DNA of 64,000 nucleotides from Gemmatimonadaceae bacterium. Lineage in GTDB: Bacteria > Gemmatimonadota > Gemmatimonadetes > Gemmatimonadales > Gemmatimonadaceae. Below are positions 1-64,000 of the stretch, piece after piece; positions within the stretch are counted from its first letter, which is position 1; the number at the start of each line of letters is the position of its first letter. The notes beneath the pieces are model-generated. The model was not told the origin of the DNA. It made no database searches and worked only from the letters and a program-made list of their open reading frames with translations. The translations under genes were made by a program, and so were the position numbers. The DNA lies in assembly GCA_022843265.1 (NCBI GenBank), contig JALHNZ010000010.1, positions 1-64,000 on the forward strand, read 5' to 3'.

Positions 1-605
1 ACCGGCAGCATGGTCTCGGTCACTTCCAACCAGCCGTCAGCACGCGCGTAGAGATTCGTGATCGCGTTGCCGAATCGATCGATCGACAAAACCTCGCCTT
101 CCACTGCACCGTCCGGTCGCTTGCGCGGCTCCGGTGTGCGACGCCGCACCGGTTGATGCCAAGGCTCGCCGAGCTGCGCGATCGACACGCCGCATGCAAG
201 CTGAGCCGCGATCGGTGCGAAGACATCACGACCATGAAACGTGGCGGATGCAGACGCCGGAACCTCGAGTCGCACGACGTGAGCATCGAGGGCGAACAAC
301 GCGGGCGACAACACGCCGTTATCAGGCCCCACGAGAAAACGCCCACCACTTTCGACCGCCAGCGCTGCCCGATCCGTACCAACCTCGGGATCAACCACAA
401 TGAGATGCACGGCCCCGAGCGGAAACCGTCGCCAGTACCGTGCCACGGCGAGACGCGCACCGTCGATGTCTTGCGGCGCCACGTCATGTGAAATATCCAC
501 AAGCTGCGCGCCCGGCGCCTGCGCACAGAGCACGCCTTTCATTTCGCCGACGTAGCCATCGGCGGTTCCAAAATCCGTCAGTAGTGTGATGACGCGCGAC
601 GTCAT
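1..605 (-). CDS. SAM hydroxide adenosyltransferase (DUF62 family), 3' end outside window
   Basis: The first 201 residues are visible; the gene runs off the left edge, so the C-terminal beta-barrel is incomplete. The family (formerly DUF62, fluorinase relatives) hydrolyses S-adenosylmethionine to adenosine and methionine with water/hydroxide as nucleophile. Family motifs are all present: LLTDFGTADGYVGEMKG at residues 8-24, HDVAPQDI at 40-47, VVDPEVGTDR at 70-79, PDNGVLSP at 94-101 and TFHGRDVFAP at 122-131. The ATG at 605 starts 20 bases after the mrp stop codon, so the two genes are probably cotranscribed. An in-frame-looking ATG five bases upstream opens a two-codon ORF only. Its physiological role in bacteria is not well settled. 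Confidence 0.9.
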   Translation of the reverse strand, partial: MTSRVITLLTDFGTADGYVGEMKGVLCAQAPGAQLVDISHDVAPQDIDGARLAVARYWRRFPLGAVHLIVVDPEVGTDRAALAVESGGRFLVGPDNGVLSPALFALDAHVVRLEVPASASATFHGRDVFAPIAAQLACGVSIAQLGEPWHQPVRRRTPEPRKRPDGAVEGEVLSIDRFGNAITNLYARADGWLEVTETMLP

Positions 606-625
606 CGCATCAGGCGAACAATGGG

Positions 626-1762
626 TTACGCACTCGCCGCAGCGCCCCACCGCGCATCCATTCGCGACACCACGGCTTCAGCGATGGATCGAATGGCGCG
701 TGACGCTTTCGAATCAGGCTCGGCAACAATGATCGGTCGTCCGGTGTCACCGCCTTCCTGAATGCGCGGATCAACGGGTACCTGTCCGAGCAACGGCAGA
801 TCTGTTTCGGTGGCCAGACGCTGCCCTCCGCCCGTTCCAAAAAGCGCAATTGGCTTGCCCGTCTCCGGATTTTCAAACCACGACATGTTTTCAATAATGC
901 CGAGCACCGGAACCGACGTGCGTTCAAACATTTTCACACCGCGCAGTGCGTCACCAACAGCAACCTGTTGTGGTGTCGTAACAATCACCGCACCGTGTAC
1001 CGAGGTGGCTTGCACGAGCGACAGCTGCGCATCGCCCGTACCTGGCGGCATGTCGACAAGGAAATAATCGAGTTGTCCCCACGCCACATCGCGCAGGAAC
1101 TGCGTGATGATTTTCATCACGATGGGACCGCGCCAAATGGCGGGCTGTTCTTTTTCGATCAGAAACCCGATCGACATCACTTTGATGCCGTGCGCTTCCA
1201 GCGGAATAATCTTTTCGTCGCGCACGGCGGGCGCACTATCAACGCCGAGCATGAGCGGAAGATTCGGCCCGTAGACATCGGCGTCCATGATGCCGACGCG
1301 GGCGCCACGCTGAGCGAGCGCAATGGCAAGATTCACGGCCATGGTGGACTTGCCAACGCCACCCTTCCCCGATGACACCGCGATGATGCGTCCGAGCTGC
1401 GGATAGGCAACCTGCGGAGGCGGCGCCACATTGCGCGGCGCAGCGGGTGCGGCGTCCATCACGGGCAACGAGCGTGAAGCGGGGCGCGCAGGTTCCGGCG
1501 GCGCCGATCTGGCAAACTGCGCTGGATCTTTCACATCGACGCGCACATCACTCACGCCGGTGACACCCTGTACGGCGTCGCGCACATCGCGCACGAGTGT
1601 TGCGTCGTCATCGGCCGCAAGCAAGACGGTGAGGCGCACTTTGCCGTCGGTGGTCGTGCCAATATCGCGAACCGCTTCGGCCGACAGCACGTCGGTGCCG
1701 CTGCGCGGGTGCGCCACACCCCGGAGGGCGGTCGCAATGCGTTCCTGAAGAGTCTGAGTCAT
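626..1762 (-). CDS. mrp: Mrp/NBP35-type P-loop ATPase, iron-sulfur carrier
   Basis: 378 residues, usual length for bacterial Mrp (ApbC) proteins that carry and deliver FeS clusters. An N-terminal MIP18/DUF59-like domain (about residues 5-80) is followed by a Pro/Ala-rich linker and the ParA-like ATPase domain with the deviant Walker A SSGKGGVGKST (130-140), DADVYGPNLP and DMPPGTGD. The C-terminal ENMSWF...FGTGGG segment is where many family members have a CxxC cluster ligand pair; here the intervening residues are ENPETGKPIAL and I see no cysteine in the whole protein, as in some alphaproteobacterial homologues. It heads an operon with the SAM hydrolase gene and is divergent from the peptide cluster at 1981. 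Confidence 0.93.
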   Translation of the reverse strand: MTQTLQERIATALRGVAHPRSGTDVLSAEAVRDIGTTTDGKVRLTVLLAADDDATLVRDVRDAVQGVTGVSDVRVDVKDPAQFARSAPPEPARPASRSLPVMDAAPAAPRNVAPPPQVAYPQLGRIIAVSSGKGGVGKSTMAVNLAIALAQRGARVGIMDADVYGPNLPLMLGVDSAPAVRDEKIIPLEAHGIKVMSIGFLIEKEQPAIWRGPIVMKIITQFLRDVAWGQLDYFLVDMPPGTGDAQLSLVQATSVHGAVIVTTPQQVAVGDALRGVKMFERTSVPVLGIIENMSWFENPETGKPIALFGTGGGQRLATETDLPLLGQVPVDPRIQEGGDTGRPIIVAEPDSKASRAIRSIAEAVVSRMDARWGAAASA

Positions 1763-1980
1763 GCTGGAAAGTTAGTCCCCGCGAACTGGAGCTCCAAGCA
1801 GGCTGCGGCTCGGCCGAAGGTGGCGGGATGGTGATGGCACGCGCGTGGATTTGGTGACACGTGCATGACAGATGACGCCCATACTGCGCGTGTCAGACAG
1901 GCCGACCGGGCGGTCTGTTTGACGCAGCGAGCGATTCCCGCCGCTGCTCTCGCCATCGCAGCACCTGTGAGGACCCATCC

Positions 1981-2373
1981 ATGACCCGACTCTCCTGGCT
2001 CGGCGGTCTCGCCGCCACCCTTGTTCTTTCCATCACGATGGCCGCCGGCACAGCACGTGCGTACGAAAGCGGACCTGAAATCATCTACACGGCCTGTGGC
2101 AACGGCGTGATCGAAGTGTGCGGTACACAGACCACCGGCACCAACTGCAGCGAGAAGTGGAGCATCGACCTCGGCATCATCGCGCGCGTGTTCGGATTCA
2201 AGTCTGACGGCGAAAGCTGCACCGGCACAACGACCAAGAACCTGTACAAGAACTACGACAAAAACAGCACCGAGCTCGGTGTGTGCTTTCAGTGGGCGCC
2301 CAAAGACGCCACACTGCCCGGACGCACGAACATGAGCGACGGTTCTGACGACGAGTATGGCTCCGAGTGCTGA
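1981..2373 (+). CDS. Small secreted Cys-rich peptide (peptide 1 of the propeller cluster)
   Basis: 130 residues; not a family I can name. A clear signal peptide (hydrophobic core 8-22, AXA-type cleavage at TARA) precedes a mature part of about 103 residues with six cysteines. The core IYTACGNGVIEVCG ... C ... C ... KNLYKNY ... ELGVC is shared with the second peptide gene at 4147 (same order and spacing), so the two are paralogues and the motif is real. A weak Shine-Dalgarno (GAGGA) precedes the ATG, and a similar GTGAGG segment precedes the second peptide. The 3' end overlaps the thioredoxin-like gene by 17 bases, which implies translational coupling. The even cysteine number suggests disulfide bonds outside the cytoplasm. 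Function unknown. Confidence 0.75.
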   Translation: MTRLSWLGGLAATLVLSITMAAGTARAYESGPEIIYTACGNGVIEVCGTQTTGTNCSEKWSIDLGIIARVFGFKSDGESCTGTTTKNLYKNYDKNSTELGVCFQWAPKDATLPGRTNMSDGSDDEYGSEC

Positions 2374-2971
2374 AGCAGCGCGTGAGGACGGGCGTCGCAA
2401 GACGCCCGGTTCCTTGGCAACCCGGATGCGTCGGAACGCCGCGCGCTACACCACGATCGGCGATGGTCTTGGTACGCTGTTGCTGATGGTGGTGGCAGCC
2501 ATGCTGTCCGCCACGCTCATGTCCGCGCGTTTTTCGAGTGTGCCGCGCAGCGCCGGTTCAGCACTGCTGGACGCAACGCAGCCCACCAAGGGATTCACGG
2601 CCGTGATTGTCGCGCAGTCCAAAGACTGTGACGGTAACCTCGGCGTGTTCGGGCTGTTTGAACGTCCCTCGATTTCCTCGCACGTACCACATCGCGTGTT
2701 GCTCGTGGAGGGACAGCCGCAAGACACACTGGGCCTGCGCGACCGACTCCCGCGCAGTCTGCAGCAGGCAACGCTGTCGGTGCTGGCACCAACACAGCGT
2801 GCGACCATGGTCGCGCTCGGTCACCGTAGTACGCCAACACTGCTGCTGTTTGATGCGGAATACCGGCTTCGATATGCAGGCGCGTCGCCACCGGGGCCGG
2901 TGGAACGCACCGTCGAACTCGCGGCCATTGCCCGACTCGTCACCAACAACCCCAATCCCCCCGTGCCATGA
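2357..2971 (+). CDS. Membrane-anchored thioredoxin-like protein with a single Cys
   Basis: 204 residues. A basic N-terminal segment (Arg-rich, residues 10-30) leads into one membrane helix at about 35-56, then a periplasmic domain. The domain has the outline of a thioredoxin/TlpA fold: a beta-strand ending in AVIVAQSKDCDG (Cys91, where redoxins have CxxC) and a cis-Pro-like STPTLLLFDAEYRLRYAG segment (158-174). Only one cysteine is seen, so an ordinary dithiol oxidoreductase is unlikely. The start overlaps peptide 1 by 17 bases and the stop overlaps the propeller gene by 4 (ATGA). Redoxin-like genes accompany 6-bladed propeller genes in Bacteroidota too. The fold assignment is inference; function unknown. 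Confidence 0.65.
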   Translation: MAPSAEAAREDGRRKTPGSLATRMRRNAARYTTIGDGLGTLLLMVVAAMLSATLMSARFSSVPRSAGSALLDATQPTKGFTAVIVAQSKDCDGNLGVFGLFERPSISSHVPHRVLLVEGQPQDTLGLRDRLPRSLQQATLSVLAPTQRATMVALGHRSTPTLLLFDAEYRLRYAGASPPGPVERTVELAAIARLVTNNPNPPVP

Positions 2972-4098
2972 ACATGCTCCGCCGCGTCAACGCGCTCACC
3001 TTCGCGCTGCTCCTGCCGTTCATCACGTTTGGTTGCGCCGGTTCTGAGTCAACTGCCAAGGATGGCAACTCCGTAGCGGGTACGGACGCGTCAGCGCCGG
3101 GCGGTGTGCTGATCCCCGCGTCGCTCGACGGGCCGGCGCCATCGCAGCGCATTATCGATAGCACCGGGTGGCAGGTTGTCTGGACACGTGGCGGCAAGCG
3201 TGAAGAGGCGTTGCTCGCCGTTGTGCCGACGGCACTGCCGTACGCAGATGGCGTGGTGCTGGTAGATGAAGGCACGCTGCAAATACACGCGTTCGATCGT
3301 TTAACGGGAGACACGCGATGGAGCGTGGGACGCAAAGGCGGTGGGCCCGGTGAGTTTCAGCAAATCAACGACATCACCATGGACTCGGCGGGCAACGTGC
3401 TTGCCCTCGACATTCAACTTGGTCGCATTTCCACGATTGCACCCAACGGCTCGTTGCTCGCGTATCGAACACCCGGGCCGCAGCAACACGCCGCGTCGAT
3501 CTGTGCGCTGCGTGATGGGTCGCTGATCGGCGTCACGCAGCAGCCAGACGCCTGGCTCACCCGCAGCGACTCAAGCACACAACTCGCGCGCTACGCGTTC
3601 CCGGTGGAGCTCCCCGCGAGTGCACCAACCATGGTCACCGGCGCGGCGTTCGCACGCGGCGAAGCCAGTGACGCCTGCACCGTGTTCACCATGTTCGGCT
3701 ACGGCATTGGCAGCGTGACCACCGACGCGCGTTCGATCACGCTGAGGCCGTACGCCGAGGCGCTCGAACAACCGACATTCACCTCGAAGTCCGGTCGCGT
3801 AGATGGCGCGCCTGTTGTGCGCACCGAGATGGCGAGTGGCACGTCGGCTGCCACTCGTGGATCCACGTGGAATGACACGGTGCTGGTCACCTTTCGCGGC
3901 ATGCCTGGTCCGGACAAACCTGTTCTTGACCTGTTCGATCGCAGCGGACGCTATCGCGGCTCGTGGCCGTCGCCCCACAGCGATCTCGAGTACGCCGTGT
4001 ACGCGAACGGAACGCTCTACACCATGCGCAACAGCATGGTCGCACCACAACTGGTCGCCTGGCGGAGAATCTCAGCGAGCGAACGTGTGTCCCGCTGA
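2968..4098 (+). CDS. 6-bladed beta-propeller (NHL/BF3164-like) lipoprotein
   Basis: 376 residues. The N-terminus has a hydrophobic stretch and a non-canonical lipobox ending at Cys23 (ITFGC), so it is probably exported and lipidated, though the -3 residue is atypical. The body carries the signature of the 6-bladed propeller proteins common in Gemmatimonadota and Bacteroidota: the blade turn WSVGRKGGGPGEF (118-130) followed by INDITMDSAGNVLALD, then further blades to the C-terminus. The start overlaps the stop of the thioredoxin-like gene (ATGA). It lies between the two Cys-rich peptide genes, so the propeller may bind, sense or process those peptides; that link is inferred from synteny only. 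Confidence 0.8.
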   Translation: MNMLRRVNALTFALLLPFITFGCAGSESTAKDGNSVAGTDASAPGGVLIPASLDGPAPSQRIIDSTGWQVVWTRGGKREEALLAVVPTALPYADGVVLVDEGTLQIHAFDRLTGDTRWSVGRKGGGPGEFQQINDITMDSAGNVLALDIQLGRISTIAPNGSLLAYRTPGPQQHAASICALRDGSLIGVTQQPDAWLTRSDSSTQLARYAFPVELPASAPTMVTGAAFARGEASDACTVFTMFGYGIGSVTTDARSITLRPYAEALEQPTFTSKSGRVDGAPVVRTEMASGTSAATRGSTWNDTVLVTFRGMPGPDKPVLDLFDRSGRYRGSWPSPHSDLEYAVYANGTLYTMRNSMVAPQLVAWRRISASERVSR

Positions 4099-4146
4099 GC
4101 AGCGCGCCAACTGTTTTCCCTCAACTACTTACGCTGTGAGGTCATC

Positions 4147-4524
4147 ATGCACTCGTCCACATCTCAGATTGCCAAAGCGCGCAGACAGTCTCACAACGCG
4201 CCGCGCCGCGAAACACGAGCGCGCACTCGCACGCGCACGCGCACGTTAATCATCATCGCCGCGCTGCTTGCGACGGGCGCCTTTGCGTCGCGGCTGGCCG
4301 CACAATCGGAGTCCAAGCTCTACTACACGCCGTGTGGCGGCGGCTTTATCGAGCTGTGTGGCGAAGAAACCACGTACTCCGACTGTGGCTGGAACTGGAA
4401 AGGCTATCACCTTCCAGTGTTTCCGTTCGTCGGTGTCATCCCGTGGTACGGATGCGAAACGGAGTCCAGCAAAACGCTCTATAAGAACTACTTCAAGTCC
4501 GCGAAGGATCTGGGCGAGATGTAG
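4147..4524 (+). pseudogene. Second Cys-rich secreted peptide, probably frameshifted near its end
   Basis: 125 residues as read. An unusual Arg/Thr repeat (RTRTRTRT, coded by a CGCACG-type microsatellite) precedes a hydrophobic segment and an AAQ cleavage site. The mature part YYTPCGGGFIELCG ... C ... C ... KTLYKNY aligns with peptide 1 at 1981. Read as given it stops at 4522-4524 after KDLGEM. Skipping one G of the GGG at 4512-4514 continues to a stop at 4559-4561 with DLARCSAAVGDVHSVCD, which puts a cysteine exactly 10 residues after KNY as in peptide 1 and restores a terminal cysteine. A real frameshift mutation or a sequencing error are both possible. It is convergent with nrnA, and the extended stop would overlap the nrnA stop codon. 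Confidence 0.65.
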
Positions 4525-4557
4525 TGCCGCAGTCGGCGACGTGCACTCCGTTTGCGA

Positions 4558-5640
4558 CTAGGCGATCGCACGCGGAATGGTGGCGAGATATTCTCGCGCG
4601 GCCGCAATTACATTCGCTTCCGTTTCGGCGAGCGTGCCTGCGAGCAACGCGCCGGACGCTTTCACGTGACCGCCGCCGCCAAACTGTTTGGCTAGCAACT
4701 GCGCATCGACGTTGCCGGTACTGCGAAATGACACCTTCACCTTGCCATGTCCAAGATCGCGGAACATCAGTGCGAGGCGCGTACCGGCAACCGAGCGTGG
4801 ATGTTCAACCAGACCATCCACGTCATCGGTTGTCGCGCCCAGACGGTGCACCACTTCGTGGGTCAGCGTAATCCAGCTCAATCCGATGTCCGGATCAAGC
4901 TGCAGCGTGCTCAGCGCTTCGCGCAGCAAATGCAGTCGCGCCGGTTTCACCTGGGCGTAAATCAGCCGGTACATCGATTCGGGGGCCACGCCGGCGGCGA
5001 GCAACGCGGCCGCCACGGCGTGGCAACGCGGCGACGTGTTGCTGAACCGAAACCCACCAGTATCGGTAAGAATTGCGCAGTACAGCGACTCGGCAATGGC
5101 CGGCGTGATGGTCAACCCAAGCTCACGCGCCAAGTCAAACACCATCTCACCCGTGGCGCACGCGGTCGTGTCGGCATACGTCACGTGACCCACCGGCTCG
5201 TCACCGGCCACGTGATGATCAATCACACCGATGGGCACCGTAAGCGCACGGACCGCGTCTGCCAACACGCCAAGTCGACGCACATCGTTGATATCAAGCA
5301 CCAGCAGCAGATCAATGCCTTCAAGCGCCGCGGCACCGCGGGGCGAGGCGTCTTCCACATCGTCGCCCAACAGAAAACTGAACAGCGCAGGCCACGGTGT
5401 GGGATTCACAATGCGCACGTGCATACCGCGCTGCATTAACAGCCGAGCGAGCGCCGTTTCCGAACCGCAGCCGTCACCGTCCGCATTCAGGTGCGTAGAC
5501 AACGCAACCGTAATGCCCGGACGCAGCAACGGTTCGAGTTCGCGAATCGCCTTGGCGCGCGCGCGCGGAACCGAAAACAGATCTTCGATGACGGCGTTGT
5601 CAGTTGGCGTTCGGCGCGCCGGTACCTGCGTTGTGTGCAT
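4558..5640 (-). CDS. nrnA: DHH-family phosphoesterase, NrnA-type nanoRNase/pAp phosphatase
   Basis: 360 residues, typical length for NrnA (about 310-350) with a slightly longer N-terminus. DHH domain: STHLNADGDGCGSE (H50, D54, D56), D116 in LVLDIND, the defining DHH at 141-143 and TDTGGFRFSNT with D193; these bind two metal ions. The C-terminal DHHA1 domain has the substrate-binding GGGGH at 321-325. The enzyme degrades 2-5 nt RNA or pGpG-type dinucleotides and can dephosphorylate pAp. It starts 6 bases after guaB stops, so the two are cotranscribed, which puts purine synthesis and oligonucleotide recycling in one unit. Confidence 0.9.
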   Translation of the reverse strand: MHTTQVPARRTPTDNAVIEDLFSVPRARAKAIRELEPLLRPGITVALSTHLNADGDGCGSETALARLLMQRGMHVRIVNPTPWPALFSFLLGDDVEDASPRGAAALEGIDLLLVLDINDVRRLGVLADAVRALTVPIGVIDHHVAGDEPVGHVTYADTTACATGEMVFDLARELGLTITPAIAESLYCAILTDTGGFRFSNTSPRCHAVAAALLAAGVAPESMYRLIYAQVKPARLHLLREALSTLQLDPDIGLSWITLTHEVVHRLGATTDDVDGLVEHPRSVAGTRLALMFRDLGHGKVKVSFRSTGNVDAQLLAKQFGGGGHVKASGALLAGTLAETEANVIAAAREYLATIPRAIA

Positions 5641-5646
5641 GAACGA

Positions 5647-7813
<2,167 letters not shown>

Positions 7814-7814
<1 letters not shown>

Positions 7815-8272
7815 CACGCGGGCGCTCCACCGACGTTGCCGGTGTTGCCTGGCGGCGACGCCGGAGGCGGCACGTTGGGTGCGGCAGCTGGCGTCGCGCC
7901 AGTCGCGCCCGCAGGCGGCGTGACAATTCGCGACGCCGCAGACGCCACATCTGTCGCCACCGACATGCCCGCACTCGCGACATCCGTGGCCACAGACATT
8001 CCGGCCGCGGCCACGCCGCCAAGCACGCCAACCGCCCGGTTCAGCAGTCCCATGGTCTCGACAACGGTGGATGCCGCCACACCACCGGTACGCAAACGAT
8101 CTTCCACGCCATCCGTGAATCGCTGCAGGAGCGATACCGGAGTGGGCGCCTTCTCGGCGTACTTGCTCTCAAGAAAATCCACGTAGTCGAGCACCTGATA
8201 GCCACGTTCGTCGCTCAGCGTCTCAAGCTTGCGCAGCAGTCGATCCCGAAGATTCGGATTCATTTGGGTCAC
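7814..8272 (-). CDS. Small DUF2281-like protein with a tandem 11-residue repeat
   Basis: 152 residues. The N-terminal 45 residues (LRDRLLRKLETLSDERGYQVLDYVDFLESKYAEK) resemble the helical DUF2281 segment found in VapB-like antitoxins and in stand-alone small proteins. A Gly/Ala-rich middle carries two perfect copies of GMSVATDVASA (91-101 and 102-112), and a low-complexity Pro/Ala/Gly tail closes the protein. The GTG at 8272 overlaps the stop of the peptidase gene upstream (GTGA); an ATG at 8263 is an equally plausible start. No toxin gene is adjacent, so a toxin-antitoxin role is not supported. Function unknown. Confidence 0.65.
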
Positions 8273-9333
8273 CCGCGCCAGCGCTTACGTTCGCCGCGCG
8301 CATCAATGTGAACGTACGGCGTGGGCCAACGCGGACTCGAATACACACCCATGCCACCGGCAAGAAACGGTGTGGTCCCCTCAATCCACTCGACAGCCCG
8401 CTCGACCTGATAGGCATCAAAAATTGTAAACCGGCCGTCGCCGTCGGCATCGATCGCGACGTCAGCCGCGTCACCATACATGTGTCGCGAATCGCGCGCC
8501 GAGCCTTCGACGCCTGCGTTGTGCAGCGGCGTACGAAAGCCACTGTGCACGCGCACATCGAAGACGATTTTGTCGTCACCGCGACGTCGTGCAAGCTCCT
8601 GCAACACCAACTCAATCTTATCGATCACGCGCGGATCAACGGCCACGTACCGTGGCCATTGCTTCTGCGAATCGTGCGTGAGAAAATCGGAGACGCGCAA
8701 ATGCGTGGACAGCTTGAGATCTGCATCGGCTTCGTGCACCTCGACAAATCCCGGTGGACGCTGAAAACGATCGCGGCCCGATGACCACTCGGCGGGATAC
8801 TGGCCGATGCGATAGCCGTTCAGCAATCCGCCAAGCTTGCGTTCGAAGGGCACCAGCACGGCAACCTTGGGTTCAGCCAGTCGTTGCACTTCGGCACCGC
8901 GGGTGAGCTGCAGCTCGTAGATGCCGGCCGTGAGCGGCGCCAGCAACTGTGTTTCCGTAAGCGGTCGCGCTACATCACCGCTTTCGTCTGTGCCAACGCG
9001 CATCCACTGATACGTGTAGCCAAGACCGCTTCCTCGCACTTCGAGCGGAAATGTGAGGGCCTCGCCGGCCCGCACGAACTGCATGCGCAAGTGTCCGCTG
9101 GTACCGAAGGCTTCGCGTGCACTGACGACACTCGGTTCGCTGGGCGCAGATTCCGTGAGCGGTCGATCGTAACGCATGGCATCGGCGGGCTCATACCACC
9201 ACAGGCCAGCCATCGCCGCTGCAAACGTAAGCCCCAAAACGACACGGCGGTTCACCATGCCCCGACGCTTCGCCGCGCGCGCGCGCTGACGGTGCTCATG
9301 CTGTTGCTGTGCTTCGGGCGAGCGGTTCACCAT
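8269..9333 (-). CDS. M15-type (DUF882-like) peptidase, membrane-anchored, copy 2
   Basis: About 354 residues from the ATG at 9333 (a TTG at 9342 is the only earlier start). One N-terminal membrane helix follows a strongly basic segment (RQRARAAKRRG). The C-terminal third is a zinc peptidase domain of the M15/DUF882 type that usually cuts peptidoglycan cross-links: SGFRTPLHNAGVEG, then SRHMYGDAADVAID and PYVHIDARG, giving a His, two Asp and a second His in the expected order. An EF-hand-like loop DADGDGRFTIFD follows the second Asp. The middle section resembles a beta-rich module. It overlaps the end of the upstream paralogue, so the pair arose by tandem duplication. Confidence 0.85.
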   Translation of the reverse strand: MVNRSPEAQQQHEHRQRARAAKRRGMVNRRVVLGLTFAAAMAGLWWYEPADAMRYDRPLTESAPSEPSVVSAREAFGTSGHLRMQFVRAGEALTFPLEVRGSGLGYTYQWMRVGTDESGDVARPLTETQLLAPLTAGIYELQLTRGAEVQRLAEPKVAVLVPFERKLGGLLNGYRIGQYPAEWSSGRDRFQRPPGFVEVHEADADLKLSTHLRVSDFLTHDSQKQWPRYVAVDPRVIDKIELVLQELARRRGDDKIVFDVRVHSGFRTPLHNAGVEGSARDSRHMYGDAADVAIDADGDGRFTIFDAYQVERAVEWIEGTTPFLAGGMGVYSSPRWPTPYVHIDARGERKRWRG

Positions 9334-10316
9334 TGCCCCCAACGCGCAGCGTCACCGCGCACATCGATATGCACGAACGGCCCGTGTGCGGATGTGGCGG
9401 GATACACGCCGATGCCGCCGACGAGTGTGGGATATCGAGCCTCCACGCGCTCTGCCGCACGCGCGACACGCAATGCGTCGTCGGTGTCGGAGCGCCCGTC
9501 GCCGGTGATGTCTGGCATCCAGTCTTTGGCTCCGGGCGTCGCACGGCGCAAGTAGACGTCGGCCGCGTCACCAAACTGGTGGCGACTTTCCGCTGCGCGA
9601 CCGCCCGCACCAACGCCCTGCGCATTGTACTGTGGCGTGCGAAAGCCGGACATCACTACCATTTCGTAGCCCACCAATCCTTCCGCTTCGAGTTCGGCAA
9701 TCAGCAGCTCCAACTTGTCGACTAACGCCTCGCGCAGCACGAGATACTTCGGCCACACCTGCGGCTGATCTTTCGTGAGAAAATCACGCAGCCGGAAATG
9801 TTCAGAGACCAGCGTGTGCTGGTTCTCGGCCGTCACTTCGATAAATCCTGTGGGCAGCCTGTACGCCAGCGACCGCGCCGCGCCGCGCTCCGCGGACCAA
9901 TCGCCAATGCGATACGCGCCAATGCGTCCGGACACTTTGTCGGCGAACGCGCGCATGGTGATAAAGTGAAAGCCCGTTTTGCCGTTGGCTTCTTTCACCG
10001 GAAGCAAGGCGGGACGCGCAATCAGCGAGTCTTCAAAGAGCGTCTGCAGCACGGGTAATGACGACACCGCGTGTGGCGGCACAAAACGCGCCAGCAGCGC
10101 ACCACTCTCGCCAAACAGCGAATCACCCACGATGGCCCGGACGTCGCGCGAGGCGTCGTCCGCGTCGTTCGAGGAGCGCGCGGCGTCGCCAAGGGGTGAG
10201 GCATCATCGCGCAGCTGCGCAAAAGCCGACGGCACGCCGATCGCAGCGAACACCATCGCCGTCAGCACCCCAGCCCACAGCCCACGGGCGCGGCGATTGT
10301 CAAACGAAAAATTCAC
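9327..10316 (-). CDS. M15-type (DUF882-like) peptidase, exported, copy 1
   Basis: About 329 residues from the GTG at 10316, chosen because it gives a normal signal peptide ending AFAQ; a TTG at 10352 would add 12 residues. The zinc peptidase domain mirrors the neighbouring paralogue: MSGFRTPQYNAQG, SRHQFGDAADVYL and GPFVHIDVRGD, with the metal His/Asp/His set in order. It also has the acidic loop DITGDGRSDTDDA. The expected role is peptidoglycan peptide trimming in the periplasm. It is first in the run peptidase, peptidase, DUF2281-like, DUF1232, all coupled by overlaps. Confidence 0.83.
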   Translation of the reverse strand: MNFSFDNRRARGLWAGVLTAMVFAAIGVPSAFAQLRDDASPLGDAARSSNDADDASRDVRAIVGDSLFGESGALLARFVPPHAVSSLPVLQTLFEDSLIARPALLPVKEANGKTGFHFITMRAFADKVSGRIGAYRIGDWSAERGAARSLAYRLPTGFIEVTAENQHTLVSEHFRLRDFLTKDQPQVWPKYLVLREALVDKLELLIAELEAEGLVGYEMVVMSGFRTPQYNAQGVGAGGRAAESRHQFGDAADVYLRRATPGAKDWMPDITGDGRSDTDDALRVARAAERVEARYPTLVGGIGVYPATSAHGPFVHIDVRGDAARWGQW

Positions 10317-10544
10317 AGGCACAGGGATTCCGGAAGCGAAGCAGGACCTCAAGCGCGGAAACAGTCGCGCGACCCACTGTCTGACGATCCAGCACCGTTA
10401 CAGGATGCGTATCTTCAATCTAGCGGGTCCGGTCGCAGTCGGTACGCCCTTTCTACCCATGGGGTAGACGGAGGGTCCCCTCAATGTCACATCGTGAGAC
10501 ATTTCTCCGCCGCTGCCACTACGGCAGTACCACGTGGCAGGCTC

Positions 10545-11657
10545 TTAGCGGCGAGCGAGGTCGAGCAAGTCCAGCACCGGAACGCCAGACGGCTGACTGC
10601 GACCCGTCCGAACGCGCGCCGTAATGGTAATCTCGGCCAGCGGGGGCAGCGCCTGCGCCCGAGCCACGAGCGAGTCCGGCAACGCCAGATAGAGCACGGC
10701 CCGCTCGGCGCCAGGCCCGCGGGCCAACAAATACGCCTCACCAGGGGTTAGCCCTTTGCGAAGCTCGTCGGCGGTCTGGAAGGACAGCGATTCGACCGAC
10801 CAGCGAACCAGTCGCCCCACCGTCCCGCTGGGATTGGCTCGCAAGTCCGCGGCAGACAAGGAACCAGCAGAGCGCGTTCCGGCCGCTTCCACTGCGGAGT
10901 CGGGTAGCCAGCCCTCAATCCGTACGCGCAGCCAGCCGTTTTCACGACCGAGCGGCACGAGCCGAACGCCACCGGGAATGTTCGCCAGCACGTCGCCGCC
11001 CGGACCGGCCTGCAGTGACGAGGGCCCACGCGTCTCGAGCGTAGGAGCCGACGGGTCGATTGTTGGAGCCACAGGCTTCGCGACCGAGTCCGGCTGCACG
11101 CTTTCCGTACGCGTCGCCGCAGGCGCAGCGGGGCGGGCCGCAACCGGCCGCGTGGCAATACGACTGACATCGACCCACAGCGAGCGACGGGCTGGAATCC
11201 AGACACCCGCTCTCGGCGCCGGAAAACTGCCCCCGGCCCGCGTCGGAAACACATAGGTGCCCCGCCGCAGTTCAGACACCGCCGAGGACGTGCCGTTGGC
11301 CGACGCGCGCAGTGTGGTGCCGGCCGCAGCGGATACTTCCCCTCGCGAGCGGTCCGCGGTGTAGCGCAGTTCAGTGGCCTCGACAAAACCGTCTACGGAA
11401 ATGCGCACAAACGTGGACTGCACGATCTCGACCGGGGACGTGATGTCTCGGCTCGATACGCCAACCACGTCGCCGCCCGGAGTGCCACGCAAGGCGGTGC
11501 CGGCGCGCACCGTTACCTGATCGCCACGACGCGGGGCCTGCGCGTGCACCAGCTCAGGGACGGCCACCAACATCAGCACGGCCACGCCCCATGACGCCGC
11601 ACCGAATTGTGTGAGCCACAGTGATCGTGCAGAGCGAGAGCCAGGCTGATGCCGCAT
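10545..11657 (-). CDS. Exported protein with bacterial SH3-like repeats
   Basis: About 370 residues from the ATG at 11657; the reading frame stays open further upstream but would run into the gpmI promoter. A signal peptide (MRHQPGSRSARSLWLTQ.. to VHAQ) is followed by SH3-like segments: RGDQVTVRAGTALRGTPGG... and, after a Pro/Ala linker, LQAGPGGDVLANIPGGVRLVPLGRENGWLRVRIEGWLP, the classic extracellular SH3b pattern with G-W-L-R-V. A C-terminal beta-rich domain of about 100 residues (RLVRWSVESLSFQTADELRKGLTPGEAYLLARGPG) is not one I recognise. Probably a cell-wall or envelope protein. Divergent from gpmI. Confidence 0.7.
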   Translation of the reverse strand: MRHQPGSRSARSLWLTQFGAASWGVAVLMLVAVPELVHAQAPRRGDQVTVRAGTALRGTPGGDVVGVSSRDITSPVEIVQSTFVRISVDGFVEATELRYTADRSRGEVSAAAGTTLRASANGTSSAVSELRRGTYVFPTRAGGSFPAPRAGVWIPARRSLWVDVSRIATRPVAARPAAPAATRTESVQPDSVAKPVAPTIDPSAPTLETRGPSSLQAGPGGDVLANIPGGVRLVPLGRENGWLRVRIEGWLPDSAVEAAGTRSAGSLSAADLRANPSGTVGRLVRWSVESLSFQTADELRKGLTPGEAYLLARGPGAERAVLYLALPDSLVARAQALPPLAEITITARVRTGRSQPSGVPVLDLLDLARR

Positions 11658-11786
11658 TGTTGGAGCAGATGTGCAGGGTGGGTACATTTCGCGCGCACGG
11701 CCGCTGCTGCACTTACTGCTTGCACCGGCGCCGACTCGTCGCACGCGTACTTTGCAAACGTACCCAATGTCCTGCACCGAGCAAGG

Positions 11787-13340
11787 ATGACTGCCACTGT
11801 TGCCCGACCTGTTGCGCTGATCATCCTTGATGGCTGGGGATATCGCGAAGCGCGAGATGCAAACGCGATCGCGCTGGCGAACGCGCCACATTGGAAGGCG
11901 CTCTGGGCAACTCCCACGCGCACACTGCTTTCCGCGTCAGGCCCGTCGGTTGGTCTGCCGGCTGGACAAATGGGCAACAGCGAAGTTGGACACCTCAACC
12001 TTGGCGCCGGCCGAGTAGTGATGCAGGATCTGGTGCGCATCGGTGCGGCCATTGAAACCGGCGCGTTTTTTGAGAACGCGGCGTTGCGTGACGCGTGTGC
12101 GCGCGCGCGTGAGACCGGCGGCACGGTGCATCTCGTTTCGCTGCTCGGCGATGGCGGTGTCCACGCCTTTGAGCAGCACCTCGTTGCACTCGTGGATCTG
12201 TGCACGCGCGAATGTGTCCCTCGCGTGGTATTGCACGGGTTGCTTGATGGGCGCGACACTTCGCCGACCTCGGGCCTGGAGTTTTTGCGCGAAACGCTCG
12301 CCATGCTCGACGGGCGCGCGCAGCTGGCATCGATTTCGGGACGCTACTTCGGCATGGACCGCGACAATCGGTGGGAACGAACCGGCGCGTGGTTTCACGC
12401 CGCCGTGCACGGTGTTGGCGACACCTCCACCGATGCGATGGCGCTGCTGGAAACGGCGTACTCGTCTGGCACCAGCGATGAGTTTTTGCCACCCCACGTG
12501 ATGCTCGATGCACTGGGACAGCCGGTTGCGCCCATGCGCAGCGGTGATGTGGTGATTTGCGCGAACTTTCGCTCCGATCGCATGCGTCAGTGGTTGCGGG
12601 CGCTCACGCAGCCAGAGTTTGATGCGTTCGATACGGGTGTGCGTCCGGCAGTGAGTGTCGTCACGATGACGCAATACGACGATTCCTTTCCGTATCCCGT
12701 GGCCTTTGCGCCGCAGTCCATGGCGAATCTGGTGGGCGAGGTGATTGCCAACGCCGGACTGCTGCAACTGCGCACGGCGGAAACCGAAAAGTATCCACAT
12801 GTGACCTACTTTTTTAATGGCGGCGGCGACACACCCTTTCCGGGCGAATCACGCTCCATGGTGCCGAGTCCCAAAGTTGCCACGTACGATCTGCAACCGG
12901 AGATGAGTGCGAGCGGCGTGTGTGACATTCTGTGTACGGCACTCACCTCGCGATCACATGATTTTGTGCTGTGCAACTTTGCGAACACTGATATGGTAGG
13001 ACACACCGGATCGCTGCCCGCAGCGATCCGTGCAGTGGAGACAATCGACGCGTGCCTGAGTCGCATTCTGGAAGCGGCGGCTGTTGGTGGCGCACGACTG
13101 ATCATCACCGCAGATCACGGGAACTGCGATGTGATGATCGATCCCGAGACGGGCGGACCGCATACCGCGCACACCACCAATCCTGTGCCGCTGGTCATTC
13201 GCGATCCTGACGGCGAGTGGTTGCTGCGTGATGACGGTGCACTGTGCGACGTTGGTCCAACCGCGCTGAGAATGCTCGGCCTCGAACTACCAGTTGAAAT
13301 GACCGGACGTGATCTTCGCGTCGCCCCTCTTGCCCCATGA
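11787..13340 (+). CDS. gpmI: 2,3-bisphosphoglycerate-independent phosphoglycerate mutase
   Basis: 517 residues, the family norm. It interconverts 3- and 2-phosphoglycerate in glycolysis using two Mn ions and a phosphoserine. Landmarks: LIILDGWGYR (D15), MGNSEVGHLNLGAGRVV with catalytic Ser65, DGRDTSP, GRYFGMDRDNRWER, NFANTDMVGHTG and TADHGNCDVMID. The ATG at 11787 is chosen because homology begins within ten residues of it; an AAGG precedes it. The upstream part of the open frame is untranslated by homology. The outer-membrane protein gene follows almost immediately. Confidence 0.96.
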   Translation: MTATVARPVALIILDGWGYREARDANAIALANAPHWKALWATPTRTLLSASGPSVGLPAGQMGNSEVGHLNLGAGRVVMQDLVRIGAAIETGAFFENAALRDACARARETGGTVHLVSLLGDGGVHAFEQHLVALVDLCTRECVPRVVLHGLLDGRDTSPTSGLEFLRETLAMLDGRAQLASISGRYFGMDRDNRWERTGAWFHAAVHGVGDTSTDAMALLETAYSSGTSDEFLPPHVMLDALGQPVAPMRSGDVVICANFRSDRMRQWLRALTQPEFDAFDTGVRPAVSVVTMTQYDDSFPYPVAFAPQSMANLVGEVIANAGLLQLRTAETEKYPHVTYFFNGGGDTPFPGESRSMVPSPKVATYDLQPEMSASGVCDILCTALTSRSHDFVLCNFANTDMVGHTGSLPAAIRAVETIDACLSRILEAAAVGGARLIITADHGNCDVMIDPETGGPHTAHTTNPVPLVIRDPDGEWLLRDDGALCDVGPTALRMLGLELPVEMTGRDLRVAPLAP

Positions 13341-13344
13341 CGTT

Positions 13345-14067
13345 GTGACGCTGCTTTCACTGCCCCATTCCATAACTTCGCGATTGCTCACCACCGCCAC
13401 CGCGTTGCTGTGCACAGCATCGGTACTGCAGGCACAGCTCGTTGGTACCGAGCCTTCACGCAGTCCGTTTCGCGATGTGCCAACCACGCAGCAGCTCACA
13501 CTTTCCGGTGGCTGGCTGAGCGCGACCAAAGATGCGGCCCGTGTTGGGCCGAAAGCTGGTCCGCTGATATCGCTTCGCCATGACATTCACCTCGGTGGAC
13601 CGGCCTGGCTGACCACGCGCTATTCGACGTTGTTTTCTGAGCGCCGCGTGATTGATCCCGGTTTGCCGGCCGCTGAGCGCTTCCAGGGGATGCAGAAGGT
13701 CACGCATCACATTGGCGATATCGGGCTGACGCTCGCGCTCACCGGAAAGAAATCGTGGCGCGGTGTGATCCCCACGTTTGGTACCGCAATCGGTGTGACC
13801 TCTGACTTCGCGAGTCGGGACATCGGTGGCTACCGGTTCGGGACCAAGTTTGCATTCCCGTTTGGCCCGGGTGTGCGCATTGTGCTGCGCAACGGCTACT
13901 CCATGCGCGTCGACCTCACGAACAATCTCTACCAGATTCAATATCCGAGCACATTCTTTACGGCGGCCAGCGATAGCACAAGCGTGCTGGACGACTCGCG
14001 TCTGCGCTCGAGCTGGCGAAGTAACTGGGGACTGACGGCCGGATTCTCAATGCCGATCTTCCGTTAA
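13345..14067 (+). CDS. Outer-membrane beta-barrel-like protein
   Basis: About 240 residues from a GTG at 13345; an earlier GTG at 13309 would overlap gpmI by 32 bases and spoil the signal peptide. The signal peptide ends at VLQAQ. The mature part alternates Gly/aromatic strands (LTLSGGWLSATKDAARVGPKAGPLISLRHDIHLGG, GVIPTFGTAIGVTSDFAS, YRFGTKFAFPFGPGVRIVLRNGYSMRVDLTNNLYQIQYP) and ends with a strand and a terminal F-R (MPIFR), as in outer-membrane barrels. No named family recognised. It is one base from the PTPS gene, so it belongs to the gpmI-to-moeA run. Confidence 0.7.
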   Translation: MTLLSLPHSITSRLLTTATALLCTASVLQAQLVGTEPSRSPFRDVPTTQQLTLSGGWLSATKDAARVGPKAGPLISLRHDIHLGGPAWLTTRYSTLFSERRVIDPGLPAAERFQGMQKVTHHIGDIGLTLALTGKKSWRGVIPTFGTAIGVTSDFASRDIGGYRFGTKFAFPFGPGVRIVLRNGYSMRVDLTNNLYQIQYPSTFFTAASDSTSVLDDSRLRSSWRSNWGLTAGFSMPIFR

Positions 14068-14068
14068 A

Positions 14069-14500
14069 ATGGCCCGACTCACGCTCACTCGGCGGGTGTT
14101 TTTTTCCGCCGCACATCGATACCGCCGGCCTGAGTGGGACGACGCACGCAACGTTGAGACGTTCGGCAAGTGTGCCCGCCCCAACTTTCACGGGCACACG
14201 TACGTGTGCGATGTGACGGTCACTGGCGCACTGGATCCGGAAACGGGTTTTGTCGCGAACCTTGGTGTGATTGACCGCGTACTGGCGCAGGAAGTGGTCG
14301 ACAAACTTGATCACGCGAACCTCAATCTCGACATCGCCGAGTTCGCGGAAGGGAAACTCATTCCGTCCAGCGAAGAAATTGCACAGTGGATCGCTGAGCG
14401 TGTGAACGGATCCCTTGCGTCATCGGGCTCTCGCGTGATCCGGGTGGTCGTGGCCGAAGAACCACACTTGTGGGCCACCTGGGAGGAGACGGACGCATGA
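14069..14500 (+). CDS. 6-pyruvoyl-tetrahydropterin synthase / QueD family enzyme
   Basis: 143 residues. Zinc-binding histidines are H16 (FFSAAHRYRR), H41 and H43 (NFHGHTY); Cys35 in TFGKCARPNFHGH matches the catalytic Cys, and LDHANLN supplies the His/Asp pair. The GKCxxPNxHGH form occurs in eukaryotic-type PTPS and in QueD (6-carboxy-tetrahydropterin synthase, queuosine precursor pathway). No queC or queE lies nearby to decide between them; QueD is the commoner bacterial role. The gene starts one base after the barrel protein and overlaps dacB by the ATGA motif. Confidence 0.85.
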   Translation: MARLTLTRRVFFSAAHRYRRPEWDDARNVETFGKCARPNFHGHTYVCDVTVTGALDPETGFVANLGVIDRVLAQEVVDKLDHANLNLDIAEFAEGKLIPSSEEIAQWIAERVNGSLASSGSRVIRVVVAEEPHLWATWEETDA

Positions 14501-16104
14501 CCGCTGCTGTGAACTCCGTGCCGCGCGCACTGCAGTTGGCAGGCACCGCAAGTGCGGTCCTGTTGCTAACGCTCGGATGCGCCGGCCGCGCGGCACCAAC
14601 GCCTGACATTCCGGTGCGCATTGATCCCGTGCAGCTGCCCATGGCGGAGTTGCCCGCGAGCGACATTCCATTGCCGGCGGCGCGCGCTCGTTTGTTGCGG
14701 TTGGTGGATTCTCTCACGCAAGACAGTCTGTTCCGCATGGCGCACTGGGGCGTGCTGATCATGGACCCCGAAGTTGGCGATACGATTGTGTCGATCAACG
14801 CGGGCAAGTTGTTCATGCCGGCATCTAACCAGAAGATTGTGACGGGCGCCGTCGCGATGGAGTTGCTCGGCCCCGACTACAACTGGCGCACGCCGATACT
14901 ACTGCGCGGTCGCACCACGCGCGGCACGTTCCGCGGGGACATCGTGCTGCAGGGCAGCGGTGATCCATCGTGGAGTGACGCCATGCGCGGCGGCGATGCG
15001 ATGAGCGCATTTTCGCCGATCGCCGATGCGCTCGCGGCGCGTGGCATTCGTCGTGTCGAAGGACGTATCGTAGCCGAAGGTGATGCATTCCCGCAGTCCC
15101 CATATGGTTATGGCTGGGCGTTTGACGATTTTGACAGCGGCTATTCAGCTGGTGCCGATGAGTTGATGCTGAACGAGAATTTCTTTCGTGTCATCGTGAA
15201 GGCCGGCAAGCGCGTTGGTGACAAGGTGTCAGCGCGCACGATTCCAGCCGCGAGTTATCCCACGTTGCGCGTGACCGCGACCACGCGCGCGCGGCGCGAC
15301 TCGATGGTGCGAGCAGGCGCAGCAGGAGATTCGCTGACCGTGGCGTCAGACTCCGTGGCGTCGGCGCTTGAAATCACGGGCACGCTGCCGCTCGGGGACA
15401 GTGTCGTGATCTCGCGCGCATATCGTCAACCCAACGACGCGGTGCGCGCCGCGCTGCGTGAGGCACTGGTTGCGCGCGGTGTCACGTTCCGGAGCGGGCG
15501 GGCGGCGCCGGCCAACAGCAATGTGGATACGCTGATTGTACTGGAGTCCCCACCGCTTCGTGATGTGCATACGCGCTTGCAGAAGCCATCGCAGAATCAG
15601 ATTGCCGAAGCCGTATTCAAAACGATTGCCCGCGAGAAGACCGGCGTGGGTTCCGCCGATAGCGCACGCGCCGTGATCGAACGTCAGCTGGCGTTGTGGG
15701 GCATTACCACCAACGAAGCGGCCGTGCGTGACGGCAGCGGTTTGTCACGTCATGATTACATCACGCCGCGGGCGGTGGTGCGCCTGCTCACCGTGATGCA
15801 GTCACACCCCGCATTCAACGTGTTCTATGCAGGGTTGCCGATTGCGGGCGTTGATGGCACGATCGCGTCGCGCATGCGCGGTACACCGGCGGCCGGCAAT
15901 CTGCGCGCGAAAACCGGCTTTGTGGACAAGGCGCGATCGTTGAGCGGCTATGTGAACACAAGCGACGGGCATCAGCTGGTGTTCTCGGTGTTGTGCAACA
16001 ACTGGGTCGGACCAACGCGCGAAGTGGAACGCGTGCAGGATGCGATTGGCGCGTATCTCGCGAGTGTGCGCATGGAAGATCTGCGCGTGGCCATGCCGCG
16101 GTGA
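14497..16104 (+). CDS. dacB: D-alanyl-D-alanine carboxypeptidase/endopeptidase (PBP4, S13)
   Basis: 535 residues from the ATG at 14497, which overlaps the previous stop (ATGA) and has a strong GGGAGGAG ribosome site 9 bases upstream. A hydrophobic signal ending LTLGC28 AG looks like a lipoprotein signal with an atypical -3 residue. Penicillin-binding motifs of family S13: SxxK at S110-N-Q-K113 (MPASNQK), SGLSR as the second motif in RDGSGLSRHDY, and KTG at 472-474 (RAKTGFVDKARSLSGY). The large insert typical of PBP4 lies between the first two motifs. It trims and cleaves peptidoglycan cross-links in the periplasm. Confidence 0.92.
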   Translation: MTAAVNSVPRALQLAGTASAVLLLTLGCAGRAAPTPDIPVRIDPVQLPMAELPASDIPLPAARARLLRLVDSLTQDSLFRMAHWGVLIMDPEVGDTIVSINAGKLFMPASNQKIVTGAVAMELLGPDYNWRTPILLRGRTTRGTFRGDIVLQGSGDPSWSDAMRGGDAMSAFSPIADALAARGIRRVEGRIVAEGDAFPQSPYGYGWAFDDFDSGYSAGADELMLNENFFRVIVKAGKRVGDKVSARTIPAASYPTLRVTATTRARRDSMVRAGAAGDSLTVASDSVASALEITGTLPLGDSVVISRAYRQPNDAVRAALREALVARGVTFRSGRAAPANSNVDTLIVLESPPLRDVHTRLQKPSQNQIAEAVFKTIAREKTGVGSADSARAVIERQLALWGITTNEAAVRDGSGLSRHDYITPRAVVRLLTVMQSHPAFNVFYAGLPIAGVDGTIASRMRGTPAAGNLRAKTGFVDKARSLSGYVNTSDGHQLVFSVLCNNWVGPTREVERVQDAIGAYLASVRMEDLRVAMPR

Positions 16105-17381
16105 GTGCACGCGGTTCAGGGTACACCGCCCTCAGCGTTACCGAGGCGCGTCGCACGATTCTGAAGCGCATGCGCGCGCTGCCGGTGCAAACCATGGAGC
16201 TGGTCAGCGCGACAGGCTTTGCGCTGGCGGAAGCAGTGCAGTCCACCGTCACGTTGCCGCCGTGGCCCAACGCGGGGATGGATGGTTACGCCGTGCGCGC
16301 TGAAGACGTGACCGGCGCGTCCGTTGCGCCGGTTGCGCTGCGCGTGCTGGGTACGATAGCCGCGGGCAGTTCGCTGCGTCCACTCGTGGAGCGTGGTACC
16401 TGTGCACGCATCATGACCGGCGCCCCAATGCCGCCGGGTGCGGATTGTGTGGTACGCGTAGAAGACACGGATCGCGGTGCGGAAACCGTACGCATTCTTG
16501 ATGATCGCGACACCCGCTCCGAGCGCAAGAACGTCCGGCCTCGGGGTGAAGATGTCAGTGAGGGCGACGTGGTGGCCGCGCGTGGCGATTGCATCACACC
16601 GGCGCTGCTCGGTGTACTGGCAAGCGTCGGAGCGAGCCACGTGCATGTGCACCGTGCACCCGTTGTAGTCGTGGCCGCGAGCGGAAACGAACTCGTGGAT
16701 GTCTCGGCGATTGACGCGGTGCGCGACGGGCGGGCGATTGTCTCGTCGAGCAGCTATTCGCTGCCCGCGTTGCTGCGCGCCGCTGGTGCGGATGTGCGTG
16801 TGCTACCGGTGCTGCCTGATGATCCGGAGCTGATGCGCGAGGCCTTCGCCCGCGCACTGGATCACGAGTGCGATTTACTGATCACCACGGGCGGCGTATC
16901 AGCCGGTGCGTTTGATCACGTGCGCGATGTCATGGAATCGCTTGGTGGACGTATTGACGTGCATCGCGTGCGCGTGCGACCGGGCGGTCCACTTGCCGCG
17001 GGGCACATTCGTGGCACACCGTGGATTGGCCTGCCGGGCAATCCGGTGAGCACACTCGTGACGGCACAGTTGTTCGTACTGCCGGCGATTCGTGTGCTCG
17101 CGGGGCAGAACCGTGTGCTCCCTCAGACCATACCAGTTCGATTGGGCGAATCAGTGTCCGCGAACGCTGACCTCACGTTCTATTTGCGAGCTGAAGTGAA
17201 CGTTGCGGTAGACGGTGTGCTCGAGGCGCGGCTCACTGGCGGTCAGGGCTCGAACTTGCTCACGTCGATGTCTCGCGCGAACGCACTGCTTGAGATCGAT
17301 GGACCGGTTGATCATATCGCGGCGGGCACCATGGTGCGTGCGCTGCTGCTCGACCACGCACTACTTGCAGAAGCGCCGTGA
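16101..17381 (+). CDS. moeA: Molybdopterin molybdenumtransferase
   Basis: 426 residues from a GTG at 16101 that overlaps the dacB stop codon (GTGA); the open frame upstream lies inside dacB and lacks homology. MoeA inserts molybdate into adenylylated molybdopterin. Seen: PPWPNAGMDGYAVRA near the N-terminus, RIMTGAPMPPGADCVVRVEDT, ITTGGVSAGAFDHVRDVM and LPGNPVSTLVTAQLFVLPAIR, i.e. domains I-IV in normal order. No other molybdenum cofactor gene is in the window, so it acts with genes elsewhere. Confidence 0.94.
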   Translation: MSARGSGYTALSVTEARRTILKRMRALPVQTMELVSATGFALAEAVQSTVTLPPWPNAGMDGYAVRAEDVTGASVAPVALRVLGTIAAGSSLRPLVERGTCARIMTGAPMPPGADCVVRVEDTDRGAETVRILDDRDTRSERKNVRPRGEDVSEGDVVAARGDCITPALLGVLASVGASHVHVHRAPVVVVAASGNELVDVSAIDAVRDGRAIVSSSSYSLPALLRAAGADVRVLPVLPDDPELMREAFARALDHECDLLITTGGVSAGAFDHVRDVMESLGGRIDVHRVRVRPGGPLAAGHIRGTPWIGLPGNPVSTLVTAQLFVLPAIRVLAGQNRVLPQTIPVRLGESVSANADLTFYLRAEVNVAVDGVLEARLTGGQGSNLLTSMSRANALLEIDGPVDHIAAGTMVRALLLDHALLAEAP

Positions 17382-17442
17382 TCGATCAGTCCTGTGACGC
17401 GGTGCACGCAGCACGCTCCATTTCCTTTTCCCTGTTGGCATC

Positions 17443-18243
17443 ATGACGTCGTCGCAAGAGTCGCAGGATCGCGCAAGAACGGCGGCGTTGGATGCATCGC
17501 TGGCACGGCTGGATCTCGTGACCTCAGCAGTTGAAGCGGGTGGTGCCAAGGTGGTACTGCGTAAACCGCGCAGCGCGGAGTCGCTTATCTGCGAGGAGGA
17601 CTTCAAGGGTGACGAACGCCTGCCCTACTGGGCCGATGTGTGGCCCTCGTCTCGTGCGCTCGCCGGTGTGTTGCGTGGACATCAGGGCGAAGGGCGCACG
17701 CTGCTTGAGCTCGGATGTGGTGTCGGGCTCGTTTCTGTAACGGCGTTACGCGCGGGCTTCAGCGTGATGGCCACCGATTATTACAGCGACGCACTCGAAG
17801 TCACGCGGCTGAACGCGATGCGATTGGCTGGAGACGGCGACGCACGATTGCGCACGCGATACGTGGACTGGCGCGCGTTGCCAGATGATCTGGGCCGCTA
17901 CGATGTGGTCTGCGCCGCGGATGTCTTGTACGAGCGCGAGTACGCGGCGCTCGTGGCGGATACGATCATGCAAACGCTCGCGCCTGGTGGACTTGTCCTG
18001 ATTGCAGATCCCGGCCGAGCCGCGCTCGCGCCGTTCCGAGAGGAAGCGGCCAGCCGAGGTTTGCGGGAAACGGATGCGCTCACGGTTCTGGTGCAGCCGG
18101 AAGCGGCGTCTGGCGATCTGGTGCAACGCGCACGGCCCGGCGCGGCAGGAATGACGAGCGGCGCGCCCGGCTTACCGCCGGCGCACCGCGTCACCGTGTA
18201 TTCGTACCAGCTCGGCAGCACCACACCGCCCTACAGCCGTTAG
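17443..18243 (+). CDS. Class I SAM methyltransferase (METTL21/Nnt1-like)
   Basis: 266 residues. SAM-binding motif I is LLELGCGVGLVSVTALRAG, followed by the acidic VMATDYYSDALEVTRLNA strand end and CAADVLYEREYAALVADTI. The preceding LPYWADVWPSSRALAGVL is the family signature of METTL21/Nnt1-type protein lysine or small-molecule methyltransferases. The C-terminal 50 residues are Ala/Gly/Pro-rich. Substrate unknown. Its 3' end overlaps the convergent GNAT gene by 4 bases. Confidence 0.85.
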   Translation: MTSSQESQDRARTAALDASLARLDLVTSAVEAGGAKVVLRKPRSAESLICEEDFKGDERLPYWADVWPSSRALAGVLRGHQGEGRTLLELGCGVGLVSVTALRAGFSVMATDYYSDALEVTRLNAMRLAGDGDARLRTRYVDWRALPDDLGRYDVVCAADVLYEREYAALVADTIMQTLAPGGLVLIADPGRAALAPFREEAASRGLRETDALTVLVQPEAASGDLVQRARPGAAGMTSGAPGLPPAHRVTVYSYQLGSTTPPYSR

Positions 18244-18923
18244 CGCTGCGGCTTTGCGTGATAGACCGTGGGCGCTGACACGAGGTTCGTATTGTTGGCC
18301 ACGCGCGGAAAGGCACGCGGCGCGCGCAGCCGCTTGCGAAAGCAACGCTTCGCCACGAGCGTTGCGCCGCTCTCGCTGAGCACCGCATACCGCGCCCGCT
18401 TTTCCGGAAAGCGCTCAAGCGTGGCCGAGCGATAGCCGAGGTGTGAAAAGAAGTGGTCTGCGAGCGACAGCGCAAAAAGCTCACGGTGCCCGCGTACGCG
18501 CGCCAGGCGCTCCACGGCACGCACCACGATCGAACCGAGACCATGCCCCTGCGCGGCTGGCGCCACGGCCACTGATGCAACTTCGGCCAGTGACGGCGAA
18601 TATTCTGCCAGTGCCGCGCAGGCGAGCACAGCCCCATCGGGCGCCGTCACCACCACGTACGAATCGATGGCGTTCAGCACATCGGCGGCACTGCGCGGCA
18701 GCAACGAGCCGTCGGCCGTGTAGCGGCTGATGAGCGTGGCAATACCCAACGCATCCGCCGGCTGCGCGACACGGGCGCGCAACGAGGTTGACGTGCCCTG
18801 ACGCGCGAAGTTCGACGCGTCGGTGCGACGTGAATCCCGGGCGGTCGGCGTGGTCGGGACGAGTCCCGAGACGACGACCGCCCCGTCACCGGCGAACCGG
18901 CGCAGGGCGGAGATATTATGCAT
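18240..18923 (-). CDS. GNAT N-acetyltransferase, ArgA-like
   Basis: Up to 227 residues. The GNAT fold begins near residue 47 (LRARVAQPADALGIATLISRYTADGSLLPRS) and includes the acetyl-CoA motif VAPAAQGHGLGSIVVRAVERLA. The R-x-A...D...I..L...G.LLPRS pattern is like the acetyltransferase domain of N-acetylglutamate synthase, so an amino-acid acetyltransferase role is plausible but not proven. The ATG at 18923 sits inside a perfect 11-bp-arm palindrome (18915-18937), and the first 46 residues show no family similarity, so translation may start later, for example at a TTG just before RARVAQ. Confidence 0.8.
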   Translation of the reverse strand: MHNISALRRFAGDGAVVVSGLVPTTPTARDSRRTDASNFARQGTSTSLRARVAQPADALGIATLISRYTADGSLLPRSAADVLNAIDSYVVVTAPDGAVLACAALAEYSPSLAEVASVAVAPAAQGHGLGSIVVRAVERLARVRGHRELFALSLADHFFSHLGYRSATLERFPEKRARYAVLSESGATLVAKRCFRKRLRAPRAFPRVANNTNLVSAPTVYHAKPQR

Positions 18924-18937
18924 TCTGAATGCATAAT
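18915..18937. promoter_or_regulatory. Perfect 23-bp palindrome, probable operator
   Basis: Two perfect 11-base arms (ATTATGCATTC and its complement) surround a single T at 18926. The region is AT-rich against the high-GC background. It overlaps the predicted start of the GNAT gene and lies downstream of the FeS oxidoreductase gene. It looks like a dimeric repressor site; TGCATAA-type half-sites occur in some ArgR operators, which would fit an ArgA-like enzyme, but that assignment is a guess. Confidence 0.6.
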
Positions 18938-18958
18938 GATGCAGGACCCCGTATGCAA

Positions 18959-18987
18959 GAGCGGCTGACGCACCGCGCCAGCCGCTC
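18959..18987 (-). terminator. Hairpin terminator after the FeS oxidoreductase gene
   Basis: A perfect 9-bp stem (GAGCGGCTG / CAGCCGCTC) with an 11-base loop lies 27 bases beyond the stop at 19014. Only a short CTTG follows on the minus strand, so termination may be partial. Confidence 0.5.
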
Positions 18988-19013
18988 GACCTTCCACACG
19001 CGCCGCCGGTGGC

Positions 19014-21059
19014 TCAGGCGCCCTGCGCTACTCCTGCCAGCTGGCCGGCGACCACCTCGGCGATGTCCATGACCGGCACCTCGCTGCCGGAGGCGGTGAG
19101 ACCGTCGGTCATCATGGTCATGCAGAAAGGACACGCCACCGCGATCGTATCCGCGCCGGTGGCCAGCAGTTCTTCCGTGCGTTCCACATTCACGCGCTTA
19201 CCTTCTGTTTCTTCCATCCACATGCGTCCACCACCGGCGCCGCAGCACAATCCGCGGCTCTTCGTGCGCGGCGGCTCGACCAGCGTGATCACAGGGAGCG
19301 CCTTGCGCAGCGTATTGCGCGGCGCGTCGTACACATCGTTGTAGCGACCGAGATAACACGAGTCGTGGTACGCAACCTTGAGGCGCTGCCCATGTTCCGT
19401 CTCAAGCGGCACACGCCCTTCGTTGAGCAAGCGCTCAATGTACTCGGTGTGATGGATCACGTCGTAATGTCCACCGAGATCGGGAAACTCCTTGCCCATC
19501 TGATGGAAGCAGTGCGGACAAAACGTGACGACCGTCTTGACCTGATAACCATCAAGCGTTTCGATCACCCCCTTGGCGAGCATCTGATACAAATACTCGT
19601 TGCCCATACGACGCGCCGGATCACCGTGACACGTCTCCTCCTGGCCAAGGATGGCGAACTTCACATTCGCGGCCTGCAGGATACGCGCGAATGCGACGGT
19701 GATTTTTTTCGCGCGATCGTCGAACGAACCCATGCAGCCCACCCAGAACAGAATCTCAGGGCGTTCCTCACGCGCGGCCATATCAGCCATGGTGGGAATG
19801 TCGAGTCCCTCAGTCCACGCAGCGCGATCGGCCGCGCTGAAGGCCCACGGACTGCCGTTGCGTTCAAGCGAGGTCAGCGCGCCCTGCGCCTCTTCAGGGA
19901 ACCGTGATTCCATGAGCACGAGATCGCGACGCAACTCGTTGATCACATCGAGTTGATCAATCGACACCGGACATTCTTCGACGCAGGCGCGACAGCTGGT
20001 GCAGGCCCACAGTTCCTCTTCGGTAATCCAGTCGTCGAGCAGTCGCTTGTCGAGTACGGCCTGCTGCTCGGCGGTTGCGGTACCGCCAGCAATAGCGTCG
20101 AGCGTCTGCGCTTTTTCCGTGAGACGGGCGCGAGTTTTCACCACGATCATGCGCGGCGAAAGTTTTTTGCCCGTGATGTTGGCCGGGCACGCGGCGGTGC
20201 AGCGTCCGCACTCTGTGCACGAATACCCATCCATCAGGTTTTTCCACGACAGGTGCTCAACATCGTTGGCACCGAACTGCTCCGCGTCTTCTGCTTCGAG
20301 ATCCATTGGGCGCATGGCGCCAATGCGACCCGGGCCCGACGTGTTCGAGTACCACGTGTTGATCAGCGACGTCAACACGTGCAGATGTTTGGAGAACGGC
20401 AGGTAGTTCGCAAAGAACAGCAGGCCGAGCGCGTGAGTCCACCAGCTCGAACGTCCGAGCAGATGCGCCGCGTTGGCGCTGAGTCCACCAAACAGCGAGG
20501 CAATCGGGGCCGAAAAAATGTGTCCCGTCGATGCGCCGCCCGCGTGGATCTCCATCGCGAAGGTGAGCAGCAGCGTGACCATGAGCACCGTGATCATGCT
20601 CAGAATGAACAGCGCGTCGCCGCCGTGCACCGGATCACCGCTGAAACGTTTGGGCTTGATGACCAGGCGTCGGTAGAACAACCACGCCACCGCGGCGAGC
20701 ACCAATCCGCAGAAGAGTTCCTGCGAGAAGATGTACACGACGAAGAGCGGCTGCGGCAGAATCCACGCGTAAGTGAAACCGGTCACGACGCCCTGGATCA
20801 GGATTTCCAGTGCACCGAGTGCCAGTACGCAGAACCCCCAGAACACCAGCGCGTGCATCAGGCCACCAAACCCGTCGCGCATGATTTTTGTTTGCGCGAT
20901 ACCAACCAGCAGCAGGTTTTTTGTGCGCGTTGCGGGATCGTTGGTACGATCCTCAGCGTGTCCGATCAGCGCCCAGCGGCGCAGTCGCAGCGCACTCCGG
21001 GTAAAGAAGGCGCCGGCTGCCACGAGACAGAGCGCAAACACGATGTTCAGCAGAGTCAT
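19014..21059 (-). CDS. ETF:menaquinone-type membrane FeS oxidoreductase (FadF/EMO-like)
   Basis: 681 residues. The N-terminal 235 residues are a multi-helix membrane domain of the nitrate-reductase-gamma type with several His residues for b-haems. Two 4Fe-4S motifs follow: [12 protein letters not shown] (281-292) and [12 protein letters not shown] (353-364). The C-terminal CCG-type module has [37 protein letters not shown] and CPFC. This architecture matches proteins that pass electrons from electron-transfer flavoprotein to the menaquinone pool (FadF/EMO). The etfBA genes lie about 3.3 kb away on the same strand and an acyl-CoA dehydrogenase further on, which fits that role. Confidence 0.87.
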
Positions 21060-21234
21060 AAGGCGAAACTAGGGCGCGACCCTGACCGGGACAACCCGCC
21101 AACCGGAGACGACTGACCCGACACACACGCCCTTCACGCGAGGACCGAAGGCCGGGGACTCACCCCCGGTCATTCAAGTCCACCGCTCCCCTGCCGAACC
21201 TCCGGGTACGGGGCATCTATGCAACATCTCCGTC

Positions 21235-21774
21235 ATGAACCCGACACTCTCTGAACGACGCGCTGTGACTGGTACGCAGAGATCCACCCAGCTCCCCGGG
21301 CGTCAACGGCCGGGGAGCCAGCCTCGCCGTGAGCGAAGCAGCGGATTCACGATGATCGAGATGCTCTCGGTGACTGTGCTGCTGGGATTGCTCATGGCCA
21401 TGGGGTTCCCGCGACTTCGCGAGGCCGTGGAGCGGGCGCGTGAAGTCAAGGCCATCTCCGACCTGAAGGCGATGGTCGCTGCGCTCAGTTTCGACGAAAA
21501 GCTTCCGACATCGCTGGCAGCGATCGGCTGGCAGGGACGACTCGATCCCTGGAAGCGACCGTATGTCTACTACGTGTTTCCGGCCACGCGGGGGAAGGCC
21601 CCGCCTGCCGGCGCTCGGAAAGACCGGTTTCTCGTGCCAATCAACTCCCGCTTCGACCTGTATAGCCGTGGGCGAGACGGCGCATCTGCGCAGGCGCTTA
21701 CGGCTGCCACTTCTCGGGACGATATCGTCGTCGCGAACGACGGCGGGTTTGTCGGCCTGGCGCGGAAGTACTGA
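21235..21774 (+). CDS. Type II secretion/pilin-like pseudopilin (GspG-like)
   Basis: 179 residues. A long, basic leader of 37 residues ends in the prepilin cleavage site G|FTMIEM, followed by the hydrophobic helix LSVTVLLGLLMAMGFPRLREAVERA. The C-terminal part has the major-pseudopilin pattern: LDPWKRPYVYYVFP and FDLYSRGRDGAS, as in GspG. Leaders are normally shorter, so a later start is possible, though none with a good ribosome site is evident. No other secretion gene is adjacent; instead it is followed one base later by an HD-GYP sensor. Its assembly machinery must be elsewhere. Confidence 0.82.
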   Translation: MNPTLSERRAVTGTQRSTQLPGRQRPGSQPRRERSSGFTMIEMLSVTVLLGLLMAMGFPRLREAVERAREVKAISDLKAMVAALSFDEKLPTSLAAIGWQGRLDPWKRPYVYYVFPATRGKAPPAGARKDRFLVPINSRFDLYSRGRDGASAQALTAATSRDDIVVANDGGFVGLARKY

Positions 21775-21775
21775 A

Positions 21776-23800
21776 ATGCGCAGGGGTACGACGCAATCCG
21801 GATTCCTGAAAACACGCGTTGGTCGACGCACTTTGCTCGCCTTTCTTGGCGCCGCGATGCTGCCGGCAACGCTGGTGGCCGGAGTGGGCGTTTCGCAGAT
21901 CCACGCGGCACTCGAGACACAGGCAATCGGCGCGCTGCACCAGAATGCGCGTTCAGCCTCTTTGGTTGTGCTGGAGCGTCTGCTAGCCGCGGTCGAACGT
22001 GCAGGGTTCAGCAGCGAGGACGCGCCGCGAGTGACCGTATTGCCTGCAGTGTCCGGCGAGCCAGGATCGGCGCGGATCGTTGCCACCGTGCTGCGTCCCT
22101 CCACCGGACAGCGTGTCGACCGAACGATCGACATGAGCAAGGCGTGGCAGGCGCTCACGGAGCTGTTCGACGAGCAGTCCAGCGGCTATTGCATCATGGA
22201 TGTAGGCTCGGGGCAGCTGTTGCACTGCTCGCCCTCTCTCGATACGACCACGCAGCGGCACATCAGTGCGCTCGCGCGCTCGGGGGACTCAACCAGCGCC
22301 GCATTGTCGGCTGAAGGCTGGCTGCACGTGTCTCGTGATGTCTACCTGCGAGCGGCCTATGGCGCTCCTTCATGGCGTTTGGTGATGATCAGCTCCGCCG
22401 ATGTCGCGAAGGCGCCTGCGTCAAGTACTCTCCGCACGCTCGTCTCTTTGCTGGCGATCGCGATGGTGGCCGCCTTTGGCCTCAGCCACGCCCAGATACG
22501 TCACCGCACCGAGCCGCTCGAGGCGCTGCACGCGGGGACTCGTCGAGTGCGTCAAGGGCTGTTCGACACGACCGTCACGGTGACGGCCGATGATGAGTAT
22601 GGCGAGTTGGCCGACGCGTTCAACGCGATGACACGCTCGATCGGTCGTCAGTTCTCACTCATGAGCCATCTCGACGCCATGGACGACGTGGCGTTGCGCA
22701 CGCCAGGCACCGATGCACTTGTCGAGGTGGCCATTGCGCGCCTGCACCGTACCGTTGACACGCGACACGTCGCGATCGTGCTGCTCGACGCGAACGACAC
22801 TGATGCGATTACCCTCAGCTCGAGCGTTGCCCCGCCTGCCTTCCTGATCAGGACCGAGCGCGGCTTCCTCACCCCAGTCGATCGCGCGTTGCTCGAGGAC
22901 GTCGGCGGTCACGTGACCACCCGGGAGCTGCCGCAGGGCAGCGCATTCCGAAGCCCCCAGGAGCCGCCCGGGAGTGCAGTGCTGAGTAGCGACCTCGTGC
23001 TGCTGCCCCTCCGACAGCACCAGGCGCTGGTCGGCGTGGTGGCATTGCACGCGCCGGTCAATCACGCATTTGCAGCGCAGCATCTTGAGGACGTGCGACG
23101 CGTCGTCGACCGCCTGGCCGTTGCATTGGCAAGCGTGCGACTGCTCGAGCAACTCGACGCGCTGTCCACGGGGACACTCAAGGCCTTTGCCAGTGCCATC
23201 GACGCGAACTCGCGCTGGACGGCGGGTCATAGCGAGCGCGTGACGCAAGTGGCCGTGCTGCTGGGCCGCGAGCTTGCGCTGCCGGAGGCGGCGCTGCTTC
23301 AGCTCTATCGCGGCAGCCTGCTGCACGACGTGGGCAAGATTGGCGTGCCGCCGGAGGTTCTCAACAAGGCCGGCGCCCTGTCGCCCGACGAACTCGCCAT
23401 GATGCATCGTCATCCCGTAATCGGGGTGGAGATTCTGTCGGCTATTCCCGCGTTTCGCGACCTGCTGCCGATGGTTCGCTCCCATCACGAGCGGCTGGAC
23501 GGTCGCGGATATCCGGACGGTCTCACAGGGGAAGAGATTCCGTTCCTCGCGCGCGTCGTGGCGGTGGCGGATGCGTTCGACGCCATGGTCAGCGATCGCC
23601 CGTATCGAACCGGCCTTTCGCTCCAGGAGGCGGTGCGGCGCATTGCCTCCGACCGCGGCACTCACTTCGATCCGCGTGTCGTAGACGCTATGATCGTCGT
23701 TGCGCAGAGCGGCGAACTGAAGCGAATTGCGCGCGCTCAACACCTCACACCGGAGACGCGGGACGCAAAACCCACGCCTCGGATGAAGGCAACGGCATGA
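21776..23800 (+). CDS. Membrane HAMP-GAF-HD-GYP c-di-GMP phosphodiesterase
   Basis: 674 residues from the ATG at 21776, one base after the pseudopilin stop. Domains in order: TM1 (about 18-38), periplasmic sensor (40-215), TM2 (218-238), HAMP (TEPLEALHAGTRRVRQGLFD... to 290), GAF-like (about 310-455), and HD-GYP (465-640). The HD-GYP signature is complete: H485-S-E-R, HDVGKIG from 517 and HHERLDGRGYPDGL at 570-583, so it should hydrolyse cyclic di-GMP. Placement with a pseudopilin suggests control of a secretion or pilus-like process. Confidence 0.92.
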   Translation: MRRGTTQSGFLKTRVGRRTLLAFLGAAMLPATLVAGVGVSQIHAALETQAIGALHQNARSASLVVLERLLAAVERAGFSSEDAPRVTVLPAVSGEPGSARIVATVLRPSTGQRVDRTIDMSKAWQALTELFDEQSSGYCIMDVGSGQLLHCSPSLDTTTQRHISALARSGDSTSAALSAEGWLHVSRDVYLRAAYGAPSWRLVMISSADVAKAPASSTLRTLVSLLAIAMVAAFGLSHAQIRHRTEPLEALHAGTRRVRQGLFDTTVTVTADDEYGELADAFNAMTRSIGRQFSLMSHLDAMDDVALRTPGTDALVEVAIARLHRTVDTRHVAIVLLDANDTDAITLSSSVAPPAFLIRTERGFLTPVDRALLEDVGGHVTTRELPQGSAFRSPQEPPGSAVLSSDLVLLPLRQHQALVGVVALHAPVNHAFAAQHLEDVRRVVDRLAVALASVRLLEQLDALSTGTLKAFASAIDANSRWTAGHSERVTQVAVLLGRELALPEAALLQLYRGSLLHDVGKIGVPPEVLNKAGALSPDELAMMHRHPVIGVEILSAIPAFRDLLPMVRSHHERLDGRGYPDGLTGEEIPFLARVVAVADAFDAMVSDRPYRTGLSLQEAVRRIASDRGTHFDPRVVDAMIVVAQSGELKRIARAQHLTPETRDAKPTPRMKATA

Positions 23801-24384
23801 CTGACCTGACGCCCGAAGAGCTCCGCGATGTCGAACGTTTTATTCGCCGCACCAATCCTCAGTCCATCCCGGCGCTGAGCGCCTCTCCGCATCACCACAA
23901 ACGGGCAGCGCCCGTGCTGCTGCGTGCCGCGTTCAACGTGCGGCACCTGCTGACCATCCTCATCGTGGCCGCATCAGGAGTGCTCTGGTTCAATTTCGCG
24001 GCAACTTCATCATCAGTCGCCCCCATGCCTCACGCTCTGATCGGAACGTGGCATACCCTCTTTCCGGGCTACGAGGGCGCGACGATGGATTTCACTCCGA
24101 CGACGCTGACGATCGGAGCGGCGAACCAAACTGGCGCCGCGAAATCCCCGATGATGGAGCGATACCGCATCGCCGGACTTGCCATCGTGCCTTTCGGCGA
24201 CCGACTGAACATTTCGCTGACGTACCACACGCAGGATGGGCCAACCGAGTTGCTCGCGACACTGGACACGAGCGGACAGCCTCGCCTGCACTTCGCCCGT
24301 CCGCCAGGACTTGTTTGGGAACGGGCGAGTGCTTCTACCGCGAATGGATCACACGTTCCCGTTACGACGCCTTCGCCGCCCTGA
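23797..24384 (+). CDS. Single-pass membrane protein of unknown function
   Basis: 195 residues; starts in the ATGA overlap with the HD-GYP gene, so it is translationally coupled. An acidic then His-rich N-terminus (PHHHKRAAP) precedes one helix (50-68) and a periplasmic domain of about 115 residues beginning ALIGTWHTLFPGYEGATMDFTPTTLTI, a GTW-type start seen in lipocalin-like small beta barrels. No catalytic motif is visible. The tail overlaps the convergent etfA end by 23 bases. The three genes 21235-24384 probably form one functional unit. Confidence 0.7.
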   Translation: MTDLTPEELRDVERFIRRTNPQSIPALSASPHHHKRAAPVLLRAAFNVRHLLTILIVAASGVLWFNFAATSSSVAPMPHALIGTWHTLFPGYEGATMDFTPTTLTIGAANQTGAAKSPMMERYRIAGLAIVPFGDRLNISLTYHTQDGPTELLATLDTSGQPRLHFARPPGLVWERASASTANGSHVPVTTPSPP

Positions 24385-25348
24385 CGGCCTCGGTGAGCAC
24401 CGGAAGCACTTCAAGCGCGTCACCAACGATTCCGTAGTCGGCAATCTTGAAGATGGGTGCGTCCTTGTCCTTGTTGATCGCGACGATCGTGCGCGACGTG
24501 CGCATACCGGCGAGATGCTGAATGGCGCCTGAGATACCGGCGGCGATGTACAAGTCCGGACTGACATTCCGACCGGTCTGTCCAATCTGATCAGAGTGCG
24601 GACGCCAGCCCTCGTCGGTCACGGCGCGTGTGGCACCAACCGCCGCGTTGCCGAACGCTTCGGCCAGATCGTCGCACAGTTTGAAGTTGTCGGCCACCTT
24701 CAGACCGCGACCGCCAGCAATGACAACAGCCGCATCGTTCAGATCGATCTTGTCCGTGTTGCCCTGCTTAAGCTCAATCACTTTCACGCGCGACGCCGCC
24801 GGATCCGCAGCCGAGGTGATGGATTCCGCAACAAGCGCCCGTTCCGCGGGTGCAGGTGTGAACGCAGCGGGACGGACCGAGAGCAGCGTGGGGGAACCGG
24901 AGAGCGCGAGCGTGGCAATGACTTTGCCGTTGTTAATCGGATGCTGACCGACCACCGCGCCGTTCTCAACGGTGAAGCCCGTCAGGTCAGGAATGAGTCC
25001 GACCCCAAGCTTTGCGGCAACGCGCGGTGAAAGATCACGGCCGTGCGACGTGCCGCTGAACAATCCGTACGCGTAGGTGCCTGAACTGAGCAACTGCGCG
25101 AGCGTGGCGGCAAGCGCTTCGGGATTGTGCAACGCGAAACCCGCGTGCTCAAGCACGAGCACCTTGTCGGCACCGTGCGCGGCGAGCGGCTCGGCCTTGC
25201 TACCAATGCCGGCCGCACCGGCGAGCAGCACGTGCACAGCACCGCCACCGGAGAGCTCAGTCAAACGACGCGCGGCCGTGACTGCTTCGAGTGCAACCTT
25301 GCGCAGTTCACCCGCGCGCGACTCGGCGAATACAAGAACGTTGGCCAT
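24362..25348 (-). CDS. etfA: Electron transfer flavoprotein subunit alpha
   Basis: 328 residues. The N-terminal domain (VLVFAESRAGELRKVALEAVTAARRL) is followed by the FAD-binding domain with GGRGLK, GATRAVTDEGWRPHSDQIGQTG and the signature YIAAGISGAIQHLAGM...IVAINKDKDAPIF. With EtfB it takes electrons from acyl-CoA dehydrogenases and delivers them to the quinone pool. The ATG lies two bases after the etfB stop. The 3' end overlaps the convergent membrane-protein gene by 23 bases. Confidence 0.95.
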   Translation of the reverse strand: MANVLVFAESRAGELRKVALEAVTAARRLTELSGGGAVHVLLAGAAGIGSKAEPLAAHGADKVLVLEHAGFALHNPEALAATLAQLLSSGTYAYGLFSGTSHGRDLSPRVAAKLGVGLIPDLTGFTVENGAVVGQHPINNGKVIATLALSGSPTLLSVRPAAFTPAPAERALVAESITSAADPAASRVKVIELKQGNTDKIDLNDAAVVIAGGRGLKVADNFKLCDDLAEAFGNAAVGATRAVTDEGWRPHSDQIGQTGRNVSPDLYIAAGISGAIQHLAGMRTSRTIVAINKDKDAPIFKIADYGIVGDALEVLPVLTEAVRAAKAS

Positions 25349-25350
25349 GA

Positions 25351-26103
25351 TCAGAGCACCTTCGCTTCGGTCTGGAGGAGACGAACAAGTTCGGGCACCG
25401 CATCTGCACCTTCACCTACAATGCGGCCCGCGGCGCGCTCAGCGGGCAGCGCCATGGAACGCACCGTGACCTGCGCGGCGTCGAGATTGGCGGGCTTGAT
25501 CTCAAGCGGCTTTTTCTTGGCCGCCATGATGCCCTTGAGCGACGGCAACCGCTCCTTATTTAAGCCGTCATCGATGGTGAGCACGGCAGGCAGCGGGAAC
25601 TCCACGACTTCGCTGGCGCCTTCGAGCACGCGTTCCGCGCGACCCGTCGCCCCGTTGATGTCGAGCTTGAACACGTTGGTCACCACTGGGAGGTCGAGCA
25701 GCTCGGCGACCATCGGACCCGTCATCTGATTCATGGAGTCAATCGAGATGCGTCCGAAGAGCACCAGATCGTACGCACCGCCCTTGAGCTCAGCGGCCAG
25801 CGCACGGGCAACGGCCAGCCCGTCGTAGTTGCGCGCGTCGGATTCCAGAAGCACGCCGGAATCGGCGCCCATGGCCATGGCCTTGCGGATCTGTTCCTGC
25901 GCCGCGTTGGGGCCGAGGCACACCACGTGCACCGTGCCATCACCGGCCTTTTCCTTGAGCTGCAGGGCCGCTTCAATGGCCCAGAGATCAAAGTCGTTGA
26001 TATCGTATTTGAGGCCCGTCTCTTCGTAACGGGAGCCGTCCGCGGTAATCGCGAACTTTACTTCCATCACGGGGACGCGCTTGATGCAGACGGCAATCTT
26101 CAC
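25351..26103 (-). CDS. etfB: Electron transfer flavoprotein subunit beta
   Basis: 250 residues from a GTG at 26103 (KIAVCIKRVPVMEVKF), with GGAG about 8 bases upstream; the open frame continues upstream but without homology. Seen: ETGLKYDINDFDLWAIEAALQLKE, HVVCLGPNAAQEQIRKAMAMGAD, and the AMP-binding/EtfB signature FGRISIDSMNQMTGPMVAELL. A Rex-type palindrome lies 24-45 bases upstream of the start, so expression probably responds to the NADH/NAD+ ratio. Confidence 0.95.
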   Translation of the reverse strand: MKIAVCIKRVPVMEVKFAITADGSRYEETGLKYDINDFDLWAIEAALQLKEKAGDGTVHVVCLGPNAAQEQIRKAMAMGADSGVLLESDARNYDGLAVARALAAELKGGAYDLVLFGRISIDSMNQMTGPMVAELLDLPVVTNVFKLDINGATGRAERVLEGASEVVEFPLPAVLTIDDGLNKERLPSLKGIMAAKKKPLEIKPANLDAAQVTVRSMALPAERAAGRIVGEGADAVPELVRLLQTEAKVL

Positions 26104-26126
26104 CGCAGTCGCTCCATGCTCGGGTT

Positions 26127-26148
26127 GCTTGTGAATGAATTCACGAGC
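26127..26148. promoter_or_regulatory. Rex-type operator upstream of etfBA
   Basis: A 22-bp inverted repeat with arms GCTTGTGAAT and ATTCACGAGC around GA, one mismatch between the arms. It contains the Rex consensus TTGTGAA-N4-TTCAC. The same motif occurs at 59617 before the atp operon (17 of 22 bases identical). Confidence 0.75.
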
Positions 26149-26251
26149 GAAAGCTAGGACCATACGCGACGCGGGGCAATGTGACGCGACCGTCGCGTTT
26201 GCCGAATCCCCAAGCGGTGCGCCGTGCCCCGCCACTCCGGAGCGATAAACA

Positions 26252-26288
26252 CACACGGGCCGCCAGCAAGTGGCTGGCGACCCGTGTG
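26252..26288 (-). terminator. Terminator of the susCD operon
   Basis: A long hairpin: CACACGGG pairs with CCCGTGTG and CGCCAGC with GCTGGCG, with one internal mismatch and a five-base loop. It lies 20 bases beyond the susD stop. On the minus strand it is followed by TTTATC. Confidence 0.7.
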
Positions 26289-26308
26289 ACGTCCACACCC
26301 GTCAGGAG

Positions 26309-27619
26309 CTAGACGTTCGGATTGGCGAACCGCTCCGCGTCGGGCAACGGCCAGCAGCGCTGGTCGCCGTAGAAGCCGGCCTTTGGATACACCGCACCAA
26401 CCGCCGGATTCTGCGGCAGGTTCAGGCGGCGAATGTCAAACCAGCGATAGCCCTGCAGGAAAAGCTCTCGACGACGCTCTTCGACCAGGGTCGCGGTAAA
26501 CGCCGCCGCTTCGGCGGTCGTTATCGGTGGAAGGGCGATACCGGCTCGGGCGCGCAGGGCATTCAGAATGCCTACACCTTCTGCCGCGCCACGTGCTTCG
26601 GCGAGGATCAGGCGCGCTTCCACGCCCGTGGCAATCGGCGTTGGTGAAGCCTGCGCGGGGTACTTCTGCTGGATCCACGAGCGTGTGGTTTGATCACTCC
26701 CGTTGCGACCAGCATCCACGGCACGCACGCGCGGATCGGGCGCTCCTGCCACCGTCAAACCGCGATAGGCCACGCCAACGCTCACACCGAAGTTCTGATT
26801 GTTCTGCACAAAGATGCGATTGTTGCGACCCACGGCGTTGAGGTCAGCGGTCGCATTGAACACAAAATCCACCGGCACTAACGCGGCATCTGCCGCCGCG
26901 CCCGCCGCGTCGCCTTTGTTGAGACGCGCGCGCGCACGACCGACGCGCGCGAGATTCACAATGGCCGTTTCGTTGGCCGCCTGGCCTGCGGTGATGGCTT
27001 TGGTGAATCGAACTTCGGCGGAATCGAACGCCTGCGCCGAGGTGAGCGCCGGTCCAACGTTGATCGTGCACTCACAGAATGCTTCACCGAGCAGCAGCAC
27101 GGAGTAGCCAGCCATGGCTGAGTTCCGCGCGATCAATCGCTGCCGATTCGCGACCTGTTCATCGGTCCATCCTTCGATCACGCGCACAGCTTGATCGTTG
27201 GTGTGCCGAGCGACGTTGATCGGTGTGTACGTTCCGATACCGCCGCATCCCGACGTGGAGTATTCGGCAAGTACCGGAACGATCGAACGACGATCGTAGT
27301 CCCATCGCGAGGCGGTCTGCGTGGTCTCGATAAACTCGCCCGACGCCATGCCGCTGGCCACGATGTACGCACCAAGCGCGCATTCGAAATCGGCCACCGC
27401 CGAGTTCGAAATGAGCAGCGCGTTTGACGGCACAAGATACGATTCTTCGGCGAGTCGGCTTGGTGTGCTCACAGTAAGCAACCGATCGAATGTATCACAC
27501 GCGGTGAGCGAGAGCGCGAACACCGCAAGGGTAAAGCTGGAACGCAGAGCGTAGCCACGGTTCACAGACCGACGGCCACCGGAACCCTGCGTCACGGAGT
27601 CGTTGTTAAGTGAGCGCAT
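26309..27619 (-). CDS. SusD/RagB-like outer-membrane lipoprotein
   Basis: 436 residues from the ATG at 27619. Canonical lipobox ALSLTAC. The SusD pattern includes the N-terminal FDRLLTVSTPSRLAEESYL and the C-terminal VEERRRELFLQGYRWFDIRRL. SusD proteins cap the paired SusC transporter at the cell surface and bind the ligand. The gene starts 5 bases after susC stops. Several cysteines (CALGAY, CGGIG, CECTIN) in the mature region may form surface disulfides. No glycan-degrading enzyme is adjacent, so the substrate could equally be a peptide or another polymer. Confidence 0.9.
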   Translation of the reverse strand: MRSLNNDSVTQGSGGRRSVNRGYALRSSFTLAVFALSLTACDTFDRLLTVSTPSRLAEESYLVPSNALLISNSAVADFECALGAYIVASGMASGEFIETTQTASRWDYDRRSIVPVLAEYSTSGCGGIGTYTPINVARHTNDQAVRVIEGWTDEQVANRQRLIARNSAMAGYSVLLLGEAFCECTINVGPALTSAQAFDSAEVRFTKAITAGQAANETAIVNLARVGRARARLNKGDAAGAAADAALVPVDFVFNATADLNAVGRNNRIFVQNNQNFGVSVGVAYRGLTVAGAPDPRVRAVDAGRNGSDQTTRSWIQQKYPAQASPTPIATGVEARLILAEARGAAEGVGILNALRARAGIALPPITTAEAAAFTATLVEERRRELFLQGYRWFDIRRLNLPQNPAVGAVYPKAGFYGDQRCWPLPDAERFANPNV

Positions 27620-27624
27620 GGCGG

Positions 27625-30600
27625 TCAGAAGTTGAGGTTGACGGTGGTCACAAACTGACGGAGCTGCGGCAGCACATTCTGCTCCCACAGTCCGTATGAG
27701 CCACCGCGTGTACCACCATTGAACGACGCTTCCGGTTCAATGCCGGGGAAGCTCGTCCACAATCCGAGATTGCGACCTGCCAGTGTGATCGTCGCGCGCG
27801 ACGCCTTGAGTGTACGCGTGAGATTGCTTGGCAACGTGTAGGTAGCCGACAGTTCGCGGAAGCGCACGAAGTCGGAATCGGAGATGAGATGGTGCGTAAA
27901 GGCGGTACCACCCTGCACGGCGGCAATCAACGCCGGATCATACTCGGCCGGCACATAGAGTTCGCGGCAATGTGTAAACGCACCGCAGCGCACGCGGTAG
28001 TTGCCGTCAAGCTTCTTGTAGCCACCGCGATAATCGAAGAACGCGTTCACACGAAAGTTCTTGAAGATCGTGACGCCCGTAGCCAACGAACCTTCTGTTG
28101 TTGGCACCGAGTTGCCCAGGAAGACACGCGGTGCACCGGCGCAGGAGCGTGTACCACCGGCACCGTCATCACACAGAATATTGATGGCGCGACCCGTGGC
28201 CGGGTTGAACTCGGCGCTCACAATGCGACGATCAAACCAGGCGCCCGGCGCGTGACCGACGACGTGCATATTGCTGGACGAAATCGAGACCGTGTCGCCA
28301 GCGGCGCCCAGGCTCGCAATGTTGTATCGCGTATCGCTGCCACTCAGCGTGAAATCCAGACCGAAGTTTTCGCGATTGATTGCCTGATAGCGCAGCATCA
28401 TTTCAAAGCCTTTGCGATCAACGGTGCCCGCGTTAAACAACTGCTGACCCGGGAAACCCGCCGACGGTGCGGCCTGGCGTGACAGAATGGCGTCTGTGGT
28501 TGTGCCGGCAAAATATGTGGCTTCGATGCTGACACGATCACTGAACAATCCGGCGTCAAAACCCAGTTCGAGCTCCGTACTGCGTTCCGGTCCAAGATCC
28601 GGATTGCCGGCCGATGACGGTGTGAGGAAACCACCGGTTGCCGAGTAGGTGCGAATGGCGTCGAACGCGCCAGGCTGCAAACCGGACCCACCGTAACCCA
28701 CGCGCAAACGCAACTGGTCAACAAGGGACGGCAACTTGATAGAAGGCTCTTCGCTGATCACGTACGACGCACTCAACTTCGGATAACGCACAATGTCGAA
28801 GTTGGTGCCGAAGGCCGAGTTGTCGTCAGCGCGAATGGCGCCGGTCAGGAACAGACGATTGTTCCAGACGAGCTGCTGCTGAATGAAGCCGCCAACGGTA
28901 TTGTTTTCGAAGACTTCGTCGCCGTCAACGGTGCGCACGGCAGCCGCCGCGAGCGACGTGAGGCCGGCCGACGGGAATCCTGTAGCGCTCGCGGCCCGGG
29001 CAAGCGAGCGACGGCCGTAGAACTGGCCGCCCGCCGACGTGATGCTGCGGAGTGATGACGTCAGATCGAGTTCAACATTCGCGGCGTAGTCAAACGTGCT
29101 GTAGGTGACGCTTCGTGTTGAAATGGCCATGCTGCCGTTCGTCGGCGCCGCCAATCCCGCGAACGACGGGAACGTGCCACCGAGCACGTCGTCGCGTGGC
29201 GACAACGTCTGATTGTCTTCGGACAGCTGATCCACACCGAGGATCAATCGCTGGTTAAACCACTTGCTTGCGCGGTTGGACACCGTGACGCTGCCGGTGA
29301 ATCGACCGGCGTCCTGAAAAATGTTGTACGCATCGTAGTACACATCGGGTGGACCGCTTCGGAAACCAAGCTGAGGATTTCCGGGCGAATCGAGCGTCGA
29401 AGCACCGCTGCCACTCCGCGTGTACAGGAACTGCGGTGAGGAAAATTGCGTGGCCCACGTGGCGCCGCCGCCGCCGGACTCATACGGCAAGTACGTACGT
29501 CCGGTCGTGTAACCAACCGACGTTTGCACATCCCACTTCTCGTTCATCACCGCGCTCAGGTTCACGCGCAGGTTCGTGCGATGCAACCGATTGACCGGCT
29601 CGGCGCCTTGATTCTCCTGGTAGCCGCCACCGACGTAGTAGCGCAGCACGTTGGTGCCGCCGCTCACGCTCATCTGCAGATCCTGCAAAAGCCCTGCTTC
29701 AAAGATCTCGCGGCCGTAGCGCGATTTCAGCGAGTCGTTGAGTTGCGACGTGGAGATCGACGTCAGCGTGGTATCGCGTCCGCCGCCCGGTCGCGCGGTA
29801 ATGATCAACCCGAAGTTGTCATCGTAGATATCGCGCCAGCCGGGTACCCAGTTGTTGCCCATGCGGAACGTGGTGTTCCACGTAGGCCGCCCCGCAGCAC
29901 CGCGCTTGGTGACAATCTGAATCACACCGTTGGACGCTTCCGTACCATACAGCGTGGCTGCGGCGGGACCCTTGATAATTTCCAGGCTCTCGATGTCGTC
30001 GGGATTGAAGTCGTTCCACCGAGAAATCGACGCCGATCCAAACGCCTGGTTCGACGGCCCGCTCGCTTGCGTGTTGTCCACGCGAACGCCGTCTACATAA
30101 ATGAGCGGATTGTTCGACAGCGAGAGCGACGAGGCGCCGCGCACACGAATACGTGCACCCGTACCAACCTGACCCGAACTCGCAATCACGCTGACACCGC
30201 TGGCGCGGCCGTTAAGCAAGTCCTGAAAGCTGTTGATCGGTTGCGTGGCTACAATCTCGGCGGCATTGACTGTGGTCACCGCGTTGCCGATGGCGCGCTT
30301 TTCCGTGACGCCAACCGTGCCCGTGGTCACGACCTGATTCAGCTCGAGGGCGCGCTCTGATAGGACAATCCGCACATCGGCGGCACCGATCGTACTGGCA
30401 ATCGTTCGCGGCTGGTAGCCGATGCGGCGAATCGTCAGCTGAACAGAGCCGGAGCCAGTGATGCCGGCGAGTCTGAATCGACCACCGCCATCTGAGGTGG
30501 TACCAACCGTTTGTCCCTCGATACCGATCTGCGCATCGCTGATAGGACTACCACGATCATTAACAACCGTTCCGGCAATCACGCCGGTGGATTGTGCTTC

Positions 30601-30672
30601 GAGCGTTGGCGGTGGCGCGAACAGCATGAGCAACGCGCCAACCGCAGCGAACAACCATCGACTGACTGGCAT
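27625..30672 (-). CDS. SusC/RagA-type TonB-dependent outer-membrane transporter
   Basis: 1015 residues from the ATG at 30672, with GGAGG 7 bases upstream. Signal peptide ending LEAQ, then a carboxypeptidase-regulatory-like domain (GVIAGTVVNDRGSPISDAQIGIEG..), a plug domain (NSFQDLLNGRASGVSVIASSGQVGTGARIRVRGASSLSLSNNPLIYVDGVRVDN) and a large barrel ending VTTVNLNF. The plug segment SLEIIKGPAAATLYGTEASNGVIQIVTKRG is the SusC signature. It imports a SusD-bound ligand with TonB energy. A 9-bp-stem hairpin lies in the leader. Confidence 0.94.
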   Translation of the reverse strand: MPVSRWLFAAVGALLMLFAPPPTLEAQSTGVIAGTVVNDRGSPISDAQIGIEGQTVGTTSDGGGRFRLAGITGSGSVQLTIRRIGYQPRTIASTIGAADVRIVLSERALELNQVVTTGTVGVTEKRAIGNAVTTVNAAEIVATQPINSFQDLLNGRASGVSVIASSGQVGTGARIRVRGASSLSLSNNPLIYVDGVRVDNTQASGPSNQAFGSASISRWNDFNPDDIESLEIIKGPAAATLYGTEASNGVIQIVTKRGAAGRPTWNTTFRMGNNWVPGWRDIYDDNFGLIITARPGGGRDTTLTSISTSQLNDSLKSRYGREIFEAGLLQDLQMSVSGGTNVLRYYVGGGYQENQGAEPVNRLHRTNLRVNLSAVMNEKWDVQTSVGYTTGRTYLPYESGGGGATWATQFSSPQFLYTRSGSGASTLDSPGNPQLGFRSGPPDVYYDAYNIFQDAGRFTGSVTVSNRASKWFNQRLILGVDQLSEDNQTLSPRDDVLGGTFPSFAGLAAPTNGSMAISTRSVTYSTFDYAANVELDLTSSLRSITSAGGQFYGRRSLARAASATGFPSAGLTSLAAAAVRTVDGDEVFENNTVGGFIQQQLVWNNRLFLTGAIRADDNSAFGTNFDIVRYPKLSASYVISEEPSIKLPSLVDQLRLRVGYGGSGLQPGAFDAIRTYSATGGFLTPSSAGNPDLGPERSTELELGFDAGLFSDRVSIEATYFAGTTTDAILSRQAAPSAGFPGQQLFNAGTVDRKGFEMMLRYQAINRENFGLDFTLSGSDTRYNIASLGAAGDTVSISSSNMHVVGHAPGAWFDRRIVSAEFNPATGRAINILCDDGAGGTRSCAGAPRVFLGNSVPTTEGSLATGVTIFKNFRVNAFFDYRGGYKKLDGNYRVRCGAFTHCRELYVPAEYDPALIAAVQGGTAFTHHLISDSDFVRFRELSATYTLPSNLTRTLKASRATITLAGRNLGLWTSFPGIEPEASFNGGTRGGSYGLWEQNVLPQLRQFVTTVNLNF

Positions 30673-30703
30673 CACGAGCCTCCAAGGGAGACAAAGATCC
30701 GAG

Positions 30704-30730
30704 GCGCACACCGGGAGAGGGGGTGTGCGC
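30704..30730 (-). promoter_or_regulatory. Hairpin in the susC leader
   Basis: A perfect 9-bp stem (GCGCACACC / GGTGTGCGC) with a 9-base purine-rich loop lies 32-58 bases upstream of the susC ATG. It could act in mRNA stability or attenuation. No poly-T follows directly, so it is not a simple terminator. Confidence 0.4.
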
Positions 30731-30796
30731 TGGCGACGTGGTGATCAATTCGTGTCCGAATCGATACACGCCTTTCGTGACGGCATATTGCGAGCG

Positions 30797-30822
30797 AAAA
30801 AATCCCCGCGCAAGAGGGGTTT
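30797..30822 (-). terminator. Rho-independent terminator of the acyl-CoA dehydrogenase gene
   Basis: On the minus strand a short GC stem (CCCC/GGGG with flanking AA/TT) is followed by six T residues, starting within 20 bases of the stop at 30825. Confidence 0.65.
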
Positions 30823-30824
30823 CT

Positions 30825-32060
30825 CTACTTGAACGCGTTCAGTCCCGTGATGGCCTGTCCAAGAATCAACGAATGCACGTCGTGCGTGCCTTCGTAGGTG
30901 TATACGCTCTCGAGATTCGCCATGTGCCGCATGGCCGCGTACTCAGCGAGAATACCGTTGCCGCCCAGCAACCGACGAGTTTCGCGCGCGGCCTCCGTGG
31001 CGATGTGCACGTTATTGCGCTTGGCCAACGACACTTGCACGGGCGTGAAGTTGCCGGCGTCTTTGAGTCGTCCGAGATGCAGCGCCACGAGCTGACCCTT
31101 CACGATTTCGGTCAACATGTCAGCGAGACGCACCTGCTGAATCTGAAAGCCGCCGATCGGCCTGTCGAACATGACGCGATTCTTCGCGTACGACACCGCT
31201 TCTTCGAAGCACGCCAGGGCCGCGCCGAGCACGCCCCACGAGATGCCGTAGCGCGCCTGCGTCAGACACATCAGTGGGCTCTTGAGGCCGCCTGAGTTCG
31301 GCAGCAGTGCGTTGGCGGCCACGTGCACGTCCTCAAAGACCAGCTCGCTTGTCACACTGGCTCGCAGAGAAAGCTTGCCTTTCGTTTCCTTGACGCTGAA
31401 TCCTGGCGTATCGGTGTGCACAATGAACCCACGAATCGACTTGTCGCTGTCACCGTCTTCGGTTTTTGCCCAGACGATCGCGATGTCGGCCATGTTGCCA
31501 TTTGTAATCCACATCTTGCCGCCGTTGATAATCCACGAGCCGTCGGGCTGCTGACGCGCGCGCGTGATCATTCCCGAGGGATTTGATCCGTAATCCGATT
31601 CGGTCAGGCCAAAGCAGCCAATCAACTCCGCTTTCGCGAGACGCGGCAAATACGTGCGGCGCTGTTCCTCGCTACCGAACGCAAAGATCGGATACATCAC
31701 AAGTGCGCCCTGCACTGACGCAAACGAGCGAATACCCGAGTCACCGCGCTCGAGCTCCTGCATGATCAACCCGTACGCAACGCTCGAGAGGCCGGCGCAG
31801 CCATACTCCTCCGGCAGCGACGAACCGAGCAAGCCCATCTCGGCCATTTCCGGAATGAGCTCCGCCGGAAAACGTCCATCGACGTAACACTGTCCGATGA
31901 TCGGAATAATTTTTTCGTCAACGAATGCACGCACTGTGTCACGAATCGCGCGCTCTTCTTCGGTCAGGGCCGCGTCAATGTTGAACAGGTCCGCCGCGTG
32001 CGCGGACAGTTCGACCGATGGAAGCGCCGGAATTGGATCGGAAAGTGTGTCGAACGACAT
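30825..32060 (-). CDS. Acyl-CoA dehydrogenase, glutaryl-CoA dehydrogenase type
   Basis: 411 residues from the ATG at 32060, with GAGG about 8 bases upstream; the open frame beyond it has no homology. The segment SGIRSFASVQGALVMYPIFAFGSEEQR closely follows glutaryl-CoA dehydrogenase, and Arg111 aligns with the residue that holds the substrate carboxylate. Catalytic base E390 lies in YTYEGTHDVHSLILG; FAD contacts are seen in GCFGLTESDYGSN and RLLGGNGI. It would oxidise and decarboxylate glutaryl-CoA in lysine or tryptophan breakdown and pass electrons to the ETF coded at 24362-26103. Confidence 0.88.
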   Translation of the reverse strand: MSFDTLSDPIPALPSVELSAHAADLFNIDAALTEEERAIRDTVRAFVDEKIIPIIGQCYVDGRFPAELIPEMAEMGLLGSSLPEEYGCAGLSSVAYGLIMQELERGDSGIRSFASVQGALVMYPIFAFGSEEQRRTYLPRLAKAELIGCFGLTESDYGSNPSGMITRARQQPDGSWIINGGKMWITNGNMADIAIVWAKTEDGDSDKSIRGFIVHTDTPGFSVKETKGKLSLRASVTSELVFEDVHVAANALLPNSGGLKSPLMCLTQARYGISWGVLGAALACFEEAVSYAKNRVMFDRPIGGFQIQQVRLADMLTEIVKGQLVALHLGRLKDAGNFTPVQVSLAKRNNVHIATEAARETRRLLGGNGILAEYAAMRHMANLESVYTYEGTHDVHSLILGQAITGLNAFK

Positions 32061-32273
32061 AGAAAACCCTCGCAGTGGAGCCCAAACTCGGGGCAAGGAA
32101 GCTGGCGGAATATAGCCGGACACGAGCGGAGTTGTTGCGGCTGAGCTCGCCGTTGGCGTTTCAGAGCTCGGGTCTGTATTTCCCACGCACGCGGTTGTCC
32201 CGCGGCCCGCTCCATTGGGCGCGTGCTTCGGCACGTTGCATCACGTGTTCACTTCCCTTCTCTGGCCCTCGAT

Positions 32274-34823
32274 ATGTCTCGACGCATTGGCCCTCTCTCG
32301 CGACTCCGGCACTTCGTCGCACTCTCCCTTCTGACCGTTGCCGCTGCCTGCGGCGGCAGCGACGATCCAACGCCGCCGCCCACCCCAACGCCTGGCACCC
32401 TCGCGGTCGCCGTTGCCGCTGGCACCGGCTCAGCGGTCACCGGCACCTCGGCGACGGTCGCCGTGAACATCACGCGCGGTGGCAGCTTTACCGGTGCGGT
32501 CACACTGGCGGCAGAAGGCGTGCCTGCCGGCGTCACGGCAACATTTACGCCCGCGTCGCTGCCCACAGGCACCTCGAGCAGCTCGCTCGCCTTGGCGGTG
32601 GCCGCCAACGCGGCCGCGGGCACGTATCCGATCACGATTCGTGCGACGGGCGCGTCGGTTACCGCAGCCACCACCACGTTTACGCTCACGGTGACAGTCC
32701 CGCAGACGCCTGCATTTACCCTCACGGCCACGCCGGCTGCGGTGTCTGTCGTTGCTGGTCAATCCGGCACGTCGCAGATCGCGGTGGCTCGCTCAGGCGG
32801 ATTCACAGGGAATGTGCAGCTCACGCTCGAAAATGCACCGACGGGAGTCACAGGTACCTTCACACCGAATCCTGCGACCACCGCACCGGCCGCGCTGGCG
32901 CTGGCCGTCGCGGCGAACACGGCACCGGGCGCGTACACGCTGACCGTACGCGGGACGGGCACCGGGGCCGCCGCAACGGCCACGATTGCACTGACCGTAA
33001 CCGCCCCGGCGCCAGTGCCGACACTGTCGCTCACGATCGCACCTGCAGCCGTCACGATTACGCAAGCGCAGCAGAGTGCGGCGCTGCCGATTGTGGTCAC
33101 ACGTGGCGGTGGGCTTACGGGCAACGTGCAGATGGCGCTGGAAGGGGCCCCAACAGGTGTGACGGGCGTCTTCACGCCGAATCCGGCAACGGGTTCGAGT
33201 ACGCAGCTCGTGGTGAGCGTGGCGCAGACGACGGCCGCGGGCACGTACAACCTGGTGGTGCGCGGTACCGTTGGCACTGTCACAAGCACGACCGCGCTGA
33301 CGCTGACAGTCACCGCGGCCAGCCTCGGTGATTTTGTCATCAATGTCAGTCCGTCAACGGTCACGCTCACGGCGGGACAGACCGCGATTACCACCGTCAA
33401 CATTGCTCGCAGTGGTGGCTTTACTGGCGCGGTGAATCTCACCGCGACGGGACTGCCGGCGGGTGTGACGGCGAACTTTGTGCCGGCTTCCGCGACAGGC
33501 ACGCAGGCACAGCTCAGCATTACGGCGGCAGCGAATGCAGCGGCGGGCAACGTCACCGTTGTCGTTCGCGGCAACGCCACCGGACTTGTTGAACGCACGA
33601 CCAATCTTGGTATCACCGTGCAGTCGGCGCCGGTGCCTGGCACGGGGAACGTGACGTTCCGATTCTGCGATCCCGAGCGATTCCCGCTGTGGTTTGCATT
33701 CCGTGATGGTGCGAATGGAACGTGGACTCGCGTGCTGCCTGGTGCGAATCAGACGTATCAGTTCAACATCAGCGAGAACGTGGGCTCGATCGCCGTCGTG
33801 CAACCGCTTGAGGGCGGCGCGACATCCACGTTCATCTTCCAGATGTCACGGGCAGAGCTCATCACGAACGGTCTGGCCGAATGTGATGCGAATCCGAACA
33901 CCAAAACGGTGAACGGCACGTTTGCGGGGCTCAGTGCAGGGCAACAGGGTTACGTGGGTTTGGCCGGCATCCTCGGCCAGGTCACGTTCCCAACCACTTC
34001 GTTCACGCTGAATGACGTCGATGACCGGGTCACGGATCTGATCGCTGCACGCGTTGGCATCGACCTCAACACGTTCGCGTTTGTGCCCGATCGGTTCCTG
34101 CTGCGCCGCAACGTGAACCCAGCAGCGGGCAGCACGATGCCGGTGATCGACTTCAATAGCGCCGACGCGTTTGCGCCTGCAACGGCAACCTACACGCTGG
34201 CCAATGCCGGCTCGGACATCATAAACGTCACGGGCGGATTCTTCACGGCGAACGGCGCGGCAGGCTTCTTTACGCTTCCCGCAACGGGTGGCGGCAACTC
34301 GCGCCCGGTCTATGGAATTCCTTTTGCTCGCACTCAGGCCGGTGACCTGCATCAGGTGCAGGCTATCGCGGTTTCGAGTACTGGCGGCACCTCTGGCACG
34401 GCGCGCGGTGTCACGCAGTACAATCGCGAACTGCAGAACCGCACCGTCACCCTTGGGGCGAACCTGAACGCGCCGACATTCTCTACACTCGCCAGCGCGC
34501 CGTACCAGCGCTATCGCGCGACCGGACAGTTCCAGACGGAGTACAATGCCGAGTTGACCGTCTCCTATCAGCAGACAACGGGCAACGGGCGCGGCTGGAC
34601 CATCTATGCCACCGCCGCGTTTCTCGGCGGCGGTGCGTCGTACACGCTCGACCTGCCAGATCTCTCCGGCGTGGTCGGGTTTAACACTGCGTGGGGATTG
34701 CAGGCCGGTGCGGCGACGCAGTACTCCGCGTCCGCCTCCCGTCTGGAGAATGTGCCGGGCTCTGGACGCATCGATGAGAACTACCGTCTCATCTTCGCCT
34801 CACGCTTCGGCAACGTGCCGTGA
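32274..34823 (+). CDS. Surface lipoprotein with four Ig-like repeats and a unique C-terminal domain
   Basis: 849 residues from the ATG at 32274. Signal peptide with lipobox ending AAAC26. A Pro/Thr linker (DPTPPPTPTP) leads to four tandem Ig-like domains of about 98 residues (42-143, 146-244, 250-347, 353-450), each with the pattern GGxTGxVxLxxxGxPxGVTxxFxPxxxT and A-A-G-T-Y. The remaining 400 residues (from NVTFRFCDPERFPLWFAFRDG) form a beta-rich domain I do not recognise, with two cysteines. Composition is very rich in Ala, Thr, Gly and Val. Probably a surface adhesin or stalk. Divergent from the acyl-CoA dehydrogenase. Confidence 0.85.
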   Translation: MSRRIGPLSRLRHFVALSLLTVAAACGGSDDPTPPPTPTPGTLAVAVAAGTGSAVTGTSATVAVNITRGGSFTGAVTLAAEGVPAGVTATFTPASLPTGTSSSSLALAVAANAAAGTYPITIRATGASVTAATTTFTLTVTVPQTPAFTLTATPAAVSVVAGQSGTSQIAVARSGGFTGNVQLTLENAPTGVTGTFTPNPATTAPAALALAVAANTAPGAYTLTVRGTGTGAAATATIALTVTAPAPVPTLSLTIAPAAVTITQAQQSAALPIVVTRGGGLTGNVQMALEGAPTGVTGVFTPNPATGSSTQLVVSVAQTTAAGTYNLVVRGTVGTVTSTTALTLTVTAASLGDFVINVSPSTVTLTAGQTAITTVNIARSGGFTGAVNLTATGLPAGVTANFVPASATGTQAQLSITAAANAAAGNVTVVVRGNATGLVERTTNLGITVQSAPVPGTGNVTFRFCDPERFPLWFAFRDGANGTWTRVLPGANQTYQFNISENVGSIAVVQPLEGGATSTFIFQMSRAELITNGLAECDANPNTKTVNGTFAGLSAGQQGYVGLAGILGQVTFPTTSFTLNDVDDRVTDLIAARVGIDLNTFAFVPDRFLLRRNVNPAAGSTMPVIDFNSADAFAPATATYTLANAGSDIINVTGGFFTANGAAGFFTLPATGGGNSRPVYGIPFARTQAGDLHQVQAIAVSSTGGTSGTARGVTQYNRELQNRTVTLGANLNAPTFSTLASAPYQRYRATGQFQTEYNAELTVSYQQTTGNGRGWTIYATAAFLGGGASYTLDLPDLSGVVGFNTAWGLQAGAATQYSASASRLENVPGSGRIDENYRLIFASRFGNVP
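32397..33623 (+). repeat. Four tandem Ig-like coding repeats
   Basis: The coding sequence for residues 42-450 consists of four diverged copies of about 295 bases. Copies 2 and 3 are most alike (GNVQLTLENAPTGVTGTFTPNPAT and GNVQMALEGAPTGVTGVFTPNPAT). Confidence 0.8.
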
Positions 34824-34837
34824 GCTGAGTGAACAAA

Positions 34838-34873
34838 AGCCCGCCGCGCGGTTATCCCACCGCGCGGCGGGCT
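34838..34873 (-). terminator. Strong terminator whose loop holds the SprT-like stop codon
   Basis: A perfect 14-bp GC-rich stem (34838-34851 with 34860-34873) has an 8-base loop containing the stop codon at 34852-34854. On the minus strand it is followed by TTTTG. It also sits 15 bases after the Ig-protein stop and may serve both convergent genes. Confidence 0.85.
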
Positions 34874-35733
34874 CTCGGCAGGACTCCCACCTCTTTCGCC
34901 TTCTTGCGAAACGATGGGCCGTGATCCAGCGGACGTGCGGTTTCGTCTTGCCACTGATGCACCATCTCGTGCAGCAACGTGTGCATGGTTTCGGCCCATC
35001 CATCGCGGCGCAAATGCCGCCGACTCAACACAATCTCGGAACCGGGACCGTCTTCACCGGCGGGACTGTAGTGTCCGAGCCGCGTTTTCATGCGGCCAGA
35101 CAAACGCACCGGAATGCGTGACAACGCGCCGCCAAAGTGCTGCGCATTGAACTCCGCATGTGCGTCGGCGAGGCGAGCCAGCAGCGGTGCATCACCAGGT
35201 CGCACCGGCTCCTCGCGCCTGACGGCGGCCGGTCGATCGACCGGATGCGCGAGAATCACATCGCGCGCCGCAAAACGTGCCGCACGCGTTCGTGCCGTGG
35301 CAAACGTGACCACCGCACGCAGTACTTCCTCCGGCGCATTGGCGTAGCCTTCGTGCAAGCGCAGCGTGCGGCCCATGACCGAGACCATGACACGACGCGT
35401 GCGCATGAGCACGATGGTGTCCACAGTGCGCAGGCCAAGTGTGTGCAGACGATGTAGCAGCATCGCACTCTGTGCGCGGCGTGCGGCGGTTCCGCGCGAC
35501 GGCCGCGCACGAGATGCTGGCGACTCGTCGGGGGTCACGCGTGGCCCCACGCTCGCATCGGCCGTGTTGGAGGAGATGCGATCGAGGGACGCTGGCGCAT
35601 CAGGCGCGGAAGCGTCAACTGTTGAGGCGGGCGCAAAGAAATCGAAGCCGAGCTGCGCTTCGCTGACCGCATCATTCATTGCCACGCGTCCGCGCGCAGC
35701 CAGTCGCTTCACGGCGCCAAACATATCAAGCAT
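34852..35733 (-). CDS. SprT-like zinc metalloprotease
   Basis: About 293 residues from the ATG at 35733 (a TTG five codons earlier is also open). The C-terminal SprT-like domain starts near LLARLADAHAEFNAQHFGGALSRIPVRLSGRMKTRLGHYSP, and the zinc site is LLHEMVHQWQD with a third His in DHGPSF. The N-terminal half is disordered and then forms an alpha/beta segment (MLLHRLHTLGLRTVDTIVLMRTRRVMVSVMGRTLRLHEGY). Relatives include SprT and the DNA-protein crosslink protease Spartan; the substrate here is unknown. Its last codons form one arm of a terminator. Confidence 0.85.
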   Translation of the reverse strand: MLDMFGAVKRLAARGRVAMNDAVSEAQLGFDFFAPASTVDASAPDAPASLDRISSNTADASVGPRVTPDESPASRARPSRGTAARRAQSAMLLHRLHTLGLRTVDTIVLMRTRRVMVSVMGRTLRLHEGYANAPEEVLRAVVTFATARTRAARFAARDVILAHPVDRPAAVRREEPVRPGDAPLLARLADAHAEFNAQHFGGALSRIPVRLSGRMKTRLGHYSPAGEDGPGSEIVLSRRHLRRDGWAETMHTLLHEMVHQWQDETARPLDHGPSFRKKAKEVGVLPRARRAVG

Positions 35734-35778
35734 GGCGAATGATGCCAACGCGTAGTGGCTCGGCGCCAGTGCGACGAT

Positions 35779-36441
35779 TCAGCGCGGCGCCGTTGCCGCC
35801 TGCGAGACGATTGCTCGTGCGGCGAGGATCTGGTCTTCGATAATCGTGTGTGGCAGCCCGGGGTACACACGCAGATCAACGGTGGCACCCAAACGCTGCA
35901 TGACCTCGGCACTTTCCCTGCTGCGAGAGACGGGAATGTGGGCATCCTGATCACCCACGCCAATGAACACTGGCGTGCCGTCGAATGAACCGGCATAGTC
36001 CCGTGGCGTACCGTCCGGGCCAATGAGGCCGCCAGCAAACGCAATCACTCCGCCGTAACGTGTGGCGTTGCGCGCGGCGTATTCGAGCGCGAGACACGCG
36101 CCCTGCGAGAAACCGGCAAGTACAATGCGTTCGGCCGGAATGCCTGCGGCAATCACCTGTTCCACCGTGCGATGCACAAAGGCCAACGCCGACGTGAGCC
36201 ACGGTTCGTTGTTGGCGAGTGGCTGCATGAAACGATCGGGATACCAGGCGTTATTCGCGGCGTCAGGGCCGAGCCACGCGACGTGCGGCACGTTGATTTC
36301 GTGCGCGAGCGGAAGAATATCCTGCGCATCCGCACCGCGTCCGTGCAGGATGATTACTGCGGCGTGCGCGTCGGCAAGCGACGATCCAAGTGTCAGGACC
36401 GGCTGCGCGCTGTGCGGATCGAGCGGAGTACGCGTGTTCAT
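35779..36441 (-). CDS. mhqD: Alpha/beta hydrolase, MhqD-like carboxylesterase
   Basis: 220 residues. Oxyanion motif VIILHGRGADAQDIL, nucleophile elbow GFSQGACLALEYAA, then acid and base in GVGDQDAHIP and YPGLPHTI. This is the phospholipase/carboxylesterase family that includes Bacillus MhqD and YodD. It overlaps the dioxygenase gene by 4 bases, and that pairing (MhqO with MhqD) is known from quinone-stress operons. The symbol is used on the strength of both similarity and pairing. Confidence 0.82.
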   Translation of the reverse strand: MNTRTPLDPHSAQPVLTLGSSLADAHAAVIILHGRGADAQDILPLAHEINVPHVAWLGPDAANNAWYPDRFMQPLANNEPWLTSALAFVHRTVEQVIAAGIPAERIVLAGFSQGACLALEYAARNATRYGGVIAFAGGLIGPDGTPRDYAGSFDGTPVFIGVGDQDAHIPVSRSRESAEVMQRLGATVDLRVYPGLPHTIIEDQILAARAIVSQAATAPR

Positions 36442-37586
36442 GAACCAACCTCGGCGAGTACGGGTGCGTGCAACGTTTGTCCCGCATGCTCACGCGTGGC
36501 ACTCGCACCATCGTGCGGCCACGGAGGTGAATCAAGCGGTGTGAGTTCGGCGCTGATGCGCGCGTGATGCTGCTGCAACCATGGCGGCAGTTGCAGCGCG
36601 CGTCCCGTAACGGACACGTCTTCATCGATCAGGAAACCAGGCACAGCGGTGGCCACTTCAACAATGTGTCCATCGGGATCTTTGGAGTAGATCGAACGAA
36701 AGTACACACGATCCTGCACCGTGGAGACCGACAGTCCCGCCAGCAACAACCGCTCGCGCAGCGCACCCTGCGCATCGTCATCCGGCACGGAGAACGCGTA
36801 GTGATGTGTTTGGCCCGCGCCCATCACCGATCGCTTCGCGTGCGGCGCGTTGAGTTCGAAGTAGGTAATCAATGAGCCAGGACGCGCGTCGGCCGTGCCC
36901 CATGTCCAATGCGGCATGCTCGGATCGTCGAAGTTGCTGGTGCGTTTTACCAAAGTGAGTCCGAGCTGACCGCGCAAAAAGTCATCTGTGCGCGAGAGAT
37001 CACTCGCGGTCGCACTGATGTGGTGCATGCCACGGGTGAGTGACATGTCTGCGTCGATACCTGGCACTGGCTCTGGCCATGTGGCCGCGGCAATCGCTCC
37101 TTCGTCACGCGCGCCACGCACAAGCTCCGATGGCGGCGAGTGCTGCGCAACGCCGGGCGCCTGCCCCGCGTCGTCGATGAGCAGCCCCGGTCCGTCCGTC
37201 GCAATTTCGAGAATCGTGCCGTCCGGATCGCGAAAATAGATGGACGCGAAGTAGTGCCGATCGTACGGCCCGCGCACGTGCACACCAAGATCAGTTAACC
37301 GACGCTTCCAGCGCAGCAGGGCGCTGCGGTCCGCCACGCGCATCGCGAGATGGTGCGTGCCGCCCACCCCGGGGCGACCACGCGGCGCGCGCGGCCATTC
37401 GAAGAACGTGACCACGCTCCCGGGTGTACCGACAGCGTCGGCGTAGTAGAGATGGTAGCTGCTCGGATCGTCAAAGTTGACGGTCGTTTTAACAAGTCGC
37501 AGGCCGAGCACTCTCGTGTAAAAGTCGACGTTTCGCTGCGCGTCGGCCGTGACGAGGGTGATGTGATGCAGGCCGGTAATGGACAT
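36438..37586 (-). CDS. mhqO: VOC-type ring-cleaving dioxygenase, MhqO-like
   Basis: 382 residues with GGAGG about 6 bases upstream of the ATG. Two vicinal-oxygen-chelate modules pairs: ITGLHHITLVTADAQRNVDFYTRVLGLRLVKTTVNFDDP at the N-terminus and TRGMHHISATASDLSRTDDFLRGQLGLTLVKRTSNFDDP after residue 185, each with metal His/Glu pattern (HLAMRV, ILEIATDG; HYAFSV, IVEVATAVPG). Family members protect against quinones and catechols. A palindromic operator is 33 bases upstream. Confidence 0.87.
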   Translation of the reverse strand: MSITGLHHITLVTADAQRNVDFYTRVLGLRLVKTTVNFDDPSSYHLYYADAVGTPGSVVTFFEWPRAPRGRPGVGGTHHLAMRVADRSALLRWKRRLTDLGVHVRGPYDRHYFASIYFRDPDGTILEIATDGPGLLIDDAGQAPGVAQHSPPSELVRGARDEGAIAAATWPEPVPGIDADMSLTRGMHHISATASDLSRTDDFLRGQLGLTLVKRTSNFDDPSMPHWTWGTADARPGSLITYFELNAPHAKRSVMGAGQTHHYAFSVPDDDAQGALRERLLLAGLSVSTVQDRVYFRSIYSKDPDGHIVEVATAVPGFLIDEDVSVTGRALQLPPWLQQHHARISAELTPLDSPPWPHDGASATREHAGQTLHAPVLAEVGS

Positions 37587-37618
37587 CTGGACCTCCGGGC
37601 GTCGGGCGCCGGTTCATG

Positions 37619-37636
37619 TATCTTAGTACTAAGATA
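37619..37636. promoter_or_regulatory. MhqR/MarR-type palindromic operator
   Basis: A perfect 18-bp palindrome, TATCTTAGTACTAAGATA, extended by TC on the right. It lies 33-50 bases upstream of the mhqO ATG in AT-rich sequence. The TATCT...AGATA arms resemble the MhqR box of Bacillus, where MhqR represses mhq operons until quinones are present. No MarR or HxlR gene is adjacent in this window. Confidence 0.7.
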
Positions 37637-37712
37637 TCACATCCGGGTGCGCTTCGCAAGGAGACGCCGCCGTTCGGCCCGTGCCCCGTTCGAGCTCCCG
37701 CCCACCCGCCCC

Positions 37713-38567
37713 TTATCTCGCCAGACGGGCCGAAACGTGCGGGGTCGTGGGGTGAAAGACGTTGTCCGTGACGTCGTACACGTGCGGTGTTACGATGATG
37801 CGTTCGGCATCGGCCAGCACGGTCATGAACGCACTGGGCCGCTCGCCGCGCGAGCGATTGCTGAGCGTACCCGCCGTGCTGGCCACAAACTGTCCGTGCG
37901 GGCGCTGCACCGTTTCCGCGCGTTCCTGATGGTCGTGGCCCGAGAGCACGATGTCGGCGCCGGTGGCGACGATTTCATCGAGCATCGTCTCGTGCTTGGT
38001 CAGTCCCCAACGCCGCGACAGCTCGCCGGGCACCACGTTGTGATGCACCACCAGCACACGCAAATCATTCACGGGCGCCGCAGCAAATCGTGTGCGCGCG
38101 TCGGCGAGTTGTGCTTGCGTCAGCGCTCCTTTCACCGATAAGTCGCGCGGCCGTTTGGTCAGGGTGTGCAGCCGAATACCGGGCGATGAATTCAACCCCA
38201 CCACGGTGGCACCCCGCACCTGCAGCGTTGGCTCGAGATTTTCGTTGATCCAGCGGCGATAACCGGAGTGAATCATGCGGGTCGGACCAAAACCGAGCGG
38301 CGCAAACCACCACGCCGCGTCATGATTGCCCGGCACCACCAGCACTGGTGCAAACTTTGCGAGGCGATCAAGCAGCGCACGCGCGCGTTTGAACTCGCGT
38401 CGCCGCGCACGCTGCGACATGTCGCCCGACACAATGATCGCATCGAACGCGCCGTTCTCCGCGAACGCCTCAGCGGCTGCCACGTGCGTGGGTACGTGGG
38501 GCCGACCAAAGTGCACATCGGAGAGATGGAGTAAGCGCGTACCGACCGCGCCTGATCCCTCGCTCAT
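37713..38567 (-). CDS. Calcineurin-like metallophosphoesterase
   Basis: 284 residues. The five metal motifs are present in order: LLHLSDVHFGRPH, IIVSGDMSQ, VVPGNHDAAWW, VLVVHHNVVPG and LSGHDHQERAET. This is the 3',5'-cyclic-nucleotide phosphodiesterase/CpdA-like branch by general form, but the substrate cannot be told. Its start overlaps the dehydrogenase stop by 4 bases. Confidence 0.88.
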   Translation of the reverse strand: MSEGSGAVGTRLLHLSDVHFGRPHVPTHVAAAEAFAENGAFDAIIVSGDMSQRARRREFKRARALLDRLAKFAPVLVVPGNHDAAWWFAPLGFGPTRMIHSGYRRWINENLEPTLQVRGATVVGLNSSPGIRLHTLTKRPRDLSVKGALTQAQLADARTRFAAAPVNDLRVLVVHHNVVPGELSRRWGLTKHETMLDEIVATGADIVLSGHDHQERAETVQRPHGQFVASTAGTLSNRSRGERPSAFMTVLADAERIIVTPHVYDVTDNVFHPTTPHVSARLAR

Positions 38568-39580
38568 GCCAATGCAGCGATCACAGCGTCAGTAAACTCG
38601 TCGGTTGAGGACGTGCCGCCAAGATCACGCGTCAGCATGGTTCCAGACTTCACCGTGCGTTCAAACGCACCGCGCACACGTGTGGCTACATCGCTCTGCC
38701 CGATGTGATCAAGCATCATGCACGCGGCGAGCAACAGCGCGCCCGGATTGGCGATGCCTTTGCCCACGATGTCCGGCGCCGTGCCGTGCACCGCTTCGAA
38801 AATCGCGGCGTTCACGCCGATGTTGGCGCCCGGCGTCATGCCCAGCCCGCCCACCAGGCCGGAGATTTCGTCAGAGAGAATATCGCCGAACAGATTGGTA
38901 GTCACGACGACATCAAACTGTTCCGGGCGCATGACGAGATGCATGGCCATCGCATCAATGATGCGATCTTCGAACTGTACGCGACCTTCGTATTCGCGTG
39001 CCACCATGCGCCCCGTATCGAGGAACAGGCCCTGCGAATATTTGAGGATATTCGCCTTGTGCACGAGCGTGACTTTCTTTCGACCGTTCGCCAGCGCGTA
39101 CTCAAAGGCGTAGCGCACGATGCGCTCCGACCCGTGTCGCGTGATCAACGCAATGGATTCCGCCGCCGCGCGTGGATCATCGCCGATTCGAATGTAGTGT
39201 TCGTTCCCAATGTACAGGCCTTCGGTGTTTTCGCGCACGAGGACGATATCCACGTCCGTGAATCGTCCACCGGGAATGATCGTGCGTGCCGGACGAACGT
39301 TGGCGTACAAATCGAACGTTTTGCGCAGTGCGACGTTGACCGAGCGAAAGCCTTCACCGACGGGGGTTTCCAGCGGACCTTTGAGCGCGATACGTGTGCG
39401 CTTGATGGAGTCGAGCGTGGCGTCGGGCATGGGATCGCCCCAGCGACTCACGCCGGCGATACCTGCGACCTGGGTATCCCAGTCCACTTGGGCGCCCGCG
39501 GCGGTGATGATACGAACAGTGGCATCAGCGATGGATGGTCCAATGCCATCGCCGGGAATGAGCGTTACGGTTGTTGACAT
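38564..39580 (-). CDS. NAD-type isocitrate/isopropylmalate dehydrogenase family enzyme
   Basis: 338 residues from the ATG at 39580. Beta-decarboxylating dehydrogenase features: VTLIPGDGIGP, FDLYANVRPAR, the active-site VRENTEGLYIGNEHY, TLVHKANILKYSQGLFL, TNLFGDILSDEISGLVGGLGMTPGANIG and the nucleotide pocket EAVHGTAPDIVGKGIANP. ENTEGLY with a short length suggests NAD-dependent isocitrate dehydrogenase (or homoisocitrate type) rather than LeuB. It heads a two-gene unit with the phosphoesterase. Confidence 0.87.
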   Translation of the reverse strand: MSTTVTLIPGDGIGPSIADATVRIITAAGAQVDWDTQVAGIAGVSRWGDPMPDATLDSIKRTRIALKGPLETPVGEGFRSVNVALRKTFDLYANVRPARTIIPGGRFTDVDIVLVRENTEGLYIGNEHYIRIGDDPRAAAESIALITRHGSERIVRYAFEYALANGRKKVTLVHKANILKYSQGLFLDTGRMVAREYEGRVQFEDRIIDAMAMHLVMRPEQFDVVVTTNLFGDILSDEISGLVGGLGMTPGANIGVNAAIFEAVHGTAPDIVGKGIANPGALLLAACMMLDHIGQSDVATRVRGAFERTVKSGTMLTRDLGGTSSTDEFTDAVIAALA

Positions 39581-39667
39581 GCGTACAATCTGGCGTGTGG
39601 GAGTGAGTGGGTCACGGCCTACCGATAAAAGTCTCGGCTGCACACGCCGTTCGGCACCCCTCTTCGC

Positions 39668-40906
39668 TTAAATCCCGCGTTGACAGACCACGGCCCGGGC
39701 GGCAACGCCCTCCGGCAACAGAAAGTCGAAGGTGCCGGAGGTCGGGAACTCGGTGCTCGGGAGCAGCGACATCGGGTTCTCGCGCACCATTCGCGCGGTG
39801 CCGGGCATGAGGCCGAGCATGGGGCCGAGCGTTGGATGGCTCTGATACCGGACCGCCAGCGCCCGAAGCCGTGCTTCGCGCTCGGGGGAGAAGCCGAAGA
39901 GCACTTCACGCGTGTGATAACAGGCGCCCGACACAACGGCGTAGAGAATCTCAACGCGTACGGCAAAGGGCAGCTTTTCATCGTCGAACAATTCGAACGC
40001 GAGCGGCGCATTGGGATCCGCGGCGTCACGCTCAGCCGCTTGCTGCAGCGCCATGAACCCCGTGGCACCGGGCTGCGCGATGCGATCGAGCTCGGTGGCC
40101 AGGGTGACCATCTGATTGTCGCCGAGTACACGTGCCGCATCACCGGCCAATCGCCCGGCAGCGGCGGCAATCGTGCGTCCGGCAAGGACGTCTACCAGCA
40201 CCGGCGCATCGAGGAAGTGACGACTCGCGGAGAGATTCTCCAGCGCGCGAAGCAGCGCCACACCGGGCGCACCGCTGCGCAGCGCGATCCACCCGCTGAG
40301 CTCGTTGAGCAGGTAGAGTTGCCGAAGCGCGGCGTAGTTTCGAATGGGGAGATCGGCGGCGGTACTGACACCGGGCAGCCCTTTCTGATAGCCCCACATG
40401 GCCGCCATGGGCGCGCTGTTTGCAAGCTGGCGCCACACCGCCATCCACGGCGTGAGCGTGTCTCGGGCGACACTGGCGAGCTCTGCGGCGTTCGTCGCCG
40501 AATCGGCCCGCAGACGGCGGATTTGTTCGATCAGCGACGCGAGGTCACCCGTTGGCGCCGGCGTTGGCACGGAGCCTGCACGAACCGCGATCCAGGCGGG
40601 ATGACGTGCGGCGGTATCCCACAGTCGGGTGGACAACGCCATGGTTACGCTGTCAGTCGGTGCCTGACTGCCAAGTCGAGCGGCCATCGAGTCCACAACA
40701 CCGCGCAGGCTGAGCAGCGTCTCCAACGAGGCGCGAGCCTGGGCAACCGTGAGTTGTGGCTTCGCCGTATTCGATCCGCGTTCGCGCGTGACGTCCGTGG
40801 CCACGATGACCGTCGCAGCAGTCGCGCACACGGCGAGCGCAATCGCGATTGCGGCCAGTGTTGCCAGAACAACGGAGGGACGTGCGGTCGGCGAGGAGTG
40901 TGGCAC
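39668..40906 (-). CDS. Membrane-anchored protein of unknown function
   Basis: About 412 residues from a GTG at 40906, or 443 from a GTG at 40999; the shorter form places the single membrane helix (SVVLATLAAIAIALAVCATAATVIVA) at the N-terminus. The rest is helical and Ala-rich (for example TVAQARASLETLLSLRGVVDSMAARLG) with no motif I recognise. The C-terminal half contains a Cys in GACYHTREVLFGFSPERE, a segment that could be functional. It is divergent from the S9 peptidase gene. Confidence 0.6.
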   Translation of the reverse strand: MPHSSPTARPSVVLATLAAIAIALAVCATAATVIVATDVTRERGSNTAKPQLTVAQARASLETLLSLRGVVDSMAARLGSQAPTDSVTMALSTRLWDTAARHPAWIAVRAGSVPTPAPTGDLASLIEQIRRLRADSATNAAELASVARDTLTPWMAVWRQLANSAPMAAMWGYQKGLPGVSTAADLPIRNYAALRQLYLLNELSGWIALRSGAPGVALLRALENLSASRHFLDAPVLVDVLAGRTIAAAAGRLAGDAARVLGDNQMVTLATELDRIAQPGATGFMALQQAAERDAADPNAPLAFELFDDEKLPFAVRVEILYAVVSGACYHTREVLFGFSPEREARLRALAVRYQSHPTLGPMLGLMPGTARMVRENPMSLLPSTEFPTSGTFDFLLPEGVAARAVVCQRGI

Positions 40907-41083
40907 GGACACGGAGCAACGGTGGAAACACGGCAACGGGGACCGGCGCGTTACGACGGTCCGTACGAGCACCAGACGCGAGGGCGTGGCCGGAGTCACA
41001 GGAACGTCACGTCGCGGTGCGATAACGTCACGTCACCGGCATGAATCGCTCGCCGAGGTCGTTGTGATTGGCTACGTTGCGTT

Positions 41084-43450
41084 ATGAAATCACTTTTCCC
41101 GCTCTCCTCGCATCGACTGCGTTCAGCGGTAGTGCTGGCGTTGTTTGGCGCGCCGGTCGCGCTTGGTGCACAGCCCGCCGGGGCATCGTTTGATCTTTCC
41201 ATCGCGAACATCATGCGCGGCCCCGAGCACTACGGCCGTGAGCCGGCACAGGTCCGATGGACCGCCGACGGTCAGTGGATCTATTTCCGCTGGACCGAAG
41301 CCGAGGCCAGGTGGGATGCCCCACTGTCGTGGTTCAGGGTGCGGCCGACTGCTGGTGCTGCACCGGAGAGGCTCGACGATGCGCACGCGGATTCCATCGC
41401 GCCGTATCTCGCGTCAGGTCCGCTGACCCGCGACCGTCGCACTCGCGCAGTGGCCGCGAACGGAGATCTGTGGCTGATCGACACGCGACGTGGTTCGGCG
41501 CGTCGCCTCACCGAAACCGTAGCCAGCGAGAGCGACCCGCGGTTTTCGGTAGACGAGCGACACCTGCTGTTCATGCGCGAAAACAATGCCTACGCGCTTG
41601 AGCTGTCGAGCGGAAGCATTCGCCAACTCACGGACGTGCGCACCGGCACGGCGCCTCGCGATTCCGCACGCGCGGCGGGTCAGCGTGGAGCGCTGGTGCA
41701 GGATCAGCTCGACTTGTTGCAGGTGATTCGCGATGGAGCGCGCCGCGACTCGATCACGCGTGCCTCGCGCGACTCCGCCGCGTCGCGGCGCTTGCGTCCG
41801 TTGTTTGCGCCCGCAGGCGAACGTGTGGCGTCGGTGAGCGTCTCGCCGAATATGCGCCACGCCATTGTGACGACCATGGCGGCGGGAACCGGCGCACGCG
41901 CGACCGATGTGCCCAACTACGTCACGGCGAGTGGTTTCACCGAAGACATTCCCTCGCGTTCGAAAGTTGGCGATACGCAGAGCCGCATGCGGGCGTGGCG
42001 TCTTGATCTGCAGACGGGCGCACTGTCTGCGGTGGCCACGATTGGTGGTGATACCGCAGCCAGCGCGGCGAGTGTGCAAATCGTGGAGTGGCGTGAGGAC
42101 GGCGACATGGCACTGTTGTTTTCAACCACGTCGGATTTCAAATCGCGATATATCGTGTCGGTGCCGGCTGCGGCGGGCGCATCGTTCGTGACCGATGCGC
42201 TGCGTGATAGCGCGTGGGTGAATGGCCCGTGCTTTGGTTGTGCTGGTTGGCTTCCAGATGGTCGCGCGTGGTTTGTGAGTGAGGCCAGCGGCTACGCGCA
42301 TGTGTACGCTGCGCAGCCGGATGGGAGCGCGCGTACGGCGCTCACCAGCGGCAGCTGGGAAGTGCTGCAGGCGGAGCTCTCGCCAGATCGCGCGTGGTTT
42401 TGGCTGCACACAAGCGAAACGTCGCCGTTTGTGCGCGAGTTCTGGCGCATGCCATCAGGTGGCGGCCCGCGCGTGAAGCTGACGCGCGAGAAAGGCGGGC
42501 ACAGCGTGGTCGTGAGTCCCGACGGCCGTCGTGTTGCCAACGTGTTTTCCTCGTCGAACACGCCACCTGAACTGTTTGTGCAGTCGTTTGACGGAGCGAA
42601 TCGCGCGCGGCTCACGACGTCGACGAGTGCGGCCTTCCGGGCCTCGCAATGGATTGCGCCGGAGATTGTGCGCATTCCCGCCAGCGACGGCGTTGCTGTT
42701 CCAGCGCGCATCTACACGCCGGAGCAGGCGGGCGCACAACCCAATGGTGCCGCGGTGATTTTTGTGCACGGCGCAGGCTACCTGCATAACGTGCACGAAT
42801 ACTGGTCCACGTATTCGCGTGAATACATGTTCCATCATTTGCTGGCGAGCAAAGGGTATGTGGTGCTCGACATCGACTACCGCGCATCGGCTGGATATGG
42901 TCGTGATTGGCGTACCGCGATCTACCGGCACATGGGCGGACGCGACCTGCAGGATCACGTCGATGGGTCACGCTGGTTGCAGCAAACGCGCGGCATCAAC
43001 CCTGAGCGCATTGGCATTTACGGTGGCAGCTACGGCGGATTCATCACGTTGATGGCGCTGTTCAACGCGCCGAAGGAATTCGGCGCGGGAGCGGCGTTGC
43101 GCTCCGTCACGGATTGGGCGCACTACAACCACGGGTACACCGGTCGCATTCTCAACCTGCCGCAGGCGGATACGCTCTCTTACCGTCGCTCGTCGCCAAT
43201 TTTCTTTGCCGAAGGTCTCGAAGATCCGTTGCTGATCGCCCACGGCATGGTTGATACCAACGTGCACTTTCAGGACGTGGTACGACTCGCGCAGCGACTG
43301 ATTGAGCTTGGAAAAACGGAATGGGAAATGGCGCTCTATCCGGTTGAAGATCACGGCTTTGTGCGGCCCGATTCGTGGACCGACGAATATCGCCGCATCT
43401 TTGAGCTCTTTGAGCGCACGATCGGTGCGTCAGGCAGCAAGGCCCGATAA
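41084..43450 (+). CDS. Prolyl oligopeptidase (S9, DPP-IV-like), exported
   Basis: 788 residues with a signal peptide ending LGAQ. The N-terminal two-thirds form a WD40-like propeller (VRWTADGQWIYFRW, LSPDRAWFWLHT, VVSPDGRRVANVFSSSNTPPEL). The C-terminal hydrolase domain has the catalytic triad Ser649 in GIYGGSYGGF, Asp724 in HGMVDTNV and His757 in EDHGF. It would cleave di- or oligopeptides in the periplasm. Convergent with the histidine kinase, seven bases apart. Confidence 0.92.
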   Translation: MKSLFPLSSHRLRSAVVLALFGAPVALGAQPAGASFDLSIANIMRGPEHYGREPAQVRWTADGQWIYFRWTEAEARWDAPLSWFRVRPTAGAAPERLDDAHADSIAPYLASGPLTRDRRTRAVAANGDLWLIDTRRGSARRLTETVASESDPRFSVDERHLLFMRENNAYALELSSGSIRQLTDVRTGTAPRDSARAAGQRGALVQDQLDLLQVIRDGARRDSITRASRDSAASRRLRPLFAPAGERVASVSVSPNMRHAIVTTMAAGTGARATDVPNYVTASGFTEDIPSRSKVGDTQSRMRAWRLDLQTGALSAVATIGGDTAASAASVQIVEWREDGDMALLFSTTSDFKSRYIVSVPAAAGASFVTDALRDSAWVNGPCFGCAGWLPDGRAWFVSEASGYAHVYAAQPDGSARTALTSGSWEVLQAELSPDRAWFWLHTSETSPFVREFWRMPSGGGPRVKLTREKGGHSVVVSPDGRRVANVFSSSNTPPELFVQSFDGANRARLTTSTSAAFRASQWIAPEIVRIPASDGVAVPARIYTPEQAGAQPNGAAVIFVHGAGYLHNVHEYWSTYSREYMFHHLLASKGYVVLDIDYRASAGYGRDWRTAIYRHMGGRDLQDHVDGSRWLQQTRGINPERIGIYGGSYGGFITLMALFNAPKEFGAGAALRSVTDWAHYNHGYTGRILNLPQADTLSYRRSSPIFFAEGLEDPLLIAHGMVDTNVHFQDVVRLAQRLIELGKTEWEMALYPVEDHGFVRPDSWTDEYRRIFELFERTIGASGSKAR

Positions 43451-43457
43451 CGCGGCG

Positions 43458-45674
43458 CTATGACGCGATCGTCTCCAGTCGCTGCTGCACGGCGTGCAGC
43501 AGCGATGTCGGCGTGAACGGCTTGGCAAGGAATCCGGTGTTCGGCGTCTCGAGCAAATCGTCGAGTGCGTTTGTTTCGCGGTAGCCGGACACGAACAGCA
43601 CCGGGAGATCATGGCGACGCTCACGCAGTGCGGTCACCAGCTCAGGGCCTCCCATACGCGGCATCACCACGTCGGTGACAACGAGCGCGAGCTGCGAAAG
43701 CGTATGTTCGTCGCAGCGTTCAATCGCATCCGCTCCGTTGCTCGAGGCCAGTACTGTAAACCCATGCCCTGTCAGCACGCGCGCGACAACGGCACGCACC
43801 GCCTGCTCATCTTCGACCAACAACACCGTGCGACCAGGCCGCAGCGCGGGCGCCGGCGAGTCAGCCTCTTGAACATCGACTCGACTGCCTTCCGGTTCAG
43901 GCGGGAGAAACAGTCGCACGGCGGTGCCGTGTCCGGGCGCGCTTTCCACCCAGATATGTCCTGCATGCTGCGCGAGCGTACCGTACACCATCGCCAATCC
44001 GAGGCCGGTTCCCTTGCCGACTGGCTTCGTGGTGAAAAACGGTTCGAAGGCACGATCGAGCACGTCGGCGCTCATACCGGAGCCGGTATCGCGCACCGTG
44101 ATCACAATCCATTGGCCGGTCGGCACGCCGTGTGAGTGATCGATATCATCGGCCCGCACGATCACGTTGCGTGCCGTGAGTACGATCTGCCCGCCCGTCG
44201 GCATCGAGTCGCGTGCATTGACGACCAGATTGACCAACGCCTGTTCGAGCGAGGCGGTGTCGAGTCGGGCCAGTCGCACGTTTGCATCCGCCTCAACGGT
44301 GAGCGAGATGTGCTCACCAATGAGGCGTTTGAGCAACGCGGTAATGTCGTGCAACATCCCATCGACACGTACGACGCGCGGTGAAATTTCGGTTCGACGC
44401 GCAAAGGCCAACAGCTGTCGTGTCAGGGCCGCCGACCGATCAGCCGCGTCGAGCGCTGCATCAAGCTCCTGACGTGCCGGATGTCTTGGCTCCAGCGTGT
44501 CGCGGGCAAGCTCCGTGTTGCCGATGATTGCCGTGAGCAGGTTGTTGAAGTCGTGCGCCACACCACCCGCAAGCTGTCCGATGCTTTCAAGCTTCTGTGC
44601 TTGTACGTCTCGCGACTGACGCTCCTCAAGGCGCTGCGCCATCTGATTGAAACTCGTGGCCAATCGACCGAGTTCACGCGTGCGTGCGACTGCTGTGGTG
44701 CGCGCGCCAAGTTCACCTGCGCCGAGGCGCTCGGTGAGCCCGAGCAGGGCGCGGACGTCGCGCAGCACAAACGAATCCGTTGCCCACCAGGCCAGCGCGG
44801 CCACCAGTAACAACCAGGCGGCGAGGCCAAACAATGCATTTCGCATGGCGGCATCGATGCCCGCATAGATCACGTTCGCCGGAATCCCGACCGCGAGAAA
44901 CGTGGGCAATGTATCGCTACTCGGCAGTCGGTCGAACGCCCAGACACGACGCACGCCGTCAATGCCGAGCGCCTCCAGCACACCTTTGCCCTGCTCGCGC
45001 ATGGTCGCGGCAACGCTGACCATGCTCTCGGTGTTCGCATTCGCCGGCGCGGCGGGCGAGCGGAAGAACATTTCGCCCGTGGCCGCCGTGATCGATAGAA
45101 CGGCGCCAGGCGTCTCGGACATGGTGGTGACAAGCTTGTCAAACCAACGCACACGCAGTCCCGCGGAAAGTGCACCGTCAAAGCTTCCGCTTTCGGAAAT
45201 CATTGGCACATTCACGGGCAGGAGCAGCTCGTCTGTGCCGGTGGCCCGCATGAAACGACCCACCGTTGGTGACTGCAGCTCACGAAGCTGCAAGAAACGC
45301 GGGGTGTCAGCAACACGTCGCGGCAAGACGCCAACGTCCCGCGTCGCACAATCCTGAACGCCGTCGGCGCGCGTGCGGGTAATGGACCAGCCTTCTTCCA
45401 CCATCCGTCCAATCGAAAGCAGCGCACGTTGACAAGCCTCGCTGTCGCCGCTGCGAATCTGCGGCAGCAGACTGATACCAGTCAGAATACGCTGACCATC
45501 TTCAATTGCTTCCTGATGCTGTCTGATCGCGATGTCCACGAGCTGAACGGCCGTCGCTTGCGCGGCCTCGACACGCATCTGTCGTTCACGCGACAGAAAC
45601 ACAACGAGCAGCACAAAGGACGGTACCAGCACTACCCCAACCAGCAGCAACAATCGAACGCGAAGACTCGACAT
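43458..45674 (-). CDS. Hybrid sensor histidine kinase with C-terminal receiver
   Basis: 738 residues. TM1 (7-27), a periplasmic sensor region (30-275) with three or more cysteines, TM2 (279-299), HAMP (302-355), HisKA with phosphoacceptor His374 in GGVAHDFNNLLTAI, and an HATPase with N486 (NLVVNARDSM), DTGSGM and GKGTGLGLAMVYG. The receiver domain (616-735) has VLLVEDE, phospho-Asp668 in VVTDVVMPRM and Lys in AKPFT. The order HisKA-HATPase-REC with no output domain suggests a phosphorelay to an unlinked regulator. Divergent from the M20 peptidase. Confidence 0.92.
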   Translation of the reverse strand: MSSLRVRLLLLVGVVLVPSFVLLVVFLSRERQMRVEAAQATAVQLVDIAIRQHQEAIEDGQRILTGISLLPQIRSGDSEACQRALLSIGRMVEEGWSITRTRADGVQDCATRDVGVLPRRVADTPRFLQLRELQSPTVGRFMRATGTDELLLPVNVPMISESGSFDGALSAGLRVRWFDKLVTTMSETPGAVLSITAATGEMFFRSPAAPANANTESMVSVAATMREQGKGVLEALGIDGVRRVWAFDRLPSSDTLPTFLAVGIPANVIYAGIDAAMRNALFGLAAWLLLVAALAWWATDSFVLRDVRALLGLTERLGAGELGARTTAVARTRELGRLATSFNQMAQRLEERQSRDVQAQKLESIGQLAGGVAHDFNNLLTAIIGNTELARDTLEPRHPARQELDAALDAADRSAALTRQLLAFARRTEISPRVVRVDGMLHDITALLKRLIGEHISLTVEADANVRLARLDTASLEQALVNLVVNARDSMPTGGQIVLTARNVIVRADDIDHSHGVPTGQWIVITVRDTGSGMSADVLDRAFEPFFTTKPVGKGTGLGLAMVYGTLAQHAGHIWVESAPGHGTAVRLFLPPEPEGSRVDVQEADSPAPALRPGRTVLLVEDEQAVRAVVARVLTGHGFTVLASSNGADAIERCDEHTLSQLALVVTDVVMPRMGGPELVTALRERRHDLPVLFVSGYRETNALDDLLETPNTGFLAKPFTPTSLLHAVQQRLETIAS

Positions 45675-45825
45675 AGATTAGGTCTGGTGCGCCACAGAAC
45701 AGCCTCGGGTCCGGACGGATCGAGGCGGGCGCGACCGCACGCATGGACAGTGCCACACAGAGCGCCGTACGTCCAGCGGCATATCCCAACTTGCGTCCGG
45801 GCGCGTCGTCGCACAGCGTGTCCGT

Positions 45826-47067
45826 ATGCCGTTCCTTCGCTCCATCCCGTCGGTCGCCACGAAAGCGGATCGCCAGCTCCTCCAGCTCGCACCCGTGATG
45901 TCCCGGCTGTCGAACGCACTGCGCGCGAGGGACGCGGCGACGGTGCATACGCAGCTCCGGTTCGCGCAGCTGGCAGCGCCCACCGGCGGAGAAGCGCGGC
46001 GTGCGGCCCTTGTGCTTGACGCCTTTCGGCTGCGCGGGTTCACGTCGGTCCATATGGACGCTGTCGGCAACGTGATCGCACGGCGACCCTGCCAATCGCT
46101 GAGCGCGGAACCCGTGGTCTGCATGGCGCACATGGATACGGTCTTCGCTGCAGACACCTCCCTCATTCCGCGTCACGAAGGCCCGCGAGTGATCTGTCCG
46201 GGCATCGGCGACAACGCGCGGGGCTTGGCCGGCATGCTGGCATTGGCCGACGTGCTCGGGGTGCCGGGGCTCGACGGCGATGCGGTCGAACTTTCACGAC
46301 CGATTGAGTTTGTCGCCACCGTTGGCGAAGAAGGTCTGGGCAATCTGCGAGGTGCACGCCGGTATTTTGACGACCTCGCCCAACAGGGTGTCGTCGCGCA
46401 TGCCGTACTCGCGCTTGATGGACCCGGCGATGAGCGCGTCGTGCATCACGCGCTCGGCTCAATGCGTTACCGAATTGTGTTCGTTGGCGCCGGGGGGCAT
46501 TCGTGGGCGGACTTTGGCCGTCCGAATGCCGTGCATGCCGCGGGTCATCTGGCGCACTGGCTGTCGAAGCTTCCGCTCGACTATCGCGGACAGGTTGCCG
46601 TGTCGGTGGGGCGCATTGGCGGTGGTGAATCACTTACGGCCATCGCGTCGCACGCGTGGATGGAAGTGGACCTGCGCGCCGCCGATGCCACCTCGCTGAG
46701 CAATGCGGATCGACAACTGCGCGCGCTCGTGCGACAAGCACTCGTTGAAGAAAATCAGCTCGCCGGCAGCGATCCGCTGCGTGCGGACATCGAGTTGCTG
46801 GGCGAGCGCCCCGCGGGGCATCTCGACGCCGATCATCCAATGGTGGCGCTGGCAATGGCCGCGACGCGTGCGAACGGCACTGAGCCACTCGGCGCAATCG
46901 CGAGCACGGATGCGAACATTCCGCTATCGCGCGGTATCCCTGCCATCACGATTGGCGCCGGCGGTCGCGGTGGTGGTGCGCACACGCAGGACGAGTGGTA
47001 CGAAAATCTGCACGGCGCGCGCGGACTGAGCCGAGCGTTGTCGATCGTGCTCGCCTTGTCCGCGTAG
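45826..47067 (+). CDS. M20-family metallopeptidase, PepT-like
   Basis: 413 residues; an ATG at 45898 (MSRLSN) is an alternative start closer to the conserved fold. Zinc residues appear as VVCMAHMDTVF, GIGDNARGLAGM, FVATVGEEGLGN and the final GAGGRGGGAHTQDEWYE His. The dimerisation insert is seen at YRIVFVGAGGHSWADFGRPNAVHAAG. Related enzymes are aminotripeptidases and peptidase T-like proteins. It lacks an export signal, so it probably acts in the cytoplasm. Confidence 0.88.
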   Translation: MPFLRSIPSVATKADRQLLQLAPVMSRLSNALRARDAATVHTQLRFAQLAAPTGGEARRAALVLDAFRLRGFTSVHMDAVGNVIARRPCQSLSAEPVVCMAHMDTVFAADTSLIPRHEGPRVICPGIGDNARGLAGMLALADVLGVPGLDGDAVELSRPIEFVATVGEEGLGNLRGARRYFDDLAQQGVVAHAVLALDGPGDERVVHHALGSMRYRIVFVGAGGHSWADFGRPNAVHAAGHLAHWLSKLPLDYRGQVAVSVGRIGGGESLTAIASHAWMEVDLRAADATSLSNADRQLRALVRQALVEENQLAGSDPLRADIELLGERPAGHLDADHPMVALAMAATRANGTEPLGAIASTDANIPLSRGIPAITIGAGGRGGGAHTQDEWYENLHGARGLSRALSIVLALSA

Positions 47068-47071
47068 CGAC

Positions 47072-48439
47072 CTACACAATCTCCATGGCTGGCGCGGCCG
47101 GTCGTGTGGTAAACCACGACGCCCTCGCTGCAATTGAGGGGGACGCCGCGTTGTACTCCGCGCGCCACCGCGCGATAAACGCGTCGGCGTCAACAGCCGG
47201 GATCATGGCCCAAACGCTGCCACCAAATCCCGCGCCAAACGCAGACGAGGCGATTGCACCCTGCTCGACCGCCGCCCGTGCGAGCATACGCGTTTCGGGC
47301 ACCTGATTCTCCAGCGCGCGCTCTGCCGCCGCTTGTGAACGTTTCACGCACGCACCGAATGCGTTGAGATCTCCGGCCGCCAACGCCGCTGCGGCTTGCG
47401 GCACGTAGTCGTCGGTCTCTTCACGAAACTGAGTGAGCCGTGAGCGAAGGTGATCAGCGGTGAACTCCACCGTTGCATCAGCGGCGACGAGTTCATGGAG
47501 GCGATCATACGCCTGCTCGCTGCTGCGTAGTGCTTCGCCGAGCGTGGCATCATGCCGATGTGTTCGCAGATTCCACGTGCGCAACAAGTGCGCGACCGTG
47601 CGTGCTGTGCGATTGTACTGGCCGCGGACAGCGCCCGCCTTGGAGGCGACCACGCCACTGACGGCAATGGCGAATACGTGCGCGTGATTCCAATCCACCC
47701 AGCGCTCAAATCGGGGCGGAGCCCACGCAAACACGCCGAGCTTTTCGCGCGCGCTGCACAGAATCGCCGTGTGATCCTGCGCGCCACCCATGGTGCCAAC
47801 ACCGGTGTCACCGTCGAGCGTCTTGTAGCGCAGCCCGTTTTCAAGCGCGCCAAGATATCCCGCGAGCTCGAGACGCGTGGGCAGCGCGCTGTTCCATGCA
47901 TCCGATGCGGAAAGGCCACCGCATTCGGCGAGCGCCATGGCCAGACCAACCGTGAGAGCACTTGAACTCGACATGCCTGCGGCCGAGGGAAGACCACTCG
48001 CCATGGCAATGTGGGCACCGCCCACCGCGTCACCAAAGTTGCGCACCAATCGACGTGCCACAGTGGTCGGATACAACGGCCAGCCACGCGCACTGCGCAA
48101 TCCGGCCGCGGTTGTGAGATCGATCTGGACTCGACCCTGTCGCACCGCATCCAGTACATGCAGCGTGCGATCATTGCGTGGTGCGGCCACGAGTACCAGG
48201 CCGCGTTCTACGGTGCACAGGATCGAGCGCCCACCTGAATAGTCTGTGTGCTTGCCGAGTACTTCGATGCGACCCGGAACGACCCAACGGCGACGCAGTT
48301 CGCGTGGTACGCCCTCCGCGTCGAGTGCACGATGCGCGGCGTCATGCTGCGTGGTGTAGCGCGCAATTGCATCAGGCGGCATGCCTTCGCGCTCGAGAGC
48401 GCGCGTGAAGTCCTGCGGATCAGGACTCACCGAGGGCAC
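47072..48439 (-). CDS. Galactokinase-type GHMP kinase
   Basis: 455 residues from a GTG at 48439, longer than typical galactokinases (about 380). GHMP motifs: VVPGRIEVLGKHTDYSGGRS, GLPSAAGMSSSSALTVGLAMALAE (ATP loop) and SAFGAGFGGSVWAMIP. The sugar-binding HTDY pattern resembles galactokinases and N-acetylgalactosamine kinases. It is the last gene of a run with two nucleotidyltransferases, a GH109-type protein and a sodium symporter, which favours an amino-sugar or uronic-type sugar 1-kinase. The exact sugar is not shown by the sequence. Confidence 0.85.
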   Translation of the reverse strand: MPSVSPDPQDFTRALEREGMPPDAIARYTTQHDAAHRALDAEGVPRELRRRWVVPGRIEVLGKHTDYSGGRSILCTVERGLVLVAAPRNDRTLHVLDAVRQGRVQIDLTTAAGLRSARGWPLYPTTVARRLVRNFGDAVGGAHIAMASGLPSAAGMSSSSALTVGLAMALAECGGLSASDAWNSALPTRLELAGYLGALENGLRYKTLDGDTGVGTMGGAQDHTAILCSAREKLGVFAWAPPRFERWVDWNHAHVFAIAVSGVVASKAGAVRGQYNRTARTVAHLLRTWNLRTHRHDATLGEALRSSEQAYDRLHELVAADATVEFTADHLRSRLTQFREETDDYVPQAAAALAAGDLNAFGACVKRSQAAAERALENQVPETRMLARAAVEQGAIASSAFGAGFGGSVWAMIPAVDADAFIARWRAEYNAASPSIAARASWFTTRPAAPAMEIV

Positions 48440-48458
48440 GCCGTCAGTGCCGGCGACG

Positions 48459-49268
48459 TCAAGTGTGCACCACCACGCCGCGCAGTCGTGCGGTCACGTT
48501 TGCAATATCATGCCGGTGTGACAGATCCAGCACCGGCTCGGCACTATGCACCACGCGTATCACAGTTCCTTCTCCGAGCGCGAGTCGAACGGCTTGCGGC
48601 AGCTCGAGTTCACCGCGCGTGGAGAGCGGTACCCGTGTGCACGCGTCCACGAGCGCGGGTGTAAGCGCCCACAAATTCATGCCAACCCAACGTGCAGCGT
48701 CGCTGCTGACATCAAGCGCATCGCCAGGTTTCTCAATGATGTCGAGCAACGTGCCATCAGGCGCCACGCTGAGCACGGCGAACTGCTTGATGCGTTCCGC
48801 ATCGATTGCACCATCAGCGATGAGCGCGTCGCGATCGAACGCCACCACGCCGGCCGTGTCCGCTGCTGCCAACGCACGGATTGCAGGCGTGGGGTAGTAG
48901 TTGTCGGCGTTGAGCACAAGAAACGGTCGCGCTCCGATTTCGCCCGCCGCAGCCACGACGGCGTCCGCGGTACCGCGAGCCTCCTGCTGCACCGCAAAGC
49001 GCACGTGTACGCGTGTCGGTGGAGCCTCGTGTACGAAATAATCTCGAATCACACTTGGACCGGGGCCGATCACCAGCACCACGTCGGTGATACCCGCGTC
49101 GGCCAGGGCCGTGATCACGTAATCGAGAAACGGCCGATCAATCGGAATCATGCCCTTGATCCCGGCGTCGGCTCGTTCTCGCTGCGCAGCGTCCAGCCCA
49201 GCGGCTTCACTGTCGCGCTTCATGCGCGACCCAAGGCCGCGCGCCAGAATTGCCGCGGTGGTAATCAT
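48459..49268 (-). CDS. Sugar-1-phosphate nucleotidyltransferase
   Basis: 269 residues. Signature TTAAILARGLGSRMKRDSEAAG is the G-x-G-x-R phosphate loop with Arg in place of the usual Ala/Gly; LVLNADNYYP is the metal-binding motif; IIEKPGD and VGMNLWAL follow. It lies between the symporter (1 base gap) and the kinase (19 base gap), so it is well placed to convert the kinase product to a nucleotide sugar. Confidence 0.85.
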   Translation of the reverse strand: MITTAAILARGLGSRMKRDSEAAGLDAAQRERADAGIKGMIPIDRPFLDYVITALADAGITDVVLVIGPGPSVIRDYFVHEAPPTRVHVRFAVQQEARGTADAVVAAAGEIGARPFLVLNADNYYPTPAIRALAAADTAGVVAFDRDALIADGAIDAERIKQFAVLSVAPDGTLLDIIEKPGDALDVSSDAARWVGMNLWALTPALVDACTRVPLSTRGELELPQAVRLALGEGTVIRVVHSAEPVLDLSHRHDIANVTARLRGVVVHT

Positions 49269-49269
49269 G

Positions 49270-51042
49270 CTACGCTGCCTTCGCGCCGGGCCACAGACGC
49301 GGGATCACCCGCACCAACGCCGCGCACGAGAAGACCGCAACGACGCCGAACAGGATGGCATTCGTGTTGTTACCGAAGAGAAAAGATCCAACACCGAACA
49401 TCGCGCTGTACACGAATGCCAAACCGAGCATCCACGCCAGCATGGCTTGCGGCAATGAGTCCGGTGCCGCTGCAACGCCGGCTTCCGCACGAATGTCACG
49501 CCAGCCGGGCCCGGACGGGCGCACCAGACGATAGAAACTCAGCAGTGTGCTGCGATCGGTGCGCGGTCCAAGATAGGCCACGGCAATCCACACGATTGAG
49601 GTCACCGCAACGGACGCAATCAACGCGATGGACGAGGGAATGTTCGCGCCATTCTTTTGCGCAACAGCAAGGGCTACGGCAATGACAAAGGAACTTGCCA
49701 TGGCCGCGATTTCGCTCCACGCCGTGATGCGCCACCAGAACCAGCGTAGCAGATAGAGCAGTCCGGTTCCCGCGCCAATCGCGAGCAACAGATCAAAGCT
49801 TTGTTTCGCGGTGTCGAGCACGTAGGTGAGCAGTGCGGCGACCACCATCAGCAGCGCCGTGCAGATGCGACCCATCTGCACATAGTGCCCTTCGCTTTCG
49901 GTGGGGCGAAGAAAACGGCGGTACACGTCGTGCACCAGATACGACGTGCCCCAGTTCAAATGCGTGGAAATCGTCGATACGTACGCGCTCAACAATCCCG
50001 CGACCATCAGGCCGAGCAAACCGGCCGGCAAGAATCGCAACATGGCAGGATACGCCATGTCGTTGCCAATGAGTTTGGGATCCACATGCGGTAAGGCGAT
50101 GCCGATGTCTGCCACCGTTGGATACACCAGCATGGAGGCCAGCGCCACAATAATCCACGGCCACGTGCGCAGGGCGTAGTGTGCCACGTTAAAGAGCAAC
50201 GTGCCACCGAGCGCGTCGCGCTCCGAGCGCGCCGCCAGCATGCGCTGCGCGATGTAACTGCCGCCACCCGGTTCTGCGCCCGGATACCACACCGACCACC
50301 ACTGCACGGTGAGCGGTATGATCATCACCGTAAGCGCCAGATTCCAGTCGTTGAAGTCGGGCACCAACGACAAGACGGACGGATCAAGTTTCTGTACAAG
50401 TCCATCCAGTCCACCCACTTCCGGCCGACGCAGGGCGTACACCGCGGCGGCAACGGAGCCACCCATGGCGATACCGAACTGAATGAAGTCGGTGACCATC
50501 ACGCCCCACAATCCGCTCGTGGCCGCGAACGCGATGTTAAGCAACGCGCACACCAGCAGCGTCTGTCCCATGGGCCAACCCAACAGCACGTTGGCAATCT
50601 TCACGGCCGCCAGATTGACCGTGGCCATGATCACGCAGTTGAAAAACAATCCGAGATACACCGCGCGGAACGCACGCACCGCACGCGCCGGCTTGCCGGA
50701 GTAACGCACTTCGTAAAACTCAAGGTCGGTGAGCACCCCGGACCGGCGCCACAGCCGCGCGTAAAAGAACACGGTGGCCATACCAGTCAGCAGGAACGAC
50801 CACCACGCCCAGTTCGCGGCGATGCCACCGCCGCGCACAAGATCCGTGACCAGATTTGGCGTATCGGTACTGAATGTTGTCGCGACCATTGAGACGCCGA
50901 TCAGCCACCACGGCGCCGACTGACCCGAGCTGAAAAACTCTGACGTGCTCTTGCCTGCGCGACGCGCCAGCAGCACCGCCGGGATAAATGAAACGGTCAG
51001 CGACAGCGCAACGATGATCCAGTCAAGTGACGTGAGTTGCAC
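49270..51042 (-). CDS. Sodium:solute symporter (SSS family)
   Basis: 590 residues from a GTG at 51042 that begins two bases after the GH109-type gene stops. About 13-14 membrane helices are visible, starting with LDWIIVALSLTVSFIPAVLLARRAGK and including SMVATTFSTDTPNLVTDLVR and SAYVSTISTHLNWGTSYLVHDVYRRF, the SSS signature. It probably imports the sugar released outside by a glycosidase, driven by sodium. The GTG choice is set by homology and the 2-base spacing. Confidence 0.9.
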   Translation of the reverse strand: MQLTSLDWIIVALSLTVSFIPAVLLARRAGKSTSEFFSSGQSAPWWLIGVSMVATTFSTDTPNLVTDLVRGGGIAANWAWWSFLLTGMATVFFYARLWRRSGVLTDLEFYEVRYSGKPARAVRAFRAVYLGLFFNCVIMATVNLAAVKIANVLLGWPMGQTLLVCALLNIAFAATSGLWGVMVTDFIQFGIAMGGSVAAAVYALRRPEVGGLDGLVQKLDPSVLSLVPDFNDWNLALTVMIIPLTVQWWSVWYPGAEPGGGSYIAQRMLAARSERDALGGTLLFNVAHYALRTWPWIIVALASMLVYPTVADIGIALPHVDPKLIGNDMAYPAMLRFLPAGLLGLMVAGLLSAYVSTISTHLNWGTSYLVHDVYRRFLRPTESEGHYVQMGRICTALLMVVAALLTYVLDTAKQSFDLLLAIGAGTGLLYLLRWFWWRITAWSEIAAMASSFVIAVALAVAQKNGANIPSSIALIASVAVTSIVWIAVAYLGPRTDRSTLLSFYRLVRPSGPGWRDIRAEAGVAAAPDSLPQAMLAWMLGLAFVYSAMFGVGSFLFGNNTNAILFGVVAVFSCAALVRVIPRLWPGAKAA

Positions 51043-51044
51043 GG

Positions 51045-52460
51045 TCAGCCGGTGCTGGTGGTGCCTGCCCAGGCACCACGGGTGAAATCGGGAAAGCGCA
51101 TTGGTGCACTTCCCTGCGCAACGGACGCGTCGCTCAGTGGACCCGGCGCACTCCACGATGCCGCATCGTAGACATCAAAATCGGGCGCGAGCCCCTCGCG
51201 CATGCACTGTACGGTGCGATAGCACATGATGAAGTCCATGCCACCATGGCCACCGAGCTTGCGCGCGAGTTCGCCAACGTTCGTCCAGAGCGGATGTTCG
51301 TACTGCGCCTTGACCGTGTCGATGGCATTCCAGCGCTCGCCACCTGCCATGCCTTCCAGATACACACGTGCGGGATAGTCACGAAACGCGCCTTTCGTAC
51401 CTGACACCATGTTGATGCGATCGTACGGACGCGGACTGACCACGTCATGCTGCAGCATGATCGTGCGACCTTGCTGCGTCTTGATGAGCGACGTGTTCAG
51501 ATCACCGCAGCGATAGCGCTCGTTGTATTTCGGACTCCCGGCGGGAACGTGCGCCGCACGATACTCGGTGAGTCCGAACTCCGGTGAGCTCATGGACACC
51601 ACGTAGTCAAATCGATCGCCACGATTGATACCGAGATACTGCGACACCGGACCAAGTCCGTGCGTCGGATACAAGTTGCCATCGCGCGACAAATGCGGCG
51701 CTCGGCGCCAGATGCCTTCGTCCTTGTCTTCAAAGAGAAGCCGACGCAGGTCGTGAATGTACGCCGCTTCCGCATGCTTGAGCTGACCAAACGCACCAGC
51801 GCGCACCATGTTCAGCACCAGCAACTCGTTGTAGCCGTAGCAGCAATTTTCCATCATGAGGCAGTGACGACGCGTGGCCTCAGATGTGTCCACAAGTTGC
51901 CAGCATTCTTCGATTGTAAACGCTGCCGGCACTTCAACCCCTACATGCTTGCCGGCGCGCATCGCGGCCACGGCCTGCGGCACATGCCACTCCCACGGCG
52001 TGGCGATGTACACGAAGTCGATATCGTCGCGCTGCAGCAACCGTTCAAAGTCGCGTTCGCCGTTGGTGAATAGCGCGGGCGCTTTGTGGCCCTTGTCGGT
52101 GACCATCTTTGCCGCGCGGGCCGCTTTCTCTGGCACGATATCCGCGAGTGCGGTAACGCGTACACCCTCCACTGCAAGAAACTCACCCAGCACCGATCTT
52201 CCGCGCAGCCCGGTACCGATGACCGCAAGACGCACCGTTTCGTGTTTGTTGAACGGTACGCCCAGCATGCGTGACTGTGTGAGCGATGGTACCGGCGGCG
52301 CGAACAGATCGGCGCGCCATTCTGGCGTTGACGCCAGCACCGGCACGGGGCGGAACACGCCACTCGCTGCGGCGGCCACCGCACCTAATCCGGCAATGGC
52401 CTCTCGGCGCGAAACGCTGCGTTCGGCGGCTTTGGAGTCTCCCTCGCGATCGGCGCTCAC
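51045..52460 (-). CDS. GH109-type Gfo/Idh/MocA oxidoreductase, Tat-exported
   Basis: 471 residues from a GTG that overlaps the previous stop (GTGA). The N-terminus has a Tat signal, SVSRREAIAGLGAVAAAASGVF. The Rossmann fold starts at VRLAVIGTGLRGRSVL. MENCCYGYNELLVLNMVRAGAFGQLKHAEAAYIHDLR closely follows GH109 NAD-dependent alpha-N-acetylgalactosaminidases, which act by an oxidation-elimination mechanism. Tat export fits an enzyme folded with bound NAD. It is the likely source of the sugar taken up by the adjacent symporter. Confidence 0.87.
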   Translation of the reverse strand: MSADREGDSKAAERSVSRREAIAGLGAVAAAASGVFRPVPVLASTPEWRADLFAPPVPSLTQSRMLGVPFNKHETVRLAVIGTGLRGRSVLGEFLAVEGVRVTALADIVPEKAARAAKMVTDKGHKAPALFTNGERDFERLLQRDDIDFVYIATPWEWHVPQAVAAMRAGKHVGVEVPAAFTIEECWQLVDTSEATRRHCLMMENCCYGYNELLVLNMVRAGAFGQLKHAEAAYIHDLRRLLFEDKDEGIWRRAPHLSRDGNLYPTHGLGPVSQYLGINRGDRFDYVVSMSSPEFGLTEYRAAHVPAGSPKYNERYRCGDLNTSLIKTQQGRTIMLQHDVVSPRPYDRINMVSGTKGAFRDYPARVYLEGMAGGERWNAIDTVKAQYEHPLWTNVGELARKLGGHGGMDFIMCYRTVQCMREGLAPDFDVYDAASWSAPGPLSDASVAQGSAPMRFPDFTRGAWAGTTSTG

Positions 52461-53452
52461 AGCGCCACGCTTCCTCGCACCACACCATCATCACCAACGG
52501 ACGCTGTCCCGTGCACATGTTCGATGTGTACGCGATCGCCGATGAGCGAGTGCTTGAGCGTGGAGTGCGTGATATTCGTGTTCCCACCAATGATGCAATC
52601 AGACACCGTGGCGTGCGTAATCGAACTACCGGCGAGCACTGACACATTGGGACCGACCGTGGCGTGCGCAATCGTGACGCCATCTTCGATGTAGACGGGT
52701 TCAACGATGTTCGCGCCTTCGCCCAGTAACGCCGGTTTGCGCGCGCGTCCTTTTTCCAGCATCACGCGGTTGGTATCGAGGTAGGTCTCCACCTGTCCTG
52801 CGTCGAACCAGCCATCCACGTCGACCACTTTGATTTTTGCGCCGTGGTCGATCATGTACTGAAACGCATCGGTGAGATACCACTCACCCTTGTTCGGCGC
52901 CGACTTGAGCACGTGCTCAATGCCTTCGTAGAGCAACTTCCAATTGCGGATGTAATAGAGTCCGATATTGGCGCGCTTCGAGATCGGATCTTTGGGCTTT
53001 TCGACAATGCGCGTCATGTGACCGTCTTCGTTGGTCACGACCACACCAAAGCGCTGATAGTCTTCCACTTCCTTGGTCCAGATGATCCCGTCGGCATCGG
53101 TGGTGTTCACGATGGAGAGATCGGCGTCGAAGATGGTGTCGACGAAAATGATCAGCACTGGCTGATCGACGTATGGCTTGGCCAGCGCGACGGCGCCAGC
53201 GGTCCCGTCTTGTACGGCCTGCTCGATATACACGCTCGGCAGTCCGTACGCTTTCGATGCGTAGGCCTCAACCTTGTCCTTCAGGTGGCCCGTGATGTAG
53301 ACCACCTGCTCGACGTTGCCGAGGGCTTTGACATCGTCCATGACGTAATCCATCACGGGTCGCCCCGCGACTTTCAGCATGGGCTTGGGCGTGATGTGTG
53401 TGTGCGGACGCAAGCGCGTCCCCTTTCCTGCGAGGGGGATGATGACCTTCAT
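52457..53452 (-). CDS. Sugar nucleotidyltransferase with left-handed helix tail
   Basis: 331 residues. MKVIIPLAGKGTRLRPHTHITPKPMLKVAGRP is the RmlA/GlmU-type nucleotidyltransferase signature; VDTIFDAD and FDAGQVETYLDTN follow. The C-terminal 90 residues contain hexapeptide-type repeats (VTIAHATVGPNVSVLAGSSITHATVSDCIIGGNTNITHSTLKHSLIGDRVHIE), a left-handed beta helix. It is the first gene of the amino-sugar-like operon. Confidence 0.87.
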   Translation of the reverse strand: MKVIIPLAGKGTRLRPHTHITPKPMLKVAGRPVMDYVMDDVKALGNVEQVVYITGHLKDKVEAYASKAYGLPSVYIEQAVQDGTAGAVALAKPYVDQPVLIIFVDTIFDADLSIVNTTDADGIIWTKEVEDYQRFGVVVTNEDGHMTRIVEKPKDPISKRANIGLYYIRNWKLLYEGIEHVLKSAPNKGEWYLTDAFQYMIDHGAKIKVVDVDGWFDAGQVETYLDTNRVMLEKGRARKPALLGEGANIVEPVYIEDGVTIAHATVGPNVSVLAGSSITHATVSDCIIGGNTNITHSTLKHSLIGDRVHIEHVHGTASVGDDGVVRGSVAL

Positions 53453-53581
53453 CGCGATCGGGGCTCTGGTGCGGCGGGAGAGAGACGCGCGAACGCGCCT
53501 GCAGAGAGGGAGCGAACTGCCGCAATCTCACGCCGGGAACCAGTCGAAGCAACAGACGCAGCCTGTCCGTCCCCCGAATTC

Positions 53582-53959
53582 TTACGCCGCGCTCGTCCCC
53601 TCGCGCCCGTAGCGATCCTTCAGACGCACCACATCGTCGAGCTCGGGCGTTGACGCTTCCAGCACGTCGCAGTCCGTAATCGCTTCCATGTAGTGAATCG
53701 TGCCCGGCGTGATGCGAAAGGAATCGCCCGCGCGGAGCTGCTGGTCGCGCAGCTCCGTGTCTCCCGGCAGCTGCACCCAGTAGATCATCTCACCGGAGAG
53801 CAGGTGCACCGTCTCATCCTTGCGCTCGTGATACTGCACACTGAGGGCATGGCCGGCTTTGACGTGCAACACTTTGCCCACGTAGCGATCGGTATGGGCC
53901 CAGATCAGCTCGTGCCCCCACGGCTTCTCAACGCGGGTTACGGGAACGCGACCACTCAT
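53582..53959 (-). CDS. Cupin protein, phosphomannose-isomerase type II-like
   Basis: 125 residues. VEKPWGHELIW...YVGKVLHVKAGHALSVQYHERKDETVHLLSGEMIYWVQLP is the cupin form found at the C-terminus of mannose-6-phosphate isomerase type II and in stand-alone sugar-related cupins; metal ligands are in QYHERKDE and TIHYMEA. It lies 129 bases upstream of the nucleotidyltransferase on the same strand. Isomerase activity cannot be inferred from this fragment alone. Confidence 0.82.
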   Translation of the reverse strand: MSGRVPVTRVEKPWGHELIWAHTDRYVGKVLHVKAGHALSVQYHERKDETVHLLSGEMIYWVQLPGDTELRDQQLRAGDSFRITPGTIHYMEAITDCDVLEASTPELDDVVRLKDRYGREGTSAA

Positions 53960-54056
53960 GACAGATGGGATTGAAGAACATGGAAGGAGGCAGGAAACTC
54001 GCCCCTCGGACGACGATTCAGCAGGCTGGAGGTTAGCGCACGAGGGCGCACAGCAG

Positions 54057-56189
54057 CTACGGCAACGGGACGGACGAGCGAGTCACCACATCCGTGGCGC
54101 CAAAGGCATCGAGCCAGACACGCTCGGGGCGGTCTGCGGTGTCAATTCGCAGCTCCTGGCTGTCCTGTGCCGGCGTGCCTCGCACCGTGGTCCACCCGCT
54201 GGGTGTGCGAACCGACACCGGCATCGGATGCCGATACGCGCCGACGCGTTCGAGCGTGACCGTGGTACGCCACCCATTCGCGACCCGCTCCACGCGCGCA
54301 TCACGCAGCACGTAGTTCACGACACCGGTGGCAGTGACCCACTGCGAAAAGAACCAGTCGAGCGAAACGCCGGCGGCGCGTTCCGCGCTGGCCTGCATGG
54401 CCCATTTATCCACGTGACGAAATGCCCATCGCGCGTAGTAGTCACGCAGAAAAGCGCGAAAGGCGGTGTCGCCCATCACGTCGTGCAGCGATTCGTACAT
54501 GGCGGCCGCACGCCCGTACACCATGCCGTTGTAGATCGTGAAGTCGCGAAACAGGTCGGCGCGCGTGCCAATGGGCTCGGTGTTGTTCGACTGCACCGCG
54601 GTATTTCGTGCGCGCGCGGCATTGCGAAGCGAAAGCGCTCGTGAGGCGAGCGCCGCGTCACGAATGGAATCGGGATGGACCGGATTGCTCGCCGCGATAG
54701 CCGCGCTCACAGCGGCGCGCGTGGTGCCGGTCTGCATGCTCGTCTGGTACGACGTCAGCCCTTCGTCCATCCACCCGGACTGCCATTCGTTGCTGGCGAG
54801 CATGCCATACGCGTAAATGTGGCCGCCTTCGTGCGTTGTCAGCCCCTGCGATGCCGAGCCGTTTTGCATCATCATCGGGAACTCGGTGCCACCGCCATCG
54901 AGTCGCTTGAGGATTGTCAGCTGCGGGTATGCGTACGCTCCAAACACTTGCTCCAACCACTGCTGCGTGGTGATGCCAAACGCGAGTGCACGTCCGTTCT
55001 CCCACTGCGTGCGCGAGCTGGCCACACAGTTGGCGACTGCCTGCGCGCGCCCTGCAGCGGCCACACTGGCGTTGGCCAGTGCGCAGTCGGCGTCCGCGTC
55101 GCCGCGATACAATACGTGCACCGGAATCGTGTCCCACACGCGAAACGCGTAAGCGCCCGGCGCAACGGCGCGAACAATCGTGCCGCCTTCATAGCGAAAG
55201 CCCGGCGACGCACTCCACGCGAAGTGATGCACATCGCGCGCGTAAAAACGCACCATGCGCTGCCCGGCGGCGAGTTTGATCATCGGGCCTTCGGGCACGT
55301 CGTTGTACGCGTTTGCGTGCAGCACAGGCGTGTGTCCCGGGGCCGCAACACGAGCCCAGCCAGGATCGCCCGACACGGGTACGCCCGTTGAACCGATCAC
55401 CTGATCATCCGCCACAATCACGGACACATCGAACGTGCCAAACTCACCGTAGAACTCACCGGCCGGCACCAACGCGTTGGGCTTCCACCCGTGCCGATCG
55501 TACACCGCCACTTTCGGATACCACTGCGCCATATCAACGCTGCGGCCGCGCCGTCCCTGTCTGCGCGGCAACGTACTCGGACGCGCGTCCCAGGCGAGCT
55601 GTACCTCGACGGTCTGTTTCGGAAGCAGCGGCTGCGTGAGTGCGACGTGCACCACGGTGCTATCTGCACCCAGCGGATACGTGACGCGCAGTGCGCGACC
55701 ATTCACACTTGGTGCGCGTGTAAATCGCTCGTACGCAAAGTCTGGCTCGGCCAACTGCTGAAATCGCACGCGCCCTTCGCGGATATCCGTGTCACTCCAA
55801 CGGGAGCCCGGGCGGAATGCATTGAGATGCTGATGCATCCACAGTTCGCGCAGCGTATCCGGACTGTTGTTGGTGTAGCGGAGCGTGCCCTGCGCCGACA
55901 CGACACCGCGCGCGTCATCCAGCGTCGCGATGATCGTGTAGTCGGCGCGTTGCTGCCAATAACCCGCCGTGTCGCCATTTGCCGGCGACGTTGCGGGCGT
56001 GATCGGAATTCGCGGATCACTCGCCTGCTGATTCGGCAGAATACTTGAGATGGTACTCGGCACTACTGACGGAGCCGTGCGCGTACCGGGGCCGCGCGTA
56101 CAGGCTGTGAGCGAGGCGGCCGTGAGCAGCAGCCACGGACCGACCAGGAAACGGCGGGAGCTGGCGCGAGCGATTGTGAATGTGGTCAT
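54057..56189 (-). CDS. M1-family metallopeptidase, lipoprotein
   Basis: 710 residues from the ATG at 56189. Lipobox SLTAC30 fits membrane anchoring. The zinc site is HEGGH (453-457) with Glu476 in DEGLTSY exactly 19 residues after the second His, as required by the M1 HExxH-x18-E rule. The exopeptidase motif position has GGTEFPMMMQNG in place of GAMEN, as in bacterial M1 relatives lacking the classic motif. Late HVDKWAMQASAERAAGVSLDWFFSQW is the typical C-terminal part. It sits downstream of the atp operon. Confidence 0.92.
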   Translation of the reverse strand: MTTFTIARASSRRFLVGPWLLLTAASLTACTRGPGTRTAPSVVPSTISSILPNQQASDPRIPITPATSPANGDTAGYWQQRADYTIIATLDDARGVVSAQGTLRYTNNSPDTLRELWMHQHLNAFRPGSRWSDTDIREGRVRFQQLAEPDFAYERFTRAPSVNGRALRVTYPLGADSTVVHVALTQPLLPKQTVEVQLAWDARPSTLPRRQGRRGRSVDMAQWYPKVAVYDRHGWKPNALVPAGEFYGEFGTFDVSVIVADDQVIGSTGVPVSGDPGWARVAAPGHTPVLHANAYNDVPEGPMIKLAAGQRMVRFYARDVHHFAWSASPGFRYEGGTIVRAVAPGAYAFRVWDTIPVHVLYRGDADADCALANASVAAAGRAQAVANCVASSRTQWENGRALAFGITTQQWLEQVFGAYAYPQLTILKRLDGGGTEFPMMMQNGSASQGLTTHEGGHIYAYGMLASNEWQSGWMDEGLTSYQTSMQTGTTRAAVSAAIAASNPVHPDSIRDAALASRALSLRNAARARNTAVQSNNTEPIGTRADLFRDFTIYNGMVYGRAAAMYESLHDVMGDTAFRAFLRDYYARWAFRHVDKWAMQASAERAAGVSLDWFFSQWVTATGVVNYVLRDARVERVANGWRTTVTLERVGAYRHPMPVSVRTPSGWTTVRGTPAQDSQELRIDTADRPERVWLDAFGATDVVTRSSVPLP

Positions 56190-56272
56190 GTCAGGAACGA
56201 TGAAGGGCGCGATCGCAAAATGCGACCACGCCCGTTCATACACCTGAAGCACGCACGAGGCGCGCCGACGCT

Positions 56273-56827
56273 TTACCGTCCGGCCAGCCCTGACATCCGG
56301 CGACGCATGACCTGCATCCGACGCCGCACGGAGCCGTCCATAATGGTGTCACCCACGCGAATCACCACTCCGCCCATGACGGCTGGATCAATGCTCACGT
56401 GCGGTACCACGGTCTTACCGAGCACCGCGGAAAGACGCGCAGCGATGCTATCGGCATCGCCTTCGGCCGGTGCACTGGCAAAGGTCAGCCTGGCGTGCAC
56501 ACGGTTTGCGGACTCGTCGAGCAGCGTGTCGTATTCACTGGCAATCACGGGCAGCATCATGAGACGACGGTTGCGAGCCACGGCCTGCAACCAACGCAAC
56601 ATGACATGCGGAACACGATCGCCGAGCGCCTTTTCCAGCACGCCCATTTTTTCGGCGGCCGTAATGCGCGGCGACTCGAGAAAGCGACGCAGCTTGATAT
56701 CGGAATCGATCGCATCTCCGATCTGTCGGACCAGGCCGCCCCACCCTTCCGCGTCGCCGGCCTTCCGCGCGAGCGTTAACAACGCCTCGGCGTAGTTCCG
56801 GCCAGCGGTCGAACCTTGCACACCCAT
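56273..56827 (-). CDS. atpH: ATP synthase F1 delta subunit
   Basis: 184 residues, the usual length. RNYAEALLTLARKAG at the N-terminus and the C-terminal VVPHVSIDPAVMGGVVIRVGDTIMDGSVRRRM match the family. It connects F1 to the b subunits. The ATG overlaps the atpF stop by one base. The F1 genes atpA, atpG, atpD and atpC do not follow here. Confidence 0.92.
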   Translation of the reverse strand: MGVQGSTAGRNYAEALLTLARKAGDAEGWGGLVRQIGDAIDSDIKLRRFLESPRITAAEKMGVLEKALGDRVPHVMLRWLQAVARNRRLMMLPVIASEYDTLLDESANRVHARLTFASAPAEGDADSIAARLSAVLGKTVVPHVSIDPAVMGGVVIRVGDTIMDGSVRRRMQVMRRRMSGLAGR

Positions 56828-57444
56828 TAGCGGCGACCCTTCGGCGCTTCAATCGACGCGAGGAACTGCTCGACAATCTTTCGATTGCCCGCGCTATCGA
56901 GGTTCTGCTCGATCACCTTGCCGGCTCCTGCAATGGCGAGGTCCACCGCTTCGCGACGCAGTTCGGCGATCGCCTTGGCTGCTTCGCCTTCGATGTCACG
57001 ACGCGCCTGCTCGAGCATTTCACTCTGCTGCTTGCGCGTCTCGTCGAGCATGTCGTTGCGCATCTTGTCAGCCACGGCGCGTCCGTCAACAATGATCTGC
57101 TGCGCCTGGCTACGACCGGCGTCGAGCAACGCCTTCTGCTCGGCCAGCAATGCAGCAGCAGCGTCACGATCACGCTTGGCGCCTTCGATGGCTTCGGTCA
57201 GCGCCTTTTCGCGCTCTTCCACCGCAGCGAACAGTGGCTTGAACGCGAACTTCTTGAGCACGAACAGCAGGCCGATGAAGACGACCAGCGTCCACACCAT
57301 CAGTCCCATGTTCGGATCAAGCAGACCACCGGGAGCCGCAGCTCCCTCCGGCGCAGCAAACGCGGCGGCGGTGGGGATGAACGAGGCGAAGCCCAACACA
57401 ACCGCCGAGCGGGCGGCTACTTTCGTGCGCGAATGAAGGCGCAT
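56827..57444 (-). CDS. atpF: ATP synthase F0 b subunit with signal-like N-terminus
   Basis: 205 residues, longer than common b subunits (about 160) because of a 30-residue signal-peptide-like segment (TKVAARSAVVLGFASFIPTAAAFAAPEG) before the membrane helix MGLMVWTLVVFIGLLFVLKKFAFKP. The rest is the charged coiled coil. The subunit forms the stator stalk. The next-upstream gene is atpE, separated by 73 bases with two hairpins. Confidence 0.93.
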   Translation of the reverse strand: MRLHSRTKVAARSAVVLGFASFIPTAAAFAAPEGAAAPGGLLDPNMGLMVWTLVVFIGLLFVLKKFAFKPLFAAVEEREKALTEAIEGAKRDRDAAAALLAEQKALLDAGRSQAQQIIVDGRAVADKMRNDMLDETRKQQSEMLEQARRDIEGEAAKAIAELRREAVDLAIAGAGKVIEQNLDSAGNRKIVEQFLASIEAPKGRR

Positions 57445-57481
57445 GTATCAGTTCCGTGAGTTCAGGAGTAAGAGCATGGTG

Positions 57482-57530
57482 CGGGAGCGCCTACGCGCCC
57501 CCGACACCGGATCACGATTAGAGCGTGATC
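57482..57530 (-). promoter_or_regulatory. Two hairpins between atpE and atpF
   Basis: A 7-bp stem (GATCACG / CGTGATC) carries the atpE stop codon in its loop (57510-57530), and a second stem (CGGG-GCGC / GCGC-CCCG, 57482-57503) lies just beyond. Such structures after atpE are thought to protect the upstream message and help raise c-subunit yield. Confidence 0.5.
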
Positions 57531-57796
57531 TTGCCCTGGAGCTGGAAGCCGATCACGACGCCGAACAGCGCGGCGCCTTCGATGAGGGCGGCAAGAATGA
57601 GCGCCGCCGTCTGGATGCGACCCGCCGCTTCCGGCTGACGCGCCATGCCTTCCACCGCTGAACCACCGATGCGGCCGATGCCCATGCCGGCGCCGATCAC
57701 GGCACCACCAGCAGCGATGCCGGCGCCGATGGCGACGAGACCGCGAGGATCCGAACCACCCATCGTGTCCTGCAGGAGCGCGAGCACTTCAATCAT
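57518..57796 (-). CDS. atpE: ATP synthase F0 c subunit
   Basis: 92 residues. Two membrane helices joined by ARQPE; helix 1 is Gly-rich (GAGIAAGGAVIGAGMGIGRIGG). The ion-binding acid is Glu73 in LAALIEGAALFGV. The sodium-type QxxxVES signature is not present, so this looks like a proton-type ring. Confidence 0.95.
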   Translation of the reverse strand: MIEVLALLQDTMGGSDPRGLVAIGAGIAAGGAVIGAGMGIGRIGGSAVEGMARQPEAAGRIQTAALILAALIEGAALFGVVIGFQLQGKITL

Positions 57797-57854
57797 GAGA
57801 AACTCTCGAAAGAAAAGTTAAGGAATGCGTGCTCCACGTGTTCGAAAACACGGT

Positions 57855-57943
57855 GTTCACTGGTGAGCCGAAGCTCCGTGAACATTCCCCGATCGCTCGA
57901 TCGGGTACGAAAACGCGGAGTCGGGGAGCACCGATTCCGCGGA
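57855..57943 (-). other. Structured spacer between atpB and atpE
   Basis: The spacer holds three inverted repeats: GTTCAC/GTGAAC (57855-57883), CCCGATCG/CGATCGGG (57888-57905) and TTCCGCGGAA (57934-57943). The middle one is the strongest. They may separate the messages of a-subunit and c-subunit genes. Confidence 0.4.
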
Positions 57944-57950
57944 ACAACGA

Positions 57951-58910
57951 CTAATGGTGTGCTTCGCGAATCTGTCCAATAAACACGCTGGCGAGCAGCG
58001 TGAAGATGAACGCCTGCAGAAACGCGACAAACAACTCGAGCACGGCAATCGCAAGTGCCATCAACAAGGGGAACGGCGTCAGCACCCAGCTTTGGAAGGA
58101 GAACACCAGACCAATGAGCGCGAGCAGCACGATGTGACCGGCCGTCATGTTCGCAAACAAACGAATCGCGAGCGCAAACGGCTTGGTGAGCTTGCCGAGC
58201 ATTTCGACCGGACTCATGATCAGAAACATGAGCGGACGCATGACCACCGGAAGATCGTTATTCCAGTAGAACATGGTGCTCAAATATCCTGCGCCCTGCG
58301 CACGGATACCGGCCGCTTCCACCACGATGAACGTGATGATGGCCAGCGTTGCCGTGACCGAGATGTTGCCCGTGGCGGTGGCGCCAAACGGAATCATCCC
58401 GAGCAGGTTCATGAACAGAATGAAGAAGAACAGCGTGAGCGTGAACGGCACATACTTCTCACCGTGCGGGCCCACGTTTGGCAGCACCACTTCGTTTCGC
58501 AGGTAGAGCGCCATGGCTTCGATCGCGCCGCCAAAGCCCTTGCTGCGGCCTTCCGTCGCATGATCGCGCTTACTCGCCTGTGCGGCAATGATCAGCACCA
58601 GCGACAAGAGCGTCGCCGCGATCAACATCATCACCACATGCTTGGTGGGCGAGAAATCGATGGTGAGCGGACCAACGTGCACCGGCTCCCATTTGGGCAG
58701 GTTCACGTACGTGTGAAACGGTGCCTTCCAGTACGGGAGTTCGAGATATGAGGCGTCGGTGATGTGCGGCGTGATGAAATCCACCGGCCCCGACGACGAA
58801 TGCGACTCATCTGCAGCCTGCTCAACAGCAGGGGCGGTGGCCGTTGGCTCCTGCGCGGCGAGACTCAGCGGCGCGAGCAGCAGCAATGCGCAAAGAAAGC
58901 GACGTAGCAT
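57951..58910 (-). CDS. atpB: ATP synthase F0 a subunit with signal-like N-terminus
   Basis: 319 residues from the ATG at 58910, which gives a signal-like start (MLRRFLCALLLLAPLSLAAQ) and a 60-residue Ser/Glu extracytoplasmic stretch before the first conserved helix. The proton-channel helix is seen as PFALAIRLFANMTAGHI with the essential Arg250, and the C-terminal helix ends LLASVFIGQIREAHH. It lies 14 bases after the atpI stop. Confidence 0.94.
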   Translation of the reverse strand: MLRRFLCALLLLAPLSLAAQEPTATAPAVEQAADESHSSSGPVDFITPHITDASYLELPYWKAPFHTYVNLPKWEPVHVGPLTIDFSPTKHVVMMLIAATLLSLVLIIAAQASKRDHATEGRSKGFGGAIEAMALYLRNEVVLPNVGPHGEKYVPFTLTLFFFILFMNLLGMIPFGATATGNISVTATLAIITFIVVEAAGIRAQGAGYLSTMFYWNNDLPVVMRPLMFLIMSPVEMLGKLTKPFALAIRLFANMTAGHIVLLALIGLVFSFQSWVLTPFPLLMALAIAVLELFVAFLQAFIFTLLASVFIGQIREAHH

Positions 58911-58924
58911 CCCGGAGATCGGGG

Positions 58925-59326
58925 TCAAATGTTCAGGAATAACGGCTCGACCACAGTCGAGACGAAGAAAAATGAAACCAGTGCAATCAATGCCGGCGTC
59001 GCCGCCAAACCGAGTGCGGGCACAATCAGAAATGCCCAAAGCGCCACCACAGCAAAACGCACCAGCACACCAAGTCCCCACGCCGCGATCACCTGATCAC
59101 GTCCAGCCAATTTCACAATCGCAAAGGTGAGCAGCTGCACACCCAGCGCGACCCAAGCGGCCGTGATGATAGCCGATCGATCGCCAGGCACTCGAAAAAA
59201 CCAGCCGAGTGCCGCACCAACGAGTCCCAACACCACCAGCTGTGCCACGGCAAAGAGCGCAATGGCGCGCAGCAGCCCCGCGCCAGACCGACCCGCTGTG
59301 TTGCCCGCCGAGCTGCCTGCACTCAC
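58925..59326 (-). CDS. atpI: ATP synthase subunit I-like protein
   Basis: 133 residues from a GTG that overlaps the atpZ stop (GTGA). Four hydrophobic segments (LLRAIALFAVAQLVVLGLVGAALGW, SAIITAAWVALGVQLLTFAIVKLAG, WGLGVLVRFAVVALWAFLIVPALGL, ALIALVSFFFVSTVVEPLFL) match the AtpI-type small membrane protein found in this operon position. It may assist assembly of the c ring or magnesium uptake. Confidence 0.75.
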   Translation of the reverse strand: MSAGSSAGNTAGRSGAGLLRAIALFAVAQLVVLGLVGAALGWFFRVPGDRSAIITAAWVALGVQLLTFAIVKLAGRDQVIAAWGLGVLVRFAVVALWAFLIVPALGLAATPALIALVSFFFVSTVVEPLFLNI

Positions 59327-59598
59327 GATCCTGCTCCGTCCGGCGGATCAACAGGTGGCTGCTTCCCTCGCTTCGGAGCCGTGAGGTTCCGATAGGTCAG
59401 ATAGAATGTGCCGCCTGCGCCCAGCATCACACCGATCAAAAGAAAAGCCGGCGCGGAGTTGAGCCGCTGGTCGAGCCACTGCCCGGCGTAGCCGAAGAAC
59501 ACCAACGCGACCGCGAACTGCACCCCCAGCCCCGCCAGCGACCATGGACTGATTTCTGGTTCCGGCTTCGGGGACGACGGCCGCTCAATGTCCACCAT
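59323..59598 (-). CDS. atpZ: AtpZ-like small F0 accessory protein
   Basis: 91 residues, first gene of the operon. Two helices: PWSLAGLGVQFAVALVFFGYAGQWLDQRL and SAPAFLLIGVMLGAGGTFYLTYRNL, the AtpZ/AtpI pattern (PF09527). A Rex-type palindrome lies 19-40 bases upstream of the ATG. Confidence 0.8.
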   Translation of the reverse strand: MVDIERPSSPKPEPEISPWSLAGLGVQFAVALVFFGYAGQWLDQRLNSAPAFLLIGVMLGAGGTFYLTYRNLTAPKRGKQPPVDPPDGAGS

Positions 59599-59616
59599 AG
59601 AATCGGGAAACTAGGC

Positions 59617-59638
59617 GCTTGTGAAATATTTCGCAAGC
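59617..59638. promoter_or_regulatory. Rex-type operator upstream of the atp operon
   Basis: A 22-bp palindrome with arms GCTTGTGAAA and TTTCGCAAGC around AT and one arm mismatch. It holds TTGTGAA-N4-TTC, the Rex core, and matches the site before etfB at 26127 in 17 of 22 positions. Confidence 0.75.
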
Positions 59639-59740
59639 AAACCTCAAGCTCTTCCGAAGACCGACCGAAGGGCGGCTGCCGGACCCCTCGCCATTGTGGG
59701 AAGTTGGCCCCAGTGCAATACTTAGCTCACGACTGTTGCC

Positions 59741-59769
59741 TTGACACATCACCTTTTCGTTGATAACGT
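59741..59769 (+). promoter_or_regulatory. Sigma-70-type promoter for the BsuPI gene
   Basis: A perfect -35 hexamer TTGACA (59741-59746) and a -10-like TAACGT (59764-59769) are separated by 17 bases. The start of transcription would be near 59776, giving a leader of about 80 bases that contains a hairpin. Confidence 0.6.
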
Positions 59770-59811
59770 AGCGCAGTTGCGAAATGTGATCTTTGCACGT
59801 CCAAGTTATTG

Positions 59812-59834
59812 AAGGGGTTCATTCTGCACCCCTT
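59812..59834 (+). promoter_or_regulatory. Hairpin in the leader of the BsuPI gene
   Basis: A perfect 7-bp stem (AAGGGGT / ACCCCTT) with a 9-base loop ends 24 bases before the ATG at 59859. It could affect ribosome access or mRNA stability. Confidence 0.4.
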
Positions 59835-59858
59835 GCTCACCACCGACCGCCCCACTTG

Positions 59859-60317
59859 ATGCTCGCGCGCATCACCGTACCACTTTTGGCCACTGCCGTA
59901 CTTGTGTTTGCCTGCGGACCTCGCAGCCACACAAGTGCCGTCGCAGCGCGACCAGCCGTGGTCGTCGATAGCGCCGTCACAGCGGCGGTTCGGGTGGACG
60001 CAGCGCCCGGTTCGCGCACGGTGCGATTCGCGCTGAGTGTGACAAATGGCACGAGTAAACGCATTGAACTCAACTTCCCGAGCGGGCGCACGCACGACTT
60101 TGTGGTGCTTGATGCAACGGGACGCGAAGTGTGGCGTTGGAGTGATGGACGCATGTTCACGCAGCTCATGAAAAATCGCATGATCGAAGCGCGCGACATC
60201 GTCACGTACGACGAGCGCTGGCCTGCACCACCAAGCGCTGGACGCTACACACTGGTTGCGGTGCTGCACAGCGATTCACATCCCGTAGAAAAGCGCGTGG
60301 ACTTCGCGATTCAGTAA
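59859..60317 (+). CDS. BsuPI-domain (protease-inhibitor-like) lipoprotein
   Basis: 152 residues from the ATG at 59859 (an earlier ATG at 59793 is less likely because it would displace the signal). A hydrophobic start ends VLVFAC, a lipoprotein-like signal with an atypical -2 residue. The mature part SRTVRFALSVTNGTSKRIELNFPSGRTHDFVVLDATGREVWRWSDGRMFTQ is the BsuPI pattern of the Bacillus intracellular proteinase inhibitor. Here it is exported, so it may act as a binding module rather than a true inhibitor. Confidence 0.82.
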   Translation: MLARITVPLLATAVLVFACGPRSHTSAVAARPAVVVDSAVTAAVRVDAAPGSRTVRFALSVTNGTSKRIELNFPSGRTHDFVVLDATGREVWRWSDGRMFTQLMKNRMIEARDIVTYDERWPAPPSAGRYTLVAVLHSDSHPVEKRVDFAIQ

Positions 60318-60355
60318 GCGTACCGCCGGCCATTCATCCCGCACATCCGACATCC

Positions 60356-60384
60356 GACCCGCTCTCCGGCGGGTCGTCGTGTTT
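60356..60384 (+). terminator. Terminator of the BsuPI gene
   Basis: A perfect 7-bp GC-rich stem (GACCCGC / GCGGGTC, loop of 6) lies about 40 bases past the stop, followed by GTCGTGTTT. Confidence 0.6.
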
Positions 60385-60504
60385 CATGGCGCGAAGCTAC
60401 AACACGCGCGTAACTTTCTGCGTTGTGTAGCGAGTGTACGATCGCTCAAACGCGCGCCCTCCCGAGTTCTTGCTTCAGCACACGTCCCGCCCCGCTGACC
60501 GCTT

Positions 60505-61512
60505 ATGCCCTCTCAGAGTTCCCCTCCGCTCGTGAATGACGACATTGTGTTGCTTGGTCGTCTCGCCGAAGCGCGAACGCAACTGCGTGCACAGATTGCG
60601 CGACGCATTGTTGGACAGGCGCAGATTGTAGACGATCTCGTGGCCGCGTTGCTGGCCGGCGGACACGCGGTGTTAGTTGGTGTACCCGGACTCGCTAAAA
60701 CGTTGCTGGTGCAAACGGTGTCGCAGGCCCTCGCGCTGTCATTTTCACGCGTGCAGTTCACACCGGATCTCATGCCGAGTGACATTACCGGCACGGAGTT
60801 GATGGAAGAAGAAGCGAGCACGGGCCGTCGCACGTTTCGATTTGTGAAAGGACCGATTTTCGGACAGGTTGTACTGGCCGACGAAATCAATCGAGCCCCA
60901 CCGAAAACGCAGGCCGCACTGTTGCAAGCCATGCAGGAACGCACAGTAACTGTTGCGGGGCACACGTATTCGCTGCCGTCCCCGTTTTTTGTGTTGGCCA
61001 CACAAAATCCGATTGAACAGGAAGGCACGTATCCGCTGCCGGAAGCGCAGCTGGATCGGTTCATGTTTGAACTGCGTTTGGGTTATCCGTCGCGCGAAGA
61101 AGAAGAACAGATTGTGCACGCCACCACCGGTGACCGTGCGCCGGAAATTACGCCCGTGCTCGGCGCGGAAGAGTTGCTCGCGTTGCAGCAGTTGGTGCGT
61201 CGTTTGCCGGCCCCGCCGAGTGTGGTGCAGTACGCGGTCATGGTGGCGCGCAGTACGCGTCCGGATGATCCGATGGCGGGCCCGGGTGTGAAAAAATATG
61301 TGTCGTGGGGCGCGGGTCCGCGTGCGTCGCAGTATCTGGTGTTGGGGGCCAAGGCGCGCGCGGCCATGGATGGTCGGGCGGCGCCGGATTTTGAGGATGT
61401 GCGGGCGGTGGCGCCGGCGGTGCTGCGGCACCGGTTGGTGTTGAACTTCCAGGCGGAAGCGGACAACGCCGAGTTTCACGACATTGTGCGGTTGCCGGAC
61501 GCGGTGAAGTAG
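60505..61512 (+). CDS. MoxR-family AAA+ ATPase
   Basis: 335 residues. Walker A GVPGLAKT (59-66), Walker B VVLADEIN (122-129), followed by the MoxR signature RAPPKTQAALLQAMQERTVTVAG, and LPSPFFVLATQNPIEQEGTYPLPEAQLDRFMF. MoxR proteins are chaperones, usually with DUF58 and von Willebrand A-domain partners coded just downstream. Neither follows here; the next gene is a regulator. Confidence 0.93.
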   Translation: MPSQSSPPLVNDDIVLLGRLAEARTQLRAQIARRIVGQAQIVDDLVAALLAGGHAVLVGVPGLAKTLLVQTVSQALALSFSRVQFTPDLMPSDITGTELMEEEASTGRRTFRFVKGPIFGQVVLADEINRAPPKTQAALLQAMQERTVTVAGHTYSLPSPFFVLATQNPIEQEGTYPLPEAQLDRFMFELRLGYPSREEEEQIVHATTGDRAPEITPVLGAEELLALQQLVRRLPAPPSVVQYAVMVARSTRPDDPMAGPGVKKYVSWGAGPRASQYLVLGAKARAAMDGRAAPDFEDVRAVAPAVLRHRLVLNFQAEADNAEFHDIVRLPDAVK

Positions 61513-61542
61513 CCGCGCTGTAGCCCGGGGCGGCATCGTGGT

Positions 61543-61562
61543 GATAGCGGCTGCGCGCTATC
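61543..61562 (+). terminator. Possible terminator after the MoxR gene
   Basis: A 7-bp stem (GATAGCG / CGCTATC) with a GCTGCG loop lies 31 bases beyond the stop, with flanking GGTG/TCACC that could extend it. There is no clear T-tract. Confidence 0.35.
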
Positions 61563-61639
61563 GTCACCCTTAGATGACGCTCCGGTGACGGGGGCTTCCA
61601 GATTGGCCGGATGACGTCCCCCCGCCACCTGGAGAAGCC

Positions 61640-64000
61640 ATGATTTCGACTGCCTCGGCGTTAGCCCTGGACGAGATGCCTCTGGAATCCTTCTACGCCC
61701 CCGACCCGTTACCGCTGCCCGCGCTTGAACGTGGGCAGGTGCTCTTTCGCACGCTGGGCACGGCCGAGATCCACATTGGCGGCGGCGGAGTGATCGCACC
61801 GGGCGCGGAGCGCATGTTCTCGCTGCTCGTCGTGGTGGGCATGTCGCACGAGCACGTGATCGCGCGCGAGAGCCTGATGGAGATTGTGTGGCCGGGCATG
61901 GACGATACCTCGGCGCGACACTCGTTACGGCAGCACATCTACAAGTTGCGCCAACTGGGTGTGGAGATCGAAAGCAGCCGGGCGTCAGTGCGCATGCTGC
62001 GCAGCACGTTTCTTCCGTGTTTTGCACTGGATCGGACGGCGCTGTTGTTCGACCGCGATGTACTCAAGGGTCAGGAGCCGTTCGGTCATCTGTTCGCCGG
62101 GTGGTTGCCGAGTTATGCCGTGTTGCGCCGCTGGGTGGAGCAGCAACGCGAGTTGTATCACGCCGATGTGCGTCGAATTTTGGTGCCCGAGCTGCGCCGT
62201 CTGCGAGATCGCGGCGAGTGGGAAGAAGCGGAGCGGTGGGCTCGCACGGTGTTGGAGTTTGATCCCTTCAATGAAGACGCCACGTTGATTGTGGCCGAAG
62301 CGGTGGCGATGCTCGGCAGCCGAGTGAGTGCATCGTCTCTGCTGGAATCATACGTGCGTGAGACCGGCGTTGGCGGCACCGATCTTGGTCGTCGCGTAGA
62401 AAAGGCGCAGCAGCGCATTGAGCGTGCGGTTCGCTTGTCGCACGACGAGGCGGCCACGCCGCGGCTCGTCGGTCGAGATGTCGAGTTGCAGCGCCTTGAT
62501 GCACTCACGTTGGCCGCGATGCAAGGCGAGCCGCGCATTGTGCGGTTGCTCGGCCCAGCGGGCATTGGCAAGACGGAGTTGGCGTACGAGGTGACGCGAC
62601 GCGCGGTGATACTCGGATTTGCGCGGTGTTTGGTGAGGGTGTCTCGCCCAGTCGGGCAGGTAGCCCATGGTACACTCTCGCGATTAGCGCGAGACCTGCT
62701 CGCGCTGCCCGGCGCACTCGGCTGTCGCCCAGAGAATCTCCAGTTGCTTCGACAATTCGCCGGAGTGGAAAACACGAGCACCGCCGTTGATACAATCGTG
62801 TCCGACAACTCTGACCCACTTAGCGAGTGTATGGCGGAGTTGATCTCGAGTGTGGCAGAGGAGCGACCGTTGCTCGTGTTTATCGACGACCTGCATTACG
62901 CAGACAGACTGTCGCTTGACCACCTCGAGCGTCTCTGCGACCTACTGCAAGGATCTCGTGTGCTAATGCTGCTTACCGAGAGAAAACAGTTCGGAATTTC
63001 GCTTGAAGAAACCGGCGGTGACCTAAGAAACTTTGAGATGCACTTAAATCCGCTCTCCGTTGCGGCTGCGGCTGAACTCGCTTCACTTGTTCGCACACGC
63101 ACTGGCCGCTCTCTCACGAAAGAGCTTGCTCATCGTGTCGCGGTGTCAACGGACCGCGTGCCACTACAAATCGTTATTCATTCGCGCGAGCAGTTGAATC
63201 ACGGGCTGACTAGCTCGCCGTCAGACGAACTTCTTGCGACGCTTAGAAAGCAGCTTGCCCGGCTGTCGCCGCCTGCTCGCACGATGCTTAGCTGCGTAGC
63301 GCTTCTTGGCGGGATCGCAAATACAACAGACGTTGAGTTCATACTCGATTTTGCACTGCTCGATCGCATCTCTGCGAGTCGTGAGCTGCTCGACTGCGGC
63401 TTGCTTGAGGAAGTCTCGGAGGGCAAGTTGCAATGTCATGACGAGGTGACTAACGCTGCGATTGAAAGCGTGCCGGCTGCGCAACTTGGATTGCTTCGGC
63501 GCCAAATCGCGACGAGACTCGCCCTTCAGCTAAAGCAGCGTTTCGATGCAGAGCAAGCGATCACGGCTCTCCGCATCGCGCTTGAATCAGGCGACAATGC
63601 TCTCTTCATTTCCGTCTGCATTAGACACGCGCGCGCGATTGCAGACGCAGGACTCATCACTGGATCGCTGCGATTCTTGGAAATTGCTCGGACCCTCGTT
63701 GGAACTAAGCGAGAGAGTGCGGCCATTCTAAGCCTTCTTGCCTTCACGGCGCGTCGCGCATCAAACTGGCGATTGGTTCTCAAGAGCACCGGCGACCTCC
63801 GAAAGATTCGTGAAGCAACAAGACTTCCGAATCCTGATTTAGCATTGGCCGAGTTAGAGGCCAACCTACGCTCAGAACTGCTGCACCGGGGAAGAGAGAA
63901 CGCTCAGCTAGCTCTTGAGTTTGCGAAAGACGTGCGGCTGTCAGACAAACAGCGTACGCGAGCCGTTCGTCTCGCGATTGTATCTGCAAGCGATTTGTTC
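61640..64000 (+). CDS. BTAD/AAA ATPase transcriptional regulator, 3' end outside window
   Basis: 787 residues are visible and the frame is still open at the window edge. GGAGAA lies five bases before the ATG. Order: winged-helix DNA-binding domain (about 35-125, LMEIVWPGMDDTSARHSLRQHIYKLRQLG), BTAD tetratricopeptide-like domain (about 150-265, WEEAERWARTVLEFDPFNEDA), then an AAA/NB-ARC-type ATPase with Walker A GPAGIGKT (305-312) and Walker B LLVFIDDLHYAD (413-424), and a helical repeat region. This layout matches SARP/AfsR-like regulators. GC content and codon choice change near 62690, inside the ATPase domain. Confidence 0.88.
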   Translation, partial: MISTASALALDEMPLESFYAPDPLPLPALERGQVLFRTLGTAEIHIGGGGVIAPGAERMFSLLVVVGMSHEHVIARESLMEIVWPGMDDTSARHSLRQHIYKLRQLGVEIESSRASVRMLRSTFLPCFALDRTALLFDRDVLKGQEPFGHLFAGWLPSYAVLRRWVEQQRELYHADVRRILVPELRRLRDRGEWEEAERWARTVLEFDPFNEDATLIVAEAVAMLGSRVSASSLLESYVRETGVGGTDLGRRVEKAQQRIERAVRLSHDEAATPRLVGRDVELQRLDALTLAAMQGEPRIVRLLGPAGIGKTELAYEVTRRAVILGFARCLVRVSRPVGQVAHGTLSRLARDLLALPGALGCRPENLQLLRQFAGVENTSTAVDTIVSDNSDPLSECMAELISSVAEERPLLVFIDDLHYADRLSLDHLERLCDLLQGSRVLMLLTERKQFGISLEETGGDLRNFEMHLNPLSVAAAAELASLVRTRTGRSLTKELAHRVAVSTDRVPLQIVIHSREQLNHGLTSSPSDELLATLRKQLARLSPPARTMLSCVALLGGIANTTDVEFILDFALLDRISASRELLDCGLLEEVSEGKLQCHDEVTNAAIESVPAAQLGLLRRQIATRLALQLKQRFDAEQAITALRIALESGDNALFISVCIRHARAIADAGLITGSLRFLEIARTLVGTKRESAAILSLLAFTARRASNWRLVLKSTGDLRKIREATRLPNPDLALAELEANLRSELLHRGRENAQLALEFAKDVRLSDKQRTRAVRLAIVSASDLF

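Follow-up and report, generated by a model that had tools for sequence, protein, structure and literature searches.

A Predicted ArgR Operator over the Promoter and Start Codon of a Short argA-Type Gene and of argC

Introduction

The consensus of the ARG-box half-site in Escherichia coli is TGAAT. According to the available excerpts, ArgR operators of E. coli comprise two 18-bp ARG boxes that are 3 bp apart (PMC6640053), and ArgR operators lie over promoters (PMC3293853). For Streptomyces coelicolor, ARG boxes are listed in ArgR-bound DNA, e.g., TCATGCATGAGTATGCAGAA of argH (PMC5839063, Table 1), and several boxes given in the excerpted parts of this source overlap or touch start codons, namely argG box 2 at -2, argC at 18 or -3, and pyrR at -13. 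Streptomyces ARG boxes overlapping start codons are also mentioned in a footnote of PMC3293853. As far as these excerpts reach, ARG boxes overlapping start codons (in Streptomyces) and ArgR operators situated over promoters are thus both already known. In case of leaderless bacterial genes, the -10 element is reported to be located about 12 bp before the start (excerpt of PMC3160421).

Here we describe a palindrome that very probably represents the core of an ArgR operator overlapping both promoter and start of a short argA-type gene. Judged by the excerpts of PMC6640053 and PMC3293853, the predicted operator resembles those of E. coli in a box core with a 4-bp centre, in inner half-sites spaced as in the 18-3-18 arrangement and in a promoter of the sigma-70 type. 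It differs in its half-site, which is TGCAT instead of TGAAT, in a second box that is degenerate and located in coding sequence, in a start codon within the operator, and in the predicted lack of a leader. The ARG boxes of argH, argG, and argC in S. coelicolor have the same core, but are contiguous (20+20) according to the excerpted parts of PMC5839063, and the excerpts of PMC5839063 and PMC3293853 do not present the start codon as a constant component of a palindrome. With leaderless genes of Actinobacteria and Deinococcus-Thermus, as presented in the excerpts of PMC3160421 and PMC12340547, the locus shares the position of the -10 element relative to the start codon; unlike in those genes, -10 element and start codon would here also be the operator of a repressor, and the -35 element at 17 bp is strongly kept. 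The encoded protein resembles short-form ArgA, PRK07922, and PRK07757 by its GNAT domain, and is also similar to the C-terminal part of ArgA, but differs by an N-terminal leader encoded by the operator and by scores below every NCBIfam cut-off. In the excerpts at hand of the literature on ArgR and ARG boxes with regard to leaderless mRNA, start codon, operator overlap, and argC, this arrangement is not described.

Results and Discussion

Palindrome and Occurrence of the Site

The window, i.e., the whole 64-kb stretch of DNA that was analyzed, contains the perfect 11-1-11 palindrome ATTATGCATTC-T-GAATGCATAAT at 18915-18937, and the ATG (18923-18921) of the minus-strand ORF 18240-18923 falls within it (Table 1). 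The palindrome is an AT-rich spot in surrounding DNA with a GC content of 64%. Perfect palindromes with arms of at least 11 nt and a spacer of 0-1 nt occur twice in the window, compared to a mean of 0.08 in simulations. By itself the palindrome is just moderately unlikely; its significance results from its conservation in relatives. The second palindrome, TCGCTGCTGCACG-G-CGTGCAGCAGCGA at 43479-43505, is perfect and GC-rich with 13-bp arms. It lies in a reading frame of 738 aa that resembles a hybrid histidine kinase, close to the 3' end of this frame, adjoins a convergent gene end and is devoid of a T-run.

Table 1. Observed and predicted features at the GNAT locus and related sites of the window genome.
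Feature	Position	Strand	Remark
Palindrome, most likely the inner two half-sites of the operator	18915..18937	-	TTATGCAT-N5-ATGCATAA at 18916-18936
Putative ARG box 1, 18 bp	18928..18945	-	core TGCATCATTATGCA at 18930-18943, 10/10 half-site bases
Presumed ARG box 2, 18 bp	18907..18924	-	core TGCATAATATCTCC at 18909-18922, 6/10 half-site bases
Predicted -35 element TTGCAT	18953..18958	-	17 bp ahead of the -10 element; TTG kept in 28/29 orthologous promoters
Predicted -10 element TATGCA	18930..18935	-	-12 to -7 of the start codon; in the left arm of the operator (gene sense)
Predicted GNAT start codon ATG	18921..18923	-	in the right arm of the operator (gene sense); in frame in 29/29 site-bearing orthologues examined
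Predicted transcription start	at or beside the A of ATG 18921..18923	-	
Short ArgA-like GNAT acetyltransferase gene, predicted N-acetylglutamate synthase	18240..18923	-	
Stretch of 28 nt in codons 12-21, of the latter codon only the first base	18863..18890	-	identical in three species of the genus
Operator site (predicted)	C4:39012-39032		between divergent argR and argC
Operator site (predicted)	C4:39606-39626		between argR and argH

In relatives, the site follows the consensus TTATGCAT-N5-RTGCATAA. At up to two mismatches, only three sites are present in the window genome, situated at the GNAT gene, in the gap between argR and argC, and in the gap between argR and argH. The identities of argR, argC, and argH are given by NCBIfam matches above cut-off, and argB and argD lie behind argC. 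At three mismatches, the scan of this genome did not rise above the control (5 and 7 vs. 9 and 8). The bare core TGCAT-N5-ATGCA occurs at four exact places in the window genome; the copies at C5:37851 and C18:31099 lack the outer TTA/TAA, are located inside long open frames and not at arginine genes, and were taken as chance occurrences. A search for TATGCATAA, confined to the window, was uninformative.

Among 146 family genomes, 89 contain the site at up to one mismatch and 57 do not, and the reversed control pattern gave 3 hits in all. The matches listed correspond to 89 distinct places, of which 69 are within 1 kb of argR, 18 at most 200 bp from a GNAT start, and 2 at argC, with none left over. 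For the GNAT gene, the best 30 loci of a search in 148 genomes of the family were compared with the pattern TTATGCAT-N5-ATGCATAA. Except for L056, all of these 30 best-scoring loci carry the site, with at least 13 of 16 bases, ahead of the enzyme domain.

Start Codons within the Predicted Operator

Each of the 29 GNAT orthologues that were examined and carry the site has its right-arm RTG (13 ATG, 16 GTG) in frame with the GNAT domain, and the 52-136 nt from the end of the site to the equivalent of residue 49 are free of stops. Another ATG, GTG, or TTG ahead of the domain is lacking in 17 of these 29 leaders, among them that of G050, a member of the same genus. Most likely, the operator contains the GNAT start codon. 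An earlier reading of the window from its letters alone (here termed the sequence-only reading) had correctly described the perfect 11-1-11 palindrome, its AT-rich position, the GNAT gene, and about 46 residues ahead of the conserved domain. The alignment of homologues that it proposed for finding the start points to the RTG of the site. Its choice between an operator with a start further downstream and a site controlling translation initiation appears to be wrong as posed, since the comparison indicates an operator with the start inside it.

ArgC, which is unrelated to the GNAT protein, offers an independent test of the start due to its conserved N-terminus. Inspection of 66 argC loci of the family yielded 63 that include the ArgC start region, the exceptions being L096, L109, and L113. 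In 58 of these 63 (59 with the weak case of L185), ArgC begins at the site as [MV]-[HN]-. An inner spacer of 5 bp was found in 49 and one of 6 bp in 6 of these starts, a further one originates from a separate scan, and two, as well as the weak L185, were recognized by eye; the patterns of the scans behind most of these counts left the start base free. A longest-ORF call would begin argC of the window genome upstream of the site. At L145, the contig ends too early.

In L149, L151, and L153 the operator is kept, and the argC start codon is replaced by a CTG that is out of frame with ArgC. These three cases all belong to one genus and perhaps represent one event.

In the window genome, a gap of 35 bp separates the site between argR and argH from the argH ATG. 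The RTG of this site is not in frame with argH, and a -35 element at 17 bp was not found. Of the three sites of this genome, two thus show the composite layout. A perfect copy of the predicted operator is also situated between argR and argH at L095 (9607-9627), where the RTG is not the argH start. The frame of 21 codons beginning with this RTG, MHKFSTALNVRHCNYEFACFV, extends over the argH start in another reading frame.

Of the best 30 loci of a phylum search (L115-L144), all of which belong to other families, 29 contain a recognizable ArgC start and none reaches 13 of 16 site bases. By eye, many of these argC genes seem to directly follow another gene, and an ARG-box-like sequence is found immediately upstream of argC in L115 and L116. 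Among 14 more loci from outside the family (L191-L204), five gave no ArgC motif. In L200 and L201, two genomes of a sister family, a canonical box, TG[CA]AT-AATC-ATGCA, begins at the argC ATG, and L196 shows a weaker likeness to such a box. The full element hence seems to be characteristic of the family, and the overlap with the start codon may be older than this element.

Promoter Elements and Predicted Leaderless Transcripts

A total of 29 GNAT and 50 argC regions were aligned on the site. The argC regions were required to have an inner spacer of 5 bp and an RTG in frame, i.e., their start codons are selected, and their -35 elements and outer half-sites are unselected. With the first base of the start codon as +1, TATNNA is located at -12 to -7 in 27 of 29 GNAT and 49 of 50 argC regions, and TTG at -35 to -33 in 28 of 29 and 47 of 50, respectively, with a spacer of 17 bp. 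The full TTGACA occurs in 31 of the 50 argC and in none of the 29 GNAT regions, the latter having TTGC. The promoter of argC in the window genome reads TTGACA-N17-TATGCA-N6-GTG, and for the GNAT gene the corresponding elements are TTGCAT, a 17-bp spacer, TATGCA, and the ATG (Table 1). Shine-Dalgarno-like 4-mers at -18 to -5 were observed in neither the 29 GNAT nor the 50 argC regions.

Due to the position of the -10 element at -12 to -7, the TTG(ACA) 17 bp further upstream, and the missing Shine-Dalgarno sequence, leaderless mRNAs are predicted for the GNAT gene and argC. In 44 ORFs of the window and 191 ORFs of related loci, TANNNT at -12 was not visible as a general signal of leaderless genes, and leaderlessness is therefore proposed for these two genes only. 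At 21040-21075 (minus strand), the Fe-S oxidoreductase gene upstream of the GNAT gene has TAGTTT 12 bp before its ATG, another possible leaderless start.

ARG-Box Architecture

An outer half-site TGCAT is located at -20, 4 bp ahead of the inner ATGCA. In the argC regions, a scan for TGCAT reveals a clear peak at this position (3.78 of 5, next best 2.26). In the GNAT regions, -20 scores 2.93 of 5, which is the best value apart from that of the -35 element (3.41 at -34, caused by its TTGC); position -14, which overlaps the inner site, scores 2.76. Due to the 4-bp distance between outer TGCAT and inner ATGCA, box 1 reads TGCAT-N4-ATGCA, the core of known ARG boxes. Compared to TG[CA]AT-N4-AT[GT]CA, it matches at all 10 half-site bases here and at a mean of 7.48 of 10 for the 29 GNAT and 8.66 of 10 for the 50 argC regions.

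A mirrored half-site at +11 is the best downstream position in the GNAT regions (2.41 of 5); for argC this position scores 1.94, and other downstream positions reach 2.58. The inner half-site of box 2 is perfect and the outer one poor, with 6 of 10 matches here and means of 7.41 (GNAT) and 6.82 (argC). In the window genome, the outer half-site is degenerate (1 of 5), and boxes 1 and 2 are 3 bp apart. In two genomes of the sister family, the second box is canonical. These scores suggest a second box that lies in coding sequence and is weaker than box 1. If it is real, the boxes would have 18 bp each and a distance of 3 bp, as in E. coli, and the palindrome would most likely be the pair of inner half-sites, one from each box.

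ArgR as the Candidate Regulator

The window genome encodes a repressor of the ArgR/AhrC family (PF01316 at C4:39098-39289, E 4.7e-20) that passes the NCBIfam argR cut-off (136 bits, cut-off 130). Its best PDB matches, which extend over nearly the full length, are arginine repressors, with 1f9n being AhrC of B. subtilis and 3ere, 3laj, and 3lap being ArgR of M. tuberculosis. In the family, argR was found in 130 of 148 genomes. The presence of the site tracks that of argR (87 of 129 genomes with argR and 2 of 17 without, P 1.4e-5), an association that is not independent, since the site often adjoins argR. In G074 and G096, with a completeness of 74% and 98%, respectively, the GNAT site is kept and argR was not detected.

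The sequence-only reading had guessed an ArgR box. This guess is strongly supported by the presence of argR, by the copies of the site beside argR, argC, and argH, for which it had suggested a search, and by an upstream box with ArgR geometry. Translation from 18923 seen in N-terminal peptides, along with a lack of copies near arginine genes, was named there as speaking against the proposal; a start at 18923 is indeed indicated, by comparison and not by peptides, and copies near arginine genes are present.

GNAT Enzyme and a Conserved Stretch in Its Leader

From about residues 46-50 onward, the protein matches models of GNAT and ArgA-type acetyltransferases. All scores are below the curated NCBIfam cut-offs, with 85.3 bits (cut-off 154) for the best match PRK07757, 62.6 bits (cut-off 180) for short-form PRK07922, and 77.8 bits (cut-off 344) for ArgA. 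As no curated ArgA model was passed, we refer to the protein as ArgA-like and not as ArgA. In a sample of 95 genomes, 36 carry GNAT homologues within 8 kb of argR. The shared operator and this position of the homologues near argR suggest N-acetylglutamate synthase activity, and we infer this function from both.

The three species of the genus that have this gene show an unchanged third base in 13 of 13 codons with unchanged residue over codons 4-21; for codons 49-227, this applies to 44 of 124 (P 4.6e-6). After realignment, the values are 12 of 12 over codons 6-25 and 44 of 118. The 28-nt stretch 18863-18890 (minus strand) is identical in the three species, has a single copy in the genome, and has mutually exclusive pairing partners upstream and downstream (by eye; fold z -1.86). 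A sub-threshold miRNA match was the only result obtained from Rfam for this stretch. The extra codon conservation was not seen in the other genera tested, two sets of which had no invariant residue, and conservation of the 28 nt is an observation in three genomes, too few to decide. It is tempting to speculate on a 21-bp word that acts as -10 element, as two repressor half-sites, and as leaderless start in two unrelated genes across the family and thereby dictates their first residues (mostly M/V-H), combined with a genus-specific control at the RNA level in which codons 12-21 could pair alternatively with CCGCCC on the upstream or CGACCGCC on the downstream side. As a whole, we regard this extended scenario as rather unlikely.

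Alternative Explanations

Although at least one comparable palindrome was present in 5 of 60 simulated windows (first-order Markov), the likelihood of a chance palindrome is next to nil, as this is refuted by conservation: 29 of the 30 GNAT loci with the best scores carry the site in the same position. A GNAT start downstream of the palindrome, e.g., at the TTG of codon 48, would turn the palindrome into an operator within an untranslated leader. This would be in agreement with residues 1-45 lying outside the acetyltransferase match, save for one weaker model that begins at residue 41, and with codons 12-20, which are base-identical in three species of the genus as expected for an untranslated element. 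However, none of the 29 leaders examined contains a stop or is out of frame, and 17 of them, that of G050 of the same genus included, offer no alternative start. Furthermore, the leaders of 7 genomes from three other genera retain HLSATH (HLTVTH in one), with variable third bases at 2 of its 4 invariant residues, and ArgC begins at the same place in the site. We consider a downstream start highly improbable and disfavour it due to the in-frame, stop-free leaders and the ArgC starts.

The arms could also form an RNA hairpin that hides the start codon and controls translation, corresponding to the translational option of the sequence-only reading. They are able to pair, with the start codon in the 3' arm, and most inner pairs are kept, A-U and G-U both occurring at the start-codon base. 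However, the predicted transcription start excludes the left arm from the mRNA. Pair-breaking changes, from GC to AC in 11 of 29 GNAT regions and at the outermost pair in 22 of 50 argC regions, are never compensated, and conservation extends to the -35 element and the outer upstream half-site, for which a hairpin has no need. Due to the left arm being upstream of the predicted transcription start and to the uncompensated breaks, such a hairpin is very unlikely. A regulator other than ArgR, related to arginine or nitrogen, has an equally slim chance. The site is retained in two genomes in which argR was not detected, the match of the second box is weak, and ArgR binding at this locus is deduced from sequence; against this, the upstream box matches known ARG boxes in core and spacing, sites adjoin argR itself, and the site is found predominantly in genomes with argR, with the dependence mentioned above.

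Proposed Mechanism and Implications

For an operator bound by ArgR, the TATGCA of the -10 hexamer at the GNAT gene would at the same time be the left inner half-site (gene sense), and the start codon would be part of the right one (RTG-CAT-AA). The predicted start of transcription is at or beside this codon, which would give a leaderless mRNA without a Shine-Dalgarno sequence. When arginine is plentiful, an ArgR hexamer with bound arginine would span about -22 to +17 and cover -10 element, transcription start, and start codon, by which RNA polymerase would be excluded. The first step of arginine synthesis, i.e., the formation of acetylglutamate by the GNAT enzyme, would thus be shut off together with the reductase step of ArgC, whose gene starts with the same composite element.

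Owing to the natural variants (ATG, GTG, and CTG; spacers of 5 or 6 bp), the trade-off between operator and start codon is accessible to direct testing. A wider question is whether a repressor placed over a leaderless start acts on transcription only. If the proposed arrangement is true, gene starts could be called from DNA with unusual certainty, and the site would represent a compact operator under three constraints, in which sigma factor, repressor, and ribosome read the same bases.
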